Shown here: in pieces, positions 1-64,000 of the stretch
Position numbering within the stretch: position 1 is the stretch's first letter
How the letters are laid out: every line of letters starts with the position of its first letter
Origin: Gallaecimonas sp. GXIMD4217
GTDB taxonomy: Bacteria; Pseudomonadota; Gammaproteobacteria; Enterobacterales; Gallaecimonadaceae
Assembly (NCBI RefSeq): GCF_038087665.1
Contig: NZ_CP149925.1
Location: 2,170,870-2,234,869, forward strand
DNA: 64,000 nt
Direction: 5' to 3'
Program-made: the position numbers and the translations under genes
Notes under the pieces: generated by a model
Seen by the model: only the letters and a program-made list of their open reading frames with translations
Databases searched by the model: none
What the model was told of the DNA's origin: nothing

Positions 1-834
1 AGCATTGAGCGCCGGCTGATGCCCGACGACGGTGGCCGCTACCTGCTCTGGCTGCTGCTGCCGCTGTGCTGGCTGGCCTTTCGCCGTGGCCTGATGGTGG
101 TGGCCCTGGTGCTGGTGCTGCCGCTGCCAAGCCCGGCGGCCACCCTCTGGCAGAACGACAACCAACAGGCCCACGGCCAGTACCAGCTCGGCCGCTACGA
201 GCAGGCCGCCGGGGCCTTTGCCGATGCCAGGTGGCAGGCCGCCGCGCTCTATCGCGCCGAGCAGTACCGGGCGGCCGCCGAGATCTGGGCCCAATTCGAC
301 GAGGCCGACGGCCATTACAACAGGGGCAACGCTCTGGCCTTGGCCGGCGAGCTGGAAGCAGCCAAGGCCGCCTACCAGGCCGCCCTCGGGCTTCAGCCCG
401 ACCATGAAGACGCCGAATACAACCTCAGGCTCCTGGAGCAACAACAGCAACAACAAAACCAGGGTGCTCAGCAGGAGCAGCAGCAGAGCCAGTCCGACCA
501 GGACAGCCAGGCCGAGCCGCAGCCCGATACTCCCGACAACAAGATTCCCGAAGACGGCGAACAGACCGAGCAGCCGCAGTCCCAAAGCCAGCGGCCCGAG
601 CAGGGCCAGCAGCCGGAGCAGCAGCCCCAGGGCGCCGACAACCAGGGAGACGACAGGGCCAGCCGCCAGGGTGGCCGCGAGGCCGAGGGCGGTGGCGACG
701 ACCAGCCCCTGGCCCTGAGCACCGAGGCGGTGCTGGACGCCGTCAACGACGATCCCGGCCACCTCCTCCAGGAAAAAATGCGCCGTGCCTACGAGGCCCG
801 GCAACAGCGGCAAACGGAAGAAGAACAATGGTAA
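1..834 (+). CDS. BatB/BatC-like VWA-TPR protein, C-terminal part (5' end outside window)
   Basis: The reading frame is open from base 1, so the true start and any von Willebrand A domain lie upstream. What is visible: a hydrophobic segment with an arginine break (LLLPLCWLAFRRGLMVVALV), then a periplasmic part with TPR-like helices (YNRGNALALAGELEAAKAAY, about residues 100-140 of the visible part). A long Gln/Glu/Ser/Pro-rich low-complexity tail follows. In BatABCD (aerotolerance-type) operons a VWA protein with a C-terminal TPR extension precedes batD, and here the stop overlaps the next start by 7 bases. The family assignment rests on this layout and the following BatD. The low-complexity tail is typical of these proteins. 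The partner and exact role are unproven. Confidence 0.7.
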   Translation, partial: SIERRLMPDDGGRYLLWLLLPLCWLAFRRGLMVVALVLVLPLPSPAATLWQNDNQQAHGQYQLGRYEQAAGAFADARWQAAALYRAEQYRAAAEIWAQFDEADGHYNRGNALALAGELEAAKAAYQAALGLQPDHEDAEYNLRLLEQQQQQQNQGAQQEQQQSQSDQDSQAEPQPDTPDNKIPEDGEQTEQPQSQSQRPEQGQQPEQQPQGADNQGDDRASRQGGREAEGGGDDQPLALSTEAVLDAVNDDPGHLLQEKMRRAYEARQQRQTEEEQW

Positions 835-2414
835 TGCGCACATGCCTGCTGCTGGCGGCCCTGCTGGCCAGCCTGTCGACCCTGGCCGCCAGCAAGGTCA
901 CCGCCAATCTGGACAGGACCCGGATCCCGATCAACGAGTCCGTGGTCCTGGAAATCGAGGCAGACGACAACCTGCCCGGCAGCGCCTTGGATCTCAGCCC
1001 CCTGGAAGCGGACTTCCAGGTGGGCCGCAGCACCCTGTCCCGGGCGGCCCGCCTCAGCGGCAACGGCATGCAGGAGATCACCCGCTGGCGCATCAACCTG
1101 ACCCCCAGGCGCAGGGGCAAGCTGCTGGTGCCCTCCCTGACCGTCGCCGAACTGGTCACGGCCCCCATCAAGCTGGAGGTGGTGGCCAAGGACGCCGCCA
1201 AGGCCCCGGATCTGCTGCTGCAGGTGGAAACCAGCAGCGACACCGCCTACGTGGGGGCGCAGCTGGGCTACACGGTGCGGCTGCTGGTGGCCCGGGATCT
1301 CAAGTCCGGCCAGCTATCGGCCCCGGCCATGGCCAACGCCGAGCTGCGCATGCTGGGCAAGGAAACCGAAAGCCAGACCACCCACCGGGGCCGCAACTAC
1401 AAGGTCTTCACCCGGGAATACGCCATCTTCCCCCACCAGGCCGGCACCGCCCTGATCGAAGGCCCGGTATTCGAGGGCGAACTGTTCGAACAGGACGCCC
1501 GCGGCTTCTACCAGACCCGCGAGGTCAGCAAGGTGGCCCCGCCCACCCAGGTGGTGGTCAAGGCGGCTCCGGCCGGCAACCAGCCCTGGCTGCCGGCCCT
1601 GGAGCTGCAGCTGGAGGAGCGCTGGTCCAAGGATCCCGGCCAGTGGCAGGTGGGCGAGCCCATCACCCGCACCCTGGTGCTGACCGCCAAGGGCACCCAG
1701 GCCTCGGCGCTGCCGCCCCTGGATTTTCAGAGCCCGGCCGGCTTCAAGCGCTACCCGGATGAGAACCAACGCGATTCCTTCTTCAAGGATGGCTGGCTCC
1801 ATGCCCAGCAGCTGCTGTCCATCGCCCTGGTGCCCACCCAGGCCGGCGAGCTGGTGCTGCCGGCCGTGGACGTGACCTGGTTCGATATCCAGAGCGGCGA
1901 CTACAAGACCCAGCGGCTGCCCGAGCAGGTGCTGACCATTGCCCCCGGCCAGGAGGCCGAGGCCCTGGTGGCCGACAAGCCCGAGGTGGTGGCAAGCACC
2001 GACGCCGGCTTCTGGCCCTGGCTGAGCGCCTTGCTGGCGATGGGTTGGGCCGGCTCCGGCTACATGGTGCTGCGTGGACGCCGCCAGGCGCTGGCGCAGC
2101 AGCAGGCCGAGGACGACAGCCCGGGCTGGCTTTCCCTGCGCCACGCCCTGCTCTCCCACGATGCCGACCGCGCCGCCCAGGCGCTGCTGTCCTGGGCCAG
2201 GGACAGGTACCAGATCCATTCCCTGGAGGCCCTGGCCGAGCACCTGGACAGCCAGGCCCTGGGCCAGGCCATGGCCGAGCTGCAACGGCACCGCTTCGAC
2301 CGCCAAAAGAGCGGCTGGGATGGCCGGCGCATCCTCGACGCCCTGAGCGAGGCCAGGAAGAAAAAGCCCGCCCCCCTGCCGGGGGACGGGCTCTATGCGC
2401 ACCTGAAACTGTAA
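828..2414 (+). CDS. batD: BatD-family protein (oxygen tolerance / protein BatD)
   Basis: 528 aa. An N-terminal Sec signal peptide (LLLAALLASLSTLAAS) precedes an extracytoplasmic beta-sandwich region with the opening SKVTANLDRTRIPINESVVL, which is how BatD proteins begin. A single membrane span lies near residues 395-415 (WPWLSALLAMGWAGSGYMVL), followed by a cytoplasmic tail. BatD is the large membrane-anchored partner of the VWA proteins BatA/BatB; its molecular role remains unclear. The start overlaps the upstream gene, which implies translational coupling. The last ten codons and stop are the first copy of a 50-bp tandem repeat that continues past the gene. Confidence 0.85.
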   Translation: MVMRTCLLLAALLASLSTLAASKVTANLDRTRIPINESVVLEIEADDNLPGSALDLSPLEADFQVGRSTLSRAARLSGNGMQEITRWRINLTPRRRGKLLVPSLTVAELVTAPIKLEVVAKDAAKAPDLLLQVETSSDTAYVGAQLGYTVRLLVARDLKSGQLSAPAMANAELRMLGKETESQTTHRGRNYKVFTREYAIFPHQAGTALIEGPVFEGELFEQDARGFYQTREVSKVAPPTQVVVKAAPAGNQPWLPALELQLEERWSKDPGQWQVGEPITRTLVLTAKGTQASALPPLDFQSPAGFKRYPDENQRDSFFKDGWLHAQQLLSIALVPTQAGELVLPAVDVTWFDIQSGDYKTQRLPEQVLTIAPGQEAEALVADKPEVVASTDAGFWPWLSALLAMGWAGSGYMVLRGRRQALAQQQAEDDSPGWLSLRHALLSHDADRAAQALLSWARDRYQIHSLEALAEHLDSQALGQAMAELQRHRFDRQKSGWDGRRILDALSEARKKKPAPLPGDGLYAHLKL

Positions 2415-2565
2415 GCCCTCCTTGACTTGCGGGGGACGGGCTCCAGGCGCACCTGAAACTGTAAGCCCTCCTTACTTGCGGGGGACGGGCTCCATGCCCA
2501 CCTGAAGCTGTAAGCCCTCCTTATTTTGCGGGGGCGGGCTCCATGCCTACCTGAAGCTGTAAGCC
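2381..2565 (+). repeat. Four-copy ~50-bp tandem repeat spanning the batD stop codon
   Basis: Copies start at 2381, 2431, 2480 and 2530 (periods 50, 49, 50; the last is partial). Each contains the batD tail read as GLxAHLKL-stop or close to it (GGLHAYLKL in copy 4). Differences between copies include synonymous changes (aaa/aag Lys, gcg/gcc Ala). Each unit junction can also pair AGCCC with a downstream GGGCT, giving a run of small hairpins. Only copy 1 is in the gene. The rest lie between the stop and the convergent asnA terminator. Confidence 0.9.
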
Positions 2566-2570
2566 TCGAC

Positions 2571-2600
2571 AGGCCCGCCCTGGCGGGCCTGGCCTTTTCA
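2571..2600. terminator. Convergent batD/asnA intrinsic terminator
   Basis: Perfect 9-bp stem aggcccgcc/ggcgggcct with a 2-base apparent loop, followed by GGCCTTTTC. It sits exactly between the convergent batD and asnA genes. The T tract is short, so termination may be modest. Confidence 0.55.
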
Positions 2601-3563
2601 GGCCACCGCCTCCAGCCCGGCCGCCAGGGCAATGCGTGGCGCCTGGGTCTGCTCGATATGCTCCAGCCCCAGCAGCGCCATGGCCAGGCGGCCCTGGCCT
2701 ATGCCGCCGCCCACCGTCTGCGGCAGGGCGCCGGCCATCAGCGCCCGGTGCCAGGGGCTGGCGGGCACCCCGGCCTCGCCGAACTGGCGCGCCATGGCCT
2801 CGGCATCGACGCGGATGCCCATGGACGACAGCTCCAGGGCCCGGCCCAGGGGCGGGTGCCAGATCAGGATGTCGCCGTTCAGGCCGCCGCCCAGCTCGGT
2901 ATGGCTGCTCCAGTCGTCATAGTCCGGGGCCCTGTCGTCGTGGGGCCGGCCGTCGCCCAGCTCGCCGCCGATACCGATCAGAAATACCGCCCCCAGCTCC
3001 CGGCAGATGGCGTCCTCCCGCGCCTTGGCGCTGAGCCCGGGATAGCGGCGGCGCAGCGCCTCGCTGCACACGAAGTGGATATGCTGTGGCAGCCGAGGCT
3101 CATGGCCGAGCCGGTCGCTGAGTTCGAGATCCACCTCGCGAAAAGCGCCGTAGATGGCCTCCACCCTGGCCCTGAGTCCCGCCAGGCTGCGCTCGTCCTG
3201 GTGGATCACCTGCTCCCAGTCCCATTGCTCCACCAGCAGGCTGTGCAGGGGGCCGGTGCTGGCCTCGTCGGCGCGTATGGCCTTCATGTCGGTGATCAGG
3301 CCCTGGCCGGCCTCGAATGCCAGCTGGCCCAGGGCGGCCCGCTTCCACTTGGCCAGGGAGTGGACCACCTGGTATTCCCGCTCCGGTGCTTCCTTGGGGC
3401 AAAAGGCCACCGGTCGCTCGGTGCCGCTCAGGCCGTCCTGCATGCCGGAGTCGCCCTCCAGGAACAGGGGTGCCTGGACGGGAGTCAGCCGCAGGGCCCG
3501 GCACAGGGCCTGTTGGGTGAGGGACTTGACGAGGTGCAGTTGCTGTTGGTGTTGCTGGCTCAT
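2598..3563 (-). CDS. asnA: Aspartate--ammonia ligase (asparagine synthetase A)
   Basis: 321 aa, close to the usual 330. Makes asparagine from aspartate, ammonia and ATP (to AMP and PPi) in the cytoplasm. Recognisable family blocks are VVHSLAKWKR, the PLHSLLVEQWDWEQVI segment, IHFVCSEALRRRYPGL, GAVFLIGIGG, RAPDYDDWS, LNGDILIW, LSSMGIRVDA and the C-terminal PQTVGGGIGQGRLAMALL. It is divergent from asnC, its usual regulator. The ATG at 3563 has a GGAGAG element immediately upstream. The gene ends inside the shared terminator with batD. Confidence 0.97.
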   Translation of the reverse strand: MSQQHQQQLHLVKSLTQQALCRALRLTPVQAPLFLEGDSGMQDGLSGTERPVAFCPKEAPEREYQVVHSLAKWKRAALGQLAFEAGQGLITDMKAIRADEASTGPLHSLLVEQWDWEQVIHQDERSLAGLRARVEAIYGAFREVDLELSDRLGHEPRLPQHIHFVCSEALRRRYPGLSAKAREDAICRELGAVFLIGIGGELGDGRPHDDRAPDYDDWSSHTELGGGLNGDILIWHPPLGRALELSSMGIRVDAEAMARQFGEAGVPASPWHRALMAGALPQTVGGGIGQGRLAMALLGLEHIEQTQAPRIALAAGLEAVA

Positions 3564-3622
3564 GGCTCTCTCCTGTGCGTTTTTTATAAAACTACAGGCG
3601 ATGGCGGGACTTTTTAAACAGC

Positions 3623-3651
3623 TTGAAAGAGAGAATTGATAGTGCGATAAG
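3623..3651 (+). promoter_or_regulatory. Candidate sigma-70 promoter for asnC in the asnA-asnC divergent region
   Basis: TTGAAA (3623-3628), 17-bp spacer, GATAAG (3646-3651) in an AT-rich island inside otherwise GC-rich DNA. The 143-bp asnA-asnC gap is the expected location of AsnC binding, but I cannot name an AsnC site with confidence. Confidence 0.35.
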
Positions 3652-3706
3652 AAATAAAAAATGAAACGGCAAATTTAGATTGGTTTCCAAAATCGAGAGC
3701 CTGAAT

Positions 3707-4183
3707 ATGAGCGCAGACTTTCAGATCGACAAGCTGGACAAGGCCATACTGGAGCTGCTGATCCAGGACGCCCGCATCTCCTACCAGGAAATCGCCCGCC
3801 GCCTGGACGTCAGCGGCCCCACAATCCATATCCGCATCAACAAGATGCGCTACGCCGGCGTCATCACCGGCACCCGCATGGATGTCAACGTGGCCCTGTT
3901 GGGCTACAGCGTCTGCGCCTTTGTCGGCATCAACCTGATCAACGCCAGGGATTACCCCAGGGTATTGGCCAAGCTCGAGAAGCTGCCCCAGGTGGTGGAG
4001 GCCCACTACACCACCGGCCAGTATTCCATCTTTGCCAAGGTCCAGCTCAAGTCCACCCGGGATCTGCACCTGTTCCTGGTGGAAGGGCTCCAGGCCATCC
4101 CCCAGATCCAGTCCACCGAGACCTTTATCTCCCTGGACACCCCCATCGACAGGCCGCTGCCCATGGACGTGCTGCTGGAGTAA
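3707..4183 (+). CDS. asnC: AsnC, Lrp/AsnC-family regulator of asnA
   Basis: 158 aa from the ATG at 3707, chosen because GAGAG lies 7 bases upstream and homology begins at FQIDKLDKAILELL. A possible ATG at 3680 lacks a ribosome site. The N-terminal winged helix-turn-helix (ISYQEIARRLDVSGPTIHIR) is followed by the RAM/Lrp ligand-binding alpha-beta sandwich with the AsnC signatures EAHYTTGQYSIFAKV and IQSTETFISL. AsnC senses asparagine and activates asnA. The divergent pairing with asnA supports this specific member rather than generic Lrp. Confidence 0.95.
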   Translation: MSADFQIDKLDKAILELLIQDARISYQEIARRLDVSGPTIHIRINKMRYAGVITGTRMDVNVALLGYSVCAFVGINLINARDYPRVLAKLEKLPQVVEAHYTTGQYSIFAKVQLKSTRDLHLFLVEGLQAIPQIQSTETFISLDTPIDRPLPMDVLLE

Positions 4184-4262
4184 CGCAATAATCAGGGCTA
4201 TCGACGCTAGGGGTCCCATTTTGCAGCGAAAGGAATTTCTCAAGGCGCCGGTCCCTAGGGGC

Positions 4263-4772
4263 ATGGCGACTAAACAACGACGATTCGAAGCCCTGGTGGC
4301 CGCCCTGCACGGCGACCTCTACCGGTACGGGCTTTGGCTGACCAACGACGCATCGGTATCGGAAGATCTGGTGCAGGAAACCTTCCTCAGGGCATGGAAG
4401 TCATTGGACTCCCTGAAAGACGAGAAGGCCGCCAAGGCGTGGCTGATCACCATCCTCAGGCGCGAAAACGCCCGCCGTTTCGAGCGCAAGCGGTTCGACA
4501 TGAGCGAGTATGACGAGGCCAGGGTCGAAGACACCACCAGCACCGGCCAGGAGGGGCAGTTCTCGCAGCTGGAGTTGCGCCGGCAGATCAGCCGCCTGGA
4601 GGCGGAATACCGGGAACCGCTGGTACTGCAGGTGCTTTTTGGCTACAGCGGGGAAGAAATCGCCCAGATGCTGGATCTCAATAAGAACACCGTGATGACC
4701 CGCTTGTTCCGCGCCCGGAACAAGCTCAAGGAGGCTCTCAATGAGCCCCAGGCAGAGAAGAGAGTGCGATGA
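4263..4772 (+). CDS. ECF-type RNA polymerase sigma factor
   Basis: 169 aa. Region 2 (LYRYGLWLTNDASVSEDLVQ ETFLRAW, about residues 17-45) binds core RNA polymerase and the -10 element. Region 4 (LFGYSGEEIAQMLDLNKNTV, about 122-142) is a helix-turn-helix for the -35. No region 1.1 or 3 is present. The ATG at 4263 gives a normal ECF N-terminus but has no well-spaced ribosome site; a TTG at 4221 in the same frame is possible. The stop overlaps the next gene as ATGA. That gene is a membrane protein of a type paired with such sigmas, so activity is probably held by an anti-sigma factor. The target regulon is unknown. Confidence 0.85.
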   Translation: MATKQRRFEALVAALHGDLYRYGLWLTNDASVSEDLVQETFLRAWKSLDSLKDEKAAKAWLITILRRENARRFERKRFDMSEYDEARVEDTTSTGQEGQFSQLELRRQISRLEAEYREPLVLQVLFGYSGEEIAQMLDLNKNTVMTRLFRARNKLKEALNEPQAEKRVR

Positions 4773-5488
4773 TGAACGATCTGGAATTCAGGCGAGCGGT
4801 CTATGAAGATCCCAACAACCTGGGCCCCGAAGCCCAGGCCGTTGCCGACAGTTCAGACGCCAATCGCCATTTCGTCAACGAGATACAGGAGCTGGACAAG
4901 GCCCTGGCCGGCGCCATGGCGGTGGAGGTACCGCCCAACCTGGCCGACCGCATCCTGCTCAACCAGACCCTGGGTGAATTCGAGCGCCGCCAGCAAAGGC
5001 GCAGCCGCTGGCAGCTGGCCATTGCCGCCTCCCTGGCCTTCGTGGTCGGTGGCCTGATGACCTTCATGGGCCTCAACCGCAGCCCCCTGGGCTACGGCGG
5101 CCACGCCCTGGCCCATGTCTACCACGAGGCCGGCATGCTGGATCAGGTGGACGAAAACGTGACCCTGGCCGCCTTCAACAAGAAGCTGGCCAGTTACGGC
5201 GCCAGGCTCACCGGCGACATAGGCCATATCTATTTCGCCAACCATTGCGACTTCCAGGGGGTTCGCGGCCTGCACGCCATCATCCAGGGCGAACAGGGCC
5301 GGATCACCGTGTTCGTGATTTCGGACAAGGTCCGCACCGGCAATGAGCAGGCCCATTTCGCCGACCACCGCTTCGACGGCCTGGCCGAGAAGCTGGGCAG
5401 TCACCAGGTGATCTTCATCGGCGAAAAGGGGGAGCCCCTGGACAAGTTCGAACGGCGCTTCAAGGAGCAACTGCAGCGGCAAATCTGA
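4769..5488 (+). CDS. DUF3379-family membrane protein, probable anti-sigma factor
   Basis: 239 aa. A cytoplasmic N-terminus (1-80), one membrane span (about 82-102, AIAASLAFVVGGLMTFMGL) and a periplasmic C-terminal domain. This is a single-pass anti-sigma arrangement, and the gene is fused by a 4-base overlap to the ECF sigma gene. DUF3379 proteins are repeatedly found in this position. A direct sigma-binding motif is not visible, so the anti-sigma role is inferred from position and topology. A strong terminator closes the two-gene unit. Confidence 0.75.
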   Translation: MMNDLEFRRAVYEDPNNLGPEAQAVADSSDANRHFVNEIQELDKALAGAMAVEVPPNLADRILLNQTLGEFERRQQRRSRWQLAIAASLAFVVGGLMTFMGLNRSPLGYGGHALAHVYHEAGMLDQVDENVTLAAFNKKLASYGARLTGDIGHIYFANHCDFQGVRGLHAIIQGEQGRITVFVISDKVRTGNEQAHFADHRFDGLAEKLGSHQVIFIGEKGEPLDKFERRFKEQLQRQI

Positions 5489-5502
5489 TATCTTGCCCCC
5501 AT

Positions 5503-5538
5503 AAGCGCATCGGCCTTGGGTCGATGCGCTTTTCTGTT
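5503..5538 (+). terminator. Terminator of the sigma/anti-sigma operon
   Basis: Perfect 10-bp stem aagcgcatcg/cgatgcgctt, 9-base loop, then TTCTGTT. It lies 14 bases after the stop at 5488. Confidence 0.8.
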
Positions 5539-5588
5539 ACTATCCTGTTGCAAAAGCACACAATGACAACGACATAAAGGAGTTTGAT

Positions 5589-7031
5589 GTGCCTATCATC
5601 ATCACCTTCCTGGCCTATCTGCTGCTGCTGCTGAGCCTGGGGCTGCTGGCCTACAGGAAAACGGACGACTTCTCGGACTATGTCCTCGGCGGCCGCAAGA
5701 TGGGACCGGCCGTCACCGCCCTTTCCGCCGGGGCCTCCGACATGAGCGGCTGGCTGCTGCTGGGCCTGCCCGGCGCCGTCTACCTGTCCGGCATTTCGGA
5801 GATCTGGCTGGGCCTGGGCCTGGTGATCGGGGCCTATATCAACTGGCTGCTCATCGCCAAGCGGCTGCGCATCTATACCTACCACACCGATGACGCCCTG
5901 ACCCTGCCCGACTTCCTTGGCAAGCGCTTCGGCGAGAAGAGCCAGGGCATCCGCGCCATTTCCGCCCTGACCATACTGCTGTTCTTCACCTTCTACACCT
6001 CCGCCGGCCTGGTGGGGGGCGCCAAGCTGTTCGAACAGGTCTTCGAGCTGCCCTACTACTGGGCGCTGGTCATTGGCGGCGGCGTCATCGTCTCCTACAC
6101 CTTCGTGGGCGGCTTCTTCGCGGTATGCTGGACCGATTTCTTCCAGGGCCTGTTGATGCTGCTGGCGCTGCTGCTGGTGCCGGCCGTGGTGCTGTCCAGC
6201 CTGGGCGGCGCCGGCCAGGTGGAGCAGGATCTGGCCAGCCTGCATCCGGAGCTGCTGGACGTCTGGCACGGCGCCAGCCTGGTGGGCATCGTCTCCCTGC
6301 TGGCCTGGGGCCTGGGCTATTTCGGCCAGCCCCACATCCTGGCCCGCTTCATGGCCATCGAGAGCCCCCAGGCGGTGCCCAGCTCCCGCCGCATCGCCAT
6401 GGGCTGGATGGTGCTGGCCCTGGTCGGTGCCGTACTGACCGGCCTGGCCGGCCGCCTCTACTTCGAAGGCAGCCCCCTGGAGGACGCCGAAACGGTGTTC
6501 ATCTTCCTGTCCCAAGCGCTGTTCAGCCCCTGGGTGGCCGGCATCATAGTGGCGGCCATACTGTCCGCCATCATGTCCACCGTCGATTCCCAGCTGCTGA
6601 TCTGCTCCTCGGTGTTGACCGACGACATCTACAAGCCCTGGCTGCGTCCCAAGGCCTCGGACAAGGAGCTGATGTGGGTGGGCCGTTTCGGGGTGCTGGC
6701 CGTGGCCGTGGTGGCCATGGTCATCGCCGCCAACCCGGAAAGCACCGTGCTGGAGCTGGTCGGTTACGCCTGGGCCGGCTTCGGTTCCGCCTTCGGCCCT
6801 GTGGTGATCCTGAGCCTGTTCTGGCGCCGCTTCAACCTGGCCGGCGCCCTGGCCACCATCATCACCGGCGCCCTGGTGGTGGTGCTCTGGCCCATGCTCG
6901 GCACCGAGCTGTACGAAATGGTGCCCGGCTTCGGCCTGGCGTTGCTGGCCGGCATCGTCGCCAGCCTGATCACCCCCGCGCCCAGCGCACAGGTGCAACA
7001 GACCTTCGACGAGGTCAGGGCCCAGCTCTAG
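5589..7031 (+). CDS. putP: Sodium/proline symporter PutP (copy 1)
   Basis: 480 aa, SSS family, about 13 membrane segments. The GTG start at 5589 is set by AAGGAG with a 6-base spacer. Sodium- and proline-site signatures are present: ALSAGASDMSGWLLLGLPGA in TM2 and ILSAIMSTVDSQLLICSS in TM9. GLGYFGQPHILARFMA and YAWAGFGSAFGPVVI are also typical of PutP. It imports proline with Na+ across the inner membrane. It is monocistronic between two terminators. A second, diverged PutP lies at 46394-47917, and putA is not in the window. Other SSS substrates cannot be excluded, but the TM2 signature favours proline. Confidence 0.88.
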   Translation: MPIIITFLAYLLLLLSLGLLAYRKTDDFSDYVLGGRKMGPAVTALSAGASDMSGWLLLGLPGAVYLSGISEIWLGLGLVIGAYINWLLIAKRLRIYTYHTDDALTLPDFLGKRFGEKSQGIRAISALTILLFFTFYTSAGLVGGAKLFEQVFELPYYWALVIGGGVIVSYTFVGGFFAVCWTDFFQGLLMLLALLLVPAVVLSSLGGAGQVEQDLASLHPELLDVWHGASLVGIVSLLAWGLGYFGQPHILARFMAIESPQAVPSSRRIAMGWMVLALVGAVLTGLAGRLYFEGSPLEDAETVFIFLSQALFSPWVAGIIVAAILSAIMSTVDSQLLICSSVLTDDIYKPWLRPKASDKELMWVGRFGVLAVAVVAMVIAANPESTVLELVGYAWAGFGSAFGPVVILSLFWRRFNLAGALATIITGALVVVLWPMLGTELYEMVPGFGLALLAGIVASLITPAPSAQVQQTFDEVRAQL

Positions 7032-7055
7032 GGACACCGCGCCACCACTCAGCGC

Positions 7056-7085
7056 AAAAGGCGTACACTTGTACGCCTTTTCTAT
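7056..7085 (+). terminator. putP terminator
   Basis: Perfect 11-bp stem aaaaggcgtac/gtacgcctttt with a 4-base loop and a following TTTTC tract. Confidence 0.85.
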
Positions 7086-7120
7086 TTCATTTCCATGACG
7101 TTCTGCTACCATCGCGCGCA

Positions 7121-7137
7121 GGTCTGCTGAGCGGACC
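7121..7137. promoter_or_regulatory. Palindrome upstream of fadL, possible operator
   Basis: GGTCTGCTGAGCGGACC: two 8-base arms around a central G with 7 of 8 positions paired, 33 bases before the fadL ATG. It is not a canonical FadR site, because the core lacks the GGTCnGACC spacing seen at fadE. It could bind another regulator or form a leader hairpin. Confidence 0.35.
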
Positions 7138-7170
7138 CTCTAACAAGTTGCGCTAATAGAGATAATACCG

Positions 7171-8472
7171 ATGCAGTTCTTCAGAAAATCACTTCTTGCC
7201 AGCACCCTGCTTTCCCTTTGCGGTGGCGCCTATGCCGCCGGCTTCCAGGTCACCGAACATTCCGCCGCCGGCCTCGGCCGCGCCAATGCCGGTGACGGCG
7301 TCCTCGCCGAAGACGCCTCGGTACTCGCCGCCAACCCGGCCGCCATGACCCTGATCGACAAGCCCACCTTCTCCGCCATGGGCGCCTACATCATGCCGGA
7401 CATCAAGGTGGAGGGTACCCACACCAATGCCCTGCATCCCCAGGGCGTTGAGGCCAAGAAGACGGATGTGGCCCCCAATGCCTTCGTACCGGCCATGTAC
7501 TTCGTGCTGCCCCTGAACGAGGGCTGGACCCTGGGCCTGGGCGGTTTCGGCAACTTCGGCCTCAAGACCCAGTACAACAGCGACTTCCAGGCCGCGGCCC
7601 TGGCCGACGAGTCCGATCTGATCACCGCCAACTTCAACGCCAGTCTGGCCTATGAGGTGGACCAGAGCCTGTCCCTGGGCTTTGGCGTCAACGCCGTCTA
7701 CGCCGAGGCCACCCTGACCACCACGGCCCCGGACGGTACCCTGGTACCGGGCGCCCTGCTGGGCCTGCCGCTTCCCGCCGTCGACCTGTCCGGCCAGAAC
7801 ATCTCCAAGCTCGAAGGCGACGACTGGGGCTACGGCTGGAACCTGGGTGTGCTGTACAGCGTCACTCCCGATACCCGCCTCGGCCTGAGCTACCGCTCCA
7901 GCGTCGACCTGCACGTCACAGGCGACATCTCCTCCGAGCTGCTGGCCAGCAAGGCCGGCGGTTTCGTGGACGTGGAGCTGCCGGCCCTGTGGGAGCTGGC
8001 CGCCAGCCACAGCTTCGACGACCGGCTGGCCGTGCACGGCTCCGTGTTCCGGGTCCAGTGGTCCAGCTTCGAGCGCCTGACCGCCCGTTTCAACGACGGT
8101 ACCGTCGCCTCCAACGTGGAAGAGCAGTGGAACGACGTCTGGCGCTTCGCCCTGGGCACCAGCTACCAGCTCAGCGACAGCCTGGTGCTGCGCGCCGGGA
8201 TCCAGTATGACGAGAGCCCGGTCGACGACCAGCACCGCACCCTGCGCATCCCGGATTCCAGCCGCACCTGGTACAGCCTGGGCCTGGGCTACCGCCTCGA
8301 CAACAACTGGGATATCGACTTCGGCTACGCCTACCTGGACTCCAAGAAGAAGGAGATCCACGAGGCCTCCGAAACCGGCAACGCCACCATCGACGCCCTG
8401 GTCGGCCGCTTCGACGGCAAGATGTCCGGCGACGCCCACATCCTTGCCCTGCAGGCCAACTACCGCTTCTAA
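7171..8472 (+). CDS. fadL: Outer-membrane long-chain fatty acid transporter FadL family
   Basis: 433 aa. The signal peptide ends at AYA|AGFQV; the mature N-terminus AGFQVTEHSAAGLGRANAGD is the plug/hatch start characteristic of FadL. DASVLAANPAAM is the conserved NPA-type segment. A C-terminal beta barrel ends in ANYRF, with the terminal aromatic expected of outer-membrane proteins. It takes long-chain fatty acids or other hydrophobic compounds across the outer membrane. Close length and motifs fit FadL proper rather than the toluene (TodX) branch, but substrate is inferred. fadE in the same window carries a FadR-like operator; fadL does not clearly have one. Confidence 0.9.
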   Translation: MQFFRKSLLASTLLSLCGGAYAAGFQVTEHSAAGLGRANAGDGVLAEDASVLAANPAAMTLIDKPTFSAMGAYIMPDIKVEGTHTNALHPQGVEAKKTDVAPNAFVPAMYFVLPLNEGWTLGLGGFGNFGLKTQYNSDFQAAALADESDLITANFNASLAYEVDQSLSLGFGVNAVYAEATLTTTAPDGTLVPGALLGLPLPAVDLSGQNISKLEGDDWGYGWNLGVLYSVTPDTRLGLSYRSSVDLHVTGDISSELLASKAGGFVDVELPALWELAASHSFDDRLAVHGSVFRVQWSSFERLTARFNDGTVASNVEEQWNDVWRFALGTSYQLSDSLVLRAGIQYDESPVDDQHRTLRIPDSSRTWYSLGLGYRLDNNWDIDFGYAYLDSKKKEIHEASETGNATIDALVGRFDGKMSGDAHILALQANYRF

Positions 8473-8484
8473 GTTGTCTTGATC

Positions 8485-8513
8485 AAAAAAGGCGGCCAAC
8501 AGGCCGCCTTTTT
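8485..8513. terminator. Bidirectional terminator between fadL and rssA
   Basis: Run of six A, stem ggcggcc/ggccgcc with AACA loop, then five T. Functional in both directions for the convergent genes; its T tract abuts the rssA stop. Confidence 0.88.
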
Positions 8514-9442
8514 CATGCCTCCTTGGCCTCGGGCCCCTGTCCGGTGGCCACCCCCAGGTACTGGAGCTCGGCCAGGATGTAGTCGGCCATGCGCTGCACG
8601 CAGGCCTCCCCTTCGGCGATGGCCTCGCCGGCCCGGTAGAATTCCATGATGTTGATGTCGGAAAGCCGCGGCTTGAGCTCCACTTCGGGTGGATCGCCGG
8701 CCAGGCGAGCCCGGGTGATGCGCTCCTGCATGATGTTGATGGCGCCGCTCATCACGTTCCACATGGACGGCAGCTCCTCCCGGTCGTCCTTGCCTTCGGG
8801 CCTGAGCTTGTTGAACCACTGGCGGAAATAGCCGGCGTCCTCCACCACTTCCTCCTCCACCTCGGTGGGGATATGGCCGGGCACGTCACCGGTGAGGTTG
8901 ACGGCGATGACCACGTCGGCGCCCATGGCCCGGCACAGGGAAACCGGCACCGGGTTGACCACGGCGCCGTCCACCAGCAGGTGGCCATTGTGGCGCACGG
9001 GCACGAACAGCCCCGGCATGCCGCAGGAGGCCCTGATGGCCTGGGTCACATCGCCCTCCTGGAGCCAGATCTCCCGGCCCGAATCCAGGTCGGTGGCCAC
9101 GGCGGCAAAGGGGATGGGCAGATCGCGGATATCCCTGTCCTGCATGCGGCCACGCACCACGTTGAAGACCTTTTCGCCGTGGAAGAGGCCGCGGCCATTG
9201 AGGCTGGGATCCAGCAGCGACATCACCTCCAGGCGGCTGAAGCCGCGCACCCAGCCCTCCATCTGGTCAAGGTGGCCGGCGCAGTAGGCCGCCCCCACCA
9301 GGGAGCCGACGGAACAGCCGGCAACGATGTCGGGACGGATCCCCAGCGCCTCCAGGGCCTTGATCACGCCGATGTGGGCCCAGCCCTTGGCCGCACCACT
9401 GCCCAGGGCCAATCCCAGCTTGGGCCTCTGCTCTGCCGTCAT
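8513..9442 (-). CDS. rssA: Patatin-like phospholipase, RssA type
   Basis: 309 aa, compared with 301 for E. coli RssA. Oxyanion-hole glycines GSGAAKGWAHIGV, nucleophile elbow GCSVG (Ser44) and catalytic Asp158 in VDGAVVNP make a complete patatin Ser-Asp dyad. NGRGLFHGEKVFN, RASCGMPGLFVPV and ARLAGDPP are shared with RssA. The probable activity is lipid acyl hydrolase; the physiological substrate is unknown. E. coli rssA sits with rssB, but here there is no response regulator neighbour. The ATG at 9442 follows GGAGAG at good spacing. Confidence 0.88.
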   Translation of the reverse strand: MTAEQRPKLGLALGSGAAKGWAHIGVIKALEALGIRPDIVAGCSVGSLVGAAYCAGHLDQMEGWVRGFSRLEVMSLLDPSLNGRGLFHGEKVFNVVRGRMQDRDIRDLPIPFAAVATDLDSGREIWLQEGDVTQAIRASCGMPGLFVPVRHNGHLLVDGAVVNPVPVSLCRAMGADVVIAVNLTGDVPGHIPTEVEEEVVEDAGYFRQWFNKLRPEGKDDREELPSMWNVMSGAINIMQERITRARLAGDPPEVELKPRLSDINIMEFYRAGEAIAEGEACVQRMADYILAELQYLGVATGQGPEAKEA

Positions 9443-9517
9443 GGAAGCTCTCCTCTACTTTCCCGTACTGCCTACAACAACGTTAACAGTCCTGGCGCCG
9501 TCGGCCAAACCGGCTTG

Positions 9518-10513
9518 CTAGAGCCGAAAGCCGGCCAGGTTGAGGGGGCGACAGCGCCGGGAGGACAGGCGAACCGTCCTGGCGTTGAGGCAGACCAGAT
9601 CCTCGCCTTCGGCCACCATCAGCGCGCCACCGGCATGGACGGTACTGCCCAGGGCCCGGGTAATGCGCACGTCCTGGCTGGACATCACCAGGCTGCCGCT
9701 GCCCAGGGCGCCGTCACGTTCGATAAAGACATCCTTGTTGGCGACGATGACGGCACCATTGGCCTCCTCCACGGCCAGATCGCCAAGGGCGATGACGGTC
9801 GCGAAGTTGAGCTGCTCGATATGGACATCGCCGGTGAAGATCACCACCGCGTGCTCCACCAGGGCCACCTCGTCATCGTCGGAAAGCAGCACCAGGTTGC
9901 CGGACACCCGCTCCAGCTCCGCCACCTGGTGCAGGGACCGGCTGCGGTTGCTGGGCAGTTGCGGCAGGGGCCGCTTGAGGTAGCTCGGCAGCTGGCTGAC
10001 CTTGGCCGCCAGCGCCTCCACCAGGGCCAGATCCGCCCGCCAGCGCAGCGGCCTGACCAGGGCCCTGGGCAGGGGATCGCCCTTGGACACGGCGATGAGC
10101 TCGGCGCCGAGCTGCCGGTCCCCCACCGATTGGGAAAAACGCCGGGCACTGGCCTGCCCCACCCAGAGCGGCGCCCCCAGGCGTGCTTCCATCTCGGCCA
10201 CCCTGGCCCTGAGTTCGGCCAGCCTGGCCCGGTAACGCTCGCCCAGGCACCGCGCCCGCTGCCGGTCCATATCGGCCGGCGAGACAAAGCAGCTGGCCTG
10301 GAGCCGGCTCAGCCAGCCCTGCTGGGAGTTCTGCAGGGCCGCCCTTTCCCGGTCGGGATAATGGGCCATCATGCTCTGGTACAGCTCGAAGACCTGCCGT
10401 TCCAGCGGCAGCGCCGCGTCTTGTGCATAAAGGCTGGCGGACAGGCCAAATACCCACAGCAGGGACATGACAAGGCGCCCCACCGGGCGCTTCCAGCCCT
10501 TCACATAGAGCAT
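9518..10513 (-). CDS. Uncharacterised exported protein with LprI-like N-terminal region
   Basis: 331 aa. The ATG at 10513 has GGAG 8 bases upstream; a GTG at 10522 is the alternative. The signal peptide ends near LYA|QDAAL. Residues about 30-95 (SQQGWLSRLQASC...MDRQRARCLGERYRARLAELRARV) resemble DUF1311/LprI domains: a Trp, two Cys and an R-x-R-L helix. The C-terminal half alternates short hydrophobic and charged strands (VVIFTGDVHIEQLNFATVIA, GALGSGSLVMSSQDVRI). This suggests a right-handed beta-helix or bactofilin-like stack. No named function is supported. It lies after rssA in the same direction with a 75-base gap. Confidence 0.7.
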   Translation of the reverse strand: MLYVKGWKRPVGRLVMSLLWVFGLSASLYAQDAALPLERQVFELYQSMMAHYPDRERAALQNSQQGWLSRLQASCFVSPADMDRQRARCLGERYRARLAELRARVAEMEARLGAPLWVGQASARRFSQSVGDRQLGAELIAVSKGDPLPRALVRPLRWRADLALVEALAAKVSQLPSYLKRPLPQLPSNRSRSLHQVAELERVSGNLVLLSDDDEVALVEHAVVIFTGDVHIEQLNFATVIALGDLAVEEANGAVIVANKDVFIERDGALGSGSLVMSSQDVRITRALGSTVHAGGALMVAEGEDLVCLNARTVRLSSRRCRPLNLAGFRL

Positions 10514-10647
10514 TAACTCCACTCCAATTACATGATAAGGAAAGGAAATTCTTCGGATGATAACAGGGTCACAGATTTATCCCATAGCCTTTAGAGGGTT
10601 CGCTACACTGGACTATGCTCAGGAGATGTCACACGGAGGATGCGTAG

Positions 10648-10806
10648 ATGATCGACAGCAACAACGGGCCTGATCGCCGTCTGGCCCAACGCCGGATATT
10701 GGCGGACAGGCGCCAGGAGATCCGCTGGGAGCCCGACAAGCCTGACCGTCGCCAGGGGCTCGGACGCCGCAAGGAAGACGGGGAACGCGCCTATTGGAAC
10801 CTGTGA
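10648..10806 (+). CDS. Small Arg-rich protein (52 aa), unknown function
   Basis: ATG at 10648 preceded by a near-perfect GGAGGA with a 7-base spacer, and followed 6 bases after the stop by a clean terminator, so this is almost certainly a real gene. The protein is very hydrophilic with repeated R-R pairs and RRxxxRR-like spacing (DRRLAQRRILADRRQEIRWE; DRRQGLGRRKED). It has no signal peptide or membrane segment. Short R-R repeat proteins of this type occur in Gammaproteobacteria without known role. Nucleic-acid binding is possible but unsupported. Confidence 0.72.
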   Translation: MIDSNNGPDRRLAQRRILADRRQEIRWEPDKPDRRQGLGRRKEDGERAYWNL

Positions 10807-10812
10807 GCAAAG

Positions 10813-10839
10813 AGCCCGGCCAATGCCGGGCTTCTTATT
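10813..10839 (+). terminator. Terminator of the 52-aa gene
   Basis: Perfect 8-bp stem agcccggc/gccgggct with CAAT loop then TCTTATT; it overlaps the stop of the convergent downstream gene and may serve both. Confidence 0.75.
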
Positions 10840-11152
10840 GGGCTTGCCGCTTCAGCTTCTCCAGCTCCAGCTGTACCTTCAGCAGCTCCTTGAGACGTTC
10901 GGCAAGCTGAGCGTTGAGACGGTCCTTGTCACGAAGCCGGGCCTGGCAGTCGCGCAACAGGTGGCCCTGTTGTGCCAGCTCCCGCTGCCACTGCCCCCGC
11001 TGTTCACCTTGTGCCGCCAGCGCCTGCTCGCGCTCGGCCAACTGCCGCGCCAGCCGACGACGGCGAAGGCCTCCCAGGAGCCACAACCCCAACCAGAGCA
11101 GCTGCACCACAACCAGGGCCACCGGCGCCCAGGCCGGCAATAACGCCATCAT
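10835..11152 (-). CDS. Small membrane-anchored coiled-coil protein, unknown function
   Basis: 105 aa from the ATG at 11152, where AAGGA lies 7 bases upstream. One N-terminal membrane span (PAWAPVALVVVQLLWLGLWL) is followed by an RRRRL stop-transfer and about 75 residues of uninterrupted heptad-rich helix (ARQLAEREQALAAQ ... LKELLKVQLELEKLKRQ). The topology is cytoplasmic coiled coil on a membrane anchor. No family recognised. It is convergent with the 52-aa gene. Confidence 0.65.
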   Translation of the reverse strand: MMALLPAWAPVALVVVQLLWLGLWLLGGLRRRRLARQLAEREQALAAQGEQRGQWQRELAQQGHLLRDCQARLRDKDRLNAQLAERLKELLKVQLELEKLKRQAQ

Positions 11153-11231
11153 GCTGTATTCCTTAAAGAAACCATGGCGCCAGTGTAGCTGGCCCAGGCT
11201 GAGCAAAGCCTGACAGACTTGCCGGCGACGA

Positions 11232-11852
11232 TCAGGCCAGGGACAGCACCAGCAGCCACTGGGCCGCGAAGTAAGTGGCCATGATCACTGCCTGGGCCGC
11301 CGGGAAGGGGCGACGGAACTTGTCCAGGGCCAGGGTGGTGTCCGAGGCCATGAACACCAGGGCCCCGGCGAAGGCCAGCAGGGCGCCGTCATTTTGCTGC
11401 ACCAGCCAGCGCTCGCCCGCGGTCCAGGCCATGGCCAGGATCACCAGCACATAGACACTGACCGGCACCTTCAGCTCCCTGAGATGGGGCCACAGCAGCG
11501 CCAGCACGCCGGCGCCAGCGGCCCCCAGCAACAGCAACAGCGCCGGGGTGAAGGCCAGTCCGTCCACGGCGAAGGCCACCACATAGCAGACATGGGCCAG
11601 CAGGAAGCTCACCAGGCCGGGAATGAACCTGTCCTTGGGCAGCATCAGGAACACATCCCCCACCAGGGACAGGCCCAGGCCCGCCAGCAGCCACTGGCCA
11701 TAGTGGCTGTCCAGGGCGCCCAGCTGCCAGGCCATGGCCAGCATCACCAGCATGGTGCCCGGCTTGGTTACATAGAACAGCCACCTGGGGCCGCGATAGC
11801 AGCTGCCGATATGCACCAGGCCACCGCCCAGCGCCAAAGATGAAAGTAGCAT
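11232..11852 (-). CDS. yhhN: YhhN/TMEM86-family membrane protein, lysoplasmalogenase-like
   Basis: 206 aa, about eight membrane helices. The blocks CYRGPRWLFYVTKPGTMLVM, GLGLSLVGDVFLMLP, FLLAHVCYVVAF, AWTAGERW and MASDTTLALDKFRRPF follow the YhhN family, including the conserved GD and SD acids and KP. Family members hydrolyse the vinyl-ether bond of lysoplasmalogens; bacterial substrates are poorly defined. It is monocistronic and divergent from the LON-domain gene with a 68-base gap. Confidence 0.85.
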   Translation of the reverse strand: MLLSSLALGGGLVHIGSCYRGPRWLFYVTKPGTMLVMLAMAWQLGALDSHYGQWLLAGLGLSLVGDVFLMLPKDRFIPGLVSFLLAHVCYVVAFAVDGLAFTPALLLLLGAAGAGVLALLWPHLRELKVPVSVYVLVILAMAWTAGERWLVQQNDGALLAFAGALVFMASDTTLALDKFRRPFPAAQAVIMATYFAAQWLLVLSLA

Positions 11853-11920
11853 CCCTTCTCCCCGATCTAATGTGTAGATAAACCGCTATACCATGCCAGA
11901 TAGCAGACCAAGGTGCACCC

Positions 11921-12481
11921 ATGACACTGGCCCAGTTCGTCCTCGACGCCCAGCTCCTGCCCCAGGGGCGCCTGTCGCTCAGGGTATTCGAGCCCAGATA
12001 CCTGCGGATGGTGGCCGATGCCATGGCCGGGCGACGGGGTTTTGGGATCTGCACGGCCGATCCCCAGGGCAGGCTCTGCCCCATAGGCACCTGGGTGGAC
12101 ATCATCGACTTCGAACGGCTGCCGGACGGCCTGCTGGGGCTGCTGGTACAGGGCAGGCAGCGTTATCGCATCCTCAGCAGCCACCAGGAAGAAGACCACC
12201 TGCAGGTGGCCGAGGTGGCCATGCTGCCCCAGTGGCCGGCCCACCCCATGACCCAGGCCGGAAAGCCGCTGTCGCGGCTGCTGTATCACCTGTTCGAGCT
12301 GCATCCGGAGCTGGCCGAGCTCTACCCAGAACGCCACTATGAGGATCTGACCTGGGTCACCGCCCGCTGGCTGGAGCTGCTGCCCCTCACCGGGCCCCAG
12401 CGCCAGCCGCTGATGCAGCCGGACAGCTGCGATCCGGCCCTGGACTTTCTCTGCAACCAGTTGACCAGGGCGCTTAGCTGA
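11921..12481 (+). CDS. LON substrate-binding-domain protein
   Basis: 186 aa. It is the N-terminal domain of Lon protease standing alone: LPQGRLSLRVFEPRYLRMVADAM, GFGICTADP, GTWVDIIDFERLPDGLLGLLVQGRQRYRI. It has no AAA+ ATPase or Ser-Lys protease domain, which fits the family of free LON-domain proteins of unknown role. Its stop is one base from the convergent TqsA-like gene. Confidence 0.85.
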   Translation: MTLAQFVLDAQLLPQGRLSLRVFEPRYLRMVADAMAGRRGFGICTADPQGRLCPIGTWVDIIDFERLPDGLLGLLVQGRQRYRILSSHQEEDHLQVAEVAMLPQWPAHPMTQAGKPLSRLLYHLFELHPELAELYPERHYEDLTWVTARWLELLPLTGPQRQPLMQPDSCDPALDFLCNQLTRALS

Positions 12482-12482
12482 G

Positions 12483-13520
12483 TCAGCTGGCCCCTTCAGG
12501 CCTGGGTTCGGGCTCGGGCAGATCGCCGCTGAGCAGGATGGCGATGCGGGTGCTGGCCGGATGGGACTCCAGGGCTATCTTCAGCACCATGGTCAGGGGC
12601 ACCGACAGCAGCATGCCGACCGTGCCCAGCAGCCAGCCCCAGACCACCAGTGACAGGAACACCACCAGGGTCGACAGGCCCAGGCCCCGGCCCATGAAGC
12701 GCGGCTCTATGACGTTGCCCATCAGGGTATTGGCGATCACGTAGCCCAGGCCCACCAGGCCGGCGTGGGCGAAGCCCAGCTGCACCAGCGCCAGCAGCAC
12801 CGCCGGCACGGCGGCGATGATGGAGCCGATATTGGGGATGTAGTTGAGCAGGAAGGCCAGTACCCCCCACAGCAGCGGGAAATCCAGGCCCAGGGTCCAG
12901 ACCCAGAGGCTGATCAGCGCCCCGGTGCCCAGGCTGACCAGGGTCTTGATGGCCAGGTAATGGTTGACGGACTCGAAGAAACGGTCGATGCCCTGGATGA
13001 CGTTGGCCGGATCGTCCATGGCCAGGTGGATCTTGCGCGGCAGCTGCTCGGCCTCGAACAGCATGAAGATCACCGTCAGCAGGATCAGGAAGAAGTTGGT
13101 CATCAGGCTGCCCAGGCTGGACAGGGTGTTGGCGGCCATGCTCATGGCGGCGCCGGGATCCAGTATGGTCTGCAGCTGGGTGCGGTCGATATGGATATTG
13201 AGCTCCGCCAGCTTCTGGGTCAGCCAGCCGAACTGCTCCAGCAGCCGATCCCGGTATTCGGGGATGTTGGCGGAGAAGGTGTTCAGGGAGCTGCCCACCA
13301 GGCCGGCCAGCATCAGGCCGACCAGCACCACCAGGGCGATGATCAGCACCACCGCCAGTACCCGCGGCACCTTGTAACGGGACAACCGGCTCACCAGGGG
13401 GTTGCAGATGATGGCGATGAAGGTGGCCAGCAGGAAGGGCACCAGTATGGCGGCGGCGGTCTTGATCCCGGCCAGTACTATGACCAGGGCCGCCAGGGAA
13501 AGCATCCAGCTTCGTGACAC
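12483..13520 (-). CDS. AI-2E family permease, TqsA/PerM type
   Basis: 345 aa, about the length of TqsA (344). Eight predicted membrane segments around a long periplasmic loop (about 70-145). Family signatures are LLWGVLAFLLNYIPNIGSIIAAVPA, GNVIEPRFMGRGLGLSTLVVFLSLVVWGWLLG and the terminal PLTMVLKIALE. AI-2E members export AI-2 (TqsA) or act as Na+/H+ antiporters. Which applies here is not determinable. Two-codon spacing to the convergent LON gene leaves no room for a terminator. Confidence 0.85.
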   Translation of the reverse strand: MSRSWMLSLAALVIVLAGIKTAAAILVPFLLATFIAIICNPLVSRLSRYKVPRVLAVVLIIALVVLVGLMLAGLVGSSLNTFSANIPEYRDRLLEQFGWLTQKLAELNIHIDRTQLQTILDPGAAMSMAANTLSSLGSLMTNFFLILLTVIFMLFEAEQLPRKIHLAMDDPANVIQGIDRFFESVNHYLAIKTLVSLGTGALISLWVWTLGLDFPLLWGVLAFLLNYIPNIGSIIAAVPAVLLALVQLGFAHAGLVGLGYVIANTLMGNVIEPRFMGRGLGLSTLVVFLSLVVWGWLLGTVGMLLSVPLTMVLKIALESHPASTRIAILLSGDLPEPEPRPEGAS

Positions 13521-13618
13521 GATGTGGTTTCCAGACAGTCGAATTGCCCCCAGTGTGGAGAAAGCGCGCCGCGGAGTAAAGATCCCCTGGCCGCCTTGCC
13601 CCGCTCGCCTTCATCCGG

Positions 13619-13631
13619 TTTACTGAGTAAA
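13619..13631. promoter_or_regulatory. Perfect 13-bp palindrome in the folX upstream region
   Basis: TTTACTGAGTAAA, 23 bases before the folX ATG, in the 134-bp divergent gap between the TqsA-like gene and folX. Short, so may be chance; reported because it is the only strong symmetry in the gap. Confidence 0.25.
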
Positions 13632-13654
13632 AACGGACACTTACAGGACGCGCC

Positions 13655-14020
13655 ATGACCCTCGACGACGCCCAGATCCACATCAAGAGCCTGCGCCTGC
13701 GCACCCATATCGGCATCAAGGACGAGGAGATCCAGAACCGCCAGGACGTGGTCATCAACATCCGCATCCGCTACCGGGCCGACCAGGCCTCCGGCAGCGA
13801 CGACATGACCGACGCCCTCAACTACCGCACCATCACCAAGCAGGTCATCGAGCACGTCGAATCCAACCGTTTCTTTTTGCTAGAAAAGCTCACCTCGGAC
13901 GTGCTGGCCATCGCCGCCGAGCATCCCTGGGTGCGCTATGCTGAGGTGGAGATCGACAAGCCCCACGCGCTGCGGTTTGCCGACTCGGTATCCCTGACAC
14001 TGTCGACGAGCAAGGCATGA
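13655..14020 (+). CDS. folX: Dihydroneopterin triphosphate 2'-epimerase
   Basis: 121 aa (E. coli FolX 120). [63 protein letters not shown] and [18 protein letters not shown] align through the whole FolX length. This distinguishes it from the dihydroneopterin aldolase FolB. It epimerises dihydroneopterin triphosphate to dihydromonapterin triphosphate, the tetrahydromonapterin branch. ACAGGA lies 6 bases before the ATG. It overlaps yfcH by 4 bases, the same pairing as in E. coli. Confidence 0.95.
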
Positions 14021-14904
14021 AACCCAAGCTGCTGATCACCGGGGGCACCGGCTTTATCGGCCAGGCCCTGATCCCCACCCTCTGCGACTGGGACATCACA
14101 GTGCTCAGCCGCAGCCGCGAGAAGACCCGGTCCCTCTTTGGCGAGTCGGTCGCCTGGGTCGGCAATGTTCCCGAGCTCAGCGGCTTCGATGCGGTCATCA
14201 ACCTGGCCGGCGAGCCCATCGCCGACAAGCGCTGGACCAAGGTCCGCAAACAGCGCATCTGCCAGAGCCGCTGGCAGCTCACCGAGGAGCTGGTCCAGGC
14301 CATAGCCCGGGCCGAGCAGCCACCCAGGGTGCTGATCTCCGGCTCCGCCATCGGCTATTACGGCGCCCAGCCCAGCACCACCTCCATCACCGAGGAATTC
14401 ACCCAGCCCCATGACGAATTCGCCCACCGCCTCTGCGAACGCTGGGAGGCACTGGCCAAGGAAGCCATGCCCCACTGCCGGGTCTGCCTGCTGCGCACCG
14501 GCCTGGTGCTGGACCAGGGCGGTGGCGCCCTCAAGAAGATGCTGCCGGCCTTCAGGCTGGGGCTGGGCGGGCGCATCGGTGACGGCGAACAGATCATGAG
14601 CTGGATCCACCGTGACGACATGGTGGCCATCATCCGCTTCCTGCTGGAACACGATGAGCTGTCCGGCGCCTTCAACTGCACCGCCCCCTTCCCGGTGTCC
14701 AACCAGGCCTTCGCCAAGGCCCTGGGCCACGCCCTGCACCGCCCGGCCCTGCTGCCGGTGCCGGCGCCGGCCTTGAGGCTGATGCTGGGGGAAATGAGCG
14801 AGCTGCTGCTCACCGGCCAGAAGGTGATCCCGGCCCGGCTGCTGGCGGCCGGCTTCCAGCACCGCTATCCGCGCATAGAGGAGGCGCTGCAGGCCAGCCT
14901 CTGA
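14017..14904 (+). CDS. yfcH: TIGR01777/YfcH-family NAD(P)-binding epimerase-like protein
   Basis: 295 aa. Extended SDR: glycine motif [11 protein letters not shown] at residues 8-18, NLAGEPI, the [10 protein letters not shown] segment carrying the Tyr of the active site, and [20 protein letters not shown]. The C-terminal DUF1731 region runs from about residue 245 ([25 protein letters not shown]). Function is not established for this family (SDR39U1 in animals). The ATGA overlap with folX indicates coupled translation; a link to pterin metabolism is only inferred. Confidence 0.9.
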
Positions 14905-14906
14905 AC

Positions 14907-14926
14907 AAGGCGCCCTTGGGCGCCTT
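14907..14926. terminator. Weak hairpin between yfcH and the persulfide operon
   Basis: Perfect 8-bp stem aaggcgcc/ggcgcctt with CTTG loop between convergent genes, but no T tract on either side. Confidence 0.3.
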
Positions 14927-14952
14927 GGCGTCGGCAGGTACCGCCACCGTCC

Positions 14953-15663
14953 CTATTCCGCTTCGTCCAGGCCGCAATGTCTGTTGGCCGGCACCGCCAG
15001 GTCCATCATCTTGGGGTGGGGCAGCTTCAGCCCGGCCATCAGGGCGATATAGGCGTCCCGATCCGGCACCTGCAGGCGCGGGTTGTGGCGGCGCTCCTCC
15101 CCTATGGTGCTGACGGTCCAGCCCTTGTAGTCATGGGCCGGGTAGACCAGGGTCTCGTCCTTGAGGGCCAGCAGCTTCTGCTGAATGGCGTCGTACTGGG
15201 CGCCGGCATCGCCGTTCTGGAAATCGGTGCGGCCGGTGCCGCGGATCAGCAGGGTGTCGCCGGTGAAGACCATGGACTTGCCGTCCGCCTCCAGGTGGAA
15301 GCAGTAGGAATCGTCGGTATGGCCAGGGGTGTAGATGGGGATCAGCTTGTGGCGGCCAAAGGCGATGGGGGTGCCTTCCTGGTAGCGGCGCCTGACGCAG
15401 TCGGCCCTGGCCTCCCGGCCCAGCAGGTTGGGGCAGTCCAGCTCCCGGGCCAGGTGACCGCTGGCGGTGACGTGATCGGCGTGGATATGGGTGTCCAGCA
15501 CCGCCACCAGGGTCAGCGCCAGCTCCGCCAGCAGCTGCCGGTATGCCGGGAGCTGGTCAAGCACCGGATCGATCAGCACCGCCTCCCTGCTGTCCTGGTC
15601 CGCCAGCAGGTAGCTGTAGGTGGCGCTTTCCTTGTCGATCAGTTGCCGAAACAGCATGGGCAC
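14953..15663 (-). CDS. Persulfide dioxygenase (ETHE1-like MBL-fold)
   Basis: 236 aa. Metallo-beta-lactamase fold with metal ligands THIHADH (His59, His61, Asp63, His64), His115 (TPGHTDDS), Asp136 (TGDTLLIRGTGRTDFQNGD) and His177 (YPAHDYKG). The GTGRTDFQ and AHDYKGWTVSTIGEE segments are the ETHE1/persulfide dioxygenase signatures and distinguish it from glyoxalase II. The enzyme oxidises glutathione persulfide to sulfite with O2, using one Fe(II). It is the last gene of the sulfur operon, 12 bases after the CsoR-family regulator gene. Confidence 0.88.
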   Translation of the reverse strand: MPMLFRQLIDKESATYSYLLADQDSREAVLIDPVLDQLPAYRQLLAELALTLVAVLDTHIHADHVTASGHLARELDCPNLLGREARADCVRRRYQEGTPIAFGRHKLIPIYTPGHTDDSYCFHLEADGKSMVFTGDTLLIRGTGRTDFQNGDAGAQYDAIQQKLLALKDETLVYPAHDYKGWTVSTIGEERRHNPRLQVPDRDAYIALMAGLKLPHPKMMDLAVPANRHCGLDEAE

Positions 15664-15675
15664 CTCCTTCAGTTC

Positions 15676-15969
15676 TTAGGCGTATTTGGCCAGCAGCCGG
15701 CGGATCTCGGCCATCCGCTCGCTCTGATCGCCGTCGCCCAGGGCGCTGCCTTCGATGACACAGGCCATCATCTCGAAGAAGGCCTTGTCCAGGGCCTTGC
15801 GCGACGCGGTCATCTGCTGCATCACCTTCTCGCAGTCCGCCTCTTCGCGGATGAGCTTCTGGATGCCGCGCAGCTGTCCTTCGATGCGGGCCAGCCGCTT
15901 GAGCATCTTGTCCTGTTGTTCTGGTGTCGGTTGCATTGTCGCCAGTCTTTCTTTCATAGCAGGCTTCAT
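15676..15969 (-). CDS. CsoR/FrmR-family repressor, probable persulfide-responsive (CstR-like)
   Basis: 97 aa, all-helical DUF156 fold: MLKRLARIEGQLRGIQKLI (helix 1, DNA contacts), DCEKVMQQMTASRKALDKAF (helix 2). Cys46 is the invariant helix-2 cysteine. The copper-type His and Cys at +25 and +29 are absent; the only other Cys is Cys70 (+24). This excludes a normal CsoR copper site and leaves a two-thiol sensor with unusual spacing. Position between an RND pump and a persulfide dioxygenase, and the TACCCC/GGGGTA operators at the operon head, suggest it represses this operon and senses sulfane sulfur. GGAG stands 7 bases before the ATG. Confidence 0.82.
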   Translation of the reverse strand: MKPAMKERLATMQPTPEQQDKMLKRLARIEGQLRGIQKLIREEADCEKVMQQMTASRKALDKAFFEMMACVIEGSALGDGDQSERMAEIRRLLAKYA

Positions 15970-15984
15970 GATCCTTCTCCCGCC

Positions 15985-19099
<3,115 letters not shown>

Positions 19100-19107
<8 letters not shown>

Positions 19108-20065
19108 CGTCTTCCCCCCAGCGGATCTCATCGCCATCCTTCAGGCCGGACAGCACCTCGACCTTGTCGCCGAAGCGACGGCCCAGCACTACCGCCTGCC
19201 ACCGGGGCCTGTCACCCAGCCGCCGCACCAGGGTCAGCTCGCCTCGGCGGACCACGGCGGCCACCGGGATCACCAGCCCCTCGCGGCTGCCAAGGGACAC
19301 CGCCACCTGGCGCCATTGACCGGGCACCAGCTGCGGCTCGGCATTCAGTCCCAGGCGGAGCCGGGCGGTGCCGCTGGCGGGGTCGTCTTGGGGGAACAGC
19401 ACGAAACTGGCCACCGGCAGCCGGCGCCCTTCTTCCAGCAACCAGGCCTGGCGCTGCGCCTCGGCATCGGCCCGGTAGCGGCCGGGCATGTCGACGTGCA
19501 GACGCAGGGATTGGGGATCGAAGCCGGACAGCAGCGCCGTACCGGGCCAGACCAGCTCGCCCACTTCCACGTGGCGGGCGCTGACCACACCGCCATAGGG
19601 GGCATGGACCTCGGTGTAGGAAAGCTGCTCTCGCGCCTGCTTGAGCCCGGCCTGGGTCGCCGCCAGCCGGGCCTGGGCTTCATCGAGGCGGCCCCTGGCC
19701 CGGTCCAGTTCGGCCTTGGGCTGCAGTCCCTTGCCGACCAGCTCGCTGATCCGCCGCCATTCCCGGCGTTCGCTGACCAGCCGGGCCTGGGCGGCTTCCA
19801 GCTGGGCCTGGGCCCGGTTCAGGCCCTGCTGCTGCTCGACGCCGATCAGGGTCAACAGCAGGGCGCCGGCATCCACCCGGTCACCCACATCCACCAGCAG
19901 CGACGCCACCCGTCCCGAGGTCTGGGCTGAAACGGTGGCGCCGCGCACCGCTTCCACCTGGCCCTGGAGCACCAGCTCCCGGGGCAAGGGGGTCGGTGTC
20001 AGGGTCCAGCCCTGTGCCCATGCCAGAAACGGCAGCGTCAACAACCCGATCCAGGCTCTCATCAT
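19100..20065 (-). CDS. RND periplasmic adaptor (membrane fusion protein)
   Basis: 321 aa. Signal peptide MMRAWIGLLTLPFLAWA|Q with no lipobox. The lipoyl half-domain (ATVSAQTSGRVASLLVDVGD RVDAGALL) is followed by a helical hairpin about residues 75-145 (LNRAQAQLEAAQARLVSERR ... RLAATQAGLKQAREQL), the second lipoyl half (TEVHAPYGGVVSARHVEVGE) and a beta-barrel domain. AGGAG precedes the paired ATG ATG; the second ATG at 20062 has the better spacing. The stop overlaps the RND permease start. It bridges the pump to the outer-membrane channel. Confidence 0.9.
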
Positions 20066-20071
20066 CGTCTC

Positions 20072-20272
20072 CTAAAACGCCTTACCCGCGGGCATACCCA
20101 GCCTGGCCAGCAGCCTGGCCAGGGGACAGAAGCCGGTAAAGGCCGCCTGCAGCAGGTTGGCCCCCACGAAGGCGGTCAGCAGCAGCCACCAGGGACTGTG
20201 CCAGTGACCCAGGGCCAGGCCGAGCAGCACCATCAGGCCCGCAAAGGCCATCACCAGGCGATCGATATTCAT
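20072..20272 (-). CDS. DUF2892 (YgaP-like) small inner-membrane protein
   Basis: 66 aa. Two membrane helices (VMAFAGLMVLLGLALG and WWLLLTAFVGANLLQAAFTG) followed by FCPLARLLARLGMP, the family's C-terminal CP motif. The same domain forms the membrane tail of the YgaP rhodanese. Here it is a separate gene, overlapping the DUF442 sulfurtransferase gene by 4 bases, so the two may act together as a split YgaP. A role in sulfur transfer at the membrane is inferred from this pairing. Confidence 0.85.
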   Translation of the reverse strand: MNIDRLVMAFAGLMVLLGLALGHWHSPWWLLLTAFVGANLLQAAFTGFCPLARLLARLGMPAGKAF

Positions 20273-20727
20273 CCTTGTGCCTCCTGCTGGTCTTGCAGGC
20301 ACTGGCGCACCGACTTTTCCAGCTTGGTCAGACCGGCCACCCGGCCCTGGACAATGGCCTGCTCCAGAGCCAGGCCGTCGCAATGGAACAGCTTGGCCGC
20401 CAGCATGCCGCCGGCGCGGTTGCCGGTACTGCAGTGCATCACCATGGGATAGGCGTCGACGTCGTCCAGCACCGCCTGCAGGGTCCTGGCCGCAGCCGGG
20501 GTCATGTCCGCCGGCCCGCTGATGGGCATGGCCACAAAGCGCATGCCCAGCTCGCTGACCAGCCGCTGCTCGTCGAAGCTGCATTCGCCGGGCTGGCAGA
20601 AGCTGAGCACCGTCCTGACGCCGGCCCCGGCGAGGGCGCGCACTTGCTCGGCGCTTGGCAGGCCACAGCTGATCAGCTTGTCGCTGACCTCGTGTTTATT
20701 GGGCAGTTCCAGTGTATTCAGGGTCAT
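20269..20727 (-). CDS. DUF442/TIGR01244 sulfurtransferase-like protein
   Basis: 152 aa from the ATG at 20727, set by GGAGG 8 bases upstream. An upstream in-frame ATG at 20745 would place that ribosome site inside the gene. The active-site loop MHCSTGNRAG has Cys99 and Arg104, a six-residue CX4R loop as in rhodaneses and Blh/DUF442 proteins rather than the CX5R loop of phosphatases. SFCQPGEC contributes two further Cys. It probably moves sulfane sulfur between persulfide carriers. It is the first gene of the operon and lies just behind two CsoR-type operators. Confidence 0.86.
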   Translation of the reverse strand: MTLNTLELPNKHEVSDKLISCGLPSAEQVRALAGAGVRTVLSFCQPGECSFDEQRLVSELGMRFVAMPISGPADMTPAAARTLQAVLDDVDAYPMVMHCSTGNRAGGMLAAKLFHCDGLALEQAIVQGRVAGLTKLEKSVRQCLQDQQEAQG

Positions 20728-20743
20728 CTTGGTCACCTCCTTC

Positions 20744-20796
20744 ATACCCCCAAGGGTATCCTGGCCAGAAAAAAGATCAAGTACCCCCAGGGGTAT
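20744..20796 (-). promoter_or_regulatory. Two CsoR-type operators at the head of the persulfide/RND operon
   Basis: atacccccaagggtat (20744-20759) and gtacccccaggggtat (20781-20796): two near-perfect TACCCC...GGGGTA inverted repeats, centres 37 bp apart. This is the recognised G/C-tract operator form of CsoR/CstR-family repressors. They bracket the likely promoter, so repression by the operon's own CsoR-family protein is expected. Confidence 0.75.
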
Positions 20797-20810
20797 TTTG
20801 GGCGGCGCAC

Positions 20811-20838
20811 AAAAAAGCCGCCTTGCGGCGGCTCTTTT
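20811..20838 (-). terminator. hda terminator
   Basis: Stem agccgcc/ggcggct with TTGC loop; on the minus strand it runs into six T. It lies 16 bases past the hda stop and upstream of the persulfide operon promoter. Confidence 0.82.
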
Positions 20839-20853
20839 TGATGGTGGCAGATG

Positions 20854-21564
20854 TCAGAGCGACAGCGCCTGCTTGACGAAGGGAATGGTGAGCTTGCGCT
20901 GGGCGGCGATGGAAGCCTTGTCCAGCTCGTCCAGGGTGTCGAACAACGAGCGCATGTCCCGGCTCAGGCGGTTGAGCAGGAAGCGGCCCACATCGTCCGG
21001 CAGCTTGAAGCCTCGCAGGCCGGCCCTGAGCTGCATGGCCGCCAGCTTGCCCTCGTCGTCCAGTACCTGGAGCTGGTAGGTCACCCCCCAGTCCAGGCGC
21101 GACACCAGATCCGGCAACTCGAAGCCCACCTGCCTGGGCACGGCCCGGGCGCCGATGATGAGATGGGCACCATCCGGCGTTTCCAGCACCCTGTTGTAGA
21201 GATCGAAGATCTGCCTTTCCCAGCGGCTGTCACCGGCGATGGCGTCGATGTCGTCGATGCACACCAGCGGCAGTGTCTCCATGCCTTCGAGCATGGCCGG
21301 ATCCATCATGTCCTTCATGGACAGGGGCAGGTAGGCAGCGGGGGCGCCGCGCTCGGCGGCCAGGGCGCAGGCGGCGTGCAGCAGGTGGGTGCGGCCGCAA
21401 TGGGGCTTGCCCCAGAGATAGAGGACACGCTTGCCCTCGGCCCGGGCGCCGTTCTTGACGGCGGCCACCACCTGGGAATTTTCCCCGGGGTAGAAACTGA
21501 CGAAGGTCTCGTCGTCCGGCAACTGCACCGCCAGGGGCAGCTGGGTTGATTCAGTCTGACTCAC
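20854..21564 (-). CDS. hda: DnaA regulatory inactivator Hda
   Basis: 236 aa from a GTG at 21564. An N-terminal clamp-binding motif ([14 protein letters not shown]) lets Hda dock on the DNA-loaded beta clamp. The AAA+ domain has a Walker [12 protein letters not shown], Walker B LVCIDDID, sensor and arginine-finger region SRLDWG, and the C-terminal lid [21 protein letters not shown]. The clamp-Hda complex stimulates ATP hydrolysis by DnaA to prevent re-initiation. No good ribosome site precedes the GTG. An in-frame ATG at 21612 would add 16 residues not shared by the family. Weak initiation is also a trait of E. coli hda. Confidence 0.93.
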
Positions 21565-21618
21565 AGGATGCCATTGGTTGAAAACGCGGGCCGAGTCTAG
21601 CACGACCCGCACAGGAAA

Positions 21619-22620
21619 TCAGGGCACGGCGAACAGGTAGCTGCCGTCCGGCTGGGCCTGGAAGTAAGGGCTCAGCGACAGGGCCTGGTGCAGCTGCTGC
21701 TCGTCACCGCGCAGCTGCACCAGGAAGGTGATGCTGTCCCCCTGCAGCAGGCTCGGCGACAGATTCGCCACCACCGGCAGCTTGCCCAGCACCTTCATGG
21801 CGCGCAGGTAGTGCTGGTGGCGATACAGGCCGGTCACCTTCAGGGTCACGGGCTCGCTGTCCTGGCCACCGGCAATGGCCAGCCTGGCCGCCATCTCCTG
21901 GCCCAGCTGGGTCACCAGGCCCACCATGGCCTCGGCCTCGCTGGCGGCCTGCAACCGGCCACGCAGGCTGAGCTCGCCTTCCAGCTGCCAGTCCAGCTGC
22001 CACTGGCCGTCGGACGGCCACAGCCTGGCCATAACGAACTGGCTGGCCGGGTAGCGGCGGCTGGCATCGGCCACCGGCTCCACGAAGCGGCCCCAGATGT
22101 CGGTGGTGGACAGGGCCAGTTTGTCGTCCAGATCGCCCAGCGGCAGCATCAGCGGCAGGCCCCGCGCCGCGGCGGTGGCCGTCAGCAGTTGGGCCTGGTC
22201 GCCCAGGCTGGACTCGGTCAGCAGCTCCCGGCCGCTGGCGTCCTGGCGCACCAGCCAGATCAGGGTCTGGGGCCGCTCTGCGCCCCAGAAGGACAGGCCA
22301 TGGCGCCACAGGCTCTCGGTGAGCGGCTTGGCGTCGAAGACCGCATAGAGGTTGAGACCGTCCTCATCCTGGCCGTAACGGAACGACAGCAGGTAGGGAT
22401 TGGCATCGGCCAGCAGCGCCTGGGCCTCGGGCTTCTGGGCGATGTCGGCATCGCCGGTGACCTTGATCAGGATCTCGGTGAAGGCGGTCTTGACGGCGGC
22501 CTGGCGAGCCTGCTCGCCCTGGCCGTCGACGGCCACCTTGGCCCGGAACAGATCCTCGACCTGCACCGCCTCGGCGCTCAGGCTGACCAAAGCCAGGGCC
22601 AGTAATAGGGCTTTGTACAT
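21619..22620 (-). CDS. DUF2066-family exported protein
   Basis: 333 aa from the ATG at 22620 (GGAG 6 bases upstream, signal peptide MYKALLLALALVSLSAEA). A second ATG 12 bases earlier is possible. The mature part begins VQVEDLFRAKVAVDGQGEQA, then AFTEILIKVTGDADIAQKPE and RPQTLIWLV, as in the DUF2066 family next to hda in many Gammaproteobacteria. Function unknown. The protein is periplasmic or loosely membrane-associated by its signal, with no lipobox. It lies 54 bases upstream of the hda GTG and probably shares its transcript. Confidence 0.85.
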   Translation of the reverse strand: MYKALLLALALVSLSAEAVQVEDLFRAKVAVDGQGEQARQAAVKTAFTEILIKVTGDADIAQKPEAQALLADANPYLLSFRYGQDEDGLNLYAVFDAKPLTESLWRHGLSFWGAERPQTLIWLVRQDASGRELLTESSLGDQAQLLTATAAARGLPLMLPLGDLDDKLALSTTDIWGRFVEPVADASRRYPASQFVMARLWPSDGQWQLDWQLEGELSLRGRLQAASEAEAMVGLVTQLGQEMAARLAIAGGQDSEPVTLKVTGLYRHQHYLRAMKVLGKLPVVANLSPSLLQGDSITFLVQLRGDEQQLHQALSLSPYFQAQPDGSYLFAVP

Positions 22621-22682
22621 GGCGTTCTCCATGCCATTGAAATTGGACGGGATCATAGAAAGCCCGTCACCAGAGCTCAAGG

Positions 22683-22709
22683 AAAAATCAAGCGGCCCTC
22701 AGGCCGCTT
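22683..22709 (-). terminator. uraA terminator
   Basis: Perfect 8-bp stem aagcggcc/ggccgctt, loop CTCA; on the minus strand followed by GATTTTTC, directly after uraA. Confidence 0.8.
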
Positions 22710-22721
22710 TCAGCTTGCCGC

Positions 22722-23981
22722 TCAGTGACGCTGCTGGGGCAGCACCAGGTTGAGCAGGATGGCCACCAGGGCGCAGAGGCTGATGCCCTGCAGGCTGAAT
22801 TCGCCAAAGCCCAGGCTCATGCCGCCGACACCGAACACCAGCACCACAGAGGCGATGACCAGATTGCGGGGCTCGGACAGGTCGACCTTGGCCTTGACCA
22901 GGGTGTTCATGCCCACCACGGCGATGGAGCCGAACAGCAGCACCATGATGCCGCCCATCACCACGGTGGGGATGGACTGCAGGGCCGCGCCCAGCTTGCC
23001 GACGAAGGCCAGCACTATGGCAAAGCCGGCCGCCCAGGTCATGATGCGGGGATCGAAGTTGCGGGTCAGGGTCACGGCCCCGGTCACCTCGGAATAGGTG
23101 GTGTTGGGCGGGCCACCGAACAGGGCAGCGGTGGTGGTAGCCAGGCCGTCACCCAGCAGGGTGCGGTGCAGGCCGGGCTTCTTGACGTAATCCTTGCCGG
23201 TCACCGAGCCGATGGCCAGCACGTCACCCACGTGCTCGATGGCCGGCGCTATGGCCACCGGCAGCATCCACAGGATGGCCTCCCAATGGAACTCCGGGGT
23301 CACGAAGTCCGGCACCGCCAGCCAGGGGGCGGAAGCCAGGGCGTCGAAGCTGACGATGCCGTAGCCGAGCGACAGGCCGTAACCCACCACGATGCCGGCA
23401 AAGATGGGGATGAGCCTGAACAGGCCCCTGGCCATGGTCGCCACCAGCAGGGTGGTCACCAGGGAGGCCATGGAGATGATCAGGGCGGTATCGGCGGCCA
23501 CCAGTTGGGCACTGCCGTCGCCGGTCTTGCCCATGGCCATGTTGACGCCCACCGAAGCCAGCGACAGGCCGATCACCACTATGATGGGCCCCACCACCAC
23601 AGGCGGCAGCAGCCGCTCTATGATGGCCAGGCCCTGGACCCGCACCACGGCGGCGATCAGCATGTAGATCACGCCACAGGCGGCCAGGCCGCCCAGGGTG
23701 GCCGCCAGGCCGAACTGCTGGCTGCCGAGGATCACCGGCGCGATGAAGGCAAAGCTGGAGGCCAGGAACACCGGCACCTGGCGCTTGGTGACCAGCTGGA
23801 AGATCAGGGTGCCGACGCCGGCGGTGAAGAAGGCCACATTGGGATCCAGGCCGGTCAGCAGCGGCATCAGCACCAGGGCGCCAAAGGCCACGAACAGCAT
23901 CTGGGCGCCGATCAGCGCCCGCTTGGGCATGCTGTCCACCTGCCAGTGGATCTGGCCCAGGGGTTGAGGATTGTCAGTCAT
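22722..23981 (-). CDS. uraA: Uracil permease
   Basis: 419 aa (E. coli UraA 429), NCS2 family with 14 membrane segments. LPVAIAPAIEHVGDVLAIG in TM8 carries the Glu that binds uracil, and TTAALFGGPPNTTYSEVTGA in TM10 carries the second substrate-site Glu. The N-terminal GAQMLFVAFGALVLMPLLTGL is typical of UraA. It imports uracil with protons. It lies 65 bases after upp in the same direction, but an intrinsic terminator separates them, so uraA expression may depend on read-through. Confidence 0.95.
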   Translation of the reverse strand: MTDNPQPLGQIHWQVDSMPKRALIGAQMLFVAFGALVLMPLLTGLDPNVAFFTAGVGTLIFQLVTKRQVPVFLASSFAFIAPVILGSQQFGLAATLGGLAACGVIYMLIAAVVRVQGLAIIERLLPPVVVGPIIVVIGLSLASVGVNMAMGKTGDGSAQLVAADTALIISMASLVTTLLVATMARGLFRLIPIFAGIVVGYGLSLGYGIVSFDALASAPWLAVPDFVTPEFHWEAILWMLPVAIAPAIEHVGDVLAIGSVTGKDYVKKPGLHRTLLGDGLATTTAALFGGPPNTTYSEVTGAVTLTRNFDPRIMTWAAGFAIVLAFVGKLGAALQSIPTVVMGGIMVLLFGSIAVVGMNTLVKAKVDLSEPRNLVIASVVLVFGVGGMSLGFGEFSLQGISLCALVAILLNLVLPQQRH

Positions 23982-24011
23982 TGTTATGTCTCATCAGGTT
24001 GCCAAAGCCGG

Positions 24012-24038
24012 TAAAAAAACAGCCGGCGAGCCGGCTGT
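24012..24038 (-). terminator. Terminator between upp and uraA
   Basis: On the minus strand: perfect 9-bp stem acagccggc/gccggctgt, 2-base apparent loop, then seven T. Strong intrinsic terminator inside what is normally a upp-uraA operon. Confidence 0.88.
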
Positions 24039-24046
24039 CCTGGTCG

Positions 24047-24673
24047 TTACTTGGTGCCGAAAATCTTGTCGCCGGCGTCACCCAGGCCGGGCACTATGTA
24101 GCCCTTGTCGTTGAGGTGGTCGTCGACGGCGGCGGTGTACAGCTCGATGTCCGGGTGGGCTGCTTCCAGGGCCTTGAGGCCTTCCGGGGCCGCCACCAGC
24201 ACCAGCACCTTGATGTGCTTGCAGCCACGCTTCTTCAGCAGGTCCAGGGTGGCGATCATGGAGCCGCCGGTGGCCAGCATGGGATCCACCACCAGGGCGG
24301 TGCGCTCCTCTATCTCGCCGCACAGCTTCTCGAAATAAGGTACCGGCTCCAGGGTTTCCTCGTCCCGATAGATGCCCACCACAGACACCCGGGCCGACGG
24401 CAGGTGCTCCAGCACCCCGTCCAGCATGCCCAGGCCGGCGCGCAGGATAGGCACCACCGTCACCTTCTTGCCCTTGAGCTGCTGCACCTGCACCGGCCCG
24501 TCCCAACCGGCGATGGTGACGGTCTCCAGCTCGAAATCCTTGGTCGCCTCGTAGGTGAGCAGGCTGCCCACCTCCGCCGCCAGCTCGCGAAAACGCTTGG
24601 TGCTGATGTCGGCTTCGCGCATCAGACCAATCTTGTGTTTCACCAGCGGGTGCATGACCTCACATACCTTCAT
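24047..24673 (-). CDS. upp: Uracil phosphoribosyltransferase
   Basis: 208 aa, identical in length to E. coli Upp. Start [19 protein letters not shown] at 24673 with AGGGAGA 7 bases upstream. PRPP-binding loop [33 protein letters not shown], and the uracil-site segment [17 protein letters not shown] complete the family pattern. It salvages uracil to UMP with PRPP. It is divergent from purM, with the PurR-like control region between them. Confidence 0.97.
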
Positions 24674-24741
24674 ATCGGGCTCTCCCTGTAAAGCGCACAA
24701 AATAGCGTGAGTTTAACCCCCGCCCCCGAGGGGGTAAAGGC

Positions 24742-24780
24742 GCGAAAACGTTTCACCTGAACCGGCGCAGACGCTACAAT
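24742..24780 (+). promoter_or_regulatory. purM promoter with PurR-type box
   Basis: GCGAAAACGTTTCACC (24742-24757) keeps the AAACGTTT core of the PurR box. It overlaps a -35 TTCACC (24752-24757), a 17-bp spacer and -10 TACAAT (24775-24780), 38 bases before the purM ATG. An ACCCCC/GGGGGT inverted repeat at 24716-24735 lies on the upp side. Confidence 0.65.
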
Positions 24781-24818
24781 ACCGCCGCCTTCAAACCCCA
24801 GACAGCTTGAGGACGACG

Positions 24819-25859
24819 ATGAGTTCCGAACGCACCTCCCTCTCCTATAAAGACGCCGGTGTTGATATTGATGCCGGTAACGCCCTGGTAGAACGCATCA
24901 AAGGCGTTGCCCGCCGCACCAAGAGACCGGAGGTCATGGGTGGCCTGGGTGGCTTCGGCGCCCTGTGCCAGATCCCGGCCGGCTATCAGGAGCCCGTGCT
25001 GGTGGCCGGTACCGACGGTGTCGGCACCAAGCTGCGTCTGGCCATGGACTGGAACCGCCACGACGGCGTGGGTATCGACCTGGTGGCCATGTGCGTCAAC
25101 GACCTGATCGTCCAGGGCGCCGAGCCGCTGTTCTTCCTGGACTACTACGCCACCGGCAAGCTGAACGTGGACGTGGCCGCCGAGGTGGTGGCCGGCATCG
25201 GTGTCGGCTGTGAACTGTCCGGCTGCGCCCTGATCGGCGGCGAGACCGCGGAAATGCCCGGCATGTACGAGGGCGACGACTACGATCTGGCCGGCTTCTG
25301 CGTCGGCGTGGTCGAGAAATGCAAGATCATCGACGGCAGCGGCGTCGACGAGGGCGATGCCCTGATCGCCCTGCCCTCCTCCGGCCCCCACTCCAACGGC
25401 TATTCCCTGGTCCGCAAGATCCTGGAAGTGTCCGGCGCCGGCCCCGACACCGACCTGGACGGCAAGCCGCTGCGCGAGCACCTGCTGGAGCCGACCCGCA
25501 TCTACGTCAAGCCGGTGCTGGAGCTGCAGCGCAAGGTCCGGGTCAAGGCCCTGTCCCACATCACCGGCGGCGGTTTCTGGGAAAACATCCCCCGGGTCCT
25601 GCCCAAGGGTGCCAAGGCGGTGATCAAGGAAGGCTCCTGGCAGTGGCCCAGCATCTTCAACTGGCTGATGGCAAGCGGCAACGTCGAGAAGGAAGAGATG
25701 TACCGCACCTTCAACTGCGGCGTCGGCCTGGTGCTGGTGGTACCCGCCTCCCAGCTGGACGAGGCCCTGGCCATCCTCCAGGACCAGGGTGAGCAGGCCT
25801 GGCACATCGGCACCATCGCCCACCGCGAAGCCGGCGAGCGCCAGGTGGAGATCCGCTGA
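24819..25859 (+). CDS. purM: Phosphoribosylformylglycinamidine cyclo-ligase (AIR synthetase)
   Basis: 346 aa (E. coli 345). ATG at 24819 after TGAGGA; a TTG 12 bases earlier is less likely. [34 protein letters not shown] (ATP/metal), [34 protein letters not shown] and [16 protein letters not shown] are all diagnostic. It closes the imidazole ring of AIR with ATP, purine step five. The stop overlaps the purN start by one base (TGATG), so the two are coupled, as in E. coli. Confidence 0.98.
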
Positions 25860-26506
25860 TGGGCCACAAGGCCGCCCTGGTGGTGCTGATCTCCGGCTCC
25901 GGCAGCAACCTGCAGGCCATCATGGACGCCTGCGCCAGGGGCGAGATCGACGCCGAGGTGGTCGGCGTCGTCTCCAACAAGGCCGACGCCTTTGGCCTGG
26001 AGCGGGCCGCCAAGGCCGGCATTCCCACCAGGGTGCTGAGCCACAGGGACTACCAGGACAGGGAAAGCTACGACGACGCCCTGGTGGGCGTCGTCAACGG
26101 CTTCGGCCCCGATCTGGTGATCCTGGCCGGTTTCATGCGCATCCTGACGCCGGTGTTCGTCAATGCCTTCGAAGGCCGCCTGCTCAACATCCACCCGTCT
26201 CTGCTGCCCAAGTACCGGGGCCTCAACACCCACCAGCGGGCCCTGGACGCCGGCGACAGCGAGCACGGCGTGTCGGTTCACTTCGTGACCGCGGAGCTGG
26301 ACGGTGGCCCGGTGATCCTCCAGGCCAAGGTGCCCGTCTACGCGGGTGATACGGCCGAGGATCTGGCCGAGAAGGTGCACTTCCAGGAGCACCGCATCTA
26401 CCCCCTGGTGGTGCGCTGGTTCGTTGACGGCCGACTGCAAATGCGCGATGGTAAGGCCATCCTGGACAACCAGATCTTGCCCGAATGCGGTTACGCCAAC
26501 GACTGA
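25859..26506 (+). CDS. purN: Phosphoribosylglycinamide formyltransferase
   Basis: 215 aa (E. coli 212). GAR-binding loop LISGSGSNLQAI, formyl-folate site FMRILTPVFV, catalytic Asn-His in LLNIHPSLLPKYRGLNTHQRALDAGD and the conserved Asp in FVTAELDGGPVI. It transfers formyl from 10-formyl-tetrahydrofolate to GAR. Its last 22 bases overlap the downstream DUF3108 gene in another frame. Confidence 0.97.
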   Translation: MGHKAALVVLISGSGSNLQAIMDACARGEIDAEVVGVVSNKADAFGLERAAKAGIPTRVLSHRDYQDRESYDDALVGVVNGFGPDLVILAGFMRILTPVFVNAFEGRLLNIHPSLLPKYRGLNTHQRALDAGDSEHGVSVHFVTAELDGGPVILQAKVPVYAGDTAEDLAEKVHFQEHRIYPLVVRWFVDGRLQMRDGKAILDNQILPECGYAND

Positions 26507-27183
26507 CCCTGATGGCGGCAGCAGCCCTGCTGCCGCTGACTTCCCTGGCCGCCGAAATAGCGCCCATGACCCCCTACGACGCCACCTATGCCCTGCTGCG
26601 CAAGGGCAAGCAGATCGGCGTCGGTACCCGTAGCCTCCACGACAGGGGCGACGGCCAGTTCCACCTTTCCAACCAGAGCGATCTGCGCTGGCTGATCTTC
26701 ACCGACCAGCGCACCGAAAAGGCCGACTTCCAGCTCAAGGACGGCCAGATCCTGTCCCGCCAGTACAGCTACCAGCGTACCGGCACCGGCCCGGACGAGG
26801 AATACGCCATGCGCTTCGATGGCCAGCAGATCACCAGCGGCAAGGCCGGCATCGAGGTGGAGGACGAGGCCTTCGATCCCCTCTCCTACCAGCAGCAGCT
26901 GGCCCTGGATCTGGCCGCCGGCAAGCGGGAGATGAGCTACACCATCGTCAAGGAACTCAAGACCAAGCACTACCGCTTCCGGGTGGCCGGCGAGGAGCGC
27001 ATCAAGACGCCCTACGGCGAGCTGGATACGCTGAGGCTGGAGCGGGTGCGGGAGAATTCCCGGCGCCAGACCATCTTCTGGCTGGCCCCCGAGCTCAACT
27101 ATGCCCTGGTCAAGCTGTGGCAGGCCAAGGACGGCATAGAGCAGATGGAGCTGCAGCTGTCGGACTTCAAGCAGAGCCGGTGA
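26485..27183 (+). CDS. DUF3108 exported protein downstream of purN
   Basis: 232 aa. Signal peptide MRLRQRLTLMAAAALLPLTSLAAE, which explains the start inside purN; a later ATG at 26512 would lose the basic n-region. The mature beta-rich protein has MTPYDATYALLRKGKQIGVG at its start and TPYGELDTLRLERVR, TIFWLAPELNYALVKLWQ near the end, the DUF3108 signature. Periplasmic, function unknown. It is a frequent neighbour of purMN in this group, which may be only operon economy. Its end overlaps the convergent yafJ by 17 bases. Confidence 0.85.
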   Translation: MRLRQRLTLMAAAALLPLTSLAAEIAPMTPYDATYALLRKGKQIGVGTRSLHDRGDGQFHLSNQSDLRWLIFTDQRTEKADFQLKDGQILSRQYSYQRTGTGPDEEYAMRFDGQQITSGKAGIEVEDEAFDPLSYQQQLALDLAAGKREMSYTIVKELKTKHYRFRVAGEERIKTPYGELDTLRLERVRENSRRQTIFWLAPELNYALVKLWQAKDGIEQMELQLSDFKQSR

Positions 27184-27949
27184 GGTACACCTCGCCGAGC
27201 TTGAACACCACGAATTCCCCGGTTGCCATCTTGTGCCACTGCTCGTTGTCGGTCAGTGGTTGGGTGGCGATCACCGTGACCACGTCGTTGGGCGTGGTCA
27301 GGGCCTGAAAATCCACTTCCATGTCTTCATCGATAAGCCGGGCGGCGCCGAAGGGTGCCCGCCTGGTGATCCAATGCAGGTTGTTGCTGCAGTAAGCCAT
27401 CAGGTAGCGGCCGTCGGTGAGCAGCATGTTGAACACCCCAAGGGCCCTGAGCGTCCTGGCCTGGCTGGCCACGAAGCGCCACAGGGTCCTGGGGCTGGAC
27501 GGCGGCCCCTTGGGGAAACGCTCGCGAATGCGGTTCATCAGCCAGCAGAAGGCCTTTTCCGAGTCGGTGCTGCCCACAGGTACCGACAGGCCCGTTTCCA
27601 GCCGCTCGTAGCCGGTCAACTGGCCATTGTGGGCATAGGTCCAGTAGCGACCCCAGAGCTCCCGGGTGAAGGGGTGGGTGTTCTCCAGGCAGACCTTGCC
27701 CCTGTTGGCCTGGCGGATGTGGCTGACCACGGCGCGGCTCTTGATGGGGTAGTCCCGCACCAGCTGGGCGATGGCCGAGCCGGCCGAGGGTGACGGATCC
27801 TTGAAGGCCCGGCAGCCCTTGCCCTCGTAGAAGGTGATGCCCCAGCCATCCTGGTGGGGCCCGGTCTCGCCCCCCCGGCGCATCAGGCCGGCGAAGCTGA
27901 AGCAGATATCGGTGGGCACATTGGCGCTCATGCCCAGCAATTCACACAA
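27167..27949 (-). CDS. yafJ: Class II glutamine amidotransferase, YafJ family
   Basis: 260 aa. Begins MCELLGMSAN; Cys2 becomes the N-terminal nucleophile after Met removal. SHIRQANRGKVCLENTHPFTR, YAHNGQL and GSTDSEKAFCWLMNRI are the class II glutaminase residues for Gln binding. No synthetase domain follows, so the acceptor is unknown. It lies 5 bases after gmhA in the same direction, the arrangement known in E. coli. Confidence 0.92.
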   Translation of the reverse strand: MCELLGMSANVPTDICFSFAGLMRRGGETGPHQDGWGITFYEGKGCRAFKDPSPSAGSAIAQLVRDYPIKSRAVVSHIRQANRGKVCLENTHPFTRELWGRYWTYAHNGQLTGYERLETGLSVPVGSTDSEKAFCWLMNRIRERFPKGPPSSPRTLWRFVASQARTLRALGVFNMLLTDGRYLMAYCSNNLHWITRRAPFGAARLIDEDMEVDFQALTTPNDVVTVIATQPLTDNEQWHKMATGEFVVFKLGEVYLTGSA

Positions 27950-27954
27950 GGGCC

Positions 27955-28539
27955 TTACTCCTCGGCCATCAGGGCTTCCACCATCAGGATGATGCTGTGG
28001 ATGACCTTGATGTGGATCTCCTGAATGCGGTCGGCATAACCGAAGTGGGGCACCCGCACCTCGACGTCGGCCAGGCCGGCCATCTTGCCGCCGTCCTTGC
28101 CGGTCAGGGCGATCACCTTCATGCCCTTGGCCTTGGCGGACTCCACCGCGCGCAGGATGTTGCCGGAATTACCGGAGGTGGAGATGGCCAGCAGCACGTC
28201 CCCTTCCTGGCCCACGGCATCCACATAGCGGGAAAACACGTATTCGTAACCATAGTCGTTGCCGACGCAGGACAGGTGGCTGGGATCGGAGATGGCGATG
28301 GCCGGGAAGCCCTGGCGGTTGTCGCGGAAACGGCCGGTCAGTTCCTCGGCGAAATGCATGGCATCGCAGTGGGAGCCACCGTTGCCGCAGGAGATGACTT
28401 TCTTGCCGGCCCTGAACTGGCCCGCCAGCAGCTCGGCGGCCTGGGTGACGGCGGCCAGCTGGGCCTCGTCATTGGCGAATTTGTTCAGGACCAGGGCGGC
28501 TTCGGCCAGCTCGCGCTGGATCACGGCTTTCAATTCCAT
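27955..28539 (-). CDS. gmhA: Phosphoheptose isomerase GmhA
   Basis: 194 aa (E. coli 192). SIS-domain isomerase: [64 protein letters not shown] and [17 protein letters not shown] contain the Ser/Thr phosphate-binding residues and the catalytic Glu and His. It converts sedoheptulose 7-phosphate to D-glycero-D-manno-heptose 7-phosphate, the first step of LPS inner-core heptose. Divergent from fadE. Confidence 0.97.
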
Positions 28540-28603
28540 GCTGTTTTCCTGTGAAGGCTATCAATCAGGGGGATTATAACGGTGGCGCTTTTGTAAATCC
28601 CGC

Positions 28604-28632
28604 TTGATATGAGCGGGCCTTTCCAGTACAAA
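28604..28632 (+). promoter_or_regulatory. fadE promoter
   Basis: TTGATA (28604-28609), 17-bp spacer, TACAAA (28627-28632). The predicted start near 28639 places the palindromic operator at about +6 to +22. Confidence 0.5.
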
Positions 28633-28644
28633 TTGGCTACACTT

Positions 28645-28661
28645 TAGAGGTCTGACCTCTA
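28645..28661. promoter_or_regulatory. FadR-like operator at fadE
   Basis: TAGAGGTCTGACCTCTA is a perfect 17-bp palindrome (8+1+8) with the GGTCnGACC core of FadR sites. It lies just downstream of the fadE promoter, where a bound repressor would block transcription. fadR itself is not in the window. Confidence 0.65.
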
Positions 28662-28687
28662 GATCAGTTAGAACGAAGGAGGGAGTC

Positions 28688-31147
28688 GTGTTGACCTTGT
28701 TCTGGACCCTGGTGGTGATCGGTGCCCTTTGGGCCCTGGCCTACCACAGGGCATCGCTTGCTACATTCACCGCCGCCATCTTCGCGGCCCTGCTGGGCAC
28801 GTCGATCTTCGGCGAAACCCCGGATCTGCTGTGGCTGCTGGCCCTGGCCGTGCTGCTGCCGCTGAACATCCAATCCATCCGCCAGCCCTACATCACCAAG
28901 CCCATCCTCAGGCTGTACCGCAAGATCATGCCGGAAATGTCCGACACCGAGCGCGAAGCCATCGAGGCCGGCACCACCTGGTGGGAAGGGGATCTGTTCC
29001 GCGGCAACCCGGACTGGAACAAGCTGCACGCCTTGCCGGCGCCGCGCCTGTCCGCCGAGGAGCAGGCCTTCCTGGACGGCCCGGTGGAAGAAGTCTGCCG
29101 CATGGTCGATGACTTCGAGGTCACCCATGAGCGCGCCGATCTGCCCCCAGAGGTCTGGCAATTCCTCAAGGAGAAGGGTTTCTTCTCCATGATCATCAAG
29201 AAGGAATATGGCGGCCTGGAATTCTCTGCCTACGCCCAGTCCCGAGTACTGCAGAAGCTGACCGCCGTCTCCAGCGTGCTGTCCTCCACCGTCGGCGTAC
29301 CCAACTCCCTGGGCCCGGGCGAGCTGCTGCAGCACTACGGCACCAAGGAGCAGAAGGACCACTACCTGCCGCGCCTGGCCCGTGGCGAGGAGATCCCCTG
29401 CTTTGCCCTGACCAGCCCGGAAGCCGGCTCCGACGCCGGCGCCATTCCCGACTTCGGCATCGTCTGCAAGGGCCAGTGGAATGGCGAAGAAGTGCTGGGC
29501 ATGCGCCTGACCTGGAACAAGCGCTACATCACCCTGGCCCCGGTGGCCACGGTGCTGGGCCTGGCCTTCAAGCTCTACGATCCCGACCAGCTGCTGGGTG
29601 AGCAGGAAGATCTGGGCATCACCTGCGCCCTGATCCCCACCGACACCGACGGCGTCAAGATCGGCCGCCGCCACTTCCCGCTCAACGTGCCCTTCCAGAA
29701 CGGGCCGACCCAGGGCCAGGACGTGTTCGTGCCCCTGGACTACATCATCGGCGGCCAGAAGATGGCCGGCCAGGGCTGGCGCATGCTGGTCGAGTGCCTG
29801 TCCGTTGGCCGCGGCATCACCCTGCCCTCCAACAGCACCGGCGGCGTCAAGTCCGTGGCCCTGGCCACCGGCGCCTATGCCCGCATCCGTCGCCAGTTCC
29901 GCCTGCCCATCGGCAGGATGGAAGGCATCGAGGAGCCGCTGGCGCGCTTGGGCGGTAACGCCTACCTGATGGACGCGGCGGCCAGCCTGACCACCACCGG
30001 TATCGACATGGGCGAGAAGCCGTCGGTGATCTCCGCCATCGTCAAGTATCACCTGACCGATCGCATGCAGCGCTCCATCATCGACGCCATGGACATCCAC
30101 GGCGGCAAGGGCATCTGCATGGGTCCGGAGAACTACCTGGCCCGCGGCTACCAGGGTGCCCCCGTGGCCATCACGGTGGAAGGCGCCAACATCCTGACCC
30201 GCTCCATGATCATCTACGGCCAGGGCGCCATCCGCTGCCATCCCTATGTGCTGGCGGAGCTGGAAGCGGCGCAGCTCGGCGACGAGAAGAAGGCCCTCGG
30301 CGCCTTCGACAAGGCCTTGTTCGGCCACATCGGCTTTGCCGTCTCCAACGGCCTGCGTTCGCTGTGGATGGGCCTGAGCGGCGCCCTGCTGGTGTCTGCC
30401 CCCTACAGGGACGAGACCAGGCGCTACTACCAGCAGATGACCCGTTTAAGCTCCAACCTGGCGCTGCTGTCCGACGTGGCCATGGGCGTGCTGGGCGGCG
30501 AACTCAAGCGTCGTGAGCGGGTCTCCGCCCGCCTGGGCGATCTGCTGAGCCAGCTTTACCTGGCCTCCGCGGCCCTGAAGCGTTTCAACGACGAAGGCCG
30601 CCAGCGCGAGGATCTGCCGCTGCTGCAATGGGCGGTGGAAGACGCCCTGTACAAGCTGCAGCTGAGCCTGGACGAGCTGCTGACCAACTTCCCCAACAAG
30701 GTGGTCGGCAAGCTGATGCGCCTGGTGATCTTCCCGTTCGGCCTGCCGCTGAGCCGTCCGTCCGACAAGCTGGATCACAAGGTGGCCCGCCTGCTGCAGA
30801 CCCCCTGCGCGGCCCGCAGCCGCCTGGGCAACGGCCAGTACCTGACCCGGGTGGAGGACAACCCCCTGGGCATGCTGGAGCAGACCCTGGAAGACGTGCT
30901 GGCCGCCGAGCCGGTGTTCGACAAGGTCGCCCAGGCTACCGACAAGCGCCGTCCCTTCACCAACCTGGACAAGGTGGCGGAACAGGGCCTGGAGCTGGGC
31001 GTGATCAGCGAGGCCGAGGCCGAGCTGCTCAGGCGCACCGAAAAGGGCCGCCTGCGCGCCATCAATGTCGACGACTTCGATCCCATGGTGCTGCCGGCCA
31101 ACAAGGCCCTGGTAGAACAGGACAAGCAGGCGTCCAGCGCCGCCTGA
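28688..31147 (+). CDS. fadE: Acyl-CoA dehydrogenase FadE
   Basis: 819 aa (E. coli FadE 814), much longer than ordinary acyl-CoA dehydrogenases. Two N-terminal hydrophobic segments (about 3-20 and 20-60) anchor it. The FAD dehydrogenase core (about 80-560) has [54 protein letters not shown] and [25 protein letters not shown]-terminal DUF1974 domain follows. It performs the first oxidation of beta-oxidation. GTG at 28688 (or TTG at 28691) follows AGGAGG. Monocistronic, with its own terminator and a FadR-like operator. Confidence 0.96.
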
Positions 31148-31165
31148 GCCTCAAGCGCCTAAAGG

Positions 31166-31194
31166 AAAAGCCCCGCTTCGGCGGGGCTTTTTTA
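31166..31194 (+). terminator. fadE terminator
   Basis: Stem aaaagccccgc/gcggggctttt capped by a TTCG tetraloop and a T run. Confidence 0.9.
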
Positions 31195-31278
31195 TGCCCG
31201 GATTCAGGATGACGCTATTGCCCCGGCGGGCATTTCATGGCCCCATGGTGCTCATGACCTCGTAACCGATGTGATCCC

Positions 31279-31917
31279 ATGCGTGCCCTGTTGAAACTGC
31301 TGTTGGTGATCAGCCTGAGTTCGGCCCTGACCGCTTCGCTGATCTTCTCCGCCTTCTACCTGACCTTCCAGCAGCTGCAGGCCCAGGAGCCGGTGGCCCG
31401 GGTGCATTTCCGGCCCCTAAGCCCGCAGCTGTACCAGGCCGAACTGTCACTGGTGGGGCAATGCCAGACCATCAGCCTGCCGCTGAGGGGCGATGACTTC
31501 CGCCTCGACGCCCGCTTCATCACCTGGCCGGCCTGGGCCGTCTGGCTGGGCCTGGAGCCCAGGTACCGCATCGAGCGCCTGGCCGGGCGCTACCGGGACA
31601 TCGACCAGGCCAACAGCCGCCCCCACAAGGCCCACGACCTCAGGCCCCAGACCTGGATGCAGGACGACTGGCTGGACGGCCTGGGCTGGCTGGTGGACAG
31701 CGACTACGGCAGCTCCACCTATGCCCCCATGGACAGCAGACAGGACTATGTGGTCTATCGCAGCCAGACCGGCCTGTTGCTGAAGTCGGTACCGGCCCGG
31801 CCGGACCCTGAGCAGCTGACGTTGACCGCCGACAGCCCCTGCCTCACCCCACAGTCCTACTGGCAGCAGGCGGCCCAGTGGCTGGACAGGTGGCTCAGGC
31901 AACGCCAGCAGGCCTGA
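31279..31917 (+). CDS. Conserved membrane-anchored protein, unknown function
   Basis: 212 aa. One N-terminal membrane segment (LLKLLLVISLSSALTASLIF) and a periplasmic domain. Conserved-looking blocks are LSLVGQCQTISLPLRGDDFRLDARFI, YRIERLAGRYRDI, WLVDSDYGSSTYAPM and YVVYRSQTGLL. Similar proteins in Gammaproteobacteria are sometimes mislabelled 'multidrug efflux pump', but there is no transporter domain. Monocistronic between two terminators. Confidence 0.75.
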   Translation: MRALLKLLLVISLSSALTASLIFSAFYLTFQQLQAQEPVARVHFRPLSPQLYQAELSLVGQCQTISLPLRGDDFRLDARFITWPAWAVWLGLEPRYRIERLAGRYRDIDQANSRPHKAHDLRPQTWMQDDWLDGLGWLVDSDYGSSTYAPMDSRQDYVVYRSQTGLLLKSVPARPDPEQLTLTADSPCLTPQSYWQQAAQWLDRWLRQRQQA

Positions 31918-31930
31918 ATCCCCAATGCAG

Positions 31931-31958
31931 AAAACCCCGCCTGATAGCGGGGTTTTTG
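31931..31958 (+). terminator. Terminator after the 212-aa gene
   Basis: Stem aaaaccccgc/gcggggtttt, 6-base loop CTGATA, T run. Confidence 0.85.
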
Positions 31959-32014
31959 TGCATTGGAGATGTCGAAGGAGGGGATCGGGCCCCGGCAGAC
32001 GTCGGTGCGACCGG

Positions 32015-32045
32015 AAATAAAAAACCCCGCCGAAAGGCAGGGTTT
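32015..32045 (-). terminator. tRNA-Asp operon terminator
   Basis: On the minus strand: stem aaaccctgcc/ggcggggttt (one G-U type pair), tetraloop TTTC, then TTTATT. It begins 8 bases after the last tRNA. Confidence 0.8.
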
Positions 32046-32052
32046 GATTTAG

Positions 32053-32129
32053 TGGCGGAGTGGACGGGACTCGAACCCGCGACCCCCGGCGTGACAGGCC
32101 GGTATTCTAACCAACTGAACTACCACTCC
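32053..32129 (-). tRNA. tRNA-Asp(GTC), third in transcript
   Basis: 77 nt including encoded CCA. Acceptor GGAGTGG pairs with CCACTCC. D arm AGTTCAGTTGG, anticodon loop CTGTCAC giving GTC, variable loop GGGTC and T arm GGTTCGAGTCC are all canonical, close to E. coli tRNA-Asp. Confidence 0.98.
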
Positions 32130-32228
32130 GCGCTTAATTCTTTTCGGCCCCGGCTTAGCCCAGGCTCGCATTGTAGGTTGGTGCGTTTGGTAACGGGCTT
32201 CCCGTCTGCAAACAGTCACCAAAATTAG

Positions 32229-32305
32229 TGGCGGAGTGGACGGGACTCGAACCCGCGACCCCCGGCGTGACAGGCCGGTATTCTAACCAACTGAACTACC
32301 ACTCC
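32229..32305 (-). tRNA. tRNA-Asp(GTC), second in transcript
   Basis: Identical in sequence to the other two copies, 77 nt with encoded CCA and GTC anticodon. Reads Asp codons GAC and GAU. Confidence 0.98.
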
Positions 32306-32402
32306 GCGCTCAATTCTTTTCGGCCCCGGCATTGCCCAGGCTCGCATTGTAGGTTGGTGCGCTTGGCAACGGTAATCCGTCTGCAAACATTCACCAAATT
32401 AG

Positions 32403-32479
32403 TGGCGGAGTGGACGGGACTCGAACCCGCGACCCCCGGCGTGACAGGCCGGTATTCTAACCAACTGAACTACCACTCC
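32403..32479 (-). tRNA. tRNA-Asp(GTC), first in transcript
   Basis: 77 nt, encoded CCA, GTC anticodon; first gene after the promoter at 32510-32539. Identical to its two downstream copies. Confidence 0.98.
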
Positions 32480-32509
32480 GCACTGACCGGCTTCCCCGGT
32501 GCGGCGCAA

Positions 32510-32539
32510 ATACTAAGGTTGTGCGGCCCCCGGCGTCAA
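32510..32539 (-). promoter_or_regulatory. tRNA-Asp operon promoter
   Basis: Minus strand TTGACG (32539-32534), 18-bp spacer, TAGTAT (32515-32510), then a GC-rich GCGCCGC discriminator as expected for stringently controlled stable-RNA promoters. Confidence 0.65.
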
Positions 32540-32548
32540 CACCTTTTC

Positions 32549-33787
32549 TTAATTTTTCTCGTCGATTTCGTCCGGCCGGGCCAGATCGAGCAAAAAGTCG
32601 TCGTTTTCAACAGTTTCCTGCTCATTTTCCAGTCTTTTCGCATTCTCCAGCAGGGCCCGGCGTTGCCTCTGCTTGCTGATTACGAGGCCAATAGTGCCGA
32701 CAATTAGCAGAATTATGCCGGCGATCAGCAGCCAGACCCAGAGAGCCACCCGCTCGGGCTCATCCTCGAAGGCAGTCAGGGCCCGGGTATCCACCGGCGC
32801 TATGTAGCCATAGAGCCAGGCCGGCTTAAGACTGAGACGGCGCTGCACGCCGTCCTGGCCGGTAAAGGTCACCTCCCCTTCCACCTGCAGGTTAACCCCA
32901 GGCTGCTGGGGCTGGTGCATCCACAGCCGCCCCTCCAGGGGAACCAGGCGCCGGGTGATGGGCTCGGCGCCGCCCAGGATGCGCAGCCTGGCCCGCAGGC
33001 TGTCTACCTGGACCTGCGCCGGATCAGGCAGCAGCTGCCACCGGTGGGGGCTGTAGGGATCCTCCACCTTGTCGACCCTGATCTCGAACGGCGGTGGCGC
33101 CAGGGCCAGCAGCCGTTCGCTGACCTTGCGCTCGTAGGCCACCAGGGTCTCCACCTGCCAGCGGTATTGGCCCGGCAAGTCCGGCAGCACCAGTTCGGCG
33201 CAGAGCGCCAGGGCCCCGTCCTGTGCCGCCGGGCACTCATCGGTCAGGGTCACGGGCGCCGTTTCACCAAAGGCAAAATTGTCGGCGTCGGGGTCGTGGG
33301 TGCTGGTCAGCCAGCTCTTGGCCTGGGTCAACTCGGCCAGCTGCGCCGGGGGCAGGACCTGCTCGGGCTCCGCCACCGCCAGGGCCACCGAGGTGTGCTC
33401 TCCCACGTAGCGGGGCTCGCCATAGCCGGGCTCTCCAATGCGGATGCCCCTGAACGGCTGGATACCATCGGGCAGCACCTTGCCGGTGGCCTGCCAGGGG
33501 CCGGGAGGCGGATCTGGGATGCGGACCAGGTCGAAGCTATCGTCGTCGTGCCAGCGCACCTCTTCGTCGTGGCGGGCGGAGTAGATCTTGTGGCCATCCG
33601 GGGTGACCAGCACCACGGGAGCCGAGCCGCTCTTGCGCCAGATCACCAGCTCCAGCACTTGCGTGCCTTCTTCAACGGTGAAGAGGTTGCTGAGATAGGT
33701 GGTTTTAGGCGAAGGCTCGGGCGGCGCCGCCCAGAGCAGGGCCGGCGCCAGCGACAGGGTCAGCAGCAGGGCCTTCAGCCACGCCAC
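32549..33787 (-). CDS. TIGR03503-family membrane protein
   Basis: 412 aa. Signal peptide MAWLKALLLTLSLAPALLWA|A. A long periplasmic region follows, starting with the family block SNLFTVEEGTQVLELVIWRKSGSAPVVLVTPDG. One C-terminal span lies at about 352-375 (ALWVWLLIAGIILLIVGTIG), with an acidic cytoplasmic tail. Early segments resemble metal-dependent-adhesion-like ectodomains, but no catalytic residues are evident. Function unknown. Its start overlaps the end of dnaQ by 13 bases, so it is probably co-transcribed. Confidence 0.8.
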   Translation of the reverse strand: MAWLKALLLTLSLAPALLWAAPPEPSPKTTYLSNLFTVEEGTQVLELVIWRKSGSAPVVLVTPDGHKIYSARHDEEVRWHDDDSFDLVRIPDPPPGPWQATGKVLPDGIQPFRGIRIGEPGYGEPRYVGEHTSVALAVAEPEQVLPPAQLAELTQAKSWLTSTHDPDADNFAFGETAPVTLTDECPAAQDGALALCAELVLPDLPGQYRWQVETLVAYERKVSERLLALAPPPFEIRVDKVEDPYSPHRWQLLPDPAQVQVDSLRARLRILGGAEPITRRLVPLEGRLWMHQPQQPGVNLQVEGEVTFTGQDGVQRRLSLKPAWLYGYIAPVDTRALTAFEDEPERVALWVWLLIAGIILLIVGTIGLVISKQRQRRALLENAKRLENEQETVENDDFLLDLARPDEIDEKN

Positions 33788-34503
33788 AGGCAGGCGCCTC
33801 CCTTCTTGGCCACCAGATCCAGGCGTTCCTCGTGGGCCTGGAGCTCCACATCGGTGGCCCGTAGCACCTTGAGGGGGCGGCGCTCGCTGCTCAGACGACG
33901 GATACCGCCGCTGTCGCCATCCCCTTCCATGGTCGACACCAGGTTGAGCTTGGTCTGGCCGCCGGTCATGGCCAGGTAGACCTCGGCCAGGATCTCGGCA
34001 TCCAGCAAGGCCCCGTGCAGGGTCCGGTTGGAGTTGTCGATATGGTAGCGGTCGCAGAGCACGTCCAGGTTGTTGCGCTTGCCCGGGAAGATCTTGCGGG
34101 CCATCACCAGGGTGTCGGTGACGCCGCAGAAGGTCTCGGTCATGGCGGCATCACGGCGCCAGGATCGGAACTCGTGGTCCATGAAGCCGATATCGAAGGG
34201 CGCGTTGTGGATCACCAGCTCGGCACCGCGGATGAACTCGATGAAATCCTCGGCCACCTCATGGAAGCGGGGCTTGTCGGCCAGGAACTCGTCGGTGATG
34301 CCGTGAACCTCGATGGCCTCCGGATCCACCGGCCGGTCGGGCTGCAGGTAGACGTGGAAGTGACGGCCGGTCAGGCGGCGGTTGATGATCTCGACGCAGC
34401 CGATCTCGATGATCCGATGTCCTTCCCAGTGGGGACCTATCCCCTGGTTCATGCCCGTGGTTTCCGTATCCAGTACCACTTGGCGTTGATATTCTTGGCT
34501 CAT
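33775..34503 (-). CDS. dnaQ: DNA polymerase III epsilon subunit (proofreading exonuclease)
   Basis: 242 aa (E. coli 243). ATG at 34503 preceded by AAGAG. DEDDh exonuclease: ExoI VVLDTETTGMN, ExoII NAPFDIGFMDHEF, ExoIII HGALLDAEILAEVYL with its active-site His. GGQTKLNLV directly after the catalytic domain is the beta-clamp-binding motif, and the C-terminal tail binds the alpha subunit. It proofreads the replicative polymerase. Divergent from rnhA with a 71-bp shared promoter region, as in E. coli. Confidence 0.97.
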   Translation of the reverse strand: MSQEYQRQVVLDTETTGMNQGIGPHWEGHRIIEIGCVEIINRRLTGRHFHVYLQPDRPVDPEAIEVHGITDEFLADKPRFHEVAEDFIEFIRGAELVIHNAPFDIGFMDHEFRSWRRDAAMTETFCGVTDTLVMARKIFPGKRNNLDVLCDRYHIDNSNRTLHGALLDAEILAEVYLAMTGGQTKLNLVSTMEGDGDSGGIRRLSSERRPLKVLRATDVELQAHEERLDLVAKKGGACLWRG

Positions 34504-34574
34504 GGGCTCTTTACGCGGTTTGCAGCCCGGCTGAGGGACGGGCAAGATAGGCTCAATTTGACGCAATACTAGCA

Positions 34575-35051
34575 ATGAAGACAGTGGGAAAACAGGTCGA
34601 ACTCTTCACCGACGGCAGTTGCCTGGGCAACCCGGGCCCGGGCGGTTACGGGGCCCTGCTCCGTTATCGGCAGCACGAGAAAAAACTGAGCCAGGGCTAC
34701 CGCCTCACCACCAATAACCGCATGGAGCTGATGGCGGCCATCGCCGGCCTGGAGCTGCTGAAGGAACCCTGCCAGGTGGTACTGACCACCGACAGCCAAT
34801 ACGTGCGCAAGGGCATCACCCAGTGGATGGCCGGTTGGAAACGCAACGGCTGGAAGACCGCCAGCCGCCAGCCGGTCAAGAACCAGGACCTGTGGATCCG
34901 CCTGGACAAGGTGGCCAGCCGCCACCAGATAGACTGGCGCTGGATCAAGGGCCATGCCGGCCACGCCGAGAACGAGCTGGTGGACGACCTGGCCCGGGAG
35001 GCCGCCATGGGCACTAACCTTATGGAAGACGAAGGGTTCAGCCAGGACTGA
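34575..35051 (+). CDS. rnhA: Ribonuclease HI
   Basis: 158 aa (E. coli 155). Catalytic carboxylates in [16 protein letters not shown] (Asp), [15 protein letters not shown] (Glu), TTDSQYV (Asp) and [12 protein letters not shown] (Asp); the basic protrusion [21 protein letters not shown] is the bacterial handle region. It removes RNA from RNA-DNA hybrids, including R-loops and Okazaki primers. Two bases of stop-to-start spacing separate it from the HAD gene, indicating one transcript. Confidence 0.97.
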
Positions 35052-35055
35052 CACG

Positions 35056-35829
35056 ATGAAAGGCGTCCTCTGCGATCTTGACGGGGTCATCTACCAGCAG
35101 GGCCAGGCCATAGACGGGGCCGCCGCCAGCCTGGTGGCCATGTCACAGCAGGGCCTGGCGGTGCGTTTCGTCACCAACAATTCCACCCTGTGCCGCAAGG
35201 GCATCGCCACCAGGCTGGCCGCCATGGGGGTCCGGGTGGCTCCCGAGCACATCTTCACCCCCGTGGTCACCGCCCATCACTGGCTGCAGGGCCAGGGACT
35301 GAGCCGGCTGCTGGTGGCCATGCCGGAAGCGGCCATGGCCGACCTGGGCGACTGGCAGCCCAGCCCGGACCGCCCCCAGGCCGTGCTCATCGGCGACCTG
35401 GGCGAAGCCTGGGACTACCAGCGCCTCAACGAACTGTTCCAGGCGCTGATGGGCGCCAACCGGCCACCGCTGCTGAGCCTGGGCCTGACCCGCTATTACC
35501 GTGGCGACCAGGGCCTGCGCCTGGACGTGGGCCCCATGGCCAAGGCCCTGGAATTCGCCAGCGACTGCCCGTTGGTGATCACCGGCAAGCCGGCCGAGCT
35601 GATCTTCACCACCGCCTGCCGGGACATGGACCTGGCGCCAGAGGATTGCGTCATGGTCGGCGACGACATCCGCTCCGACATTCACGGCGCCCAGTTGGCC
35701 GGCCTCAAGGGCGTGCTGGTGAAAACGGGCAAGTTCCGCCCGGAGGATCTGCAGGGGGAGCTCCGCCCGGATGGGGTCATCGACTCCGTTGCCGCGTTAC
35801 CGGATTGGCTGGCCCGACACGGCCGCTGA
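35056..35829 (+). CDS. HAD-IIA family phosphatase (NagD/LHPP-like)
   Basis: 257 aa. HAD motif I DLDGVIYQQGQ, motif II VTNNST, type IIA cap (residues about 65-175), motif III Lys in ITGKPAELIF and motif IV VGDDIRSDIHGAQLAGLKGV. LHPP/TIGR01458 rather than NagD proper is suggested by the short N-terminus and the GTDGVI-type C-terminal end, but the substrate cannot be assigned. It follows rnhA by 4 bases. Its last 53 bases overlap the convergent methyltransferase gene. Confidence 0.85.
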   Translation: MKGVLCDLDGVIYQQGQAIDGAAASLVAMSQQGLAVRFVTNNSTLCRKGIATRLAAMGVRVAPEHIFTPVVTAHHWLQGQGLSRLLVAMPEAAMADLGDWQPSPDRPQAVLIGDLGEAWDYQRLNELFQALMGANRPPLLSLGLTRYYRGDQGLRLDVGPMAKALEFASDCPLVITGKPAELIFTTACRDMDLAPEDCVMVGDDIRSDIHGAQLAGLKGVLVKTGKFRPEDLQGELRPDGVIDSVAALPDWLARHGR

Positions 35830-36517
35830 TGGCACCTGGCACCCCGGAGGCGGTCATCTTGCGCACCGGCGACAGGTTGAAGATGGGCGTCAGGGGCCGC
35901 TGCCGCTTCCTGGCCAGGATCAGGTAGAGCCCGCCCAGCCAGGGCGCATAGTTCTCGCCAAAGGTATCCAGCCACTGCCAGCCCGAGGTGCGCCCGGCCA
36001 GGGAGCCGAACAGGAAACGCTCCTCGTCCAGCACCTCATAGCCCAGCAATTTCAGCCAGTCCTTGACCCGCCAGGCGGTCAGGAAACGGCCGTTGAAAGG
36101 CGGCTCCCGACGCCACAGCCGGGCGGTGCCGGTCATGGAAAGGGGATTGAAGCCGGTAATGATCATGTGGCCGTCCGGCACCAGAATGCGGTTGGCCTCG
36201 CGCATCAGCTGATGGGGATGCTCGCAATACTCCAGGTTATGGCTGAGCAGCAGGGCGTCCACGGAGCGGCTCTGGATGGGCAACTCCCGGCCACTGCCGA
36301 AAATATCGGCCTGGCCCTGGCCGCACAGGCTCCACTGCCGGGACATGCGGGCTCCGCTGCAGTCCAGGCCGGCCGCCAACGGCCCCAGCTTGAGCATGTA
36401 ATAGCCGAAGATCCGCGACCACCACTGGCTCAGGCGCAGGCTTTCCTGGTCCCGCAGCCAGTCGCCCCGCACCAGGGCCTGCCAGTCCTGTGGCACCGTC
36501 AAAGGATGTGACTTCAT
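35777..36517 (-). CDS. yafS: SAM-dependent methyltransferase, YafS-like
   Basis: 246 aa from the ATG at 36517; an ATG at 36535 is also possible. The class I fold is a weak match early (LKLGPLAAGLDCS), then the acidic/aromatic DALLLSHNLEYCEHPHQLMR and ILVPDGHMIITGFNPLSM, typical of Methyltransf_11. The position between rnhA/dnaQ and gloB matches E. coli yafS. Substrate unknown. The long convergent overlap with the HAD gene is unusual but both ends are in conserved frames. Confidence 0.85.
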   Translation of the reverse strand: MKSHPLTVPQDWQALVRGDWLRDQESLRLSQWWSRIFGYYMLKLGPLAAGLDCSGARMSRQWSLCGQGQADIFGSGRELPIQSRSVDALLLSHNLEYCEHPHQLMREANRILVPDGHMIITGFNPLSMTGTARLWRREPPFNGRFLTAWRVKDWLKLLGYEVLDEERFLFGSLAGRTSGWQWLDTFGENYAPWLGGLYLILARKRQRPLTPIFNLSPVRKMTASGVPGAISGRVGPANPVTRQRSR

Positions 36518-36539
36518 AGTCGCTTTCTCAAGCATCCCC

Positions 36540-36567
36540 TTATCTGCCTTGGCATTTTGGATATAAT
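36540..36567 (+). promoter_or_regulatory. gloB promoter
   Basis: Perfect -10 TATAAT (36562-36567) with a weak -35 TTATCT at 16-bp spacing, 30 bases before the gloB ATG. The region is shared with the divergent yafS. Confidence 0.55.
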
Positions 36568-36597
36568 GCCGCCAATCCCTTTGTACCAGGAGCACCT

Positions 36598-37374
36598 ATG
36601 ACAAAACAGTCCCCCAGGGTCTACGGCATCCCTGCCTTTAAGGATAACTATATCTGGGCAGTGGAAACCACGACCGACGGGGTGGCCGTGGTCGACCCCG
36701 GCGATGGCCAGGTGGTGCTGGACTGGCTGGCCGCCAGCGGCCGGCAGCTGACCGCCATACTGATCACCCATCACCACCGGGATCACACCGGTGGCCTGGC
36801 GCAACTGCTGGCCCGCTACCGGGTGCCTGTGTTCGGCCCGGGCAATGAACCCATAGACGGCATCACGGCTCCCGTTAAGGAAGGCGATCAGGTTCACATT
36901 GGCGGCCCATGGCATTTTGGGGTCATAGAGGTCCCCGGCCATACTAGGGGGCATATCGCCTTTTTCGGGCATGGCACCCTCTTTTGTGGTGATGCCCTTT
37001 TCTCCGGTGGCTGCGGCCGCCTCTTCGAAGGGGATGCCGCCACCCTGCACCATTCGCTGCAGAAGCTGGCGGCCCTGCCGGGACCAACCCGGGTCTATTG
37101 CGCCCATGAGTACACTCAGGCCAACCTGCGCTTCGCGCAGCAGATAGAGCCAAGCAATGAGGCACTGGCGCAATACGTGGAAGAGGTAGACGCCCTCAGG
37201 CAGGCCGATGCAGCCACACTGCCCTCCACCATTGCACGTGAACGGGACATAAATCCCTTTCTGCGTGTCACTGAACCTTCGGTGATCACCGCAGCCCAAG
37301 CCTATTCCGGCGAGGCCTGTGAGTCGCCGGAAGCCGTATTCGCGGCACTGCGCAGATACAAGGACGCCTTCTGA
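36598..37374 (+). CDS. gloB: Hydroxyacylglutathione hydrolase (glyoxalase II)
   Basis: 258 aa. MBL-fold dinuclear metal site: THHHRDHTGG, His in VPGHTRGHIAFF, Asp in FCGDALFSGGCGRLFEG, His in YCAHEYTQANLRFA. The glutathione-binding C-terminus ends ARERDINPFLRV. It releases D-lactate from S-lactoylglutathione, completing methylglyoxal detoxification. It is distinct from the persulfide dioxygenase at 14953, which lacks the C-terminal NPFLR domain. AGGAG lies 6 bases before the ATG; mltD follows 30 bases later. Confidence 0.96.
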   Translation: MTKQSPRVYGIPAFKDNYIWAVETTTDGVAVVDPGDGQVVLDWLAASGRQLTAILITHHHRDHTGGLAQLLARYRVPVFGPGNEPIDGITAPVKEGDQVHIGGPWHFGVIEVPGHTRGHIAFFGHGTLFCGDALFSGGCGRLFEGDAATLHHSLQKLAALPGPTRVYCAHEYTQANLRFAQQIEPSNEALAQYVEEVDALRQADAATLPSTIARERDINPFLRVTEPSVITAAQAYSGEACESPEAVFAALRRYKDAF

Positions 37375-37404
37375 GCGGGCCCAATTAAAGACATACAACA
37401 AGTT

Positions 37405-38955
37405 ATGAAAAAAACGACGCTAGGGCTGCTGCTGCCCCTCCTGCTGGCCGGTTGCCAATTGACCAGCAACGAAACCGAATCAAACGAACCGCTGCAGGTG
37501 GTGGCCGCCGCCCAGCCGGACCAGCCCGAGGTGCTGCCGGACGAGCCGGCCAGCTCCGAGGTGGATGTGCTCACCGAGGAAAAACCGGCCACGCCCCAGG
37601 ACGCCGAAAACGTCTGGCTGCGCATTCGCGACCAGTTCACCCTGGAATACGACGCCGACCAGAAACGCATCGCCGTGCAGAAGGCCTGGTTCGAAAAGCA
37701 CCCCAAATACATCGAGCGGGTATCCCAGCGCGCCGAGCCCTTCCTGCACCTGATCGTCTGCAAGCTGGAAGAGGCCGGCCTGCCCCTGGAGCTGGCGCTG
37801 TTGCCCATAGTAGAGAGCGCCTTCGATCCCTTCGCCTATTCCCATGGCCGCGCCTCCGGCATGTGGCAGTTCATCAGCGGCACCGGCAAGCGTTTTGGCA
37901 TGCCCCAGGACTGGTGGTATGACGGCCGGCGCGACGTGCTGGCCTCCACCGAAGGCGCCATCGCCTACCTCCAGTACCTCAACAAGATGTTCGACGGCGA
38001 CTGGCTGCACGCCCTGGCCGCCTACAACTCCGGCGAAGGCCGGGTGATGCGGGCCATCAAGTACAACAAGAAGAAGGGCAAGGACACCTCCTTCTGGTCC
38101 CTGAAGCTGCCCAAGGAAACCCGTGCCTATGTGCCGCGGCTGCTGGCCCTGGTGGAGCTGCTCAAGGACGACAGCAGGCTGGCGCTGTGGACCCCGGTGG
38201 CCAACAGCCCGCGCCTGGCGGCGGTGGAGGTCAAGCAGCAGCTGGATCTGAGCGTGGCCGCCGAGCTGGCCGGCCTGGAGCTGAAGAAGCTGCACGCCCT
38301 CAACCCCGGCTTCAACCGCTGGGCCACCTCCCCCGACCGCAGCCACCGCCTGCTGCTGCCGGTGGACAAGGCCGAGGCCTTCGAGACCAAGCTGGCCGCC
38401 CTGCCCAAGGAAAAGCGGCTGCGCTGGGCCCGCCACCAGGTCAAATCCGGTGACAGCCTGATCAAGATAGCCAAGCGCTACGACACCCAGGTGGCGGTGC
38501 TGCGCCAGGCCAACAACATCAACGGCAACCTGATCCGGGTCGGCCAGCAACTGATGGTGCCCCTGTCCAGCCAGGCCCTGGAAGGCGGCCTGCCCGGCAT
38601 GGCCCGCGCCAACCGCCGCCAGCCCATCAAGCACAGGGTGGTGGCCGGCGACACCCTCTGGGACATCGCCCGCAAGTACAAGGTCAGCGTCAAGCAGCTC
38701 ACCAAGTGGAACCGCCTGTCCGGCAAACCGCTGCAGCTCAACCAGAAGCTGGTGGTGTGGCTGGATGGCGACAGCGCCAAGGGCATCACCCGCAACGTCA
38801 ACTACAAGGTGCGCAAGGGCGACTCCCTGTCCCGCATCGCCAGCAAGTTCAACGTCAAGGTGGCGGATCTGGTCAAGTGGAACCAGCTGGATACCGGCAG
38901 CTACCTGCAGCCGGGCCAGGTGCTGAAACTGCTGGTGGACGTCACCAAGGGCTGA
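37405..38955 (+). CDS. mltD: Membrane-bound lytic transglycosylase D
   Basis: 516 aa lipoprotein: lipobox LLAGC with Cys17, +2 Gln, so outer-membrane sorting is expected. SLT domain about 105-260 with catalytic Glu137 in LLPIVESAFDPFAYS, then GMWQFISGTGKRFGM and ALAAYNSGEGRV. Three C-terminal LysM repeats (about 346-390, 408-452, 466-512) bind glycan strands. It cleaves peptidoglycan to 1,6-anhydro-muropeptides. E. coli MltD has two LysM domains, so three is a slight extension. The gene lies next to gloB as in E. coli and ends at a strong terminator. Confidence 0.95.
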   Translation: MKKTTLGLLLPLLLAGCQLTSNETESNEPLQVVAAAQPDQPEVLPDEPASSEVDVLTEEKPATPQDAENVWLRIRDQFTLEYDADQKRIAVQKAWFEKHPKYIERVSQRAEPFLHLIVCKLEEAGLPLELALLPIVESAFDPFAYSHGRASGMWQFISGTGKRFGMPQDWWYDGRRDVLASTEGAIAYLQYLNKMFDGDWLHALAAYNSGEGRVMRAIKYNKKKGKDTSFWSLKLPKETRAYVPRLLALVELLKDDSRLALWTPVANSPRLAAVEVKQQLDLSVAAELAGLELKKLHALNPGFNRWATSPDRSHRLLLPVDKAEAFETKLAALPKEKRLRWARHQVKSGDSLIKIAKRYDTQVAVLRQANNINGNLIRVGQQLMVPLSSQALEGGLPGMARANRRQPIKHRVVAGDTLWDIARKYKVSVKQLTKWNRLSGKPLQLNQKLVVWLDGDSAKGITRNVNYKVRKGDSLSRIASKFNVKVADLVKWNQLDTGSYLQPGQVLKLLVDVTKG

Positions 38956-38972
38956 GGGTTACCCCAGCGAAC

Positions 38973-38999
38973 AAGGCGGCTATAATGGCCGCCTTTTTG
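38973..38999 (+). terminator. mltD terminator
   Basis: Stem aaggcggc/gccgcctt with a 7-base loop TATAATG, then five T. The loop happens to read TATAAT. Confidence 0.85.
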
Positions 39000-39016
39000 T
39001 TATCTCGAATGAGTCC

Positions 39017-39508
39017 ATGGAAAGGTTAATCGAACGCTTCATCCTGCAATCGCGTTGGCTGCTGGTGCCCTTCTACCTGGGCCTGGTGTTCACCATGCTG
39101 CTGCTGGTGGTCAAGTTCGGCCAGCACCTGCTGTACCTGCTGCCGCAGATCTTCACCATCTCCTACACCAAGCTGCTGGTCGGGGTGCTGACCCTGGTGG
39201 ATCTGCTGCTGGTGGCCAACCTGCTGATGATCGTGATCATCTCCGGCTACGAAAGTTTCGTGTCCAAGCTGGACACCGAGGATCCGGAGGAAAAGCCCAG
39301 CTGGATGGGCCAGGTGGGCTTTTCCGGCCTCAAGCTCAAGGTGATCAGCTCCATCGTCACCATCTCCGGCATCGAACTGCTCAAGGTGTTCATCAGCGCC
39401 CACCAGCTGTCCAACCAGGAGCTGGGCTGGAAGCTGGGCATCCACCTCACCTTCGTGGTGTCGGCGCTGATCTACGCCCTCACCGACCGCTACGCCAAGA
39501 AGGTCTGA
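39017..39508 (+). CDS. yqhA: UPF0114/TIGR00645 membrane protein (YqhA-like)
   Basis: 163 aa (E. coli YqhA 164). Four membrane helices: VPFYLGLVFTMLLLVVKF, LVGVLTLVDLLLVANLLMIV, VISSIVTISGIELLKVFI, HLTFVVSALIYALTDR. The ISGYESFVSKLD block between TM2 and TM3 is the family hallmark. Role unknown, possibly redox or ion related in distant homologues. It lies between the mltD terminator and the ABC operon promoter. Confidence 0.9.
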   Translation: MERLIERFILQSRWLLVPFYLGLVFTMLLLVVKFGQHLLYLLPQIFTISYTKLLVGVLTLVDLLLVANLLMIVIISGYESFVSKLDTEDPEEKPSWMGQVGFSGLKLKVISSIVTISGIELLKVFISAHQLSNQELGWKLGIHLTFVVSALIYALTDRYAKKV

Positions 39509-39538
39509 GGCGGCCCCTGCCAATCTGAACACAATCCT

Positions 39539-39566
39539 TTGAATCATATAGATAAAACCGTATAGT
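39539..39566 (+). promoter_or_regulatory. Promoter of the three-adaptor ABC operon
   Basis: TTGAAT (39539-39544), 16-bp spacer, TATAGT (39561-39566), in an AT-rich stretch 30 bases before the first ATG. Confidence 0.55.
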
Positions 39567-39596
39567 TAACGAGGTTGTAACAAGGCGGTTTTTATC

Positions 39597-40274
39597 ATGA
39601 TCAGAGTCAAGGGATTGACCAGGACCTTCGGCCGGGGCGAGACGGAGGTCCAGGCCCTGAAGGGCCTGGATCTGCACATCAAGGCCAACGAATTCGTCGC
39701 CATCATGGGGCCGTCCGGCTCCGGCAAATCCACCCTGATGAACATTCTGGGCTGCCTGGACAGGCCAAGCGGCGGCAGCTACCGCCTGGCCGGCCAGGAG
39801 GTGGCCCGCCTGGACGACGACGCCCTGTCCCGGGTGCGCAACCAGGACATCGGCTTCATCTTCCAGACCTTCCACCTGCTGCCCAGGCTGAGCGCGGTTC
39901 GCAACGTCATGTTGCCGCTGCGCTTTTGCGACCTGAGCGATGCCGAAGCCGAAGCCAGGTCCATCGCCATGCTGGAAAAGGTCGGCCTGGGCCACCGGTT
40001 GCACCACAAGCCCTTCGAGATGTCCGGCGGACAGCGGCAGCGGGTGGCCATCGCCCGGGCCCTGGTCAACGAGCCCAGGATCATCTTCGCCGACGAGCCG
40101 ACCGGCAATTTGGACTCCAGGACCTCGCTGGAGATCATGGCCCTGCTCAAGTCCCTGCACGACCAGGGCCAGACCATAGTGCTGGTCACCCACGAGGATG
40201 AGATCGCCGCCTATGCCCAGCGGGTGCTGGTGATGCGCGACGGCGAGCTTCAGGAGGTGCGCCATGCGGCTTAA
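39597..40274 (+). CDS. ABC transporter ATPase, MacB/LolD type
   Basis: 225 aa. Walker A GPSGSGKST (about 38-46), Q-loop FIFQTFHLLPRLSAVRN, ABC signature MSGGQRQRVAIARALV, Walker B IIFADEPTGNLDS, H-loop VTHED. The 'DEPTGNLD' and QTFHLLP segments place it in the MacB/LolD group that powers mechanotransmission permeases rather than pumping through the membrane. It is the first gene of a five-gene operon; the next start lies 11 bases inside its end. Confidence 0.95.
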   Translation: MIRVKGLTRTFGRGETEVQALKGLDLHIKANEFVAIMGPSGSGKSTLMNILGCLDRPSGGSYRLAGQEVARLDDDALSRVRNQDIGFIFQTFHLLPRLSAVRNVMLPLRFCDLSDAEAEARSIAMLEKVGLGHRLHHKPFEMSGGQRQRVAIARALVNEPRIIFADEPTGNLDSRTSLEIMALLKSLHDQGQTIVLVTHEDEIAAYAQRVLVMRDGELQEVRHAA

Positions 40275-41199
40275 GTCCCTTTGGCTGCTGCTCCTGCCCT
40301 GCCTGGCCCAGGCCCAGAACCTGCTGCTGACCGGCCAGATAGACGCCCGCGAGGCCCAGAGCTTCGCCGTGCCCAGGACAGACAACTGGAACCAGCAGAT
40401 CCAGTGGATGCTGGACGAGGGGGAAATCGCCCAGCGGGGCGATCTGGTGGTGGTCTTCGACGGCAGCAGCATCAACAACCAGATCGAACAGGTGGAAAGC
40501 CAGCTGCGCACGGCCGAGGACCAACTCAAGGAGAGCCAGTCCCGGCTGGACTTGGAAGTACTGGAAGCCGAATACCTGGTCAGGCGCAACGACAACCTGC
40601 TCAAGAAGGCCGCCATAGACGCCGGCATCCCCCTCCAGCACCTGAGCCAATACGACCACGACAGGTACGGCCTGACGCTGGTCAAGGCCAGGCGGGAGCT
40701 CAAGCTGGCCAGGGAAGCCCTGGCCACCAAGCGCTTCAACCGCGACGCCGAGCTGGCCAGGCTGGCCCTGGCCATCAACAAGCTCAAGGCCAAGCTCGAA
40801 CTCAACCGCCGCCAGGCCGAGCAGCTGTCCATGAAGGCCGAGGTGACGGGGCCGGTGATCCACGGCACCCATTGGGACGGCACCAAGTACCACGTGGGCA
40901 GCGCCGTCCAGGCCACCTGGGAGGTGGCCAAGATCGCCTCCAGCCAGGGGCTCAGGGTCGAGGCCTGGGTCAACGAAGTGGATCTGCACCGCCTGAGCCA
41001 GGGCGCCGGCGTCCGCCTGCTCCTGGATGCCCATCCCCAGACGCCCATTCAAGGCACCATCACCGAGCTGGGCCGCCAGGCCGAAAAACGGGACGACTGG
41101 GGCCAGGCCCGCTACTTCCAGGTGCTGATCGACATGCAGTCTCCTCCCCTTGAATTGCTGGTGCCCGGCATGAGCGTACTGGTGGAGGTGTCGTCATGA
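40264..41199 (+). CDS. Periplasmic adaptor 1 of the MacB-like system
   Basis: 311 aa. Cleavable signal peptide MRLKSLWLLLLPCLAQA|QN, no lipobox, unlike the two following adaptors. A barrel-sandwich half (LLTGQIDAREAQSFAVPRT ... QRGDLVVVFDG) leads into a long helical hairpin about 70-195 (INNQIEQVESQLRTAEDQLK ... KLKAKLELNRRQAEQLSMKA). The second sandwich half and a beta-barrel (VEAWVNEVDLHRLSQGAGVRL) follow. It shares the HlyD fold but little sequence with adaptors 2 and 3. The next start overlaps its stop as ATGA. Confidence 0.85.
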   Translation: MRLKSLWLLLLPCLAQAQNLLLTGQIDAREAQSFAVPRTDNWNQQIQWMLDEGEIAQRGDLVVVFDGSSINNQIEQVESQLRTAEDQLKESQSRLDLEVLEAEYLVRRNDNLLKKAAIDAGIPLQHLSQYDHDRYGLTLVKARRELKLAREALATKRFNRDAELARLALAINKLKAKLELNRRQAEQLSMKAEVTGPVIHGTHWDGTKYHVGSAVQATWEVAKIASSQGLRVEAWVNEVDLHRLSQGAGVRLLLDAHPQTPIQGTITELGRQAEKRDDWGQARYFQVLIDMQSPPLELLVPGMSVLVEVSS

Positions 41200-42353
41200 A
41201 GTACTGGCTGACCACCCTGGTGTTGCTGCTGGCTGGCTGTGGCGAGCCGGGGCAATGGCAGAAGGTGGAAAAGCGTTCCGCTCAGCAGTGGATCAGCGCC
41301 AACGGCGAGCTGGCTTCCAGCGACACCGCCTACATAGGGCCGCCGTCCATCGACAACATGTGGAACTACCAGATCACCTACCTGGCCCCAGAGGGGCAGC
41401 GGGTCAAGGCCGGCATGCCGCTGGTGACCTTCGACGGCAAGGAGTTGCAGAAGAAGCTGGAGCTCAAGCGCAGCGAGCTGGCAACGGCCCGCAAGAAACT
41501 GGACAACACCCGGATGCAGGACGAGCACCAGCTGGAAGAGCTGAAGCTCAGGCAGGCGGAGCTGGCCATGGAGCTGGACAAGGCCGGGCGCAAGGTGGCC
41601 ACCCTGGACGAGACGGTGGCCCTGAACGAGCAGCAGCAGTTGAAGCTGGATCTGCGCATCGCCGAGGACGAACACTTTCTTGGCCAGCGCAAGGTCGACC
41701 AGCACCGGGCCGCCGCCCGGACCCGGGCCGATCTGGCCCAGCGCGAAGTCAACCGCCTGGCCCTGGAAGTGGCCCAGCTCGAACACGACCTGGGCAGGCT
41801 GACCATCCCCGCCCCCAAGGACGGCATGGTGGTTTACCACCAGGACAGGGGCGGGGACAAGGTGGCGGCCGGTGACAGCGTCTGGATGGGACAGCAGCTG
41901 ATGCTGATCCCCTCCCTGGACAAGATGGTGGTCAAGGCGGAGATAGCCGAGCGTGACGCCGGCAAGATCCGCGTCGGCCAGGCGGTGCGCATCCGCCTCG
42001 ACGCCAACCCCGAAGTGGTCTATCAGGGGCAGATCCAGTCCCTGGGCAAGCTGTTCCGGCAGAAATCGCGGCACCAGCCGGCCATGGTCTTCGACGCCCT
42101 GGTCACCCTTGCCCAGCCCGATCCCGAGCTGATGCGCCCGGGCATGGCCGCCCGCCTGGAGATCCTCACCCGGGATCTGGGCGAGGTGCTGCTGGTGCCG
42201 GCCCGGGCCGTACAGCAGCACGGCGACGGCCACCGGCTGCAGCTAAGGACGGCACTGGGCCAACGCGACCAGCAGGTCACCCTGGGGCCCAGGCTGGGCG
42301 ACCAGGTGGTGATCAGCCAGGGCCTGGAAGCGGGCCAGGAGATCAGGTTATGA
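41196..42353 (+). CDS. Periplasmic adaptor 2 (lipoprotein) of the MacB-like system
   Basis: 385 aa. Lipobox LLLAGC with Cys15 and Gly at +2. In E. coli the absence of Asp at +2 sends a lipoprotein to the outer membrane, whereas classical adaptors stay on the inner membrane. Lipoyl halves around residues 55-75 (QITYLAPEGQRVKAGMPLVT) and 205-225 (LTIPAPKDGMVVYHQDRGGD) flank a long coiled-coil hairpin (about 78-200, KELQKKLELKRSELATARKK start). Barrel and membrane-proximal domains follow. Overlaps both neighbours by ATGA. Confidence 0.87.
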   Translation: MKYWLTTLVLLLAGCGEPGQWQKVEKRSAQQWISANGELASSDTAYIGPPSIDNMWNYQITYLAPEGQRVKAGMPLVTFDGKELQKKLELKRSELATARKKLDNTRMQDEHQLEELKLRQAELAMELDKAGRKVATLDETVALNEQQQLKLDLRIAEDEHFLGQRKVDQHRAAARTRADLAQREVNRLALEVAQLEHDLGRLTIPAPKDGMVVYHQDRGGDKVAAGDSVWMGQQLMLIPSLDKMVVKAEIAERDAGKIRVGQAVRIRLDANPEVVYQGQIQSLGKLFRQKSRHQPAMVFDALVTLAQPDPELMRPGMAARLEILTRDLGEVLLVPARAVQQHGDGHRLQLRTALGQRDQQVTLGPRLGDQVVISQGLEAGQEIRL

Positions 42354-43543
42354 GAAAGTGGCTATTGAGTCTGGCCCTGCTGCTGGGCGCCTGCGCCGAG
42401 CCGGCCAGGGAGGTATTGACGGTACGGGCCCAGCAGGGCCCCTGGCAGATCCAGGCCCCGGCCAGGGGTGAGCTGACGGCGGCCAAGGCCGTGCCCATCT
42501 CGGCGCCGGCCGGGGTCAACGGCCCCCAGCGGGTGGTATGGCTGGCGCAGGAGAACAGCCTGGTCAAGAAAGGGGAGCTGATCGCCCGCTTCGACGGCGA
42601 CAGCTTCCGCAATGCCCAGCGCGAAGCCGAACTCAGCGTGGCCATGGTGGATTACCAGATCCAGCAGAAGGACCGCGATCTGGGCCAGGAGCGCCAGCAG
42701 ATCCTCAAGGAAACCGAGCTGGTGGCCAGCGAACTGGCCCTGGCCGACCGATACGGCGTCGAGGATCTGCGCGTCTACAGCCGCAACGAGATCATCGACA
42801 ACCTCAGCAACAAGGGCTTCCTCCAGGCCAAGACCGGCTACCACCAATGGCAGCTGGACAGCCATGAGCACAAGGCCGGCAGCGAGCTTGATCTGCTCAG
42901 GCTGCAAAGGGCCAGGGAGGAGACCCTGCTGGAGCAGAATCGCCAGTCCCTCAAGCGCCTGGAGGTCCGAGCCCCCCAGGACGGCCTGCTGGTCTACAAG
43001 CGCAACTGGCGCGGCGAGCAGGCCCGTGTCGGCGAGATGATGTGGCCGGGGCGCAAGTTCGCCGAGCTGCCCGACACCAGCCAGATGGAGGCCAGGCTCC
43101 ATGTGCTGGAGTCCGAAGGCGCCGGCCTGCAGGTGGGCCAGGCCGTCGAGCTGGCCCTGGACGCCTTCCCGGACCAGCCCTTCAGCGGCCGCGTCAAGAG
43201 CCTGGATGGCTTCGCCAAGAGCATCCGCCGCGGCGATCCGGTCAAGTACTTCGAAGTGATGGTGACCCTGGACAGGATCGATCCCGAGCTGATGAAGCCG
43301 GGCCGCCAGCTCCAGGCCAGGATCACCCTGGCCGAGCTGGACGGGGTGCTGACCCTGCCAAGCCAGGCCGTCTTCCAGGAGGATGGCCGCTACTTTGCCT
43401 ATGTGCAGGACGGCGATGACTTCGTTCGCACCGAACTCAGCCCGGGTCAGCGCTCACTGACCCGGGTGCAGATCCTGTCGGGCCTGGACGCCGACACCAG
43501 GGTCGCCCTGCTGGAGCCGCCCAAGGAGAGGATAAGGCCATGA
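42350..43543 (+). CDS. Periplasmic adaptor 3 (lipoprotein) of the MacB-like system
   Basis: 397 aa. Lipobox ALLLGAC with Cys15 and Ala at +2. Sandwich halves PISAPAGVNGPQRVVWLAQE and RAPQDGLLVYKRNWRGEQAR enclose an interrupted helical hairpin (about 90-205) containing a non-helical insert around LADRYGVEDLRVYSRNEIID. A C-terminal barrel plus membrane-proximal domain ends ILSGLDADTRVALLEP. The insert distinguishes it from adaptor 2. ATGA overlaps with adaptor 2 and with the permease gene imply matched translation of all subunits. Confidence 0.87.
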   Translation: MRKWLLSLALLLGACAEPAREVLTVRAQQGPWQIQAPARGELTAAKAVPISAPAGVNGPQRVVWLAQENSLVKKGELIARFDGDSFRNAQREAELSVAMVDYQIQQKDRDLGQERQQILKETELVASELALADRYGVEDLRVYSRNEIIDNLSNKGFLQAKTGYHQWQLDSHEHKAGSELDLLRLQRAREETLLEQNRQSLKRLEVRAPQDGLLVYKRNWRGEQARVGEMMWPGRKFAELPDTSQMEARLHVLESEGAGLQVGQAVELALDAFPDQPFSGRVKSLDGFAKSIRRGDPVKYFEVMVTLDRIDPELMKPGRQLQARITLAELDGVLTLPSQAVFQEDGRYFAYVQDGDDFVRTELSPGQRSLTRVQILSGLDADTRVALLEPPKERIRP

Positions 43544-44775
43544 AGTTGAAGGAAATGCTCTGGCAATCCCTGGATGAGCTGCTGCATCACAAACTGCGCA
43601 CCCTGCTGACCCTGCTGGGGATGATCTTCGGGGTCGGCGCCGTCATCGCCATGCTCAACATAGGTGAAGGGGCCCAGCGCGAGGCCCTCAAGCTGATCGA
43701 CTCCATGGGCCTGCGCAACCTTATCGTCCAGGGCCAGGAATACGACAACGAGCGCCTCAAGGAGATCCGTGAGGAGTCCACTGGCCTCAGCCTGCGGGAT
43801 CTGGAGGCCAGCCTGGACACCCTGCCCTTCGTCCAGGCCCACAGCGCCGAGAAGAACGTCAAGACCCATGATCTGTTCAGCCACCAGGGCAGCTCGGACG
43901 CCCAGGTGCTGGGGGTGACCGCCAGCCACTTTGAGCTGGCCAGCCTCAAGGCCGCACGAGGAAGGCTGTTCGACGACCAGGACGACCGCCACTATGCCCA
44001 GGTGGCGGTGATAGGCCAGGAGGTGGCCCAGGCGCTGTTCCCGGGCGGCGGGGCCCTGGGCGGACGCCTCAAGGTCAACCACCTCTGGCTGGAAGTGGTG
44101 GCGGTGCTGGCCAGCCCCAGGCTCAGCAAGGAGGAGTTCCAGGGCGTCAAGCTGGGTGGCGAGCGCAACCGCATCTATATCCCCCTGCAGACGGCCCTGA
44201 AGAAGCTCAAGCACCAGCCCCTGGCCAGCGAGCTGGATGCCTTCCGCCTGCAGCTGGCCACCGGAGTCGATCCCCTGGCCGCCAGCCAGGCGCTCAAGCA
44301 CCTGCTGGACAGGCGCCACGGCGGCGTCGACGACTACCGGATCCTGGTGCCGGCCCAGCTGCTGGCGCAACAGGCCCAGACCCAGCAGATCTTCAATATC
44401 GTCATGTCCTGCGTGGCCGGGATCTCCCTGCTGGTGGGCGGCATCGGCATCATGAACATCATGCTGGCCACGGTGCTGGAGCGAACCAAGGAGATCGGCC
44501 TGCTCAGGGCCGTGGGCGCCAGGCGCCAGGATGTGGTAGCACAGTTCATGGCCGAAAGCTTCGTCATCGCCTGCCTGGGTGGAGTGCTGGGGATCCTGTT
44601 CGGCCTGGGGCTGTCGGAGCTTATCGCCCTCTATTCGGACTGGACCGTGGCCTGGTCGTTCTGGGCCATTGCCCTGTCGGTGACTATCTGCGCGCTGATC
44701 GGCCTGCTGTTCGGTGTCTACCCGGCCATCAAGGCCTCCCGGCTCGACCCCATACAGGCCCTGCAGAGCGACTAA
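43540..44775 (+). CDS. MacB-type ABC permease
   Basis: 411 aa, four membrane helices: about 20-45 (LRTLLTLLGMIFGVGAVIAM), then a large periplasmic MacB_PCD domain (about 48-280), and TM2-4 (VAGISLLVGGIGIMNIMLAT, FVIACLGGVLGILFGLGLSE, FWAIALSVTICALIGLLFGV). ERTKEIGLLRAVGARRQDV is the coupling region, PAIKASRLDPIQALQ the canonical C-terminus. No fused ATPase, so it works with the separate ATPase at 39597. A periplasm-to-outside exporter by analogy with MacB; cargo unknown. Terminated 3 bases after the stop. Confidence 0.93.
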   Translation: MKLKEMLWQSLDELLHHKLRTLLTLLGMIFGVGAVIAMLNIGEGAQREALKLIDSMGLRNLIVQGQEYDNERLKEIREESTGLSLRDLEASLDTLPFVQAHSAEKNVKTHDLFSHQGSSDAQVLGVTASHFELASLKAARGRLFDDQDDRHYAQVAVIGQEVAQALFPGGGALGGRLKVNHLWLEVVAVLASPRLSKEEFQGVKLGGERNRIYIPLQTALKKLKHQPLASELDAFRLQLATGVDPLAASQALKHLLDRRHGGVDDYRILVPAQLLAQQAQTQQIFNIVMSCVAGISLLVGGIGIMNIMLATVLERTKEIGLLRAVGARRQDVVAQFMAESFVIACLGGVLGILFGLGLSELIALYSDWTVAWSFWAIALSVTICALIGLLFGVYPAIKASRLDPIQALQSD

Positions 44776-44777
44776 AC

Positions 44778-44808
44778 AAAAACGCCTCCACTTGGAGGCG
44801 TTTTTTTC
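44778..44808 (+). terminator. Terminator of the three-adaptor ABC operon
   Basis: Stem acgcctcc/ggaggcgt with ACTT loop, flanked by A and seven T. Confidence 0.92.
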
Positions 44809-44833
44809 GGGCCCTGTTAGGCGGCAAGCCAGC

Positions 44834-44860
44834 AAAAAAGGGGCACCAGGCCCCTTTTTT
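44834..44860 (-). terminator. Terminator of the 134-aa lipoprotein gene
   Basis: Symmetrical A6-GGGG/CCCC-T6 hairpin with a 7-base loop, 21 bases past the lipoprotein stop; works in both directions. Confidence 0.85.
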
Positions 44861-44880
44861 CGGACGACACGGCGCAGATA

Positions 44881-45285
44881 TTAGAAATACAGGTTTTCCA
44901 CGGCCTTGCCGTCGACCAGGATCTCGCACTTGTCACCCGAGCTGCTCTTGGCGGACTGGATGATGTTGGCGATGACCCCGAACTTGCCGCCCTTGCTGCC
45001 CAGCACGGAGCCGAAGTAGCAGTTGCCGGCAATGGCCAGGCCGTCATAGTCGGCCTTCAGGTTTTGGGTCGGGGTGTAGGGAGGGAAGCGGCCCTTCATG
45101 ACCGGATCGCCGTTCACGGTCAGCTCCAGCTGGTTTTCCTTCTTGAAGTAGCGGCCACCGAAGGTCAGGCTCTTGCCAGAGATCTCAACGGTCTTTTCCT
45201 GGGCCACGACGGGCTTGGGGGTGGAGGCACAACCGCCCATGAGGGCCACGCTGCCGGCGATTGCAAACAAAGCGAGTTTACGCAT
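44881..45285 (-). CDS. Small lipoprotein, unknown function
   Basis: 134 aa. Lipobox ALMGGC with Cys19 and Ala at +2 (outer-membrane type). The mature part is beta-rich: VEISGKSLTFGGRYFKKENQLELTV pattern, then FGSVLGSKGGKFGVIANIIQ, with Cys pair (GNCYFG ... DKCEILV) that could form a disulfide in the periplasm. No family recognised. Its leader contains a perfect 8-bp hairpin at 45310-45334. Confidence 0.7.
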   Translation of the reverse strand: MRKLALFAIAGSVALMGGCASTPKPVVAQEKTVEISGKSLTFGGRYFKKENQLELTVNGDPVMKGRFPPYTPTQNLKADYDGLAIAGNCYFGSVLGSKGGKFGVIANIIQSAKSSSGDKCEILVDGKAVENLYF

Positions 45286-45309
45286 CAGATTAAGTTCCTT
45301 CTTTACGGT

Positions 45310-45334
45310 TTGCCGGCCGTCTTGGCGCCGGCAA
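45310..45334 (-). other. Hairpin in the leader of the small lipoprotein gene
   Basis: TTGCCGGC/GCCGGCAA perfect 8-bp stem with a 9-base loop, 25 bases before the lipoprotein ATG and not followed by a T run. The rest of the 156-bp gap to the GNAT gene shows no other clear signal. Confidence 0.4.
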
Positions 45335-45441
45335 CAACAGATCCCGTGTCGTCCAAGGGGCAGTATAACGGCTTGTTTTTCAACATTTCCAGACCTTGTC
45401 GGCCTTTAGTTGCAGCCGCAATGCCTAGGGATTGGTGGGGT

Positions 45442-45900
45442 TCAGTGCTCCCCCAATGGCAGCCGGTAGTGATAGAAGCCGCTTTCCCGCTCATAGCCCA
45501 GGGACTCGTACAGGGTCTGGGCCTGGGTGTTTTGCACCTGGGTCGACAGCACCAGGCTGCGGCCGTGGTGCTGCTCGGCAAAGTCCCTGGCCGCGGCCAT
45601 CAGGGCCCTGGCCACCCCCTGGCGGCGGCCGGCCGACACCACATAGAGATCGTTGAGGATCCAGATGGGGCAGGCGGACACAGACGAGAAGCTGGGATAC
45701 AGCTGCACGAAACCCAGGGCCTCGTCGCTGCCGTCGTAGGCCACGAAGATCTGCGACTGGCCGTGGCTGATCCGCTCGGTGAGAAAATCCCTGGCCAGGT
45801 TGAGATCGCTCGGCTGGCCGTAGAATTGACGATAGGCGTCAAACAGCGGCGCCAGTTGTGGCAGTTGCAGCAGATCGGCGCTGCGGATCTCGATGGTCAT
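45442..45900 (-). CDS. GNAT-family N-acetyltransferase
   Basis: 152 aa. The GNAT core: LGFVQLYPSFSS (beta strands 2-3), LNDLYVVSAGRRQGVARALM with the acetyl-CoA loop RRQGVA (motif A), and NTQAQTLYESLGYERESGFYHY (motif B with the Tyr general acid). PIWILNDLYV is typical of a subgroup acting on small amines or amino acids. The acceptor is unknown. Divergent from the DUF4440 gene. Confidence 0.85.
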   Translation of the reverse strand: MTIEIRSADLLQLPQLAPLFDAYRQFYGQPSDLNLARDFLTERISHGQSQIFVAYDGSDEALGFVQLYPSFSSVSACPIWILNDLYVVSAGRRQGVARALMAAARDFAEQHHGRSLVLSTQVQNTQAQTLYESLGYERESGFYHYRLPLGEH

Positions 45901-45967
45901 GGCGGCCCCTGTCGGTATACAGTTGATGTGGCTTTAGTTTTTGTCCAATTACGGGAGAGATCAAGCG

Positions 45968-46336
45968 GTGACCGACCCTAGCCTGCAACAACGGCTGATC
46001 GCACTCGAGAAACGGCTGTTCGAGGCCAACGCCAGGCTCAGCCGCGAACAGCTCGATGAGCTGCTGGCCGACGACTTTATCGAGTTTCCCAGCACCGCCG
46101 TGCCCTTCGACAAGGCCCACGCCCTCAAGAGGCTGCCCGGGGAGACGCCGCCGCACATCGAAGCCTGGGATTTCAGGGTCCGGCAGCTGGCTCCCACCCT
46201 GGCCCAGATCACCTACCAGGCCAGGCTGCGCCGGCCCGGCAGCGACCAGGTGATGGAGTCCTTGCGCAGCTCATTATGGCGGCTGGAAGACGGCCAATGG
46301 CGGATGTGTTTTCACCAGGGCACGGTAAGGCCCTGA
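45968..46336 (+). CDS. DUF4440 (NTF2-like) protein
   Basis: 122 aa from the GTG at 45968, preceded by GGGAGAG at 8 bases; a TTG at 45941 lacks such a site. Cone-shaped NTF2-like fold: LIALEKRLFEANARLSREQLDELLADDFIEF, then HIEAWDFRVRQLAPTLAQITYQARL and SSLWRLEDGQWRMCFHQGT. Stand-alone members may bind or act on small molecules; no catalytic set is evident. Monocistronic. Confidence 0.8.
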   Translation: MTDPSLQQRLIALEKRLFEANARLSREQLDELLADDFIEFPSTAVPFDKAHALKRLPGETPPHIEAWDFRVRQLAPTLAQITYQARLRRPGSDQVMESLRSSLWRLEDGQWRMCFHQGTVRP

Positions 46337-46346
46337 CGCCTGCTAC

Positions 46347-46376
46347 AAAAAAAGCCCGGTCAGGCCGGGCTTTTTT
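46347..46376. terminator. Bidirectional terminator between DUF4440 gene and putP copy 2
   Basis: Seven A, stem agcccgg/ccgggct, 5-base loop, six T; between convergent genes. Confidence 0.88.
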
Positions 46377-46393
46377 CATGCTGGCCTGAATGC

Positions 46394-47917
46394 TCAGGCA
46401 TGTTCGGCGATGATGCCTTCCATCTCGGTGAAATGGGCCTGCATCTGCGCCGAGGGCTCGGAGGTCGCCAGGCTGACGCCCCACACGGTCAGGGCGCAGC
46501 CCAGAAAGCCGGGCACGATCTCGTACAGGTAGGCACTGAGCGGCTGGCCGTCAATGGTCAGGGGGCCGTAGATCCACAGCAGCACTATGCCGGCGCCCAC
46601 CAGCATGCCGGCCATGGCACCCTGGCGGGTCATGCGCTTCCAGAACAGGCTGAGGATGATCACCGGGCCGAAGGCGGCGCCAAAACCGGCCCAGGCGTTG
46701 CTGACCAGGCCCAGGATGCTGTTGTTGGGGTTCCAGGCCAGGACGATGGCCAGCACCGACACCGCCAGCACCGACAGCCGTCCCACCAGCACCAGCTCCT
46801 GCTGGTTGGCGTCACGGCGCAGGAAGGCCTTGTAGAAGTCCTCGGTCAGGGAGCTGGAGGTCACCAGCAGCTGGGAGGAGATGGTGCTCATGATGGCCGC
46901 CAGTATCGCCGCCAGCAGGAAACCGCTGATCAGCGGGTGGAACAATAGCTGCGAGAAGGCGATGAAGATGGTCTCGGGATCGGCCAGGACCAGGCCGCGC
47001 TCGGCGACATAGGCCACGCCCACGAAACCGGTGGCCATGGCGCCGATGATGGAGACGATCATCCAGAACATGCCGATGCGGCGTGCCTTCTTGACATCAC
47101 TGACCGAGCGAATGGCCATAAAGCGGACGATGATATGGGGCTGGCCGAAATAGCCCAGGCCCCAGGCCAGCAGCGAGATGATGCCCAGGGTGGACACCTC
47201 TTCCAGCAGGCCGGACTTGGCCGCGTCCTTGAACAGATCCAGATAGCGGGGATCCAGGCCCTGCACCTTGTCGAGGGTGGCCCCCAGGCCGCCAAGCTCA
47301 CCGAAGGCCACCAGCGGCACCAGCACCAGGGCCAGGAACATGATGCAGCCCTGCACGAAGTCGGTCAGGGACACGGCCAGGAAGCCGCCGAACAGGGTGT
47401 AGGCGCAGACCACGCCGGCGGTGACCATAAGGCCGGTGGAATAGTCCAGGCCGAAGGCGCTGTCGAACAGCTTGCCGCCCGCCACCAGGCTGGCCGAGGT
47501 ATAGAGGGTGAAGAACAGAATGATGACGAGGGAGGAGACGACGCGCAGCTGGCGCTTGTCGTCCTCGAAGCGCTTGGCGAAATAGTCCGGTATGGTGATG
47601 GCGTCATTGGCCACCTCGGTGTAGGTGCGCAGCCTTGGCGCCACCACCAGGTAGTTCAGGAAGGCGCCAATGACCAAACCCACTGCTATCCAGATCTGGG
47701 AAACGCCGGAGGCGTAGATAGCACCGGGTAAGCCCATCAGCATCCAGCCGCTCATGTCGGAAGCGCCGGCGGACAGGGCCGTGACGCCGGGGCTGAGGGC
47801 GCGCCCCCCCAGCATGTAGCCGGACACGTCGTCCGTGGATTTGCGATAGGCGTAAAGGCCGATGGCCAGCATGGCCAGAAAGTAGGCGGCCAGGGATATC
47901 AGGGTACCGGTTTCCAC
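46394..47917 (-). CDS. putP: Sodium/proline symporter PutP (copy 2)
   Basis: 507 aa, nearer the 502 aa of E. coli PutP than copy 1. GTG start at 47917 with AGGAG 6 bases upstream. TM2 ALSAGASDMSGWMLMGLPGA, DFVQGCIMFLALVLVPLVAF, GYFGQPHIIVRFMAIRS, TM9 ILAAIMSTISSQLLVTSSSL and NAWAGFGAAFGPVIILSLFW retain the Na+/proline residues. It probably imports proline. Compared with copy 1 it has a longer loop after TM5 and a longer C-terminus. A palindromic element lies 22 bases upstream. Confidence 0.92.
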   Translation of the reverse strand: METGTLISLAAYFLAMLAIGLYAYRKSTDDVSGYMLGGRALSPGVTALSAGASDMSGWMLMGLPGAIYASGVSQIWIAVGLVIGAFLNYLVVAPRLRTYTEVANDAITIPDYFAKRFEDDKRQLRVVSSLVIILFFTLYTSASLVAGGKLFDSAFGLDYSTGLMVTAGVVCAYTLFGGFLAVSLTDFVQGCIMFLALVLVPLVAFGELGGLGATLDKVQGLDPRYLDLFKDAAKSGLLEEVSTLGIISLLAWGLGYFGQPHIIVRFMAIRSVSDVKKARRIGMFWMIVSIIGAMATGFVGVAYVAERGLVLADPETIFIAFSQLLFHPLISGFLLAAILAAIMSTISSQLLVTSSSLTEDFYKAFLRRDANQQELVLVGRLSVLAVSVLAIVLAWNPNNSILGLVSNAWAGFGAAFGPVIILSLFWKRMTRQGAMAGMLVGAGIVLLWIYGPLTIDGQPLSAYLYEIVPGFLGCALTVWGVSLATSEPSAQMQAHFTEMEGIIAEHA

Positions 47918-47938
47918 TCCAATCTCCTCTGTGGTTGC

Positions 47939-47960
47939 TTGTTCATTCGAATACGAACAA
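47939..47960. promoter_or_regulatory. Inverted repeat upstream of putP copy 2
   Basis: TTGTTC (47939-47944) and GAACAA (47955-47960) are perfect 6-bp arms around a 10-bp centre holding TTCGAA. Candidate operator; no regulator can be named. The remaining bases up to 48069 show no gene. Confidence 0.4.
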
Positions 47961-48069
47961 AGAGGCTAACATGATGGGCGGAGGATTTCTTCCCGGATTG
48001 CGGGCAAAGGCGCCGTTTTAAAAAGTTTCACCCCCGGCAGGCCAGCCGGACCGGTCTGTCGCCATCTAA

Positions 48070-48103
48070 CAAAAAAACCCCGAGCCTGGGCTGCGGGGCT
48101 TTC
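48070..48103 (-). terminator. ivd operon terminator
   Basis: On the minus strand: an imperfect GC-rich stem (agccccg-c-agc/gct-cggggtt, one bulge) around CCAG, then seven T, 18 bases past ivdG. Confidence 0.7.
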
Positions 48104-48120
48104 TTTACGGGCGCTTGGGC

Positions 48121-48879
48121 CTAGATACGGATGCCGCCGTCAATTTCGATGACCCGGGCGGTGAAGTAGTCATTCTCGAGGATGAACTTCACGCACTGGG
48201 CCACTTCCTCCGGCTCGCCGAGGCGGCGCAGGGGAATGGCCTGCTTCATGCGGTCGATGGCTTCCGGCTTCATCTGATCGGTCATGGCCGTGGCCACCAC
48301 GCCAGGGGCGATGGCGCCGGTGCGGATGCCGTAGCGGGCCAGCTCCTTGCCCCAGGTCACGGTCATGGTGGCCACCGCCGCCTTGGAGGCGGAATAGTTG
48401 CTCTGGCCCATGTTGCCGGCGCGGGACACCGAGGAGATGTTGATGATGGCGCCCTGGCAGCCGTGCTTGATCATCTGGGCGGCGGCCTCGCGGCCGCAGA
48501 GGAAGGTGCCGACGATGTTGACGTCGATGACCGAGCGGAACTGCTCCAGGCTCATCTTGGTTACCTCACCGTCCTTGGCCTTGATCAGCATGCCATCGCG
48601 CATGACGCCGGCGTTGTTGACCAGGCCGTTGAGGCCGCCGAAGTCGTTGCCGATGGCCTCGAAGGTGGCTTCCACCGCCGCTTCGTCGGTGATGTTGCAC
48701 AGATAGCCCTTGGCCTCGGAGCCCGCTTCACGGACCAGGGCCACGGACTGCTCCAGGTCGTCCTGGTTGAGGTCGATAAGGGCCAGCTTGGCGCCCTGCT
48801 TGGCCAGCATCACGGCCATGGCCTGGCCCAGGCCGCGGCCGCCGCCGGTGATGGCGATGACTTTGTCTTTGAGTTCCAT
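48121..48879 (-). CDS. ivdG: Short-chain dehydrogenase IvdG (3-hydroxy-2-methylbutyryl-CoA dehydrogenase)
   Basis: 252 aa classical SDR: NAD-binding TGGGRGLGQAMA (residues 11-22), NNAGVM (90-95), catalytic Ser in INISSVSRAG and YSASK (Tyr/Lys). The FabG-like fold would also fit a 3-oxoacyl-ACP reductase. As last gene of the ivd operon its expected job is oxidation of 2-methyl-3-hydroxybutyryl-CoA in isoleucine breakdown. It lies 3 bases after mmsB. Confidence 0.85.
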   Translation of the reverse strand: MELKDKVIAITGGGRGLGQAMAVMLAKQGAKLALIDLNQDDLEQSVALVREAGSEAKGYLCNITDEAAVEATFEAIGNDFGGLNGLVNNAGVMRDGMLIKAKDGEVTKMSLEQFRSVIDVNIVGTFLCGREAAAQMIKHGCQGAIINISSVSRAGNMGQSNYSASKAAVATMTVTWGKELARYGIRTGAIAPGVVATAMTDQMKPEAIDRMKQAIPLRRLGEPEEVAQCVKFILENDYFTARVIEIDGGIRI

Positions 48880-48882
48880 GAA

Positions 48883-49761
48883 TTATTCCTCGAAAAGCGC
48901 CAGCAGGGACGAGAAGTCCTTGGCGCCGTTACCCTGTAAGTTGTGCATCTGGTAGAGGGAGCGCGCCAGCGCGCCCATGGGCACCGGCTGTGCCACCTCC
49001 CCCGCTGCGCCCATGGCCAGTTCCAGATCCTTGCTCATCAGCTGGCTCATGAAGCCGCCGCTATAGCCCTTGGAGGCCGGCGCGTTTTCCATCACCCCGG
49101 GCACCGGGTTGTACTTGTCCAGCACCCAGTTGCCGCCGGAGCTGACCTTCATGATGTCGGACAGCACCTTGGCGTCCAGGCCATGCTTCATGCCCAGCTT
49201 GAGGGCTTCGCAGGTCCCGGCCATGAGTACCGATAGCAGCATGTTGTTACAGATCTTCGCGACCTGGCCGGCGCCGTCGCCGCCGGCATGGAAGATGTTG
49301 GCGCCCATGGCGTCAAGCACCGGCCTGGCACGTTCGAAGGCCTGATCGGAGCCGCCGACGATAAAGGTCAGGGTACCGGCCTGGGCGCCGGCGGTGCCGC
49401 CGGATACCGGCGCATCGACGAAGTCGAGGCCCTTGTCGGCCGCAGCCTGGTGCACCAGCTTGGCGGTGGCCGCGTCTATGGTAGAGGAGTCGATCAACAG
49501 GGTGCCGGGGGCCACCTGGTTCAGCAGGCCCTCGTCGCCCAGGTAGATGCCGGCCACATGCTTGCCGGCGGGCAGCATGGACACCACCACCTCGACGGCG
49601 GCCATGTCGCTGAGCTGGCCGGCCTTGCCGCCGACGCTGACCAGATCCGCCACCGCTTCCTTGTTCAGGTCAACGGCCAGCACCTCGTGGCCGGCCTTGA
49701 CCAGGTTCTTGGCCATGGGGCCGCCCATGTTGCCAAGGCCGATAAAGCCAATCTTTGCCAT
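48883..49761 (-). CDS. mmsB: 3-hydroxyisobutyrate dehydrogenase
   Basis: 292 aa. Rossmann GFIGLGNMGGPMAKNLVKAG at the N-terminus; the substrate-binding DAPVSGGTAGAQAGTLTFIVGG, catalytic Lys in GAGQVAKICNNMLL and C-terminal YSGGFMSQLMSKDLELAM mark HIBADH among beta-hydroxyacid dehydrogenases. It oxidises 3-hydroxyisobutyrate to methylmalonate semialdehyde in valine degradation. It lies 9 bases after the hydrolase gene that supplies its substrate. Also called ivdF. Confidence 0.95.
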   Translation of the reverse strand: MAKIGFIGLGNMGGPMAKNLVKAGHEVLAVDLNKEAVADLVSVGGKAGQLSDMAAVEVVVSMLPAGKHVAGIYLGDEGLLNQVAPGTLLIDSSTIDAATAKLVHQAAADKGLDFVDAPVSGGTAGAQAGTLTFIVGGSDQAFERARPVLDAMGANIFHAGGDGAGQVAKICNNMLLSVLMAGTCEALKLGMKHGLDAKVLSDIMKVSSGGNWVLDKYNPVPGVMENAPASKGYSGGFMSQLMSKDLELAMGAAGEVAQPVPMGALARSLYQMHNLQGNGAKDFSSLLALFEE

Positions 49762-49770
49762 AACGTCTCC

Positions 49771-50886
49771 TTACATGTCCTTGAGGGGGTGCTGGTCCTG
49801 GGGCCAGGGGGAAGCGAAACAGTGTTCGAGCACCTCGGCATCCACCGCCATCACGGACTTGAAGCGCCAGTTGGGCTTCATGTCCTTGTCGATGAGCAAC
49901 GCCCTGACCCCCTCCCGGAATTCACCCAGCTCGCCGCAGCGGTAGGACAGGCCGGCCTCCAGGCGAAAGCAGTCGGCCAGGCTCATCTCGCCGCCCAGCT
50001 GCAGCTGGCGATAGACGATATGGGCGGTCAGCGGGCTGCCGTGGCGAAGGCCGTCCCGGGCACGGACCAACCACTTGTCGTCGGTTTCCAGGGCGCCGAT
50101 CCGCGCCACCACCTCGGCCAGCTCGCCGTCACAGAGGCGGTCTATCTCGCCCTGGTGGGCCTTTACCTGGCCCCGGGGCAGCTTGACCCTGGCCTGGGAC
50201 TCGAAGCCCCCCAGCACGTCGCCGAGCTTCTGGTGGTTGAGGCTGGTGGTACTGCCCCAATTGACGTTGCACAGGGCGTCGATGAGGGCGCCCTTGTCAT
50301 CGAAGCTGACGAAGTGGTCGGCCAGACCCACATAGAGGGCATCGGCGGCATTGATGCTGGCACCGGTCAGGCCCAGGAACAGGCCGCTCTTGCCGGGCAT
50401 GCGGCTCAGGAAATAGGTGCCGCCCACGTCCGGGTACAGGCCTATGGTGATCTCCGGCATGGCGATGCGGGCCGTCTCGGTCACCACCCGGTGGGAGGCG
50501 CCGCTCATCAGCCCCAGGCCGCCGCCCATGATGATGCCGTGGCCCCAGATCAGCACCGGCTTGGTCATGCAGTGGATCTGGTAGTCCAGGCGGTATTCCG
50601 AGACGAAGAAGTCCTTGACCGCCTCGCCGCCGTTGTCCGGGGCCTCGCACAGCGCCTGGTAGAGGGCGCGCACGTCGCCACCGGCACAGAAGGCCTTCTC
50701 GCCCGCCCCTTCCAGGATCACCATGGCGATGCCGTCGTCCTGCTCCCAGGCCTGAAGCTGGGGAGCAAGACGGTCGATCATGGATTGGGACAGGGCGTTG
50801 AGGGATTTTTCGCTGTTGAGCCGGGCCAGGCCCAGGCGCTTGCCGTTGGCGCAGCCCAGCTCTTCGAAGTGCACCACGTCCGTCAT
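49771..50886 (-). CDS. ivdE: 3-hydroxyisobutyryl-CoA hydrolase
   Basis: 371 aa from the ATG at 50886 (ATGA overlap with the gene before); crotonase superfamily. FCAGGDVRALYQAL, WGHGIIMGGGLGLMSGASHR, AMPEITIGLYPDVGGTYFLSRM with Glu/Asp of the HIBCH active site, and the long C-terminal region ending in KSVMAVDAEVLEHCF separate it from ordinary enoyl-CoA hydratases (~260 aa). It hydrolyses 3-hydroxyisobutyryl-CoA, removing the reactive methacrylyl-CoA branch of valine catabolism. Confidence 0.93.
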   Translation of the reverse strand: MTDVVHFEELGCANGKRLGLARLNSEKSLNALSQSMIDRLAPQLQAWEQDDGIAMVILEGAGEKAFCAGGDVRALYQALCEAPDNGGEAVKDFFVSEYRLDYQIHCMTKPVLIWGHGIIMGGGLGLMSGASHRVVTETARIAMPEITIGLYPDVGGTYFLSRMPGKSGLFLGLTGASINAADALYVGLADHFVSFDDKGALIDALCNVNWGSTTSLNHQKLGDVLGGFESQARVKLPRGQVKAHQGEIDRLCDGELAEVVARIGALETDDKWLVRARDGLRHGSPLTAHIVYRQLQLGGEMSLADCFRLEAGLSYRCGELGEFREGVRALLIDKDMKPNWRFKSVMAVDAEVLEHCFASPWPQDQHPLKDM

Positions 50887-51659
50887 TGGTTCTTCCATTC
50901 GGGTTTGCGTTTACCCAGGAAGGCCTGCACGCCTTCCTGCTGATCCTCGCCGTCGAACAGCTTGACGAAGAACTCCTTCTCCTTGGCGTAGCCTTCCTTC
51001 ATGGGGGCGACGCGGCAGGTCTGGATCAGCTTCTTGCAGGCGGCCACGGCCATGGGGCTCTGGTTGCCGACCTGTTCGGCCAGGGCCCTGGCGCGCTCCA
51101 GGGCGCCGCCCTTGGCCACCACTTCCTCGACCAGGCCAATCGCCTGGGCCTTGGCGGCGTCCAGCTGCTCGCCGCAGAGGATCACCTTCTTGGCCCAGCC
51201 CTCGCCCACCAGGTGGGTCATGTTCTGGGTGCCGCCGGCGCAGGGCAGCAGGCCGACCTTGGCTTCCGGCAGCGCCATCACCGCCTGCTCTTCGGCAATG
51301 CGGATGTCACAGGCCAGGGCCACTTCCAGGCCACCGCCCATGGCATAGCCGTTGATGGCGGCGATGGAGACGCCGCGAAAGTCTGCCAGGGTCTCGAAGG
51401 CACGGCCGAACAGGTGCGCCATGTCTTTGGCCACCTTCTTGTCGCCGTCCGCGAACAGCTTGAGATCGGCACCGGCGCTGAAGAACTTCTCGGAGGCCGA
51501 GGCCACCACCAGGGCGTAGACGTCTTTGTTGAGGTTGAGCTCTTCCACCATGGCCGCCAGCTGGGTCAGGCTTTCGACTGTCCAGGTGTTGGCCGGGGGG
51601 TTGTTCATGGTGATGGTGGCCACATGGCCATCGATCGCCAGGTTCAGGGGCATGTCCAT
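50883..51659 (-). CDS. ivdD: Enoyl-CoA hydratase of Val/Ile degradation
   Basis: 258 aa crotonase. Oxyanion-hole segments FFSAGADLKLFADGD and GYAMGGGLEVALACDIRIAEE; catalytic acids in ALPEAKVGLLPCAGGTQNMTHLVG. It hydrates methacrylyl-CoA and tiglyl-CoA. Located between the acyl-CoA dehydrogenase that produces and the hydrolase that uses its products; overlaps ivdE by 4 bases. Confidence 0.9.
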   Translation of the reverse strand: MDMPLNLAIDGHVATITMNNPPANTWTVESLTQLAAMVEELNLNKDVYALVVASASEKFFSAGADLKLFADGDKKVAKDMAHLFGRAFETLADFRGVSIAAINGYAMGGGLEVALACDIRIAEEQAVMALPEAKVGLLPCAGGTQNMTHLVGEGWAKKVILCGEQLDAAKAQAIGLVEEVVAKGGALERARALAEQVGNQSPMAVAACKKLIQTCRVAPMKEGYAKEKEFFVKLFDGEDQQEGVQAFLGKRKPEWKNQ

Positions 51660-51669
51660 GCTGTTCTCC

Positions 51670-52827
51670 TTACAGGATCTCGCTGGCGCCGTCCGCCAGC
51701 AGTCGACGGGCGACGATGAGCCTCATGATTTCGTTGGTTCCTTCCAGGATCTGGTGCACCCGCACGTCGCGCAGGTGGCGCTCCAGGGGATATTCCTTGA
51801 TATAACCATAGCCGCCGTGGATCTGCAGGGCCTGATCACAGACCTTGAAGCCCACGTCGGTGGCGAAGCGCTTGGCCATGGCGCAGTAGGCGGTGCGCTC
51901 GGGATCCTTCACGTCCAGCTTGTAGGCCGCCAGGCGCACCAGCTGCCGGGCCGCCACCAGCTCGGTGGCCATGTCGGCCAGCTTGAACTGCAGCGCCTGG
52001 AAGGCCGCCAGCGGCTTGCCGAACTGGCTGCGCTCGTGCATGTACTGCTTGGCGGTGTTCAGGGCCTGCTGGGCGGTGCCCACGGAGCAGGTGGCGATGT
52101 TGATGCGGCCACCGTCCAGGCCCATCATGGCGAACTTGAAGCCCTCCCCTTCCTCGCCGAGGCGGTAGTAGGCGGGGATGCGCACGTTGTCGAAGGTGAC
52201 CATGCGGGTGGGCTGGGCGTTCCAGCCCATCTTTTCTTCGGCCTTGCCGTATTCCACGCCTTGGGCATTGGCGGGCACCACGAAGGCGGACACGCCCTTG
52301 GGGCCGGCCTCGCCGGTGCGGGCCATGACCACCAGCACGTCGGTGCTGCCGGCGCCGCTGATGAACACCTTGGCGCCGCTGATGACGTAGTCGTCGCCGT
52401 CACGCCTGGCGCTGCTGGTCAGGCTGGCGGCGTCGGAGCCGGCGCCCGGCTCGGTCAGGCAGTAGGAGGCCAGCAGTTCGCCGGTAACAAGCTGCGGGCA
52501 GAACTCGTCGATGGCCTGCGCCGTGCCGAAGCTGGCGATCATCCAGGTGGCCATGTTGTGGATGGTCATGTAGGCGGTGGTGGCGGTGCAGCCCATGGCC
52601 AGCTGTTCGAAGACGATGCTGGCGTCCAGGCGCGACAGGCCCAGGCCGCCGGCGGCCTCCGGGGTGTACAAGCTCAGAAAGCCCAGCTCGCCGGCCTGCT
52701 TGATGACGTCCACCGGGAAGTGGTGTTCGGCGTCCCATTTGCCGGCGTTGGGGGCCAGTTCGCTCTCGGCGAACTGGCGGGCGGTGTCCTGGAAGGCCAG
52801 CTGATCGTCGGTCAGATGAAAATTCAC
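51670..52827 (-). CDS. ivdC: Branched/short-chain acyl-CoA dehydrogenase (isobutyryl-CoA type)
   Basis: 385 aa from a GTG at 52827, for which AAGGAG is correctly spaced; a GTG 6 bases earlier overlaps that site. FAD sites YCLTEPGAGSDAASL and FISGAGSTDVLVVMA, CoA/active region RSQFGKPLAAFQALQFKLADM and catalytic Glu region QILEGTNEIMRLIVARRLL. Likely oxidises isobutyryl- and 2-methylbutyryl-CoA. It is distinct from liuA at 58220. Confidence 0.92.
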   Translation of the reverse strand: MNFHLTDDQLAFQDTARQFAESELAPNAGKWDAEHHFPVDVIKQAGELGFLSLYTPEAAGGLGLSRLDASIVFEQLAMGCTATTAYMTIHNMATWMIASFGTAQAIDEFCPQLVTGELLASYCLTEPGAGSDAASLTSSARRDGDDYVISGAKVFISGAGSTDVLVVMARTGEAGPKGVSAFVVPANAQGVEYGKAEEKMGWNAQPTRMVTFDNVRIPAYYRLGEEGEGFKFAMMGLDGGRINIATCSVGTAQQALNTAKQYMHERSQFGKPLAAFQALQFKLADMATELVAARQLVRLAAYKLDVKDPERTAYCAMAKRFATDVGFKVCDQALQIHGGYGYIKEYPLERHLRDVRVHQILEGTNEIMRLIVARRLLADGASEIL

Positions 52828-52836
52828 GGTCACTCC

Positions 52837-54327
52837 TTACTTCAGGTGAATCGTCATGTTGGGACCGCCGGGGATGTCCTCGAGGAACCAGCGGGCGGTG
52901 ATGGTCTTGGTTTCGGTGTAGAAGCGCACGGCCTGCTTGCCGTAGGCGTGCTGATCACCGTAGAAGGAGCCCTTCCAGCCGGTGAAGCTGAAGAACGGCA
53001 TGGGCACCGGGATCGGAATGTTGATGCCCACCTGGCCCACCTCGATGTCGTGCTGGTACTTGCGGGCCGCGGCGCCGCAGGCGGTAAAGATGGAGGTGCC
53101 GTTGCCGTAGGGGTTGCGGTTCACCAGGGCGATGGCGTCGTCCAGGCTGTCCACCGTCATCAGGCACAGCACCGGGCCGAAGATCTCTTCCTTATAGATG
53201 CGCATGTCTTCGCGCACGTCGCTGAACAAGGTCGGTCCGACCCAGTTGCCGGCCTCATGGCCGGGCACGGTGAACTCGGAGCCGTCCAGCAGGCAGCTGG
53301 CGCCCTCATCCTTACCGGCCTGGATCAGCTCCAGCACCCGCTGCTTGGCGGCCGGGGAGATGAGCGGGCCGAAGGCGGCGTTCTCGTCGTTCCACAGGCC
53401 CGGCTTGACCTTGGCAAGCTCGGCCTGGATCTCCGGGATCCATTCCTTGGCGTCGCCCACGAACACGGCAACCGAGATGGCCATGCAGCGCTGGCCGGCG
53501 GCGCCCACCGAGGCACCGACGATGTTGTTGATCACCTGCTGCTTGTTGGCGTCGGGCATCACCACCATGTGGTTCTTGGCGCCGGCGAAGGCCTGCACCC
53601 GCTTCATGTTCTCGGTGCCGCGGCGGTAGATGTACTGGCCCACCGGCACCGAACCCACGAAGGACAGCGCCTTGACTTGTGGGTGGTCGAGCAGGAAGTC
53701 CACCTGCTCCTTGCCACCGTGCAGCACCTGCAGCACGCCGGCCGGGGCGCCCGCTTCCACGAACAGCTCCACCAGGCGGGTCGGGGTCAGGGGATCCTGC
53801 TCGGAGGGCTTGAGGATGAAGGTGTTGCCGCAGGCGATGGCCAGGGGGAACATCCACAGCGGGATCATGGCCGGGAAGTTGAACGGGGTGATACCGGCGC
53901 AGATGCCGATCGGCTGGGTCAGGCTGTAGGTGTCGATACCGCGGGCCACGTTCTCCACCGTCTCGCCCATCATCAGGCTGGCGATGTTGGCGGCGTGCTC
54001 CACCACCTCGATGCCGCGCCAGACGTCGCCCTTGGCGTCGTCGAAGGTCTTGCCGGTCTCGCTGGAGAGGATCTCGGCGATTTCGTCCTGGTGATCCTTC
54101 AGCAGCTGCTGGTAGCGCAGCATGACACGGGCGCGCTGGGATACCGGCACTTCCTTCCAGACCTTGAAGGCCTCCCGGGCGCTGGCCACGGCCGCCTCCA
54201 TCTCGCTCTGGGTGGCGCAGGGCACCTTGGCGATGACGCTGTTGTCGGCCGGGTTGGTGACGTCGATAAAGGTGTCGCTCTGGCTCTGGCAGAACTCACC
54301 GTTGATAAACAGGGGGACGGTTTTCAT
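52837..54327 (-). CDS. mmsA: Methylmalonate-semialdehyde dehydrogenase (CoA-acylating)
   Basis: 496 aa [24 protein letters not shown] (cofactor region), [15 protein letters not shown], nucleophile Cys in [21 protein letters not shown] and the MMSDH C-terminus [20 protein letters not shown]. It converts methylmalonate semialdehyde to propionyl-CoA with NAD+ and CoA, the end of valine catabolism. Also called ivdB. Spacing of 12 and 9 bases to its neighbours shows one transcript. Confidence 0.96.
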
Positions 54328-54339
54328 GGTACTGCTCCT

Positions 54340-55521
54340 TTAAACCAGTTCGATGGCCACGGCCGTGGCTTCGCCACCACCGATGCACAGGGAGGCGATC
54401 CCTTTATTCAGACCGCGATTCTTCAGCGCATACGCCAGGGTCACCAGCAGGCGGGTGCCGGAGCAGCCGATGGGGTGGCCCAGGGCGCAGGCGCCGCCGT
54501 TGACGTTGACCTTGGCGTGATCCAGGCCCAGCTCCTTGATGGCCAGCATGGTGACCATGGCGAAGGCCTCGTTGATCTCGAACAGATCCACCTCGTCCCT
54601 GGACCAGCCGGCCTTGTCCAGCACCTTTTGCATGGCGCCCACAGGGGCTATGGTGAACTCGCTGGGATGCTGGGAGTGGGTGGCGTGGGCGCGGATGCGG
54701 GCCAGGGGCTTGAGGCCGCGGGCCAGGGCGTCGCTCTCGCGCATCAGTACCACGGCGGCACCGCCGTCGGAGATGGAGGAGCTGTTGGCGGCGGTGATGG
54801 TGCCGTCTTTGGCAAAGGCCGGGCGCAGGGTCGGGATCTTGTCCGGACGGGCATTGCCGGGCTGTTCGTCCACCTTGAAGGTGATCTCGCCCTTGCGGCT
54901 CTGGATGCTGACCGGGGTGATCTCGTCCACAAAGGCGCCGCTTTCGATGGCGGCCTGGGCCCGGTGCAGGGACTCGATGGAGAAGGCGTCCATGTCTTCA
55001 CGGGTCAGGCCGTACTTGTCGGCGGTTTCCTGGGCGAAGGAGCCCATCAGGCGACCCGTGTAGGCGTCTTCCAGGCCGTCGAAGAACATGTGGTCCTTGA
55101 CCTCGCCATGGCCCATGCGCAGGCCGCCCCTGGCCTTGGGCAGCAGGTAGGGAGCATTGGTCATGGATTCCATGCCGCCGGCCACCACCACCTCGGCGCT
55201 GCCGGCTACAAGCAGATCGTGACCAAGCATGACGGTCTTCATGCCGGAGCCGCAGACCTTGTTGACCGTGGTGGCGCCAACGCCGTCGGGGATGCCGGCG
55301 TGGCGGGCGGCCTGGCGGGCCGGGGCCTGGCCCAGGCCGGCGGGCAGCACGCAGCCCATCAGCACTTCGCTGATGTCGTCGGCCTTGAGGCCGGCGCGGT
55401 TGATGGCTTCACGGATGGCGGTGGCGCCCAGGTTGGGCGCATCTACGGCGCTCAGTGCGCCCTGGAAACCACCCATGGCGGTACGGGCGGCGCCGACGAT
55501 GACAATGGCGTCCTGACTCAT
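54340..55521 (-). CDS. ivdA: Acetyl-CoA C-acyltransferase (thiolase) of isoleucine degradation
   Basis: 393 aa from the ATG at 55521, where AAGGAG is 7 bases upstream. Active-site Cys in NKVCGSGMKTVMLG (about 90), GMESMTNAPYLL, EINEAFAMVTML, and the C-terminal NVNGGACALGHPIGCSGTR and CIGGGEATAVAIE with the second catalytic Cys. It would cleave 2-methylacetoacetyl-CoA to acetyl-CoA and propionyl-CoA. First gene of the ivd operon, behind a LiuR-like motif. Confidence 0.93.
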   Translation of the reverse strand: MSQDAIVIVGAARTAMGGFQGALSAVDAPNLGATAIREAINRAGLKADDISEVLMGCVLPAGLGQAPARQAARHAGIPDGVGATTVNKVCGSGMKTVMLGHDLLVAGSAEVVVAGGMESMTNAPYLLPKARGGLRMGHGEVKDHMFFDGLEDAYTGRLMGSFAQETADKYGLTREDMDAFSIESLHRAQAAIESGAFVDEITPVSIQSRKGEITFKVDEQPGNARPDKIPTLRPAFAKDGTITAANSSSISDGGAAVVLMRESDALARGLKPLARIRAHATHSQHPSEFTIAPVGAMQKVLDKAGWSRDEVDLFEINEAFAMVTMLAIKELGLDHAKVNVNGGACALGHPIGCSGTRLLVTLAYALKNRGLNKGIASLCIGGGEATAVAIELV

Positions 55522-55579
55522 GACTGTGCTCCTTGATGCAATGCTTGCAACTGTGGTGATGAGCACAGACTAACGAAGA

Positions 55580-55601
55580 TTGACGTTTACGGCAACGTAA
55601 A
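55580..55601 (-). promoter_or_regulatory. LiuR-like site upstream of the ivd operon
   Basis: Imperfect inverted repeat TTGACGTT (55580-55587) / AACGTAAA (55594-55601) with a 6-bp centre, 59 bases before ivdA. Its minus-strand CGTAAACGTCAA matches 11 of 12 bases with CGTAAACTTCAA at the liuR promoter. Confidence 0.6.
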
Positions 55602-55632
55602 GGGGTCCAACCTCTTTACCGGATTTTAACCC

Positions 55633-55658
55633 AAAAAAAGGGCTCCCGAGGGAGCCCT
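55633..55658 (-). terminator. 5'-nucleotidase terminator
   Basis: Minus strand: stem gggctccc/gggagccc with TC loop then seven T, 10 bases past the stop and upstream of the ivd promoter. Confidence 0.9.
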
Positions 55659-55667
55659 TGTGCCGGC

Positions 55668-57515
55668 TTATTCGGCCAGCGGGATATAGGTGACCACCTC
55701 GTAGGCCAGCGGCGCCAGGGTGCCCTTGGCCTTGGCAAAGTCGATGAAGGACTGGTTATCCAGGTAACCGCTGTCCACATAGCTGCCTTCGATGCGGTTG
55801 AGCAGGGCGTCGAAGCCCTCGCGGCCGCCGGCGGTGAAGTTGGTGGTGCCCACCTTGTAGACGGCGTCGTCTTCCAGGGCTACCCAGTCCTCGCCCACCA
55901 GCACGTCGATATCGTAGATGCGCTCACCCTTGGGCAGGTTGCCGTCATAGGTGAAGCGCAGGTGGCCGGTGTAGGGGAAGGAGCCATCGCCGGTGCCGGT
56001 CACGCCGTCGGCGTTGGTGGCGTTGTTGATGGCGCCTTCCAGGGCCGCCTTAACATCGCTGCCCTTGAGGTCGAAGCTGACCAGGGTGTTGGAGAACGGC
56101 AGCAGGGTGCCGGCCACGAAGCCCACGGTCAGGTCGCCGGCCTTGACGTGGTCACGCACGCCGCCTGAGTTGACGATGGTGAAGTCCACGCCCGGGGTGT
56201 GCTGGTACATGGATTCGGCCACCAGGGGCGCAATATTGGAGCCGTGATCGGGCAGGGCCTCGCCGCCACGGGCCTTGCCGGGGATGCGCACGTGGTCCAG
56301 ATCCTGGCTGACAGTGGCGATGACCTGGCCCATCAGCTCGTCGATGGCGGGCTTGTAGTTTTCATCGATCTTGGCGCGCATGGCGGCGTCTTCTTCGATG
56401 ATCTGGATGTTGTCCTGCTCGGCCACGAAGGCCTCGACGGCGGCCTGGTCGGCCTCGGTCAGGCTTTCCTTGTTCTCGCCGTCGTACTTATGACGCATGG
56501 CGGCGCCGATCAGCAGGCTGTTGTTGCCTTCACAGCTTTCCACCACGCCTTCACCGTTGAAGGTGACGGTGGCCAGGCCCATGGCCTCGGCGTACTGGCC
56601 GGCCTGGACGATACAGGCGCCGTTGCGCATCTCGGCGTACTGGCCGTTGTCACCCAGGCCCAGGTTCTCGAAGCTGCCCAGCAGGCTATGGGAGTGGCCA
56701 CCAACGATGACGTCGATGCCGGCCACGGCGTCGGCCACCCTCTGGTCACGGTCCAGGCCGATGTGGGAGACCATGACAATCTTGTTGATGCCCTGGGCTT
56801 CCAGCGCGGCCACTATGCCCCTGGCGGTGTCGATCTCGGCCTTGAAGGCCACGTCTTCGTCGGGGCTGGTGATCTCGAACATGTCCTGCAGCAGCAGGCC
56901 GAAGATACCCACCTGCTCGCCGTTGATTTCCTTGACGATGTAGCCGCCAACGTTATCGACGTTGTTGTAGACGTGCAGGTTGTCGATGAGGGACAGCGGC
57001 AGCTCCTTGCCGTTGTTCTCGCCGCTCAGATCCAGGTTGGAGGCCAGCACCGGGAAGTCGGCGCGCAGGGCGAACTTGGCCAGGGCCTCGTTGCCCATGT
57101 CGAATTCGTGGTTGCCCACCACCATGGCGTCCAGACCGATGTCGGACAGCAGATCGGCGTTGGCGGCGCCCTTGAACTGGGTGAAGTACAGGGAGCCCTG
57201 GAAGGCGTCACCGCCGTGCAGGGTCAGCAGCGGCAGTTGCTCCTGCTCGGCCCAGGCGCGGATCTCGTCGGCGCGGGCCTTGAGGCGGGCATAGCCGCCG
57301 ATGGGGGCGTACACCTTCTTCTGCTCACCTTCGATGCTGGGGTAGAAGCTGGTGGAGCCGGCATCGATATGGGAGTGGGTGTCGTTCATGTGGGCGATGG
57401 CCAGCTGGAAGGACTGGGCCTTTTCAGGCTGTGCTGTGCTGGTATCGTTGTCACAGCCGGCCAGGCCAAGGGTGGCCAGGGCGACGGCAATGGCCACCTT
57501 ATGTTTGTTCATCAT
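55668..57515 (-). CDS. Lipoprotein 5'-nucleotidase / 2',3'-cyclic phosphodiesterase-like (UshA family)
   Basis: 615 aa. Lipobox GLAGC with Cys21 and Asp22 at +2, which in E. coli rules would retain it on the inner membrane. Metallophosphatase domain (about 38-330): MNDTHSHIDAG, GGDAFQGS, VVGNHEFDMGN, VSHIGLDRDQR, GGHSHSLLG. C-terminal nucleotide-binding domain (about 400-600): NSGGVRDHVKAGDLTVG and LPFSNTLVSFDL. It should release phosphate and nucleosides from extracellular nucleotides in the periplasm. Monocistronic, lying between the ivd and liu operons with no evident metabolic link to them. Confidence 0.9.
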   Translation of the reverse strand: MMNKHKVAIAVALATLGLAGCDNDTSTAQPEKAQSFQLAIAHMNDTHSHIDAGSTSFYPSIEGEQKKVYAPIGGYARLKARADEIRAWAEQEQLPLLTLHGGDAFQGSLYFTQFKGAANADLLSDIGLDAMVVGNHEFDMGNEALAKFALRADFPVLASNLDLSGENNGKELPLSLIDNLHVYNNVDNVGGYIVKEINGEQVGIFGLLLQDMFEITSPDEDVAFKAEIDTARGIVAALEAQGINKIVMVSHIGLDRDQRVADAVAGIDVIVGGHSHSLLGSFENLGLGDNGQYAEMRNGACIVQAGQYAEAMGLATVTFNGEGVVESCEGNNSLLIGAAMRHKYDGENKESLTEADQAAVEAFVAEQDNIQIIEEDAAMRAKIDENYKPAIDELMGQVIATVSQDLDHVRIPGKARGGEALPDHGSNIAPLVAESMYQHTPGVDFTIVNSGGVRDHVKAGDLTVGFVAGTLLPFSNTLVSFDLKGSDVKAALEGAINNATNADGVTGTGDGSFPYTGHLRFTYDGNLPKGERIYDIDVLVGEDWVALEDDAVYKVGTTNFTAGGREGFDALLNRIEGSYVDSGYLDNQSFIDFAKAKGTLAPLAYEVVTYIPLAE

Positions 57516-57734
57516 CCTAGGTTCCTTAAAGCATTTCTTGTTATGTCATCCTGCTGTCCACTGGCCGGGCCAGGTGACAGGCGCGCACATTCTACCCCGT
57601 GGTTTGTTACAAGCAAGTTTAAAAGCAAGCGTTTACCCTTGATTTGCGGGGCTTTGCCCTTGCCTTTGGGCCGCCCGGAAGGCAAGGTTTAAGCGGTACC
57701 CTGGCCCCTTTTCCCCCTTGGGCCCGCAACTTTA

Positions 57735-57758
57735 CCTTTACGTAAACTTCAAGTAAGG
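57735..57758. promoter_or_regulatory. LiuR-like site upstream of liuR
   Basis: CCTTTACGTA...AAGTAAGG region; contains the perfect palindrome TTTACGTAAA (57737-57746) and the CGTAAACTTCAA motif shared with ivdA. Location 29-53 bases before the liuR ATG fits autoregulation. The remaining 57516-57734 stretch shows no gene or strong signal. Confidence 0.55.
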
Positions 57759-57787
57759 TGATTTCACCGAGGATCAGCCAAGACATC

Positions 57788-58195
57788 ATGTCCAACAAAA
57801 GCATCACCTACAGCATCAGCGAACTGGCCAAGGAGTTCGATATCACCACCCGATCCATACGTTTCTACGAGGATCAGGGGCTGATCACACCGGAACGCCG
57901 TGGCCAAACCCGGATCTACAGCCGCCAGGACCGAGTCCGCCTCAAGCTGACCCTGCGGGGCAAGCGCCTGGGCTTCACCCTGGCCGAGGTCCGCAAGCTG
58001 TTCGACCTCTACGATGCCGACAAATCGTCGGTGACCCAGCTCAGCACCATGCTGGACCTGATCGCGGAGAAGAAGGCGGCGCTGGAGCAACAGATGGAAG
58101 ACATCAAGGTGGTACTGATGGAGCTGACCTCAGCAGAAAAACGCTGCCGCGACGCCCTGGAACAACCCAACAAGAAAGAGGCGAGCGGTACCTAA
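57788..58195 (+). CDS. liuR: MerR-family regulator LiuR
   Basis: 135 aa from ATG 57788; upstream codons from 57758 include the presumed promoter edge and have no family match. N-terminal winged HTH YSISELAKEFDITTRSIRFYEDQGLITPERRGQTRIY with the RFYEDQGL wing, LGFTLAEVRKLFDLYDAD, then the dimerisation coiled coil (TMLDLIAEKKAALEQQMEDI). No metal-binding Cys, as in LiuR. It controls leucine/isovalerate and, by the shared motif, ivd genes; the ligand is probably a branched-chain acyl-CoA. Directly precedes liuA. Confidence 0.92.
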   Translation: MSNKSITYSISELAKEFDITTRSIRFYEDQGLITPERRGQTRIYSRQDRVRLKLTLRGKRLGFTLAEVRKLFDLYDADKSSVTQLSTMLDLIAEKKAALEQQMEDIKVVLMELTSAEKRCRDALEQPNKKEASGT

Positions 58196-58219
58196 GTAGT
58201 CAGCAAGGGGGAAAAGCTG

Positions 58220-59386
58220 GTGATCAGTACCTACAAGAGCCTGAACTTCGGTTTGGGCGAAACCGCGGACATGCTCCGCGACCACGTCAACGCCTTTGCC
58301 CGGGAAGAGATCGCCCCCCGGGCCGCCCAGATAGACGAAGCCAACGAATTTCCCGCCGACCTGTGGCGCAAGTTCGGTGACATGGGCCTGCTGGGCGTGA
58401 CCGTCTCGGAACAATACGGCGGCGCCGGCATGGGCTATCTCGAGCATGTCATCGCCATGGAAGAGATCAGCCGCGCCAGCGCCTCTGTGGGCCTGTCCTA
58501 CGGCGCCCACTCCAACCTCTGCGTCAACCAGATCTACCGCAACGGCAACGAGGCCCAGAAACAGAAGTACCTGCCGGGGCTGATCAGCGGCGAGCACGTC
58601 GGCGCCCTGGCCATGTCCGAGCCCGGTGCCGGCTCCGACGTGGTGTCCATGAAGCTGCGTGCCGAAGACAGGGGCGACCACTTCGTCCTCAACGGCACCA
58701 AGATGTGGATCACCAATGGTCCCGACGCCGAGACCTATGTGGTCTACGCCAAGACCGACGCCGACAAGGGTCCCCACGGCATCACCGCCTTCATCATCGA
58801 GCGCGGCTTCCAGGGCTTTTCCCAGGCCCAGAAGCTGGACAAGCTGGGCATGCGCGGCTCCAACACCTGCGAACTGGTGTTCGAGGACTGCATCGTACCC
58901 AGGGAGAACATCCTCGGTGAGCTGAACCAGGGCGTGAAGGTGCTGATGAGCGGCCTGGACTACGAGCGCCTGGTGCTGTCCGGCGGCCCCCTGGGCATCA
59001 TGCAGGCCGCCATGGACGTGGTGGTGCCCTATATCCACGACCGCCAGCAGTTCGGCAAGCCCATCGGCACCTTCCAGCTGGTGCAGGGCAAGGTAGCCGA
59101 CATGTACACCCGCATGAACGCGGCCCGCTCCTATGTGTACATGGTGGCCCAGGCCTGCGACCGCGGCGAGACCACCCGCAAGGACGCCGCCGGCGCCATC
59201 CTCTATTCCGCGGAGCTGGCCACCCAGATGGCCCTGGACGCCATCCAGCTGCTGGGCGGCAACGGCTACATCAACGAATTCCCCACGGGTCGCCTGCTGC
59301 GCGACGCCAAGCTGTACGAGATCGGCGCCGGTACCTCCGAGATCCGCCGCATGCTCATCGGCCGCGAACTCTTCAACGAGTCCTGA
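58220..59386 (+). CDS. liuA: Isovaleryl-CoA dehydrogenase
   Basis: 388 aa; GTG at 58220 after [24 protein letters not shown] and [19 protein letters not shown] (FAD), [21 protein letters not shown], the IVD-specific catalytic Glu region [20 protein letters not shown] (Glu in the DYER segment rather than near the C-terminus) and [20 protein letters not shown]. That Glu position distinguishes isovaleryl-CoA dehydrogenase from other acyl-CoA dehydrogenases. It oxidises isovaleryl-CoA to 3-methylcrotonyl-CoA. Confidence 0.96.
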
Positions 59387-59392
59387 GACCAG

Positions 59393-59416
59393 GGGCGCGC
59401 CACGGCGCGCCCTTTG
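59393..59416 (+). other. GC-rich hairpin between liuA and liuB
   Basis: gggcgcgcc/ggcgcgccc perfect 9-bp stem followed by TTTGTT inside the 53-bp gap. May attenuate or protect the upstream mRNA; the liu genes on both sides are clearly one pathway. Confidence 0.55.
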
Positions 59417-59439
59417 TTCACTGCTGCAAGGACAAAGCA

Positions 59440-61047
59440 ATGGCAATTCTGCAGACCAAGATCAATCCCCAGGCCCAGGGCTTCAAGGCCAACCACGAGG
59501 CCATGGCCGCCCTGGTGGCGGATCTCAAAGACAAGGCTTCGCAAATCATGCAGGGCGGCGGCGCCGCCCTGGCCGAGCGTCACAAGTCCCGGGGCAAGCT
59601 GCTGGCCCGGGAGCGCATCGACCTCTTGCTGGACGCCGGCTCCCCCTTCCTGGAAATAGGCCAGCTGGCCGCCTGGGAGGTCTATGACGACTACGTGCCC
59701 GCCGCCGGCGTGGTGGCCGGCATCGGCCGGGTCAGCGGCGTCGAGTGCATGATCGTCGCCAACGACGCCACCGTCAAAGGGGGCACCTATTACCCGCTGA
59801 CGGTCAAGAAACACCTGCGGGCCCAGGAAATCGCCGCCCGCTGCCACCTGCCCTGCCTGTATCTGGTGGACTCAGGTGGCGCCTTCCTGCCCCGCCAGGA
59901 CGAGGTGTTCCCGGACCGGGACCACTTCGGGCGCATCTTCTTCAACCAGGCGCAGATGTCCGCCAAGGGCATCCCCCAGATCGCCATCGTCATGGGCCTG
60001 TGCACCGCCGGCGGCGCCTATGTGCCGGCCATGGCCGACGAATCCATCATCGTCCGCAACCAGGGCACCATCTTCCTGGCCGGGCCGCCGCTGGTGAAGG
60101 CCGCCACGGGTGAAGAGGTCAGCGCCGAGGATCTCGGTGGTGCCGACGTGCACTGCAAGGTCAGCGGCGTCGCCGACCACTACGCCCAGGACGACGCCCA
60201 CGCCATCGCCCTGGCCCGGGACGCTGTGGCCAACCTCAACTGGCAGAAGCCCCTGGACGTCAGCCTCAAGGCGCCCAAGGCGCCCCGCTATCCCATAGAG
60301 GAGCTGTACGGCATAGTGGGTACCGACCTCAAGAAGCCCTTCGAGGTGCGCGAGGTCATCGCCCGCCTGGTGGACGACTCCGAGTTCCACGAATTCAAGG
60401 CCCTGTACGGCCCCACCCTGGTGTGCGGTTTCGCCCACATCCACGGCTACCCGGTGGGCATAGTGGCCAACAACGGCATCCTCTTCTCCGAGAGTGCCCA
60501 GAAGGGCGCCCACTTCATCGAGCTGTGCTGCCAGCGCAAGGTGCCGCTGTTGTTCCTGCAGAACATCACCGGCTTCATGGTCGGCCAGAAGTACGAGGCC
60601 GAGGGTATCGCCAAGCACGGCGCCAAGATGGTGACGGCGGTGAGCTGCGCCAGCGTGCCCAAGTTCACCGTGCTCATCGGCGGCTCCTACGGTGCCGGCA
60701 ACTACGGCATGTGCGGCCGCGCCTATGATCCCACCATGATGTGGATGTGGCCCAACGCCCGCATCTCGGTCATGGGCGGCGAGCAGGCCGCCGGGGTGCT
60801 GGCCACCGTCACCCGTGACGGCCTCAAGCGCAAGGGCAAGGACTGGAGCGACGCCGAAGAGGCCGAGTTCAAGAAGCCCATCGTCGAGCAGTACGATCAC
60901 CAGGGTCACCCCTACTACGCCTCGGCCCGGCTCTGGGACGACGGCGTCATAGACCCGGCCCAGACCCGCGACGTGCTGGCCATGGCCCTGTCCGCCAGCC
61001 TCAACGCGCCCATAGACGACACCCGCTTCGGCGTATTCCGCATGTAA
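59440..61047 (+). CDS. liuB: Methylcrotonoyl-CoA carboxylase, carboxyltransferase (beta) subunit
   Basis: 535 aa. Two crotonase-like carboxyltransferase halves. Family segments are [102 protein letters not shown] and [46 protein letters not shown] and [15 protein letters not shown] complete the second half. It transfers CO2 from biotin on LiuD to 3-methylcrotonyl-CoA. Ten bases before liuC. Confidence 0.97.
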
Positions 61048-61056
61048 GGAGGCCCC

Positions 61057-61845
61057 ATGGATTGGTTGCAACAAGAGATCGACGGCCGCGGCGTGGCCAC
61101 CCTGAGCCTGAACCGCCCGGACAAGCACAACGCCTTCGACGACCAGCTGATCACAGCCCTGAACGACGCCTTGGATGCGCTGGCCGCTAACCCGGCGGTG
61201 CGGCTGCTGGTGCTGCGCGCCGAAGGCAAGCACTTCAGCGCCGGCGCCGACCTGGCCTGGATGAAACGCCAGGTGGACGCCAGCTTCGAACAGAACCTGG
61301 CCGAATCCGAGGCCCTGGCCGGGCTGATGGACCGCCTGGACCGTTTCCCCCACCCCAGCCTGGTGCGGGTACAGGGCGCGGCCTTCGGCGGCGCCCTGGG
61401 CCTGATCGCCTGCGGCGACATCGCCGTGGCCGCCGACAACGCCCTGTTCTGCCTGTCCGAGGTCAAGCTGGGGCTGATCCCGGCCGTGATCAGTCCCTAT
61501 GTGCTGCGCGCCATGGGCCCCAGGGTGGCCAGGCGCTACATGCTCACCGCCGAGCGCTTCAACGCCGAGGTGGCGCTGCGTCACGACCTGGTCCATGAGG
61601 TGGTGCCCATGGACGAGCTGGACGGCGCCGTGGAAGGCCATGTCCAGCAGCTGCTGATGAACGGTCCCCAGGCCCTCAAGGCCTGCAAGCAGTTGATCCA
61701 GGACGTGCAGGGCCAGGCCATAGACGCCCCCCTGCGCCGCCGCACCGCCGAAGCCATCGCCAAGATCCGCGTCACCGACGAGGGCCAGGAGGGCCTGGGC
61801 GCCTTCTTCGACAAGCGCAGGCCCGCCTGGCAGGAGCAACACTGA
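61057..61845 (+). CDS. liuC: Methylglutaconyl-CoA hydratase
   Basis: 262 aa crotonase. HFSAGADLAWMKRQV, RVQGAAFGGALGLIACGDIAVAADN and SEVKLGLIPAVISPYVLRAMG with the paired catalytic Glu residues; the DLAWMK segment is seen in LiuC/AUH rather than FadB-type hydratases. It hydrates 3-methylglutaconyl-CoA to HMG-CoA. AGGAGG precedes the ATG and the stop overlaps liuD by one base. Confidence 0.94.
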   Translation: MDWLQQEIDGRGVATLSLNRPDKHNAFDDQLITALNDALDALAANPAVRLLVLRAEGKHFSAGADLAWMKRQVDASFEQNLAESEALAGLMDRLDRFPHPSLVRVQGAAFGGALGLIACGDIAVAADNALFCLSEVKLGLIPAVISPYVLRAMGPRVARRYMLTAERFNAEVALRHDLVHEVVPMDELDGAVEGHVQQLLMNGPQALKACKQLIQDVQGQAIDAPLRRRTAEAIAKIRVTDEGQEGLGAFFDKRRPAWQEQH

Positions 61846-63830
61846 TGTTCAATACCATACTGATCGCCAACCGCGGCGAGATCGCCTGCCGGGTGATCCG
61901 CACCGCCCACCAGCTCGGCATCCGCTGCGTGGCCGTCTACTCCGAGGCCGACGCCGGAGCCCGCCACGTGGCCATGGCCGACGAGGCCCACCTGCTGGGC
62001 CCGGCCGAGGCCGCCCAGTCCTACCTGCGCGCCGACGCCATCCTGGACATCGCCCGCCAGAGTGGCGCCCAGGCCGTGCATCCGGGCTACGGCTTCATGT
62101 CCGAAAACGCCGGCTTCGCCCGGGCCTGTGCCGACAGCGGCATCGCCTTCATAGGCCCGCCGGTGGCGGCCATCGAGGCCATGGGCTCCAAGTCCGCCGC
62201 CAAGGCCATCATGGAAAAGGCCAGCGTGCCCCTGGTGCCCGGCTACCACGGCGACGACCAGAGCGACGAGCTGCTGATCCGCGAGGCCGAGCGCATCGGC
62301 TATCCGCTGCTGGTCAAGGCCGCCATGGGCGGCGGCGGCAAGGGCATGCGGGTGGTCGAGAGCCCAGAGAAGCTGCTGGACGGCCTCAATGGCGCCCGCC
62401 GCGAGGCCAGAAACGCCTTCGGCGACGACACCCTGCTGCTGGAGAAATACCTGACCCAGCCCCGCCACGTGGAGGTGCAGGTGTTCGCCGACCGCCACGG
62501 CAACTGCATCTACCTGGGCGACCGCGACTGCTCGGCCCAGCGCCGCCACCAGAAGGTGGTGGAAGAGGCGCCGGCCCCGGGCCTGAGTGACGAGCTGCGC
62601 CGGGCCATGGGCGAAGCGGCGGTGCGCGCCGCCCAGGCCATCGGTTACGAAGGGGCCGGCACCGTCGAGTTCCTGCTCGACGGCGAGCATTTCTACTTCA
62701 TGGAGATGAACACCCGCCTGCAGGTGGAGCACCCGGTCACCGAGCTGGTCACCGGCACCGATCTGGTGGAATGGCAGCTGCGCATCGCCGCCGGCGAGGC
62801 CCTGCCGCTGGACCAGGCCCAGGTGAGCACCAACGGCCATGCCGTGGAAGCACGCATCTACGCCGAGGATCCGGCCAGGGACTTCCTGCCCCAGAGCGGC
62901 CTGCTCGAACATCTCAAGGAGCCCGCCGACGAGCCCGGCCTGCGCATCGACACCGGGGTCCGGGAAGGGGACCAGATCACTCCCTACTACGACCCCATGA
63001 TCGCCAAGCTGATCGTCCACGGCCCGGATCGCACCTCGGCGCTGCTGAAGCTGCAACGGGCCCTGGATCAGTACCGCCTGGCCGGCATCAAGGCCAACGT
63101 CGGCTTCCTGCACCAGCTGGTCAGTCACCCGGACTTCATGGCCGGCAGGCTGACCACCAAATTTATCGATGAACGGGTCGACGAATTGACCCTGGAGCCG
63201 GCCCTGGCCGAAGAGCGCCTGGCCCTGGCCGCGCTCTGGGTGCTGGTGGCCCGGGAGCAGGACGCCGAGCGCCAGCGCACCCAGGGCATGGAGCCCGGCA
63301 CCCCCTGGCTGCGCAGCGACTCCTGGCGCCTGAACAGCCAGCCCCGCCAGCTGCTGCGCCTGGATATCGGCAATGAGGCACCGGTCGAGGTCGAAGTGGA
63401 GCACTTCGGCCCCGGCTGGCGCCTCGGCCTGCACGGCCACAGCGTGCTGGCCGAAGGCAGCCTGGTGGGCGATCAGCTCCACGCCAGCCTGGATGGCAAG
63501 CGCACCACCCTGCCCGTCTGGCGCCAGGGCCGCCGCCATCTGCTGTTCGAGCACGGTCATGTGCTGGAGGTGGCCGAGTTCCAGCCGGATTTTGCCGGCG
63601 AAGAGGAAAGCGCCGGCCAGCTCACCGCGCCCATGAACGGCACCATAGTCTCGGTGCTGGTCCAGGCCGGTGACAGCGTCGAGGAAGGCCAGGCCCTGGT
63701 GGTGATGGAGGCCATGAAGATGGAATACACCATCAGCGCGCCCAGGGCCGCCGTGGTGGCCGAGGTCTTCTACGGCGACGGCGACAAGGTCAGCGACGGC
63801 GCCGAGCTGGTGGCCCTGGAGGACGCCTGA
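61845..63830 (+). CDS. liuD: Methylcrotonoyl-CoA carboxylase, biotin-containing (alpha) subunit
   Basis: 661 aa. Biotin carboxylase domain (about 1-450): [37 protein letters not shown]-grasp Gly loop [56 protein letters not shown] linker region and a C-terminal biotinyl domain follow, with biotinylated Lys625 in EAMKMEYTI. It carboxylates biotin with bicarbonate and ATP for LiuB. Start and stop overlap liuC and liuE by one base each. Confidence 0.97.
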
Positions 63831-64000
63831 TGTATCCCCAATCCGTACGCATAGTGGAGGTGGGCGCCCGGGACGGCCTGCAGAACGAAAAGCAGCAGGT
63901 GGCACTCAACCACAAGAAGCAGCTGATCGAGATGCTGGCCGGTGCCGGCCTCAAGCACATCGAGGTGGGCAGCTTCGTCTCGCCCAAGTGGGTGCCGCAG
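63830..64000 (+). CDS. liuE: Hydroxymethylglutaryl-CoA lyase, N-terminal part (cut by window end)
   Basis: 57 codons visible. [19 protein letters not shown] contains the HMGL catalytic Arg-Asp and [18 protein letters not shown] continues the conserved TIM-barrel strand. The enzyme splits HMG-CoA to acetoacetate and acetyl-CoA, the last leucine-specific step. It overlaps liuD by one base; the rest lies beyond the window. Confidence 0.95.

Follow-up and report, generated by a model that had tools for sequence, protein, structure and literature searches.

A conserved operon for a MacB-type ABC exporter with three different adaptors, possibly joined in one ring

A five-gene operon in the window, the whole 64,000-nt stretch of DNA analyzed here, encodes a separate ATPase, three different adaptors (A1, A2 and A3) and a permease, and sequence comparison indicates that the five genes are an old, stable set. 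The domains of the permease and the motifs of its cognate ATPase identify the product as a predicted MacB-type (type VII) ABC exporter. On balance we favor a tripartite MacB-type exporter in which A1, A2 and A3 would form a 2:2:2 ring, twofold like the permease dimer, that works with an unlinked TolC-type channel. The stricter proposal of an obligate A1A2A3-A1A2A3 heterohexamer, twofold as the ABC dimer and not threefold as TolC, is put forward tentatively and is close to an even call.

Five overlapping genes encode a MacB-type transporter and three adaptors

The first-pass annotation of this DNA had described an ATPase, three adaptors and a permease encoded with overlaps of 11, 4, 4 and 4 bases, and both the coordinates and the Pfam domains bear this out. 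All five genes lie on the + strand in the order ATPase-A1-A2-A3-permease, the overlaps falling in turn at the ATPase/A1, A1/A2, A2/A3 and A3/permease junctions. Just upstream of the operon is a weak sigma-70-like promoter match (39539-39566, + strand, 9 of 12 positions); such matches number two in 6.5 kb versus a mean of 0.7 in shuffled sequences, which is no evidence of function.

The ATPase (39597-40274, 225 aa) is a separate nucleotide-binding subunit of the LolD/MacB type with an ABC_tran domain (Pfam, E 5e-33), and its sequence contains a Walker A motif (GPSGSGKS), the signature MSGGQ and the H-loop THE. A pattern search for Walker B gave no match; the stretch IIFADEPT was recognized by eye in the translation. 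The best NCBIfam matches of the ATPase are MacB, LolD and DarD, with none over the cut-off among the best 25. The permease (43540-44775, 411 aa) has a MacB periplasmic core domain (MacB_PCD, E 4e-35) and an FtsX domain (E 8e-22; both Pfam) and no fused ATPase, and its sequence relatives in the PDB are the MacB structures 5gko, 5lil and 5nik. Against the MacB equivalog the ATPase scores 266 and the permease 203 of 966 bits, each covering part of the fused chain.

The five-gene set is conserved

A3 orthologues were identified in 31 of 394 genomes of the same bacterial order, and all 31 loci read ATPase-A1-A2-A3-permease, the ATPase of L084 being cut at a contig end. A further 42 loci from other bacterial orders show the same gene order as far as their contigs reach. 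The family set therefore comprises 73 loci, the window and 72 further, and the five-gene order for which the first-pass annotation had suggested a genome search was recovered in all of them, to the contig ends. Because the order recurs in this way, the five-gene set is not a chance arrangement.

A search with the permease, which scores just the best few candidates per genome, gave matches in 27 of 335 genomes of the same bacterial order at E<=1e-60. Twenty-six of these matched at E<=1e-148 with 57-63% identity (100% for the window), and all 26 orthologues lie in five-gene loci of that order, in genomes that also have A3; the outlier, G191, matched at E 2e-63 with 36% identity. Operons with two of the adaptors usually decayed or absent had been named beforehand as the pattern that would speak against the proposed assembly. 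Instead, 26 of 26 orthologous permeases sit in five-gene loci and the set is retained in the 31 and 42 loci, to the contig ends, which excludes decayed or optional adaptors.

The three adaptors are unequal parts

A1 (40264-41199, 311 aa) consists of a signal peptide, lipoyl domain, hairpin and beta-barrel; it has no lipobox in the window and ends after the barrel, with no membrane-proximal domain. A2 (41196-42353, 385 aa, lipobox LAGC) and A3 (42350-43543, 397 aa, lipobox LGAC) are predicted lipoproteins, A2 being a full adaptor in the window and A3 having lipoyl domain, hairpin, beta-barrel and membrane-proximal domain. The Pfam domains HlyD_3 and HlyD_D23 are found in each adaptor (HlyD_D23 of A1 just below the cut-off) and pairwise identity in the window is 23-26%, in agreement with their earlier description as non-identical and HlyD-type. 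Scores against the NCBIfam MacA equivalog are 57 for A2, 34 for A3 and 28 for A1, of 342 bits. A PDB sequence search with A1 gave no match. The AF2 model of A1 (mean pLDDT 85.9) has MacA and EmrA as its best Foldseek matches, and that of A3 (mean pLDDT 83.1) has a full-length hairpin and MacA of MacAB-TolC as its best match. The lipoyl-hairpin-barrel fold is thus found in A1 and A3 by sequence, AF2 and Foldseek and in A2 by sequence.

Across the family, A3 carries a lipobox in 69 of 73 rows. Two of the four rows without one, L153 and L159, are cross-matches to a fused A1-A2 frame at contig ends; the same two rows account for the apparent A2/A3 fusions, and they were excluded from the spacing count and the final tree described below. 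A2 has a lipobox in 41 of 57 unfused rows (16 lack it by the same pattern). Its tail reaches membrane-proximal length in 23 of 68 rows measured, being present in the window and missing in most relatives; the script used may be wrong for individual A2 or A3 tails. Of the 73 A1 rows, 10 were flagged for a lipobox-like string; by eye, six precede the likely start and four (L047, L086, L112 and L179) lie inside the signal region, and A1 of L086 and L112 may carry a lipid anchor. Long-tail flags for A1 in L099, L163, L178 and L184 came from mis-picked motifs, the BLAST or profile match ending within 3-12 residues of the frame end. The membrane-proximal domain is present in A3 and in about a third of A2 and absent from A1, and the conserved tip residues differ among the three. 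A1, A2 and A3 are unequal parts, A1 having no membrane-proximal domain, A3 having both anchor and domain, and A2 being variable.

In the adaptor tree (quick method), each type falls on one side of a branch, with support of 100 for A1, 99 for A3 and 33 for A2, suggesting three lineages of which A2 is weakly supported. These lineages are common to distant genomes, which excludes a recent duplication within this genome. L168 was likewise dropped from this tree, and no reading is placed on the outgroup row L014, a very long branch.

Equal hairpins and A1-A2 fusions favor one mixed ring

The hairpin inserted between the two lipoyl halves lies at 40456-40839 in A1 (residues 65-192), 41430-41813 in A2 (residues 79-206) and 42590-42973 in A3 (residues 81-208), all on the + strand and each with a spacing of 127. 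Spacing was read by alignment, a regular-expression measure having managed 7 of 29 controls. In 68 of the 71 loci with all three readable, every one of the three adaptors has a spacing of 127 residues, the exceptions being 126 (A1 of L113), 128 (A3 of L182) and one gene cut at a contig end (L168). Lengths hardly vary, so their covariation is uninformative. Among 29 control adaptors the spacing is 68 in 14, 96 in seven, 198 in three and 127 in two, with 82, 110 and 138 once each; the two controls with 127 show that this value also occurs outside the family. Equal hairpin length favors one mixed ring; it would also be expected from three homohexamers on the same channel. A1 and A2 are encoded as one continuous frame in 16 of the 73 loci, and the fused or separate state changed at least four times on the tree (quick method), three of the changes being forced by starred branches. 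The fusion linker is short: in L112 it was judged by eye at roughly 15-20 residues, and profile matches lie 6 residues apart. This recurrent fusion favors one mixed ring as well.

Three options had been raised earlier for the adaptors: a mixed hexamer, stacked rings or alternative adaptors. The 127-residue hairpins, the A1-A2 fusion, an A1 with no membrane-proximal domain and, in the window, no lipobox, and the strict co-conservation favor the first, and the same features disfavor free interchange of three full adaptors; stacked rings are disfavored too. In the favored reading, a type VII ABC exporter of the MacB kind would carry a periplasmic ring in which A1, A2 and A3, each present twice, stand side by side as six staves of equal length. 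Their order around the ring would probably be A1-A2-A3-A1-A2-A3, and the twofold symmetry of the presumed 2:2:2 stoichiometry would fit the dimer of a MacB-type permease. A3, which nearly always has an anchor and a membrane-proximal domain, would tie the ring to both permease and inner membrane, and A1 and A2, fused in some lineages, would be a neighbor pair completing the wall. The hairpin tips may dock onto a general TolC-type channel encoded elsewhere, and the periplasmic part of the permease, driven by ATP, may push periplasmic cargo up the tube, as in MacB. Were the heterohexamer obligate, labor would be divided between A3 (anchor and coupling), A2 (wall) and A1 (unanchored stave), and the symmetry mismatch would fall where the adaptors meet the channel. 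TolC has two kinds of groove. A 2:2:2 ring would place each adaptor type once per kind of groove, so that its tip could not be specialized for either kind, which is awkward though not impossible.

Another stoichiometry is unlikely, in which three A1-A2 pairs would make up the hexamer and A3 would serve as an extra anchor or as a lower collar to the permease. The fusion would supply the dimer unit ready-made, both fused dimeric adaptors and trimer-of-dimers rings are described as established ideas (PMC4446572), and the anchor and membrane-proximal domain nearly always found in A3 suit a collar. A collar would have no need, however, of the 127-residue hairpin that A3 keeps and that is full-length in its AF2 model.

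The earlier statement that no TolC-like gene is nearby holds for the window (2170870-2234869 of the contig): the two strong OEP proteins of the genome (2503263-2504435 and 2726067-2727254) both lie outside it, and the sole OEP match within it (19616-19828, E 2.9e-4) lies within the reading frame for an RND-pump adaptor. Used as BLAST queries against the 73 family loci, these two proteins matched no channel; very divergent channels would escape such a search. OEP (TolC family) proteins are present in 34 of 34 system-bearing genomes checked and in that of the window. This is weak support for a TolC-type partner, since almost every bacterium of this kind has TolC-type proteins. The missing channel gene, and the lack of a conserved cargo gene adjoining the operon in the loci clustered, would suit a periplasmic machine that stops short of the outer membrane, in which a MacB-type stroke would drive some other task in the envelope and the adaptors would hold the cargo. 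LolCDE, FtsEX and YbbAP are described as type VII ABC systems that do not export via TolC (PMC12646458). We nevertheless consider such a machine quite unlikely, as hairpins that are long and constant in length imply a partner that is distant and fixed, and the TolC partners MacA and EmrA are among the closest structures found by Foldseek.

Three alternative homo-oligomeric adaptors might instead share one transporter and serve different outer-membrane partners or cargo, each having a complete lipoyl-hairpin core and its own conserved tip residues. This is very unlikely given that A1 lacks the membrane-proximal domain as well as, in the window, a lipobox, that natural A1-A2 fusions enforce a 1:1 ratio, and that all three adaptors are retained in the family loci, to the contig ends. 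Stacked rings, one adaptor above another in a longer tube, are hardly credible: nothing specific speaks for them, different anchors could at most set the adaptors at different heights, and the identical hairpins and short fusion linker suit side-by-side packing.

Comparison with known systems

The closest precedents are MacAB-TolC, with one adaptor, and TriABC-OpmH, with two. MacAB-TolC shares with the present system a permease with MacB_PCD and FtsX domains, a MacB-type ATPase and HlyD-fold adaptors, MacA being the best structural match. It differs in having the ATPase fused to the permease, whereas the two are separate genes here, and in having one adaptor, which forms a homohexamer, in place of three adaptor genes kept as a set; the hairpin spacing of MacA-like adaptors is 96 rather than 127. 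MacA is described as having an N-terminal transmembrane helix (PMC5985334), whereas in the window A1 has neither this helix nor a lipobox, and A2 and A3 are predicted lipoproteins; A1 also lacks a membrane-proximal domain. In TriABC-OpmH two non-equivalent adaptors are believed to occupy a single hexameric ring (PMC13328181). That system is an RND pump, in contrast to the MacB-type ABC transporter here with three adaptors, one of them without a membrane-proximal domain.

EmrA/MdtN-type adaptors are single adaptors and serve MFS transporters, unlike the adaptors of the MacB-type system here; two labeled examples have spacings of 127 and 138, compared with 127 in A1, A2 and A3. EmrA is described as lacking a membrane-proximal domain (PMC4158417), as A1 does, and is among the best Foldseek matches of A1. 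DSY0927 is reported as a natural covalent adaptor dimer (PMC4446572), whereas the fusion in this family joins two specific, different adaptors alongside a third. VarABCDEF of Vibrio cholerae (PMC5595328) and LitOPAI of Legionella pneumophila (PMC11559062) each have a MacB-type permease, an ATPase that is a protein of its own, and an adaptor. As described in these sources, each has one working adaptor and its own outer-membrane channel gene, unlike the operon here, and VarABCDEF contains a pair of permeases plus VarB, a second adaptor of which a 40-residue remnant is left.

No three-adaptor MacB-type operon was found in the titles and abstract starts of the open-access literature searched by topic. 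Two papers with wording of the 'three MFPs' type deal with RND-type metal pumps (PMC8963506) and with several separate loci (PMC4319957), and the portions considered describe no three-adaptor operon. The suggestion of an undescribed assembly can stand, within that literature, for the three-adaptor MacB-type operon, but two-adaptor pumps and fused adaptors have been described.

A basic question for these pumps is how a ring of sixfold symmetry, made of adaptors, can link an ABC transporter of twofold symmetry with a channel of threefold symmetry. Three distinct, separately taggable staves make the ring joint testable, with each position mutable alone, and the natural A1-A2 fusions fix one neighbor relation. 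The family also suggests that the anchor and the membrane-proximal domain, usually in one protein, can be split among subunits.

Neighboring genes

Neighbor clustering covered the loci first fetched, and nine hand-picked flanking proteins of other loci were submitted to Pfam. No neighbor cluster was common to more than eight of the loci clustered, and the clusters found in at least four were confined to a single genus code, g6. Clustering of the first-fetched loci and the OEP BLAST of the 73 loci speak against a linked cargo or channel gene. A GNAT gene (45442-45900) adjoins the operon in the window, and its relatives lie upstream of the operon in five loci, all of them g6.

Operon organization and comparison with known pumps

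Re-reading the gene positions in the window confirmed the coordinates, gene order and overlaps that the first-pass annotation had given for a MacB-like exporter operon. On the + strand, the operon encodes an ATPase (39597-40274, MacB/LolD type), three HlyD-type adaptors, A1 (40264-41199), A2 (41196-42353) and A3 (42350-43543), and a permease with MacB_PCD and FtsX domains (43540-44775), all assigned by Pfam and NCBIfam, with overlaps of 11, 4, 4 and 4 bases from 5' to 3'. The encoded proteins score far under the curated NCBIfam MacA/MacB equivalog cut-offs; A2 (108 bits) exceeds the 95-bit cut-off of TIGR01730, a broad adaptor model, and A1 and A3 fall below it. In the available excerpts of the open-access papers among the matches listed, one- and two-adaptor systems are described and no three-adaptor MacB-type operon was found (subscription papers fell mostly outside this scope). 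The operon is therefore taken as a variant of known pumps, and an apparently undescribed one so far. A GNAT acetyltransferase gene adjoins it (45442-45900, - strand), with relatives lying on the upstream side of the operon at five loci, all from another family.

Distribution and gene order

A3 orthologues were identified in 31 of 394 genomes, representing 14 of 115 genera, in the order to which the window's genome belongs (limit E 1e-45; all orthologues at E<=2.5e-75). The distribution of the system is patchy, since A3 is present in only one of the five genomes of the window's own family. A class-wide sample gave a match in 1/369 genomes, the window itself, and a phylum-wide sample gave matches in 9/299 at E<=1e-20, three of which (G858, G894 and G959) have another layout with a single long adaptor beside the ATPase and permease. 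An ATPase, a MacB-type permease and one very long adaptor are present in three genomes from other classes of the same phylum (L114, L115 and L116); the hairpin spacing of this adaptor, that is, the number of residues between its two lipoyl halves, is 198.

The first-pass annotation had suggested searching for the same five-gene order, and ATPase-A1-A2-A3-permease was found in all 31 loci of the window's order. The permease was also used as a query, so that loci were not selected by adaptor. At a limit of E<=1e-60 this search matched 27 of 335 genomes, and 26 of these matches (57-63% identity; window 100%) are in A3-bearing genomes with the permease directly behind A3; the 27th, in G191, is far weaker at 36% identity. 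In another order, that of genome G940, the fused A1-A2 protein of G940 matched 70 of 250 genomes, and in all 40 loci taken from these the five genes are in order up to contig ends. At such ends the permease is missing from L153, A3 and the permease from L159, and the ATPase with part of A1 from L168; in L165 and L174 the end gene is cut. A search of the order of G1006 returned 1/250 genomes, G1006 itself. In a named species, Pseudoalteromonas piscicida, locus L191 on a replicon of 1.3 Mb (NZ_CP074588.1) has all five genes in the same order. Four-base start-stop overlaps occur at ATPase/A1 in 15/72 loci, A1/A2 in 37/57 unfused loci, A2/A3 in 63/71 (two cross-hits excluded) and A3/permease in 51/71. 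In genome G312, the five-gene operon is followed after ~1.4 kb by a second adaptor, ATPase and permease set (L087:2868-5981).

Three unequal adaptors with hairpins of one length

Pairwise identity among the window's adaptors is 23-26%. In a quick-method tree of 84 family adaptors from 28 of the 73 family loci and 12 other adaptors, each of A1, A2 and A3 is set apart from all the rest by a single branch (support 100, 33 and 99, respectively). A1 of the window has a signal peptide, no lipobox and a chain that stops after the beta-barrel. An AF2 model built for it on a six-row alignment, with a mean pLDDT of 85.9, contains only lipoyl domain, long hairpin and barrel. Lipobox-like strings were flagged in 10/73 A1 rows, six of them preceding the likely start; those of L086 and L112 may be real. 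The lipobox is present in 69/73 rows of A3, whose model (83.1) contains C-terminal membrane-proximal strands, and in 41/57 unfused rows of A2, whose C-terminal tail is long enough for a membrane-proximal domain in 23/68 measured rows. Structurally, A1 comes closest to MacA and EmrA, and A3 to MacA. Their whole chains superpose loosely, with TM-scores by query length of 0.57-0.66 (A1) and 0.44-0.51 (A3) over the first ten matches of each.

All three adaptors of the window have a spacing of exactly 127 residues. The same 127/127/127 pattern is found in 68 of the 71 loci where all three could be read, the exceptions being L113 (A1 126), L182 (A3 128) and L168, where the contig ends within A1; L153 and L159 were excluded because their A3 rows are cross-hits. 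Spacings in 29 control adaptors, several of them close relatives of one another, were 68 (14), 96 (7), 198 (3), 127 (2) and 82, 110 and 138 (1 each), and one sample per class resembles an RND adaptor (68), MacA (96), MdtN/EmrA (127) or EmrA (138). The hairpins of this MacB-type system are therefore of EmrA-like length, and this length is identical in the three adaptors despite their low pairwise identity (23-26% in the window). The control spacings 68, 82, 96, 110 and 138 appear quantised, differing by multiples of 14 residues; neither 127, the value of the three-adaptor family and of two MdtN-like controls, nor 198 fits this series.

Fusion of A1 and A2 and a proposed assembly

A1 and A2 share a single open frame in 16/73 loci (L112, L113 and L147-L160), and near-full-length single-frame matches to the fused protein number 15 in G940's order, counting G940. 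By eye, a short linker in L112 joins the A1 barrel to the A2 lipoyl domain and the A2 half lacks a lipobox; by tail measurement it also lacks the membrane-proximal domain. The fused or separate state changed at least four times, three changes being forced by starred branches (quick-method tree, 70 loci, 14 fused). This repeated gain or loss of the fusion, with A3 staying separate, suggests an arrangement in which A1 and A2 are adjacent at a 1:1 ratio.

We propose a mixed hexamer, in which two copies each of A1, A2 and A3 would place six hairpins side by side in one ring, sitting on a MacB-type dimer and docking onto a general TolC-type channel; we infer both the 2:2:2 stoichiometry and the ring order. 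In MacAB-TolC, a single MacB dimer is combined with six MacA and three TolC subunits (PMC5985334); TriA and TriB provide a precedent for a two-adaptor ring (PMC13328181) and fused adaptors one for a covalent adaptor pair (PMC4446572). A twofold adaptor ring, if correct, would fit the transporter, with the mismatch then lying at the channel.

Outer-membrane partner and cargo

Proteins of the TolC-type channel family (OEP) are encoded in 34/34 checked genomes with the system and in the window's genome, and BLAST with the two OEP proteins of the window's genome found no OEP gene in the 73 family loci. A weak OEP match in the window falls within the reading frame of the adaptor of an ordinary RND pump (15985-20065, - strand). 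Among the loci clustered, no gene conserved beside the operon reaches beyond one genus. In a single case (L045:11950-14996, genome G018), two similar short precursor-like frames, recognized by eye, start ~160 bases behind the operon and are followed by genes for an MvdD-type ATP-grasp protein and a protease-like protein; this group is probably a modified-peptide maturation cluster, and it has a separate ABC exporter gene of its own nearby.
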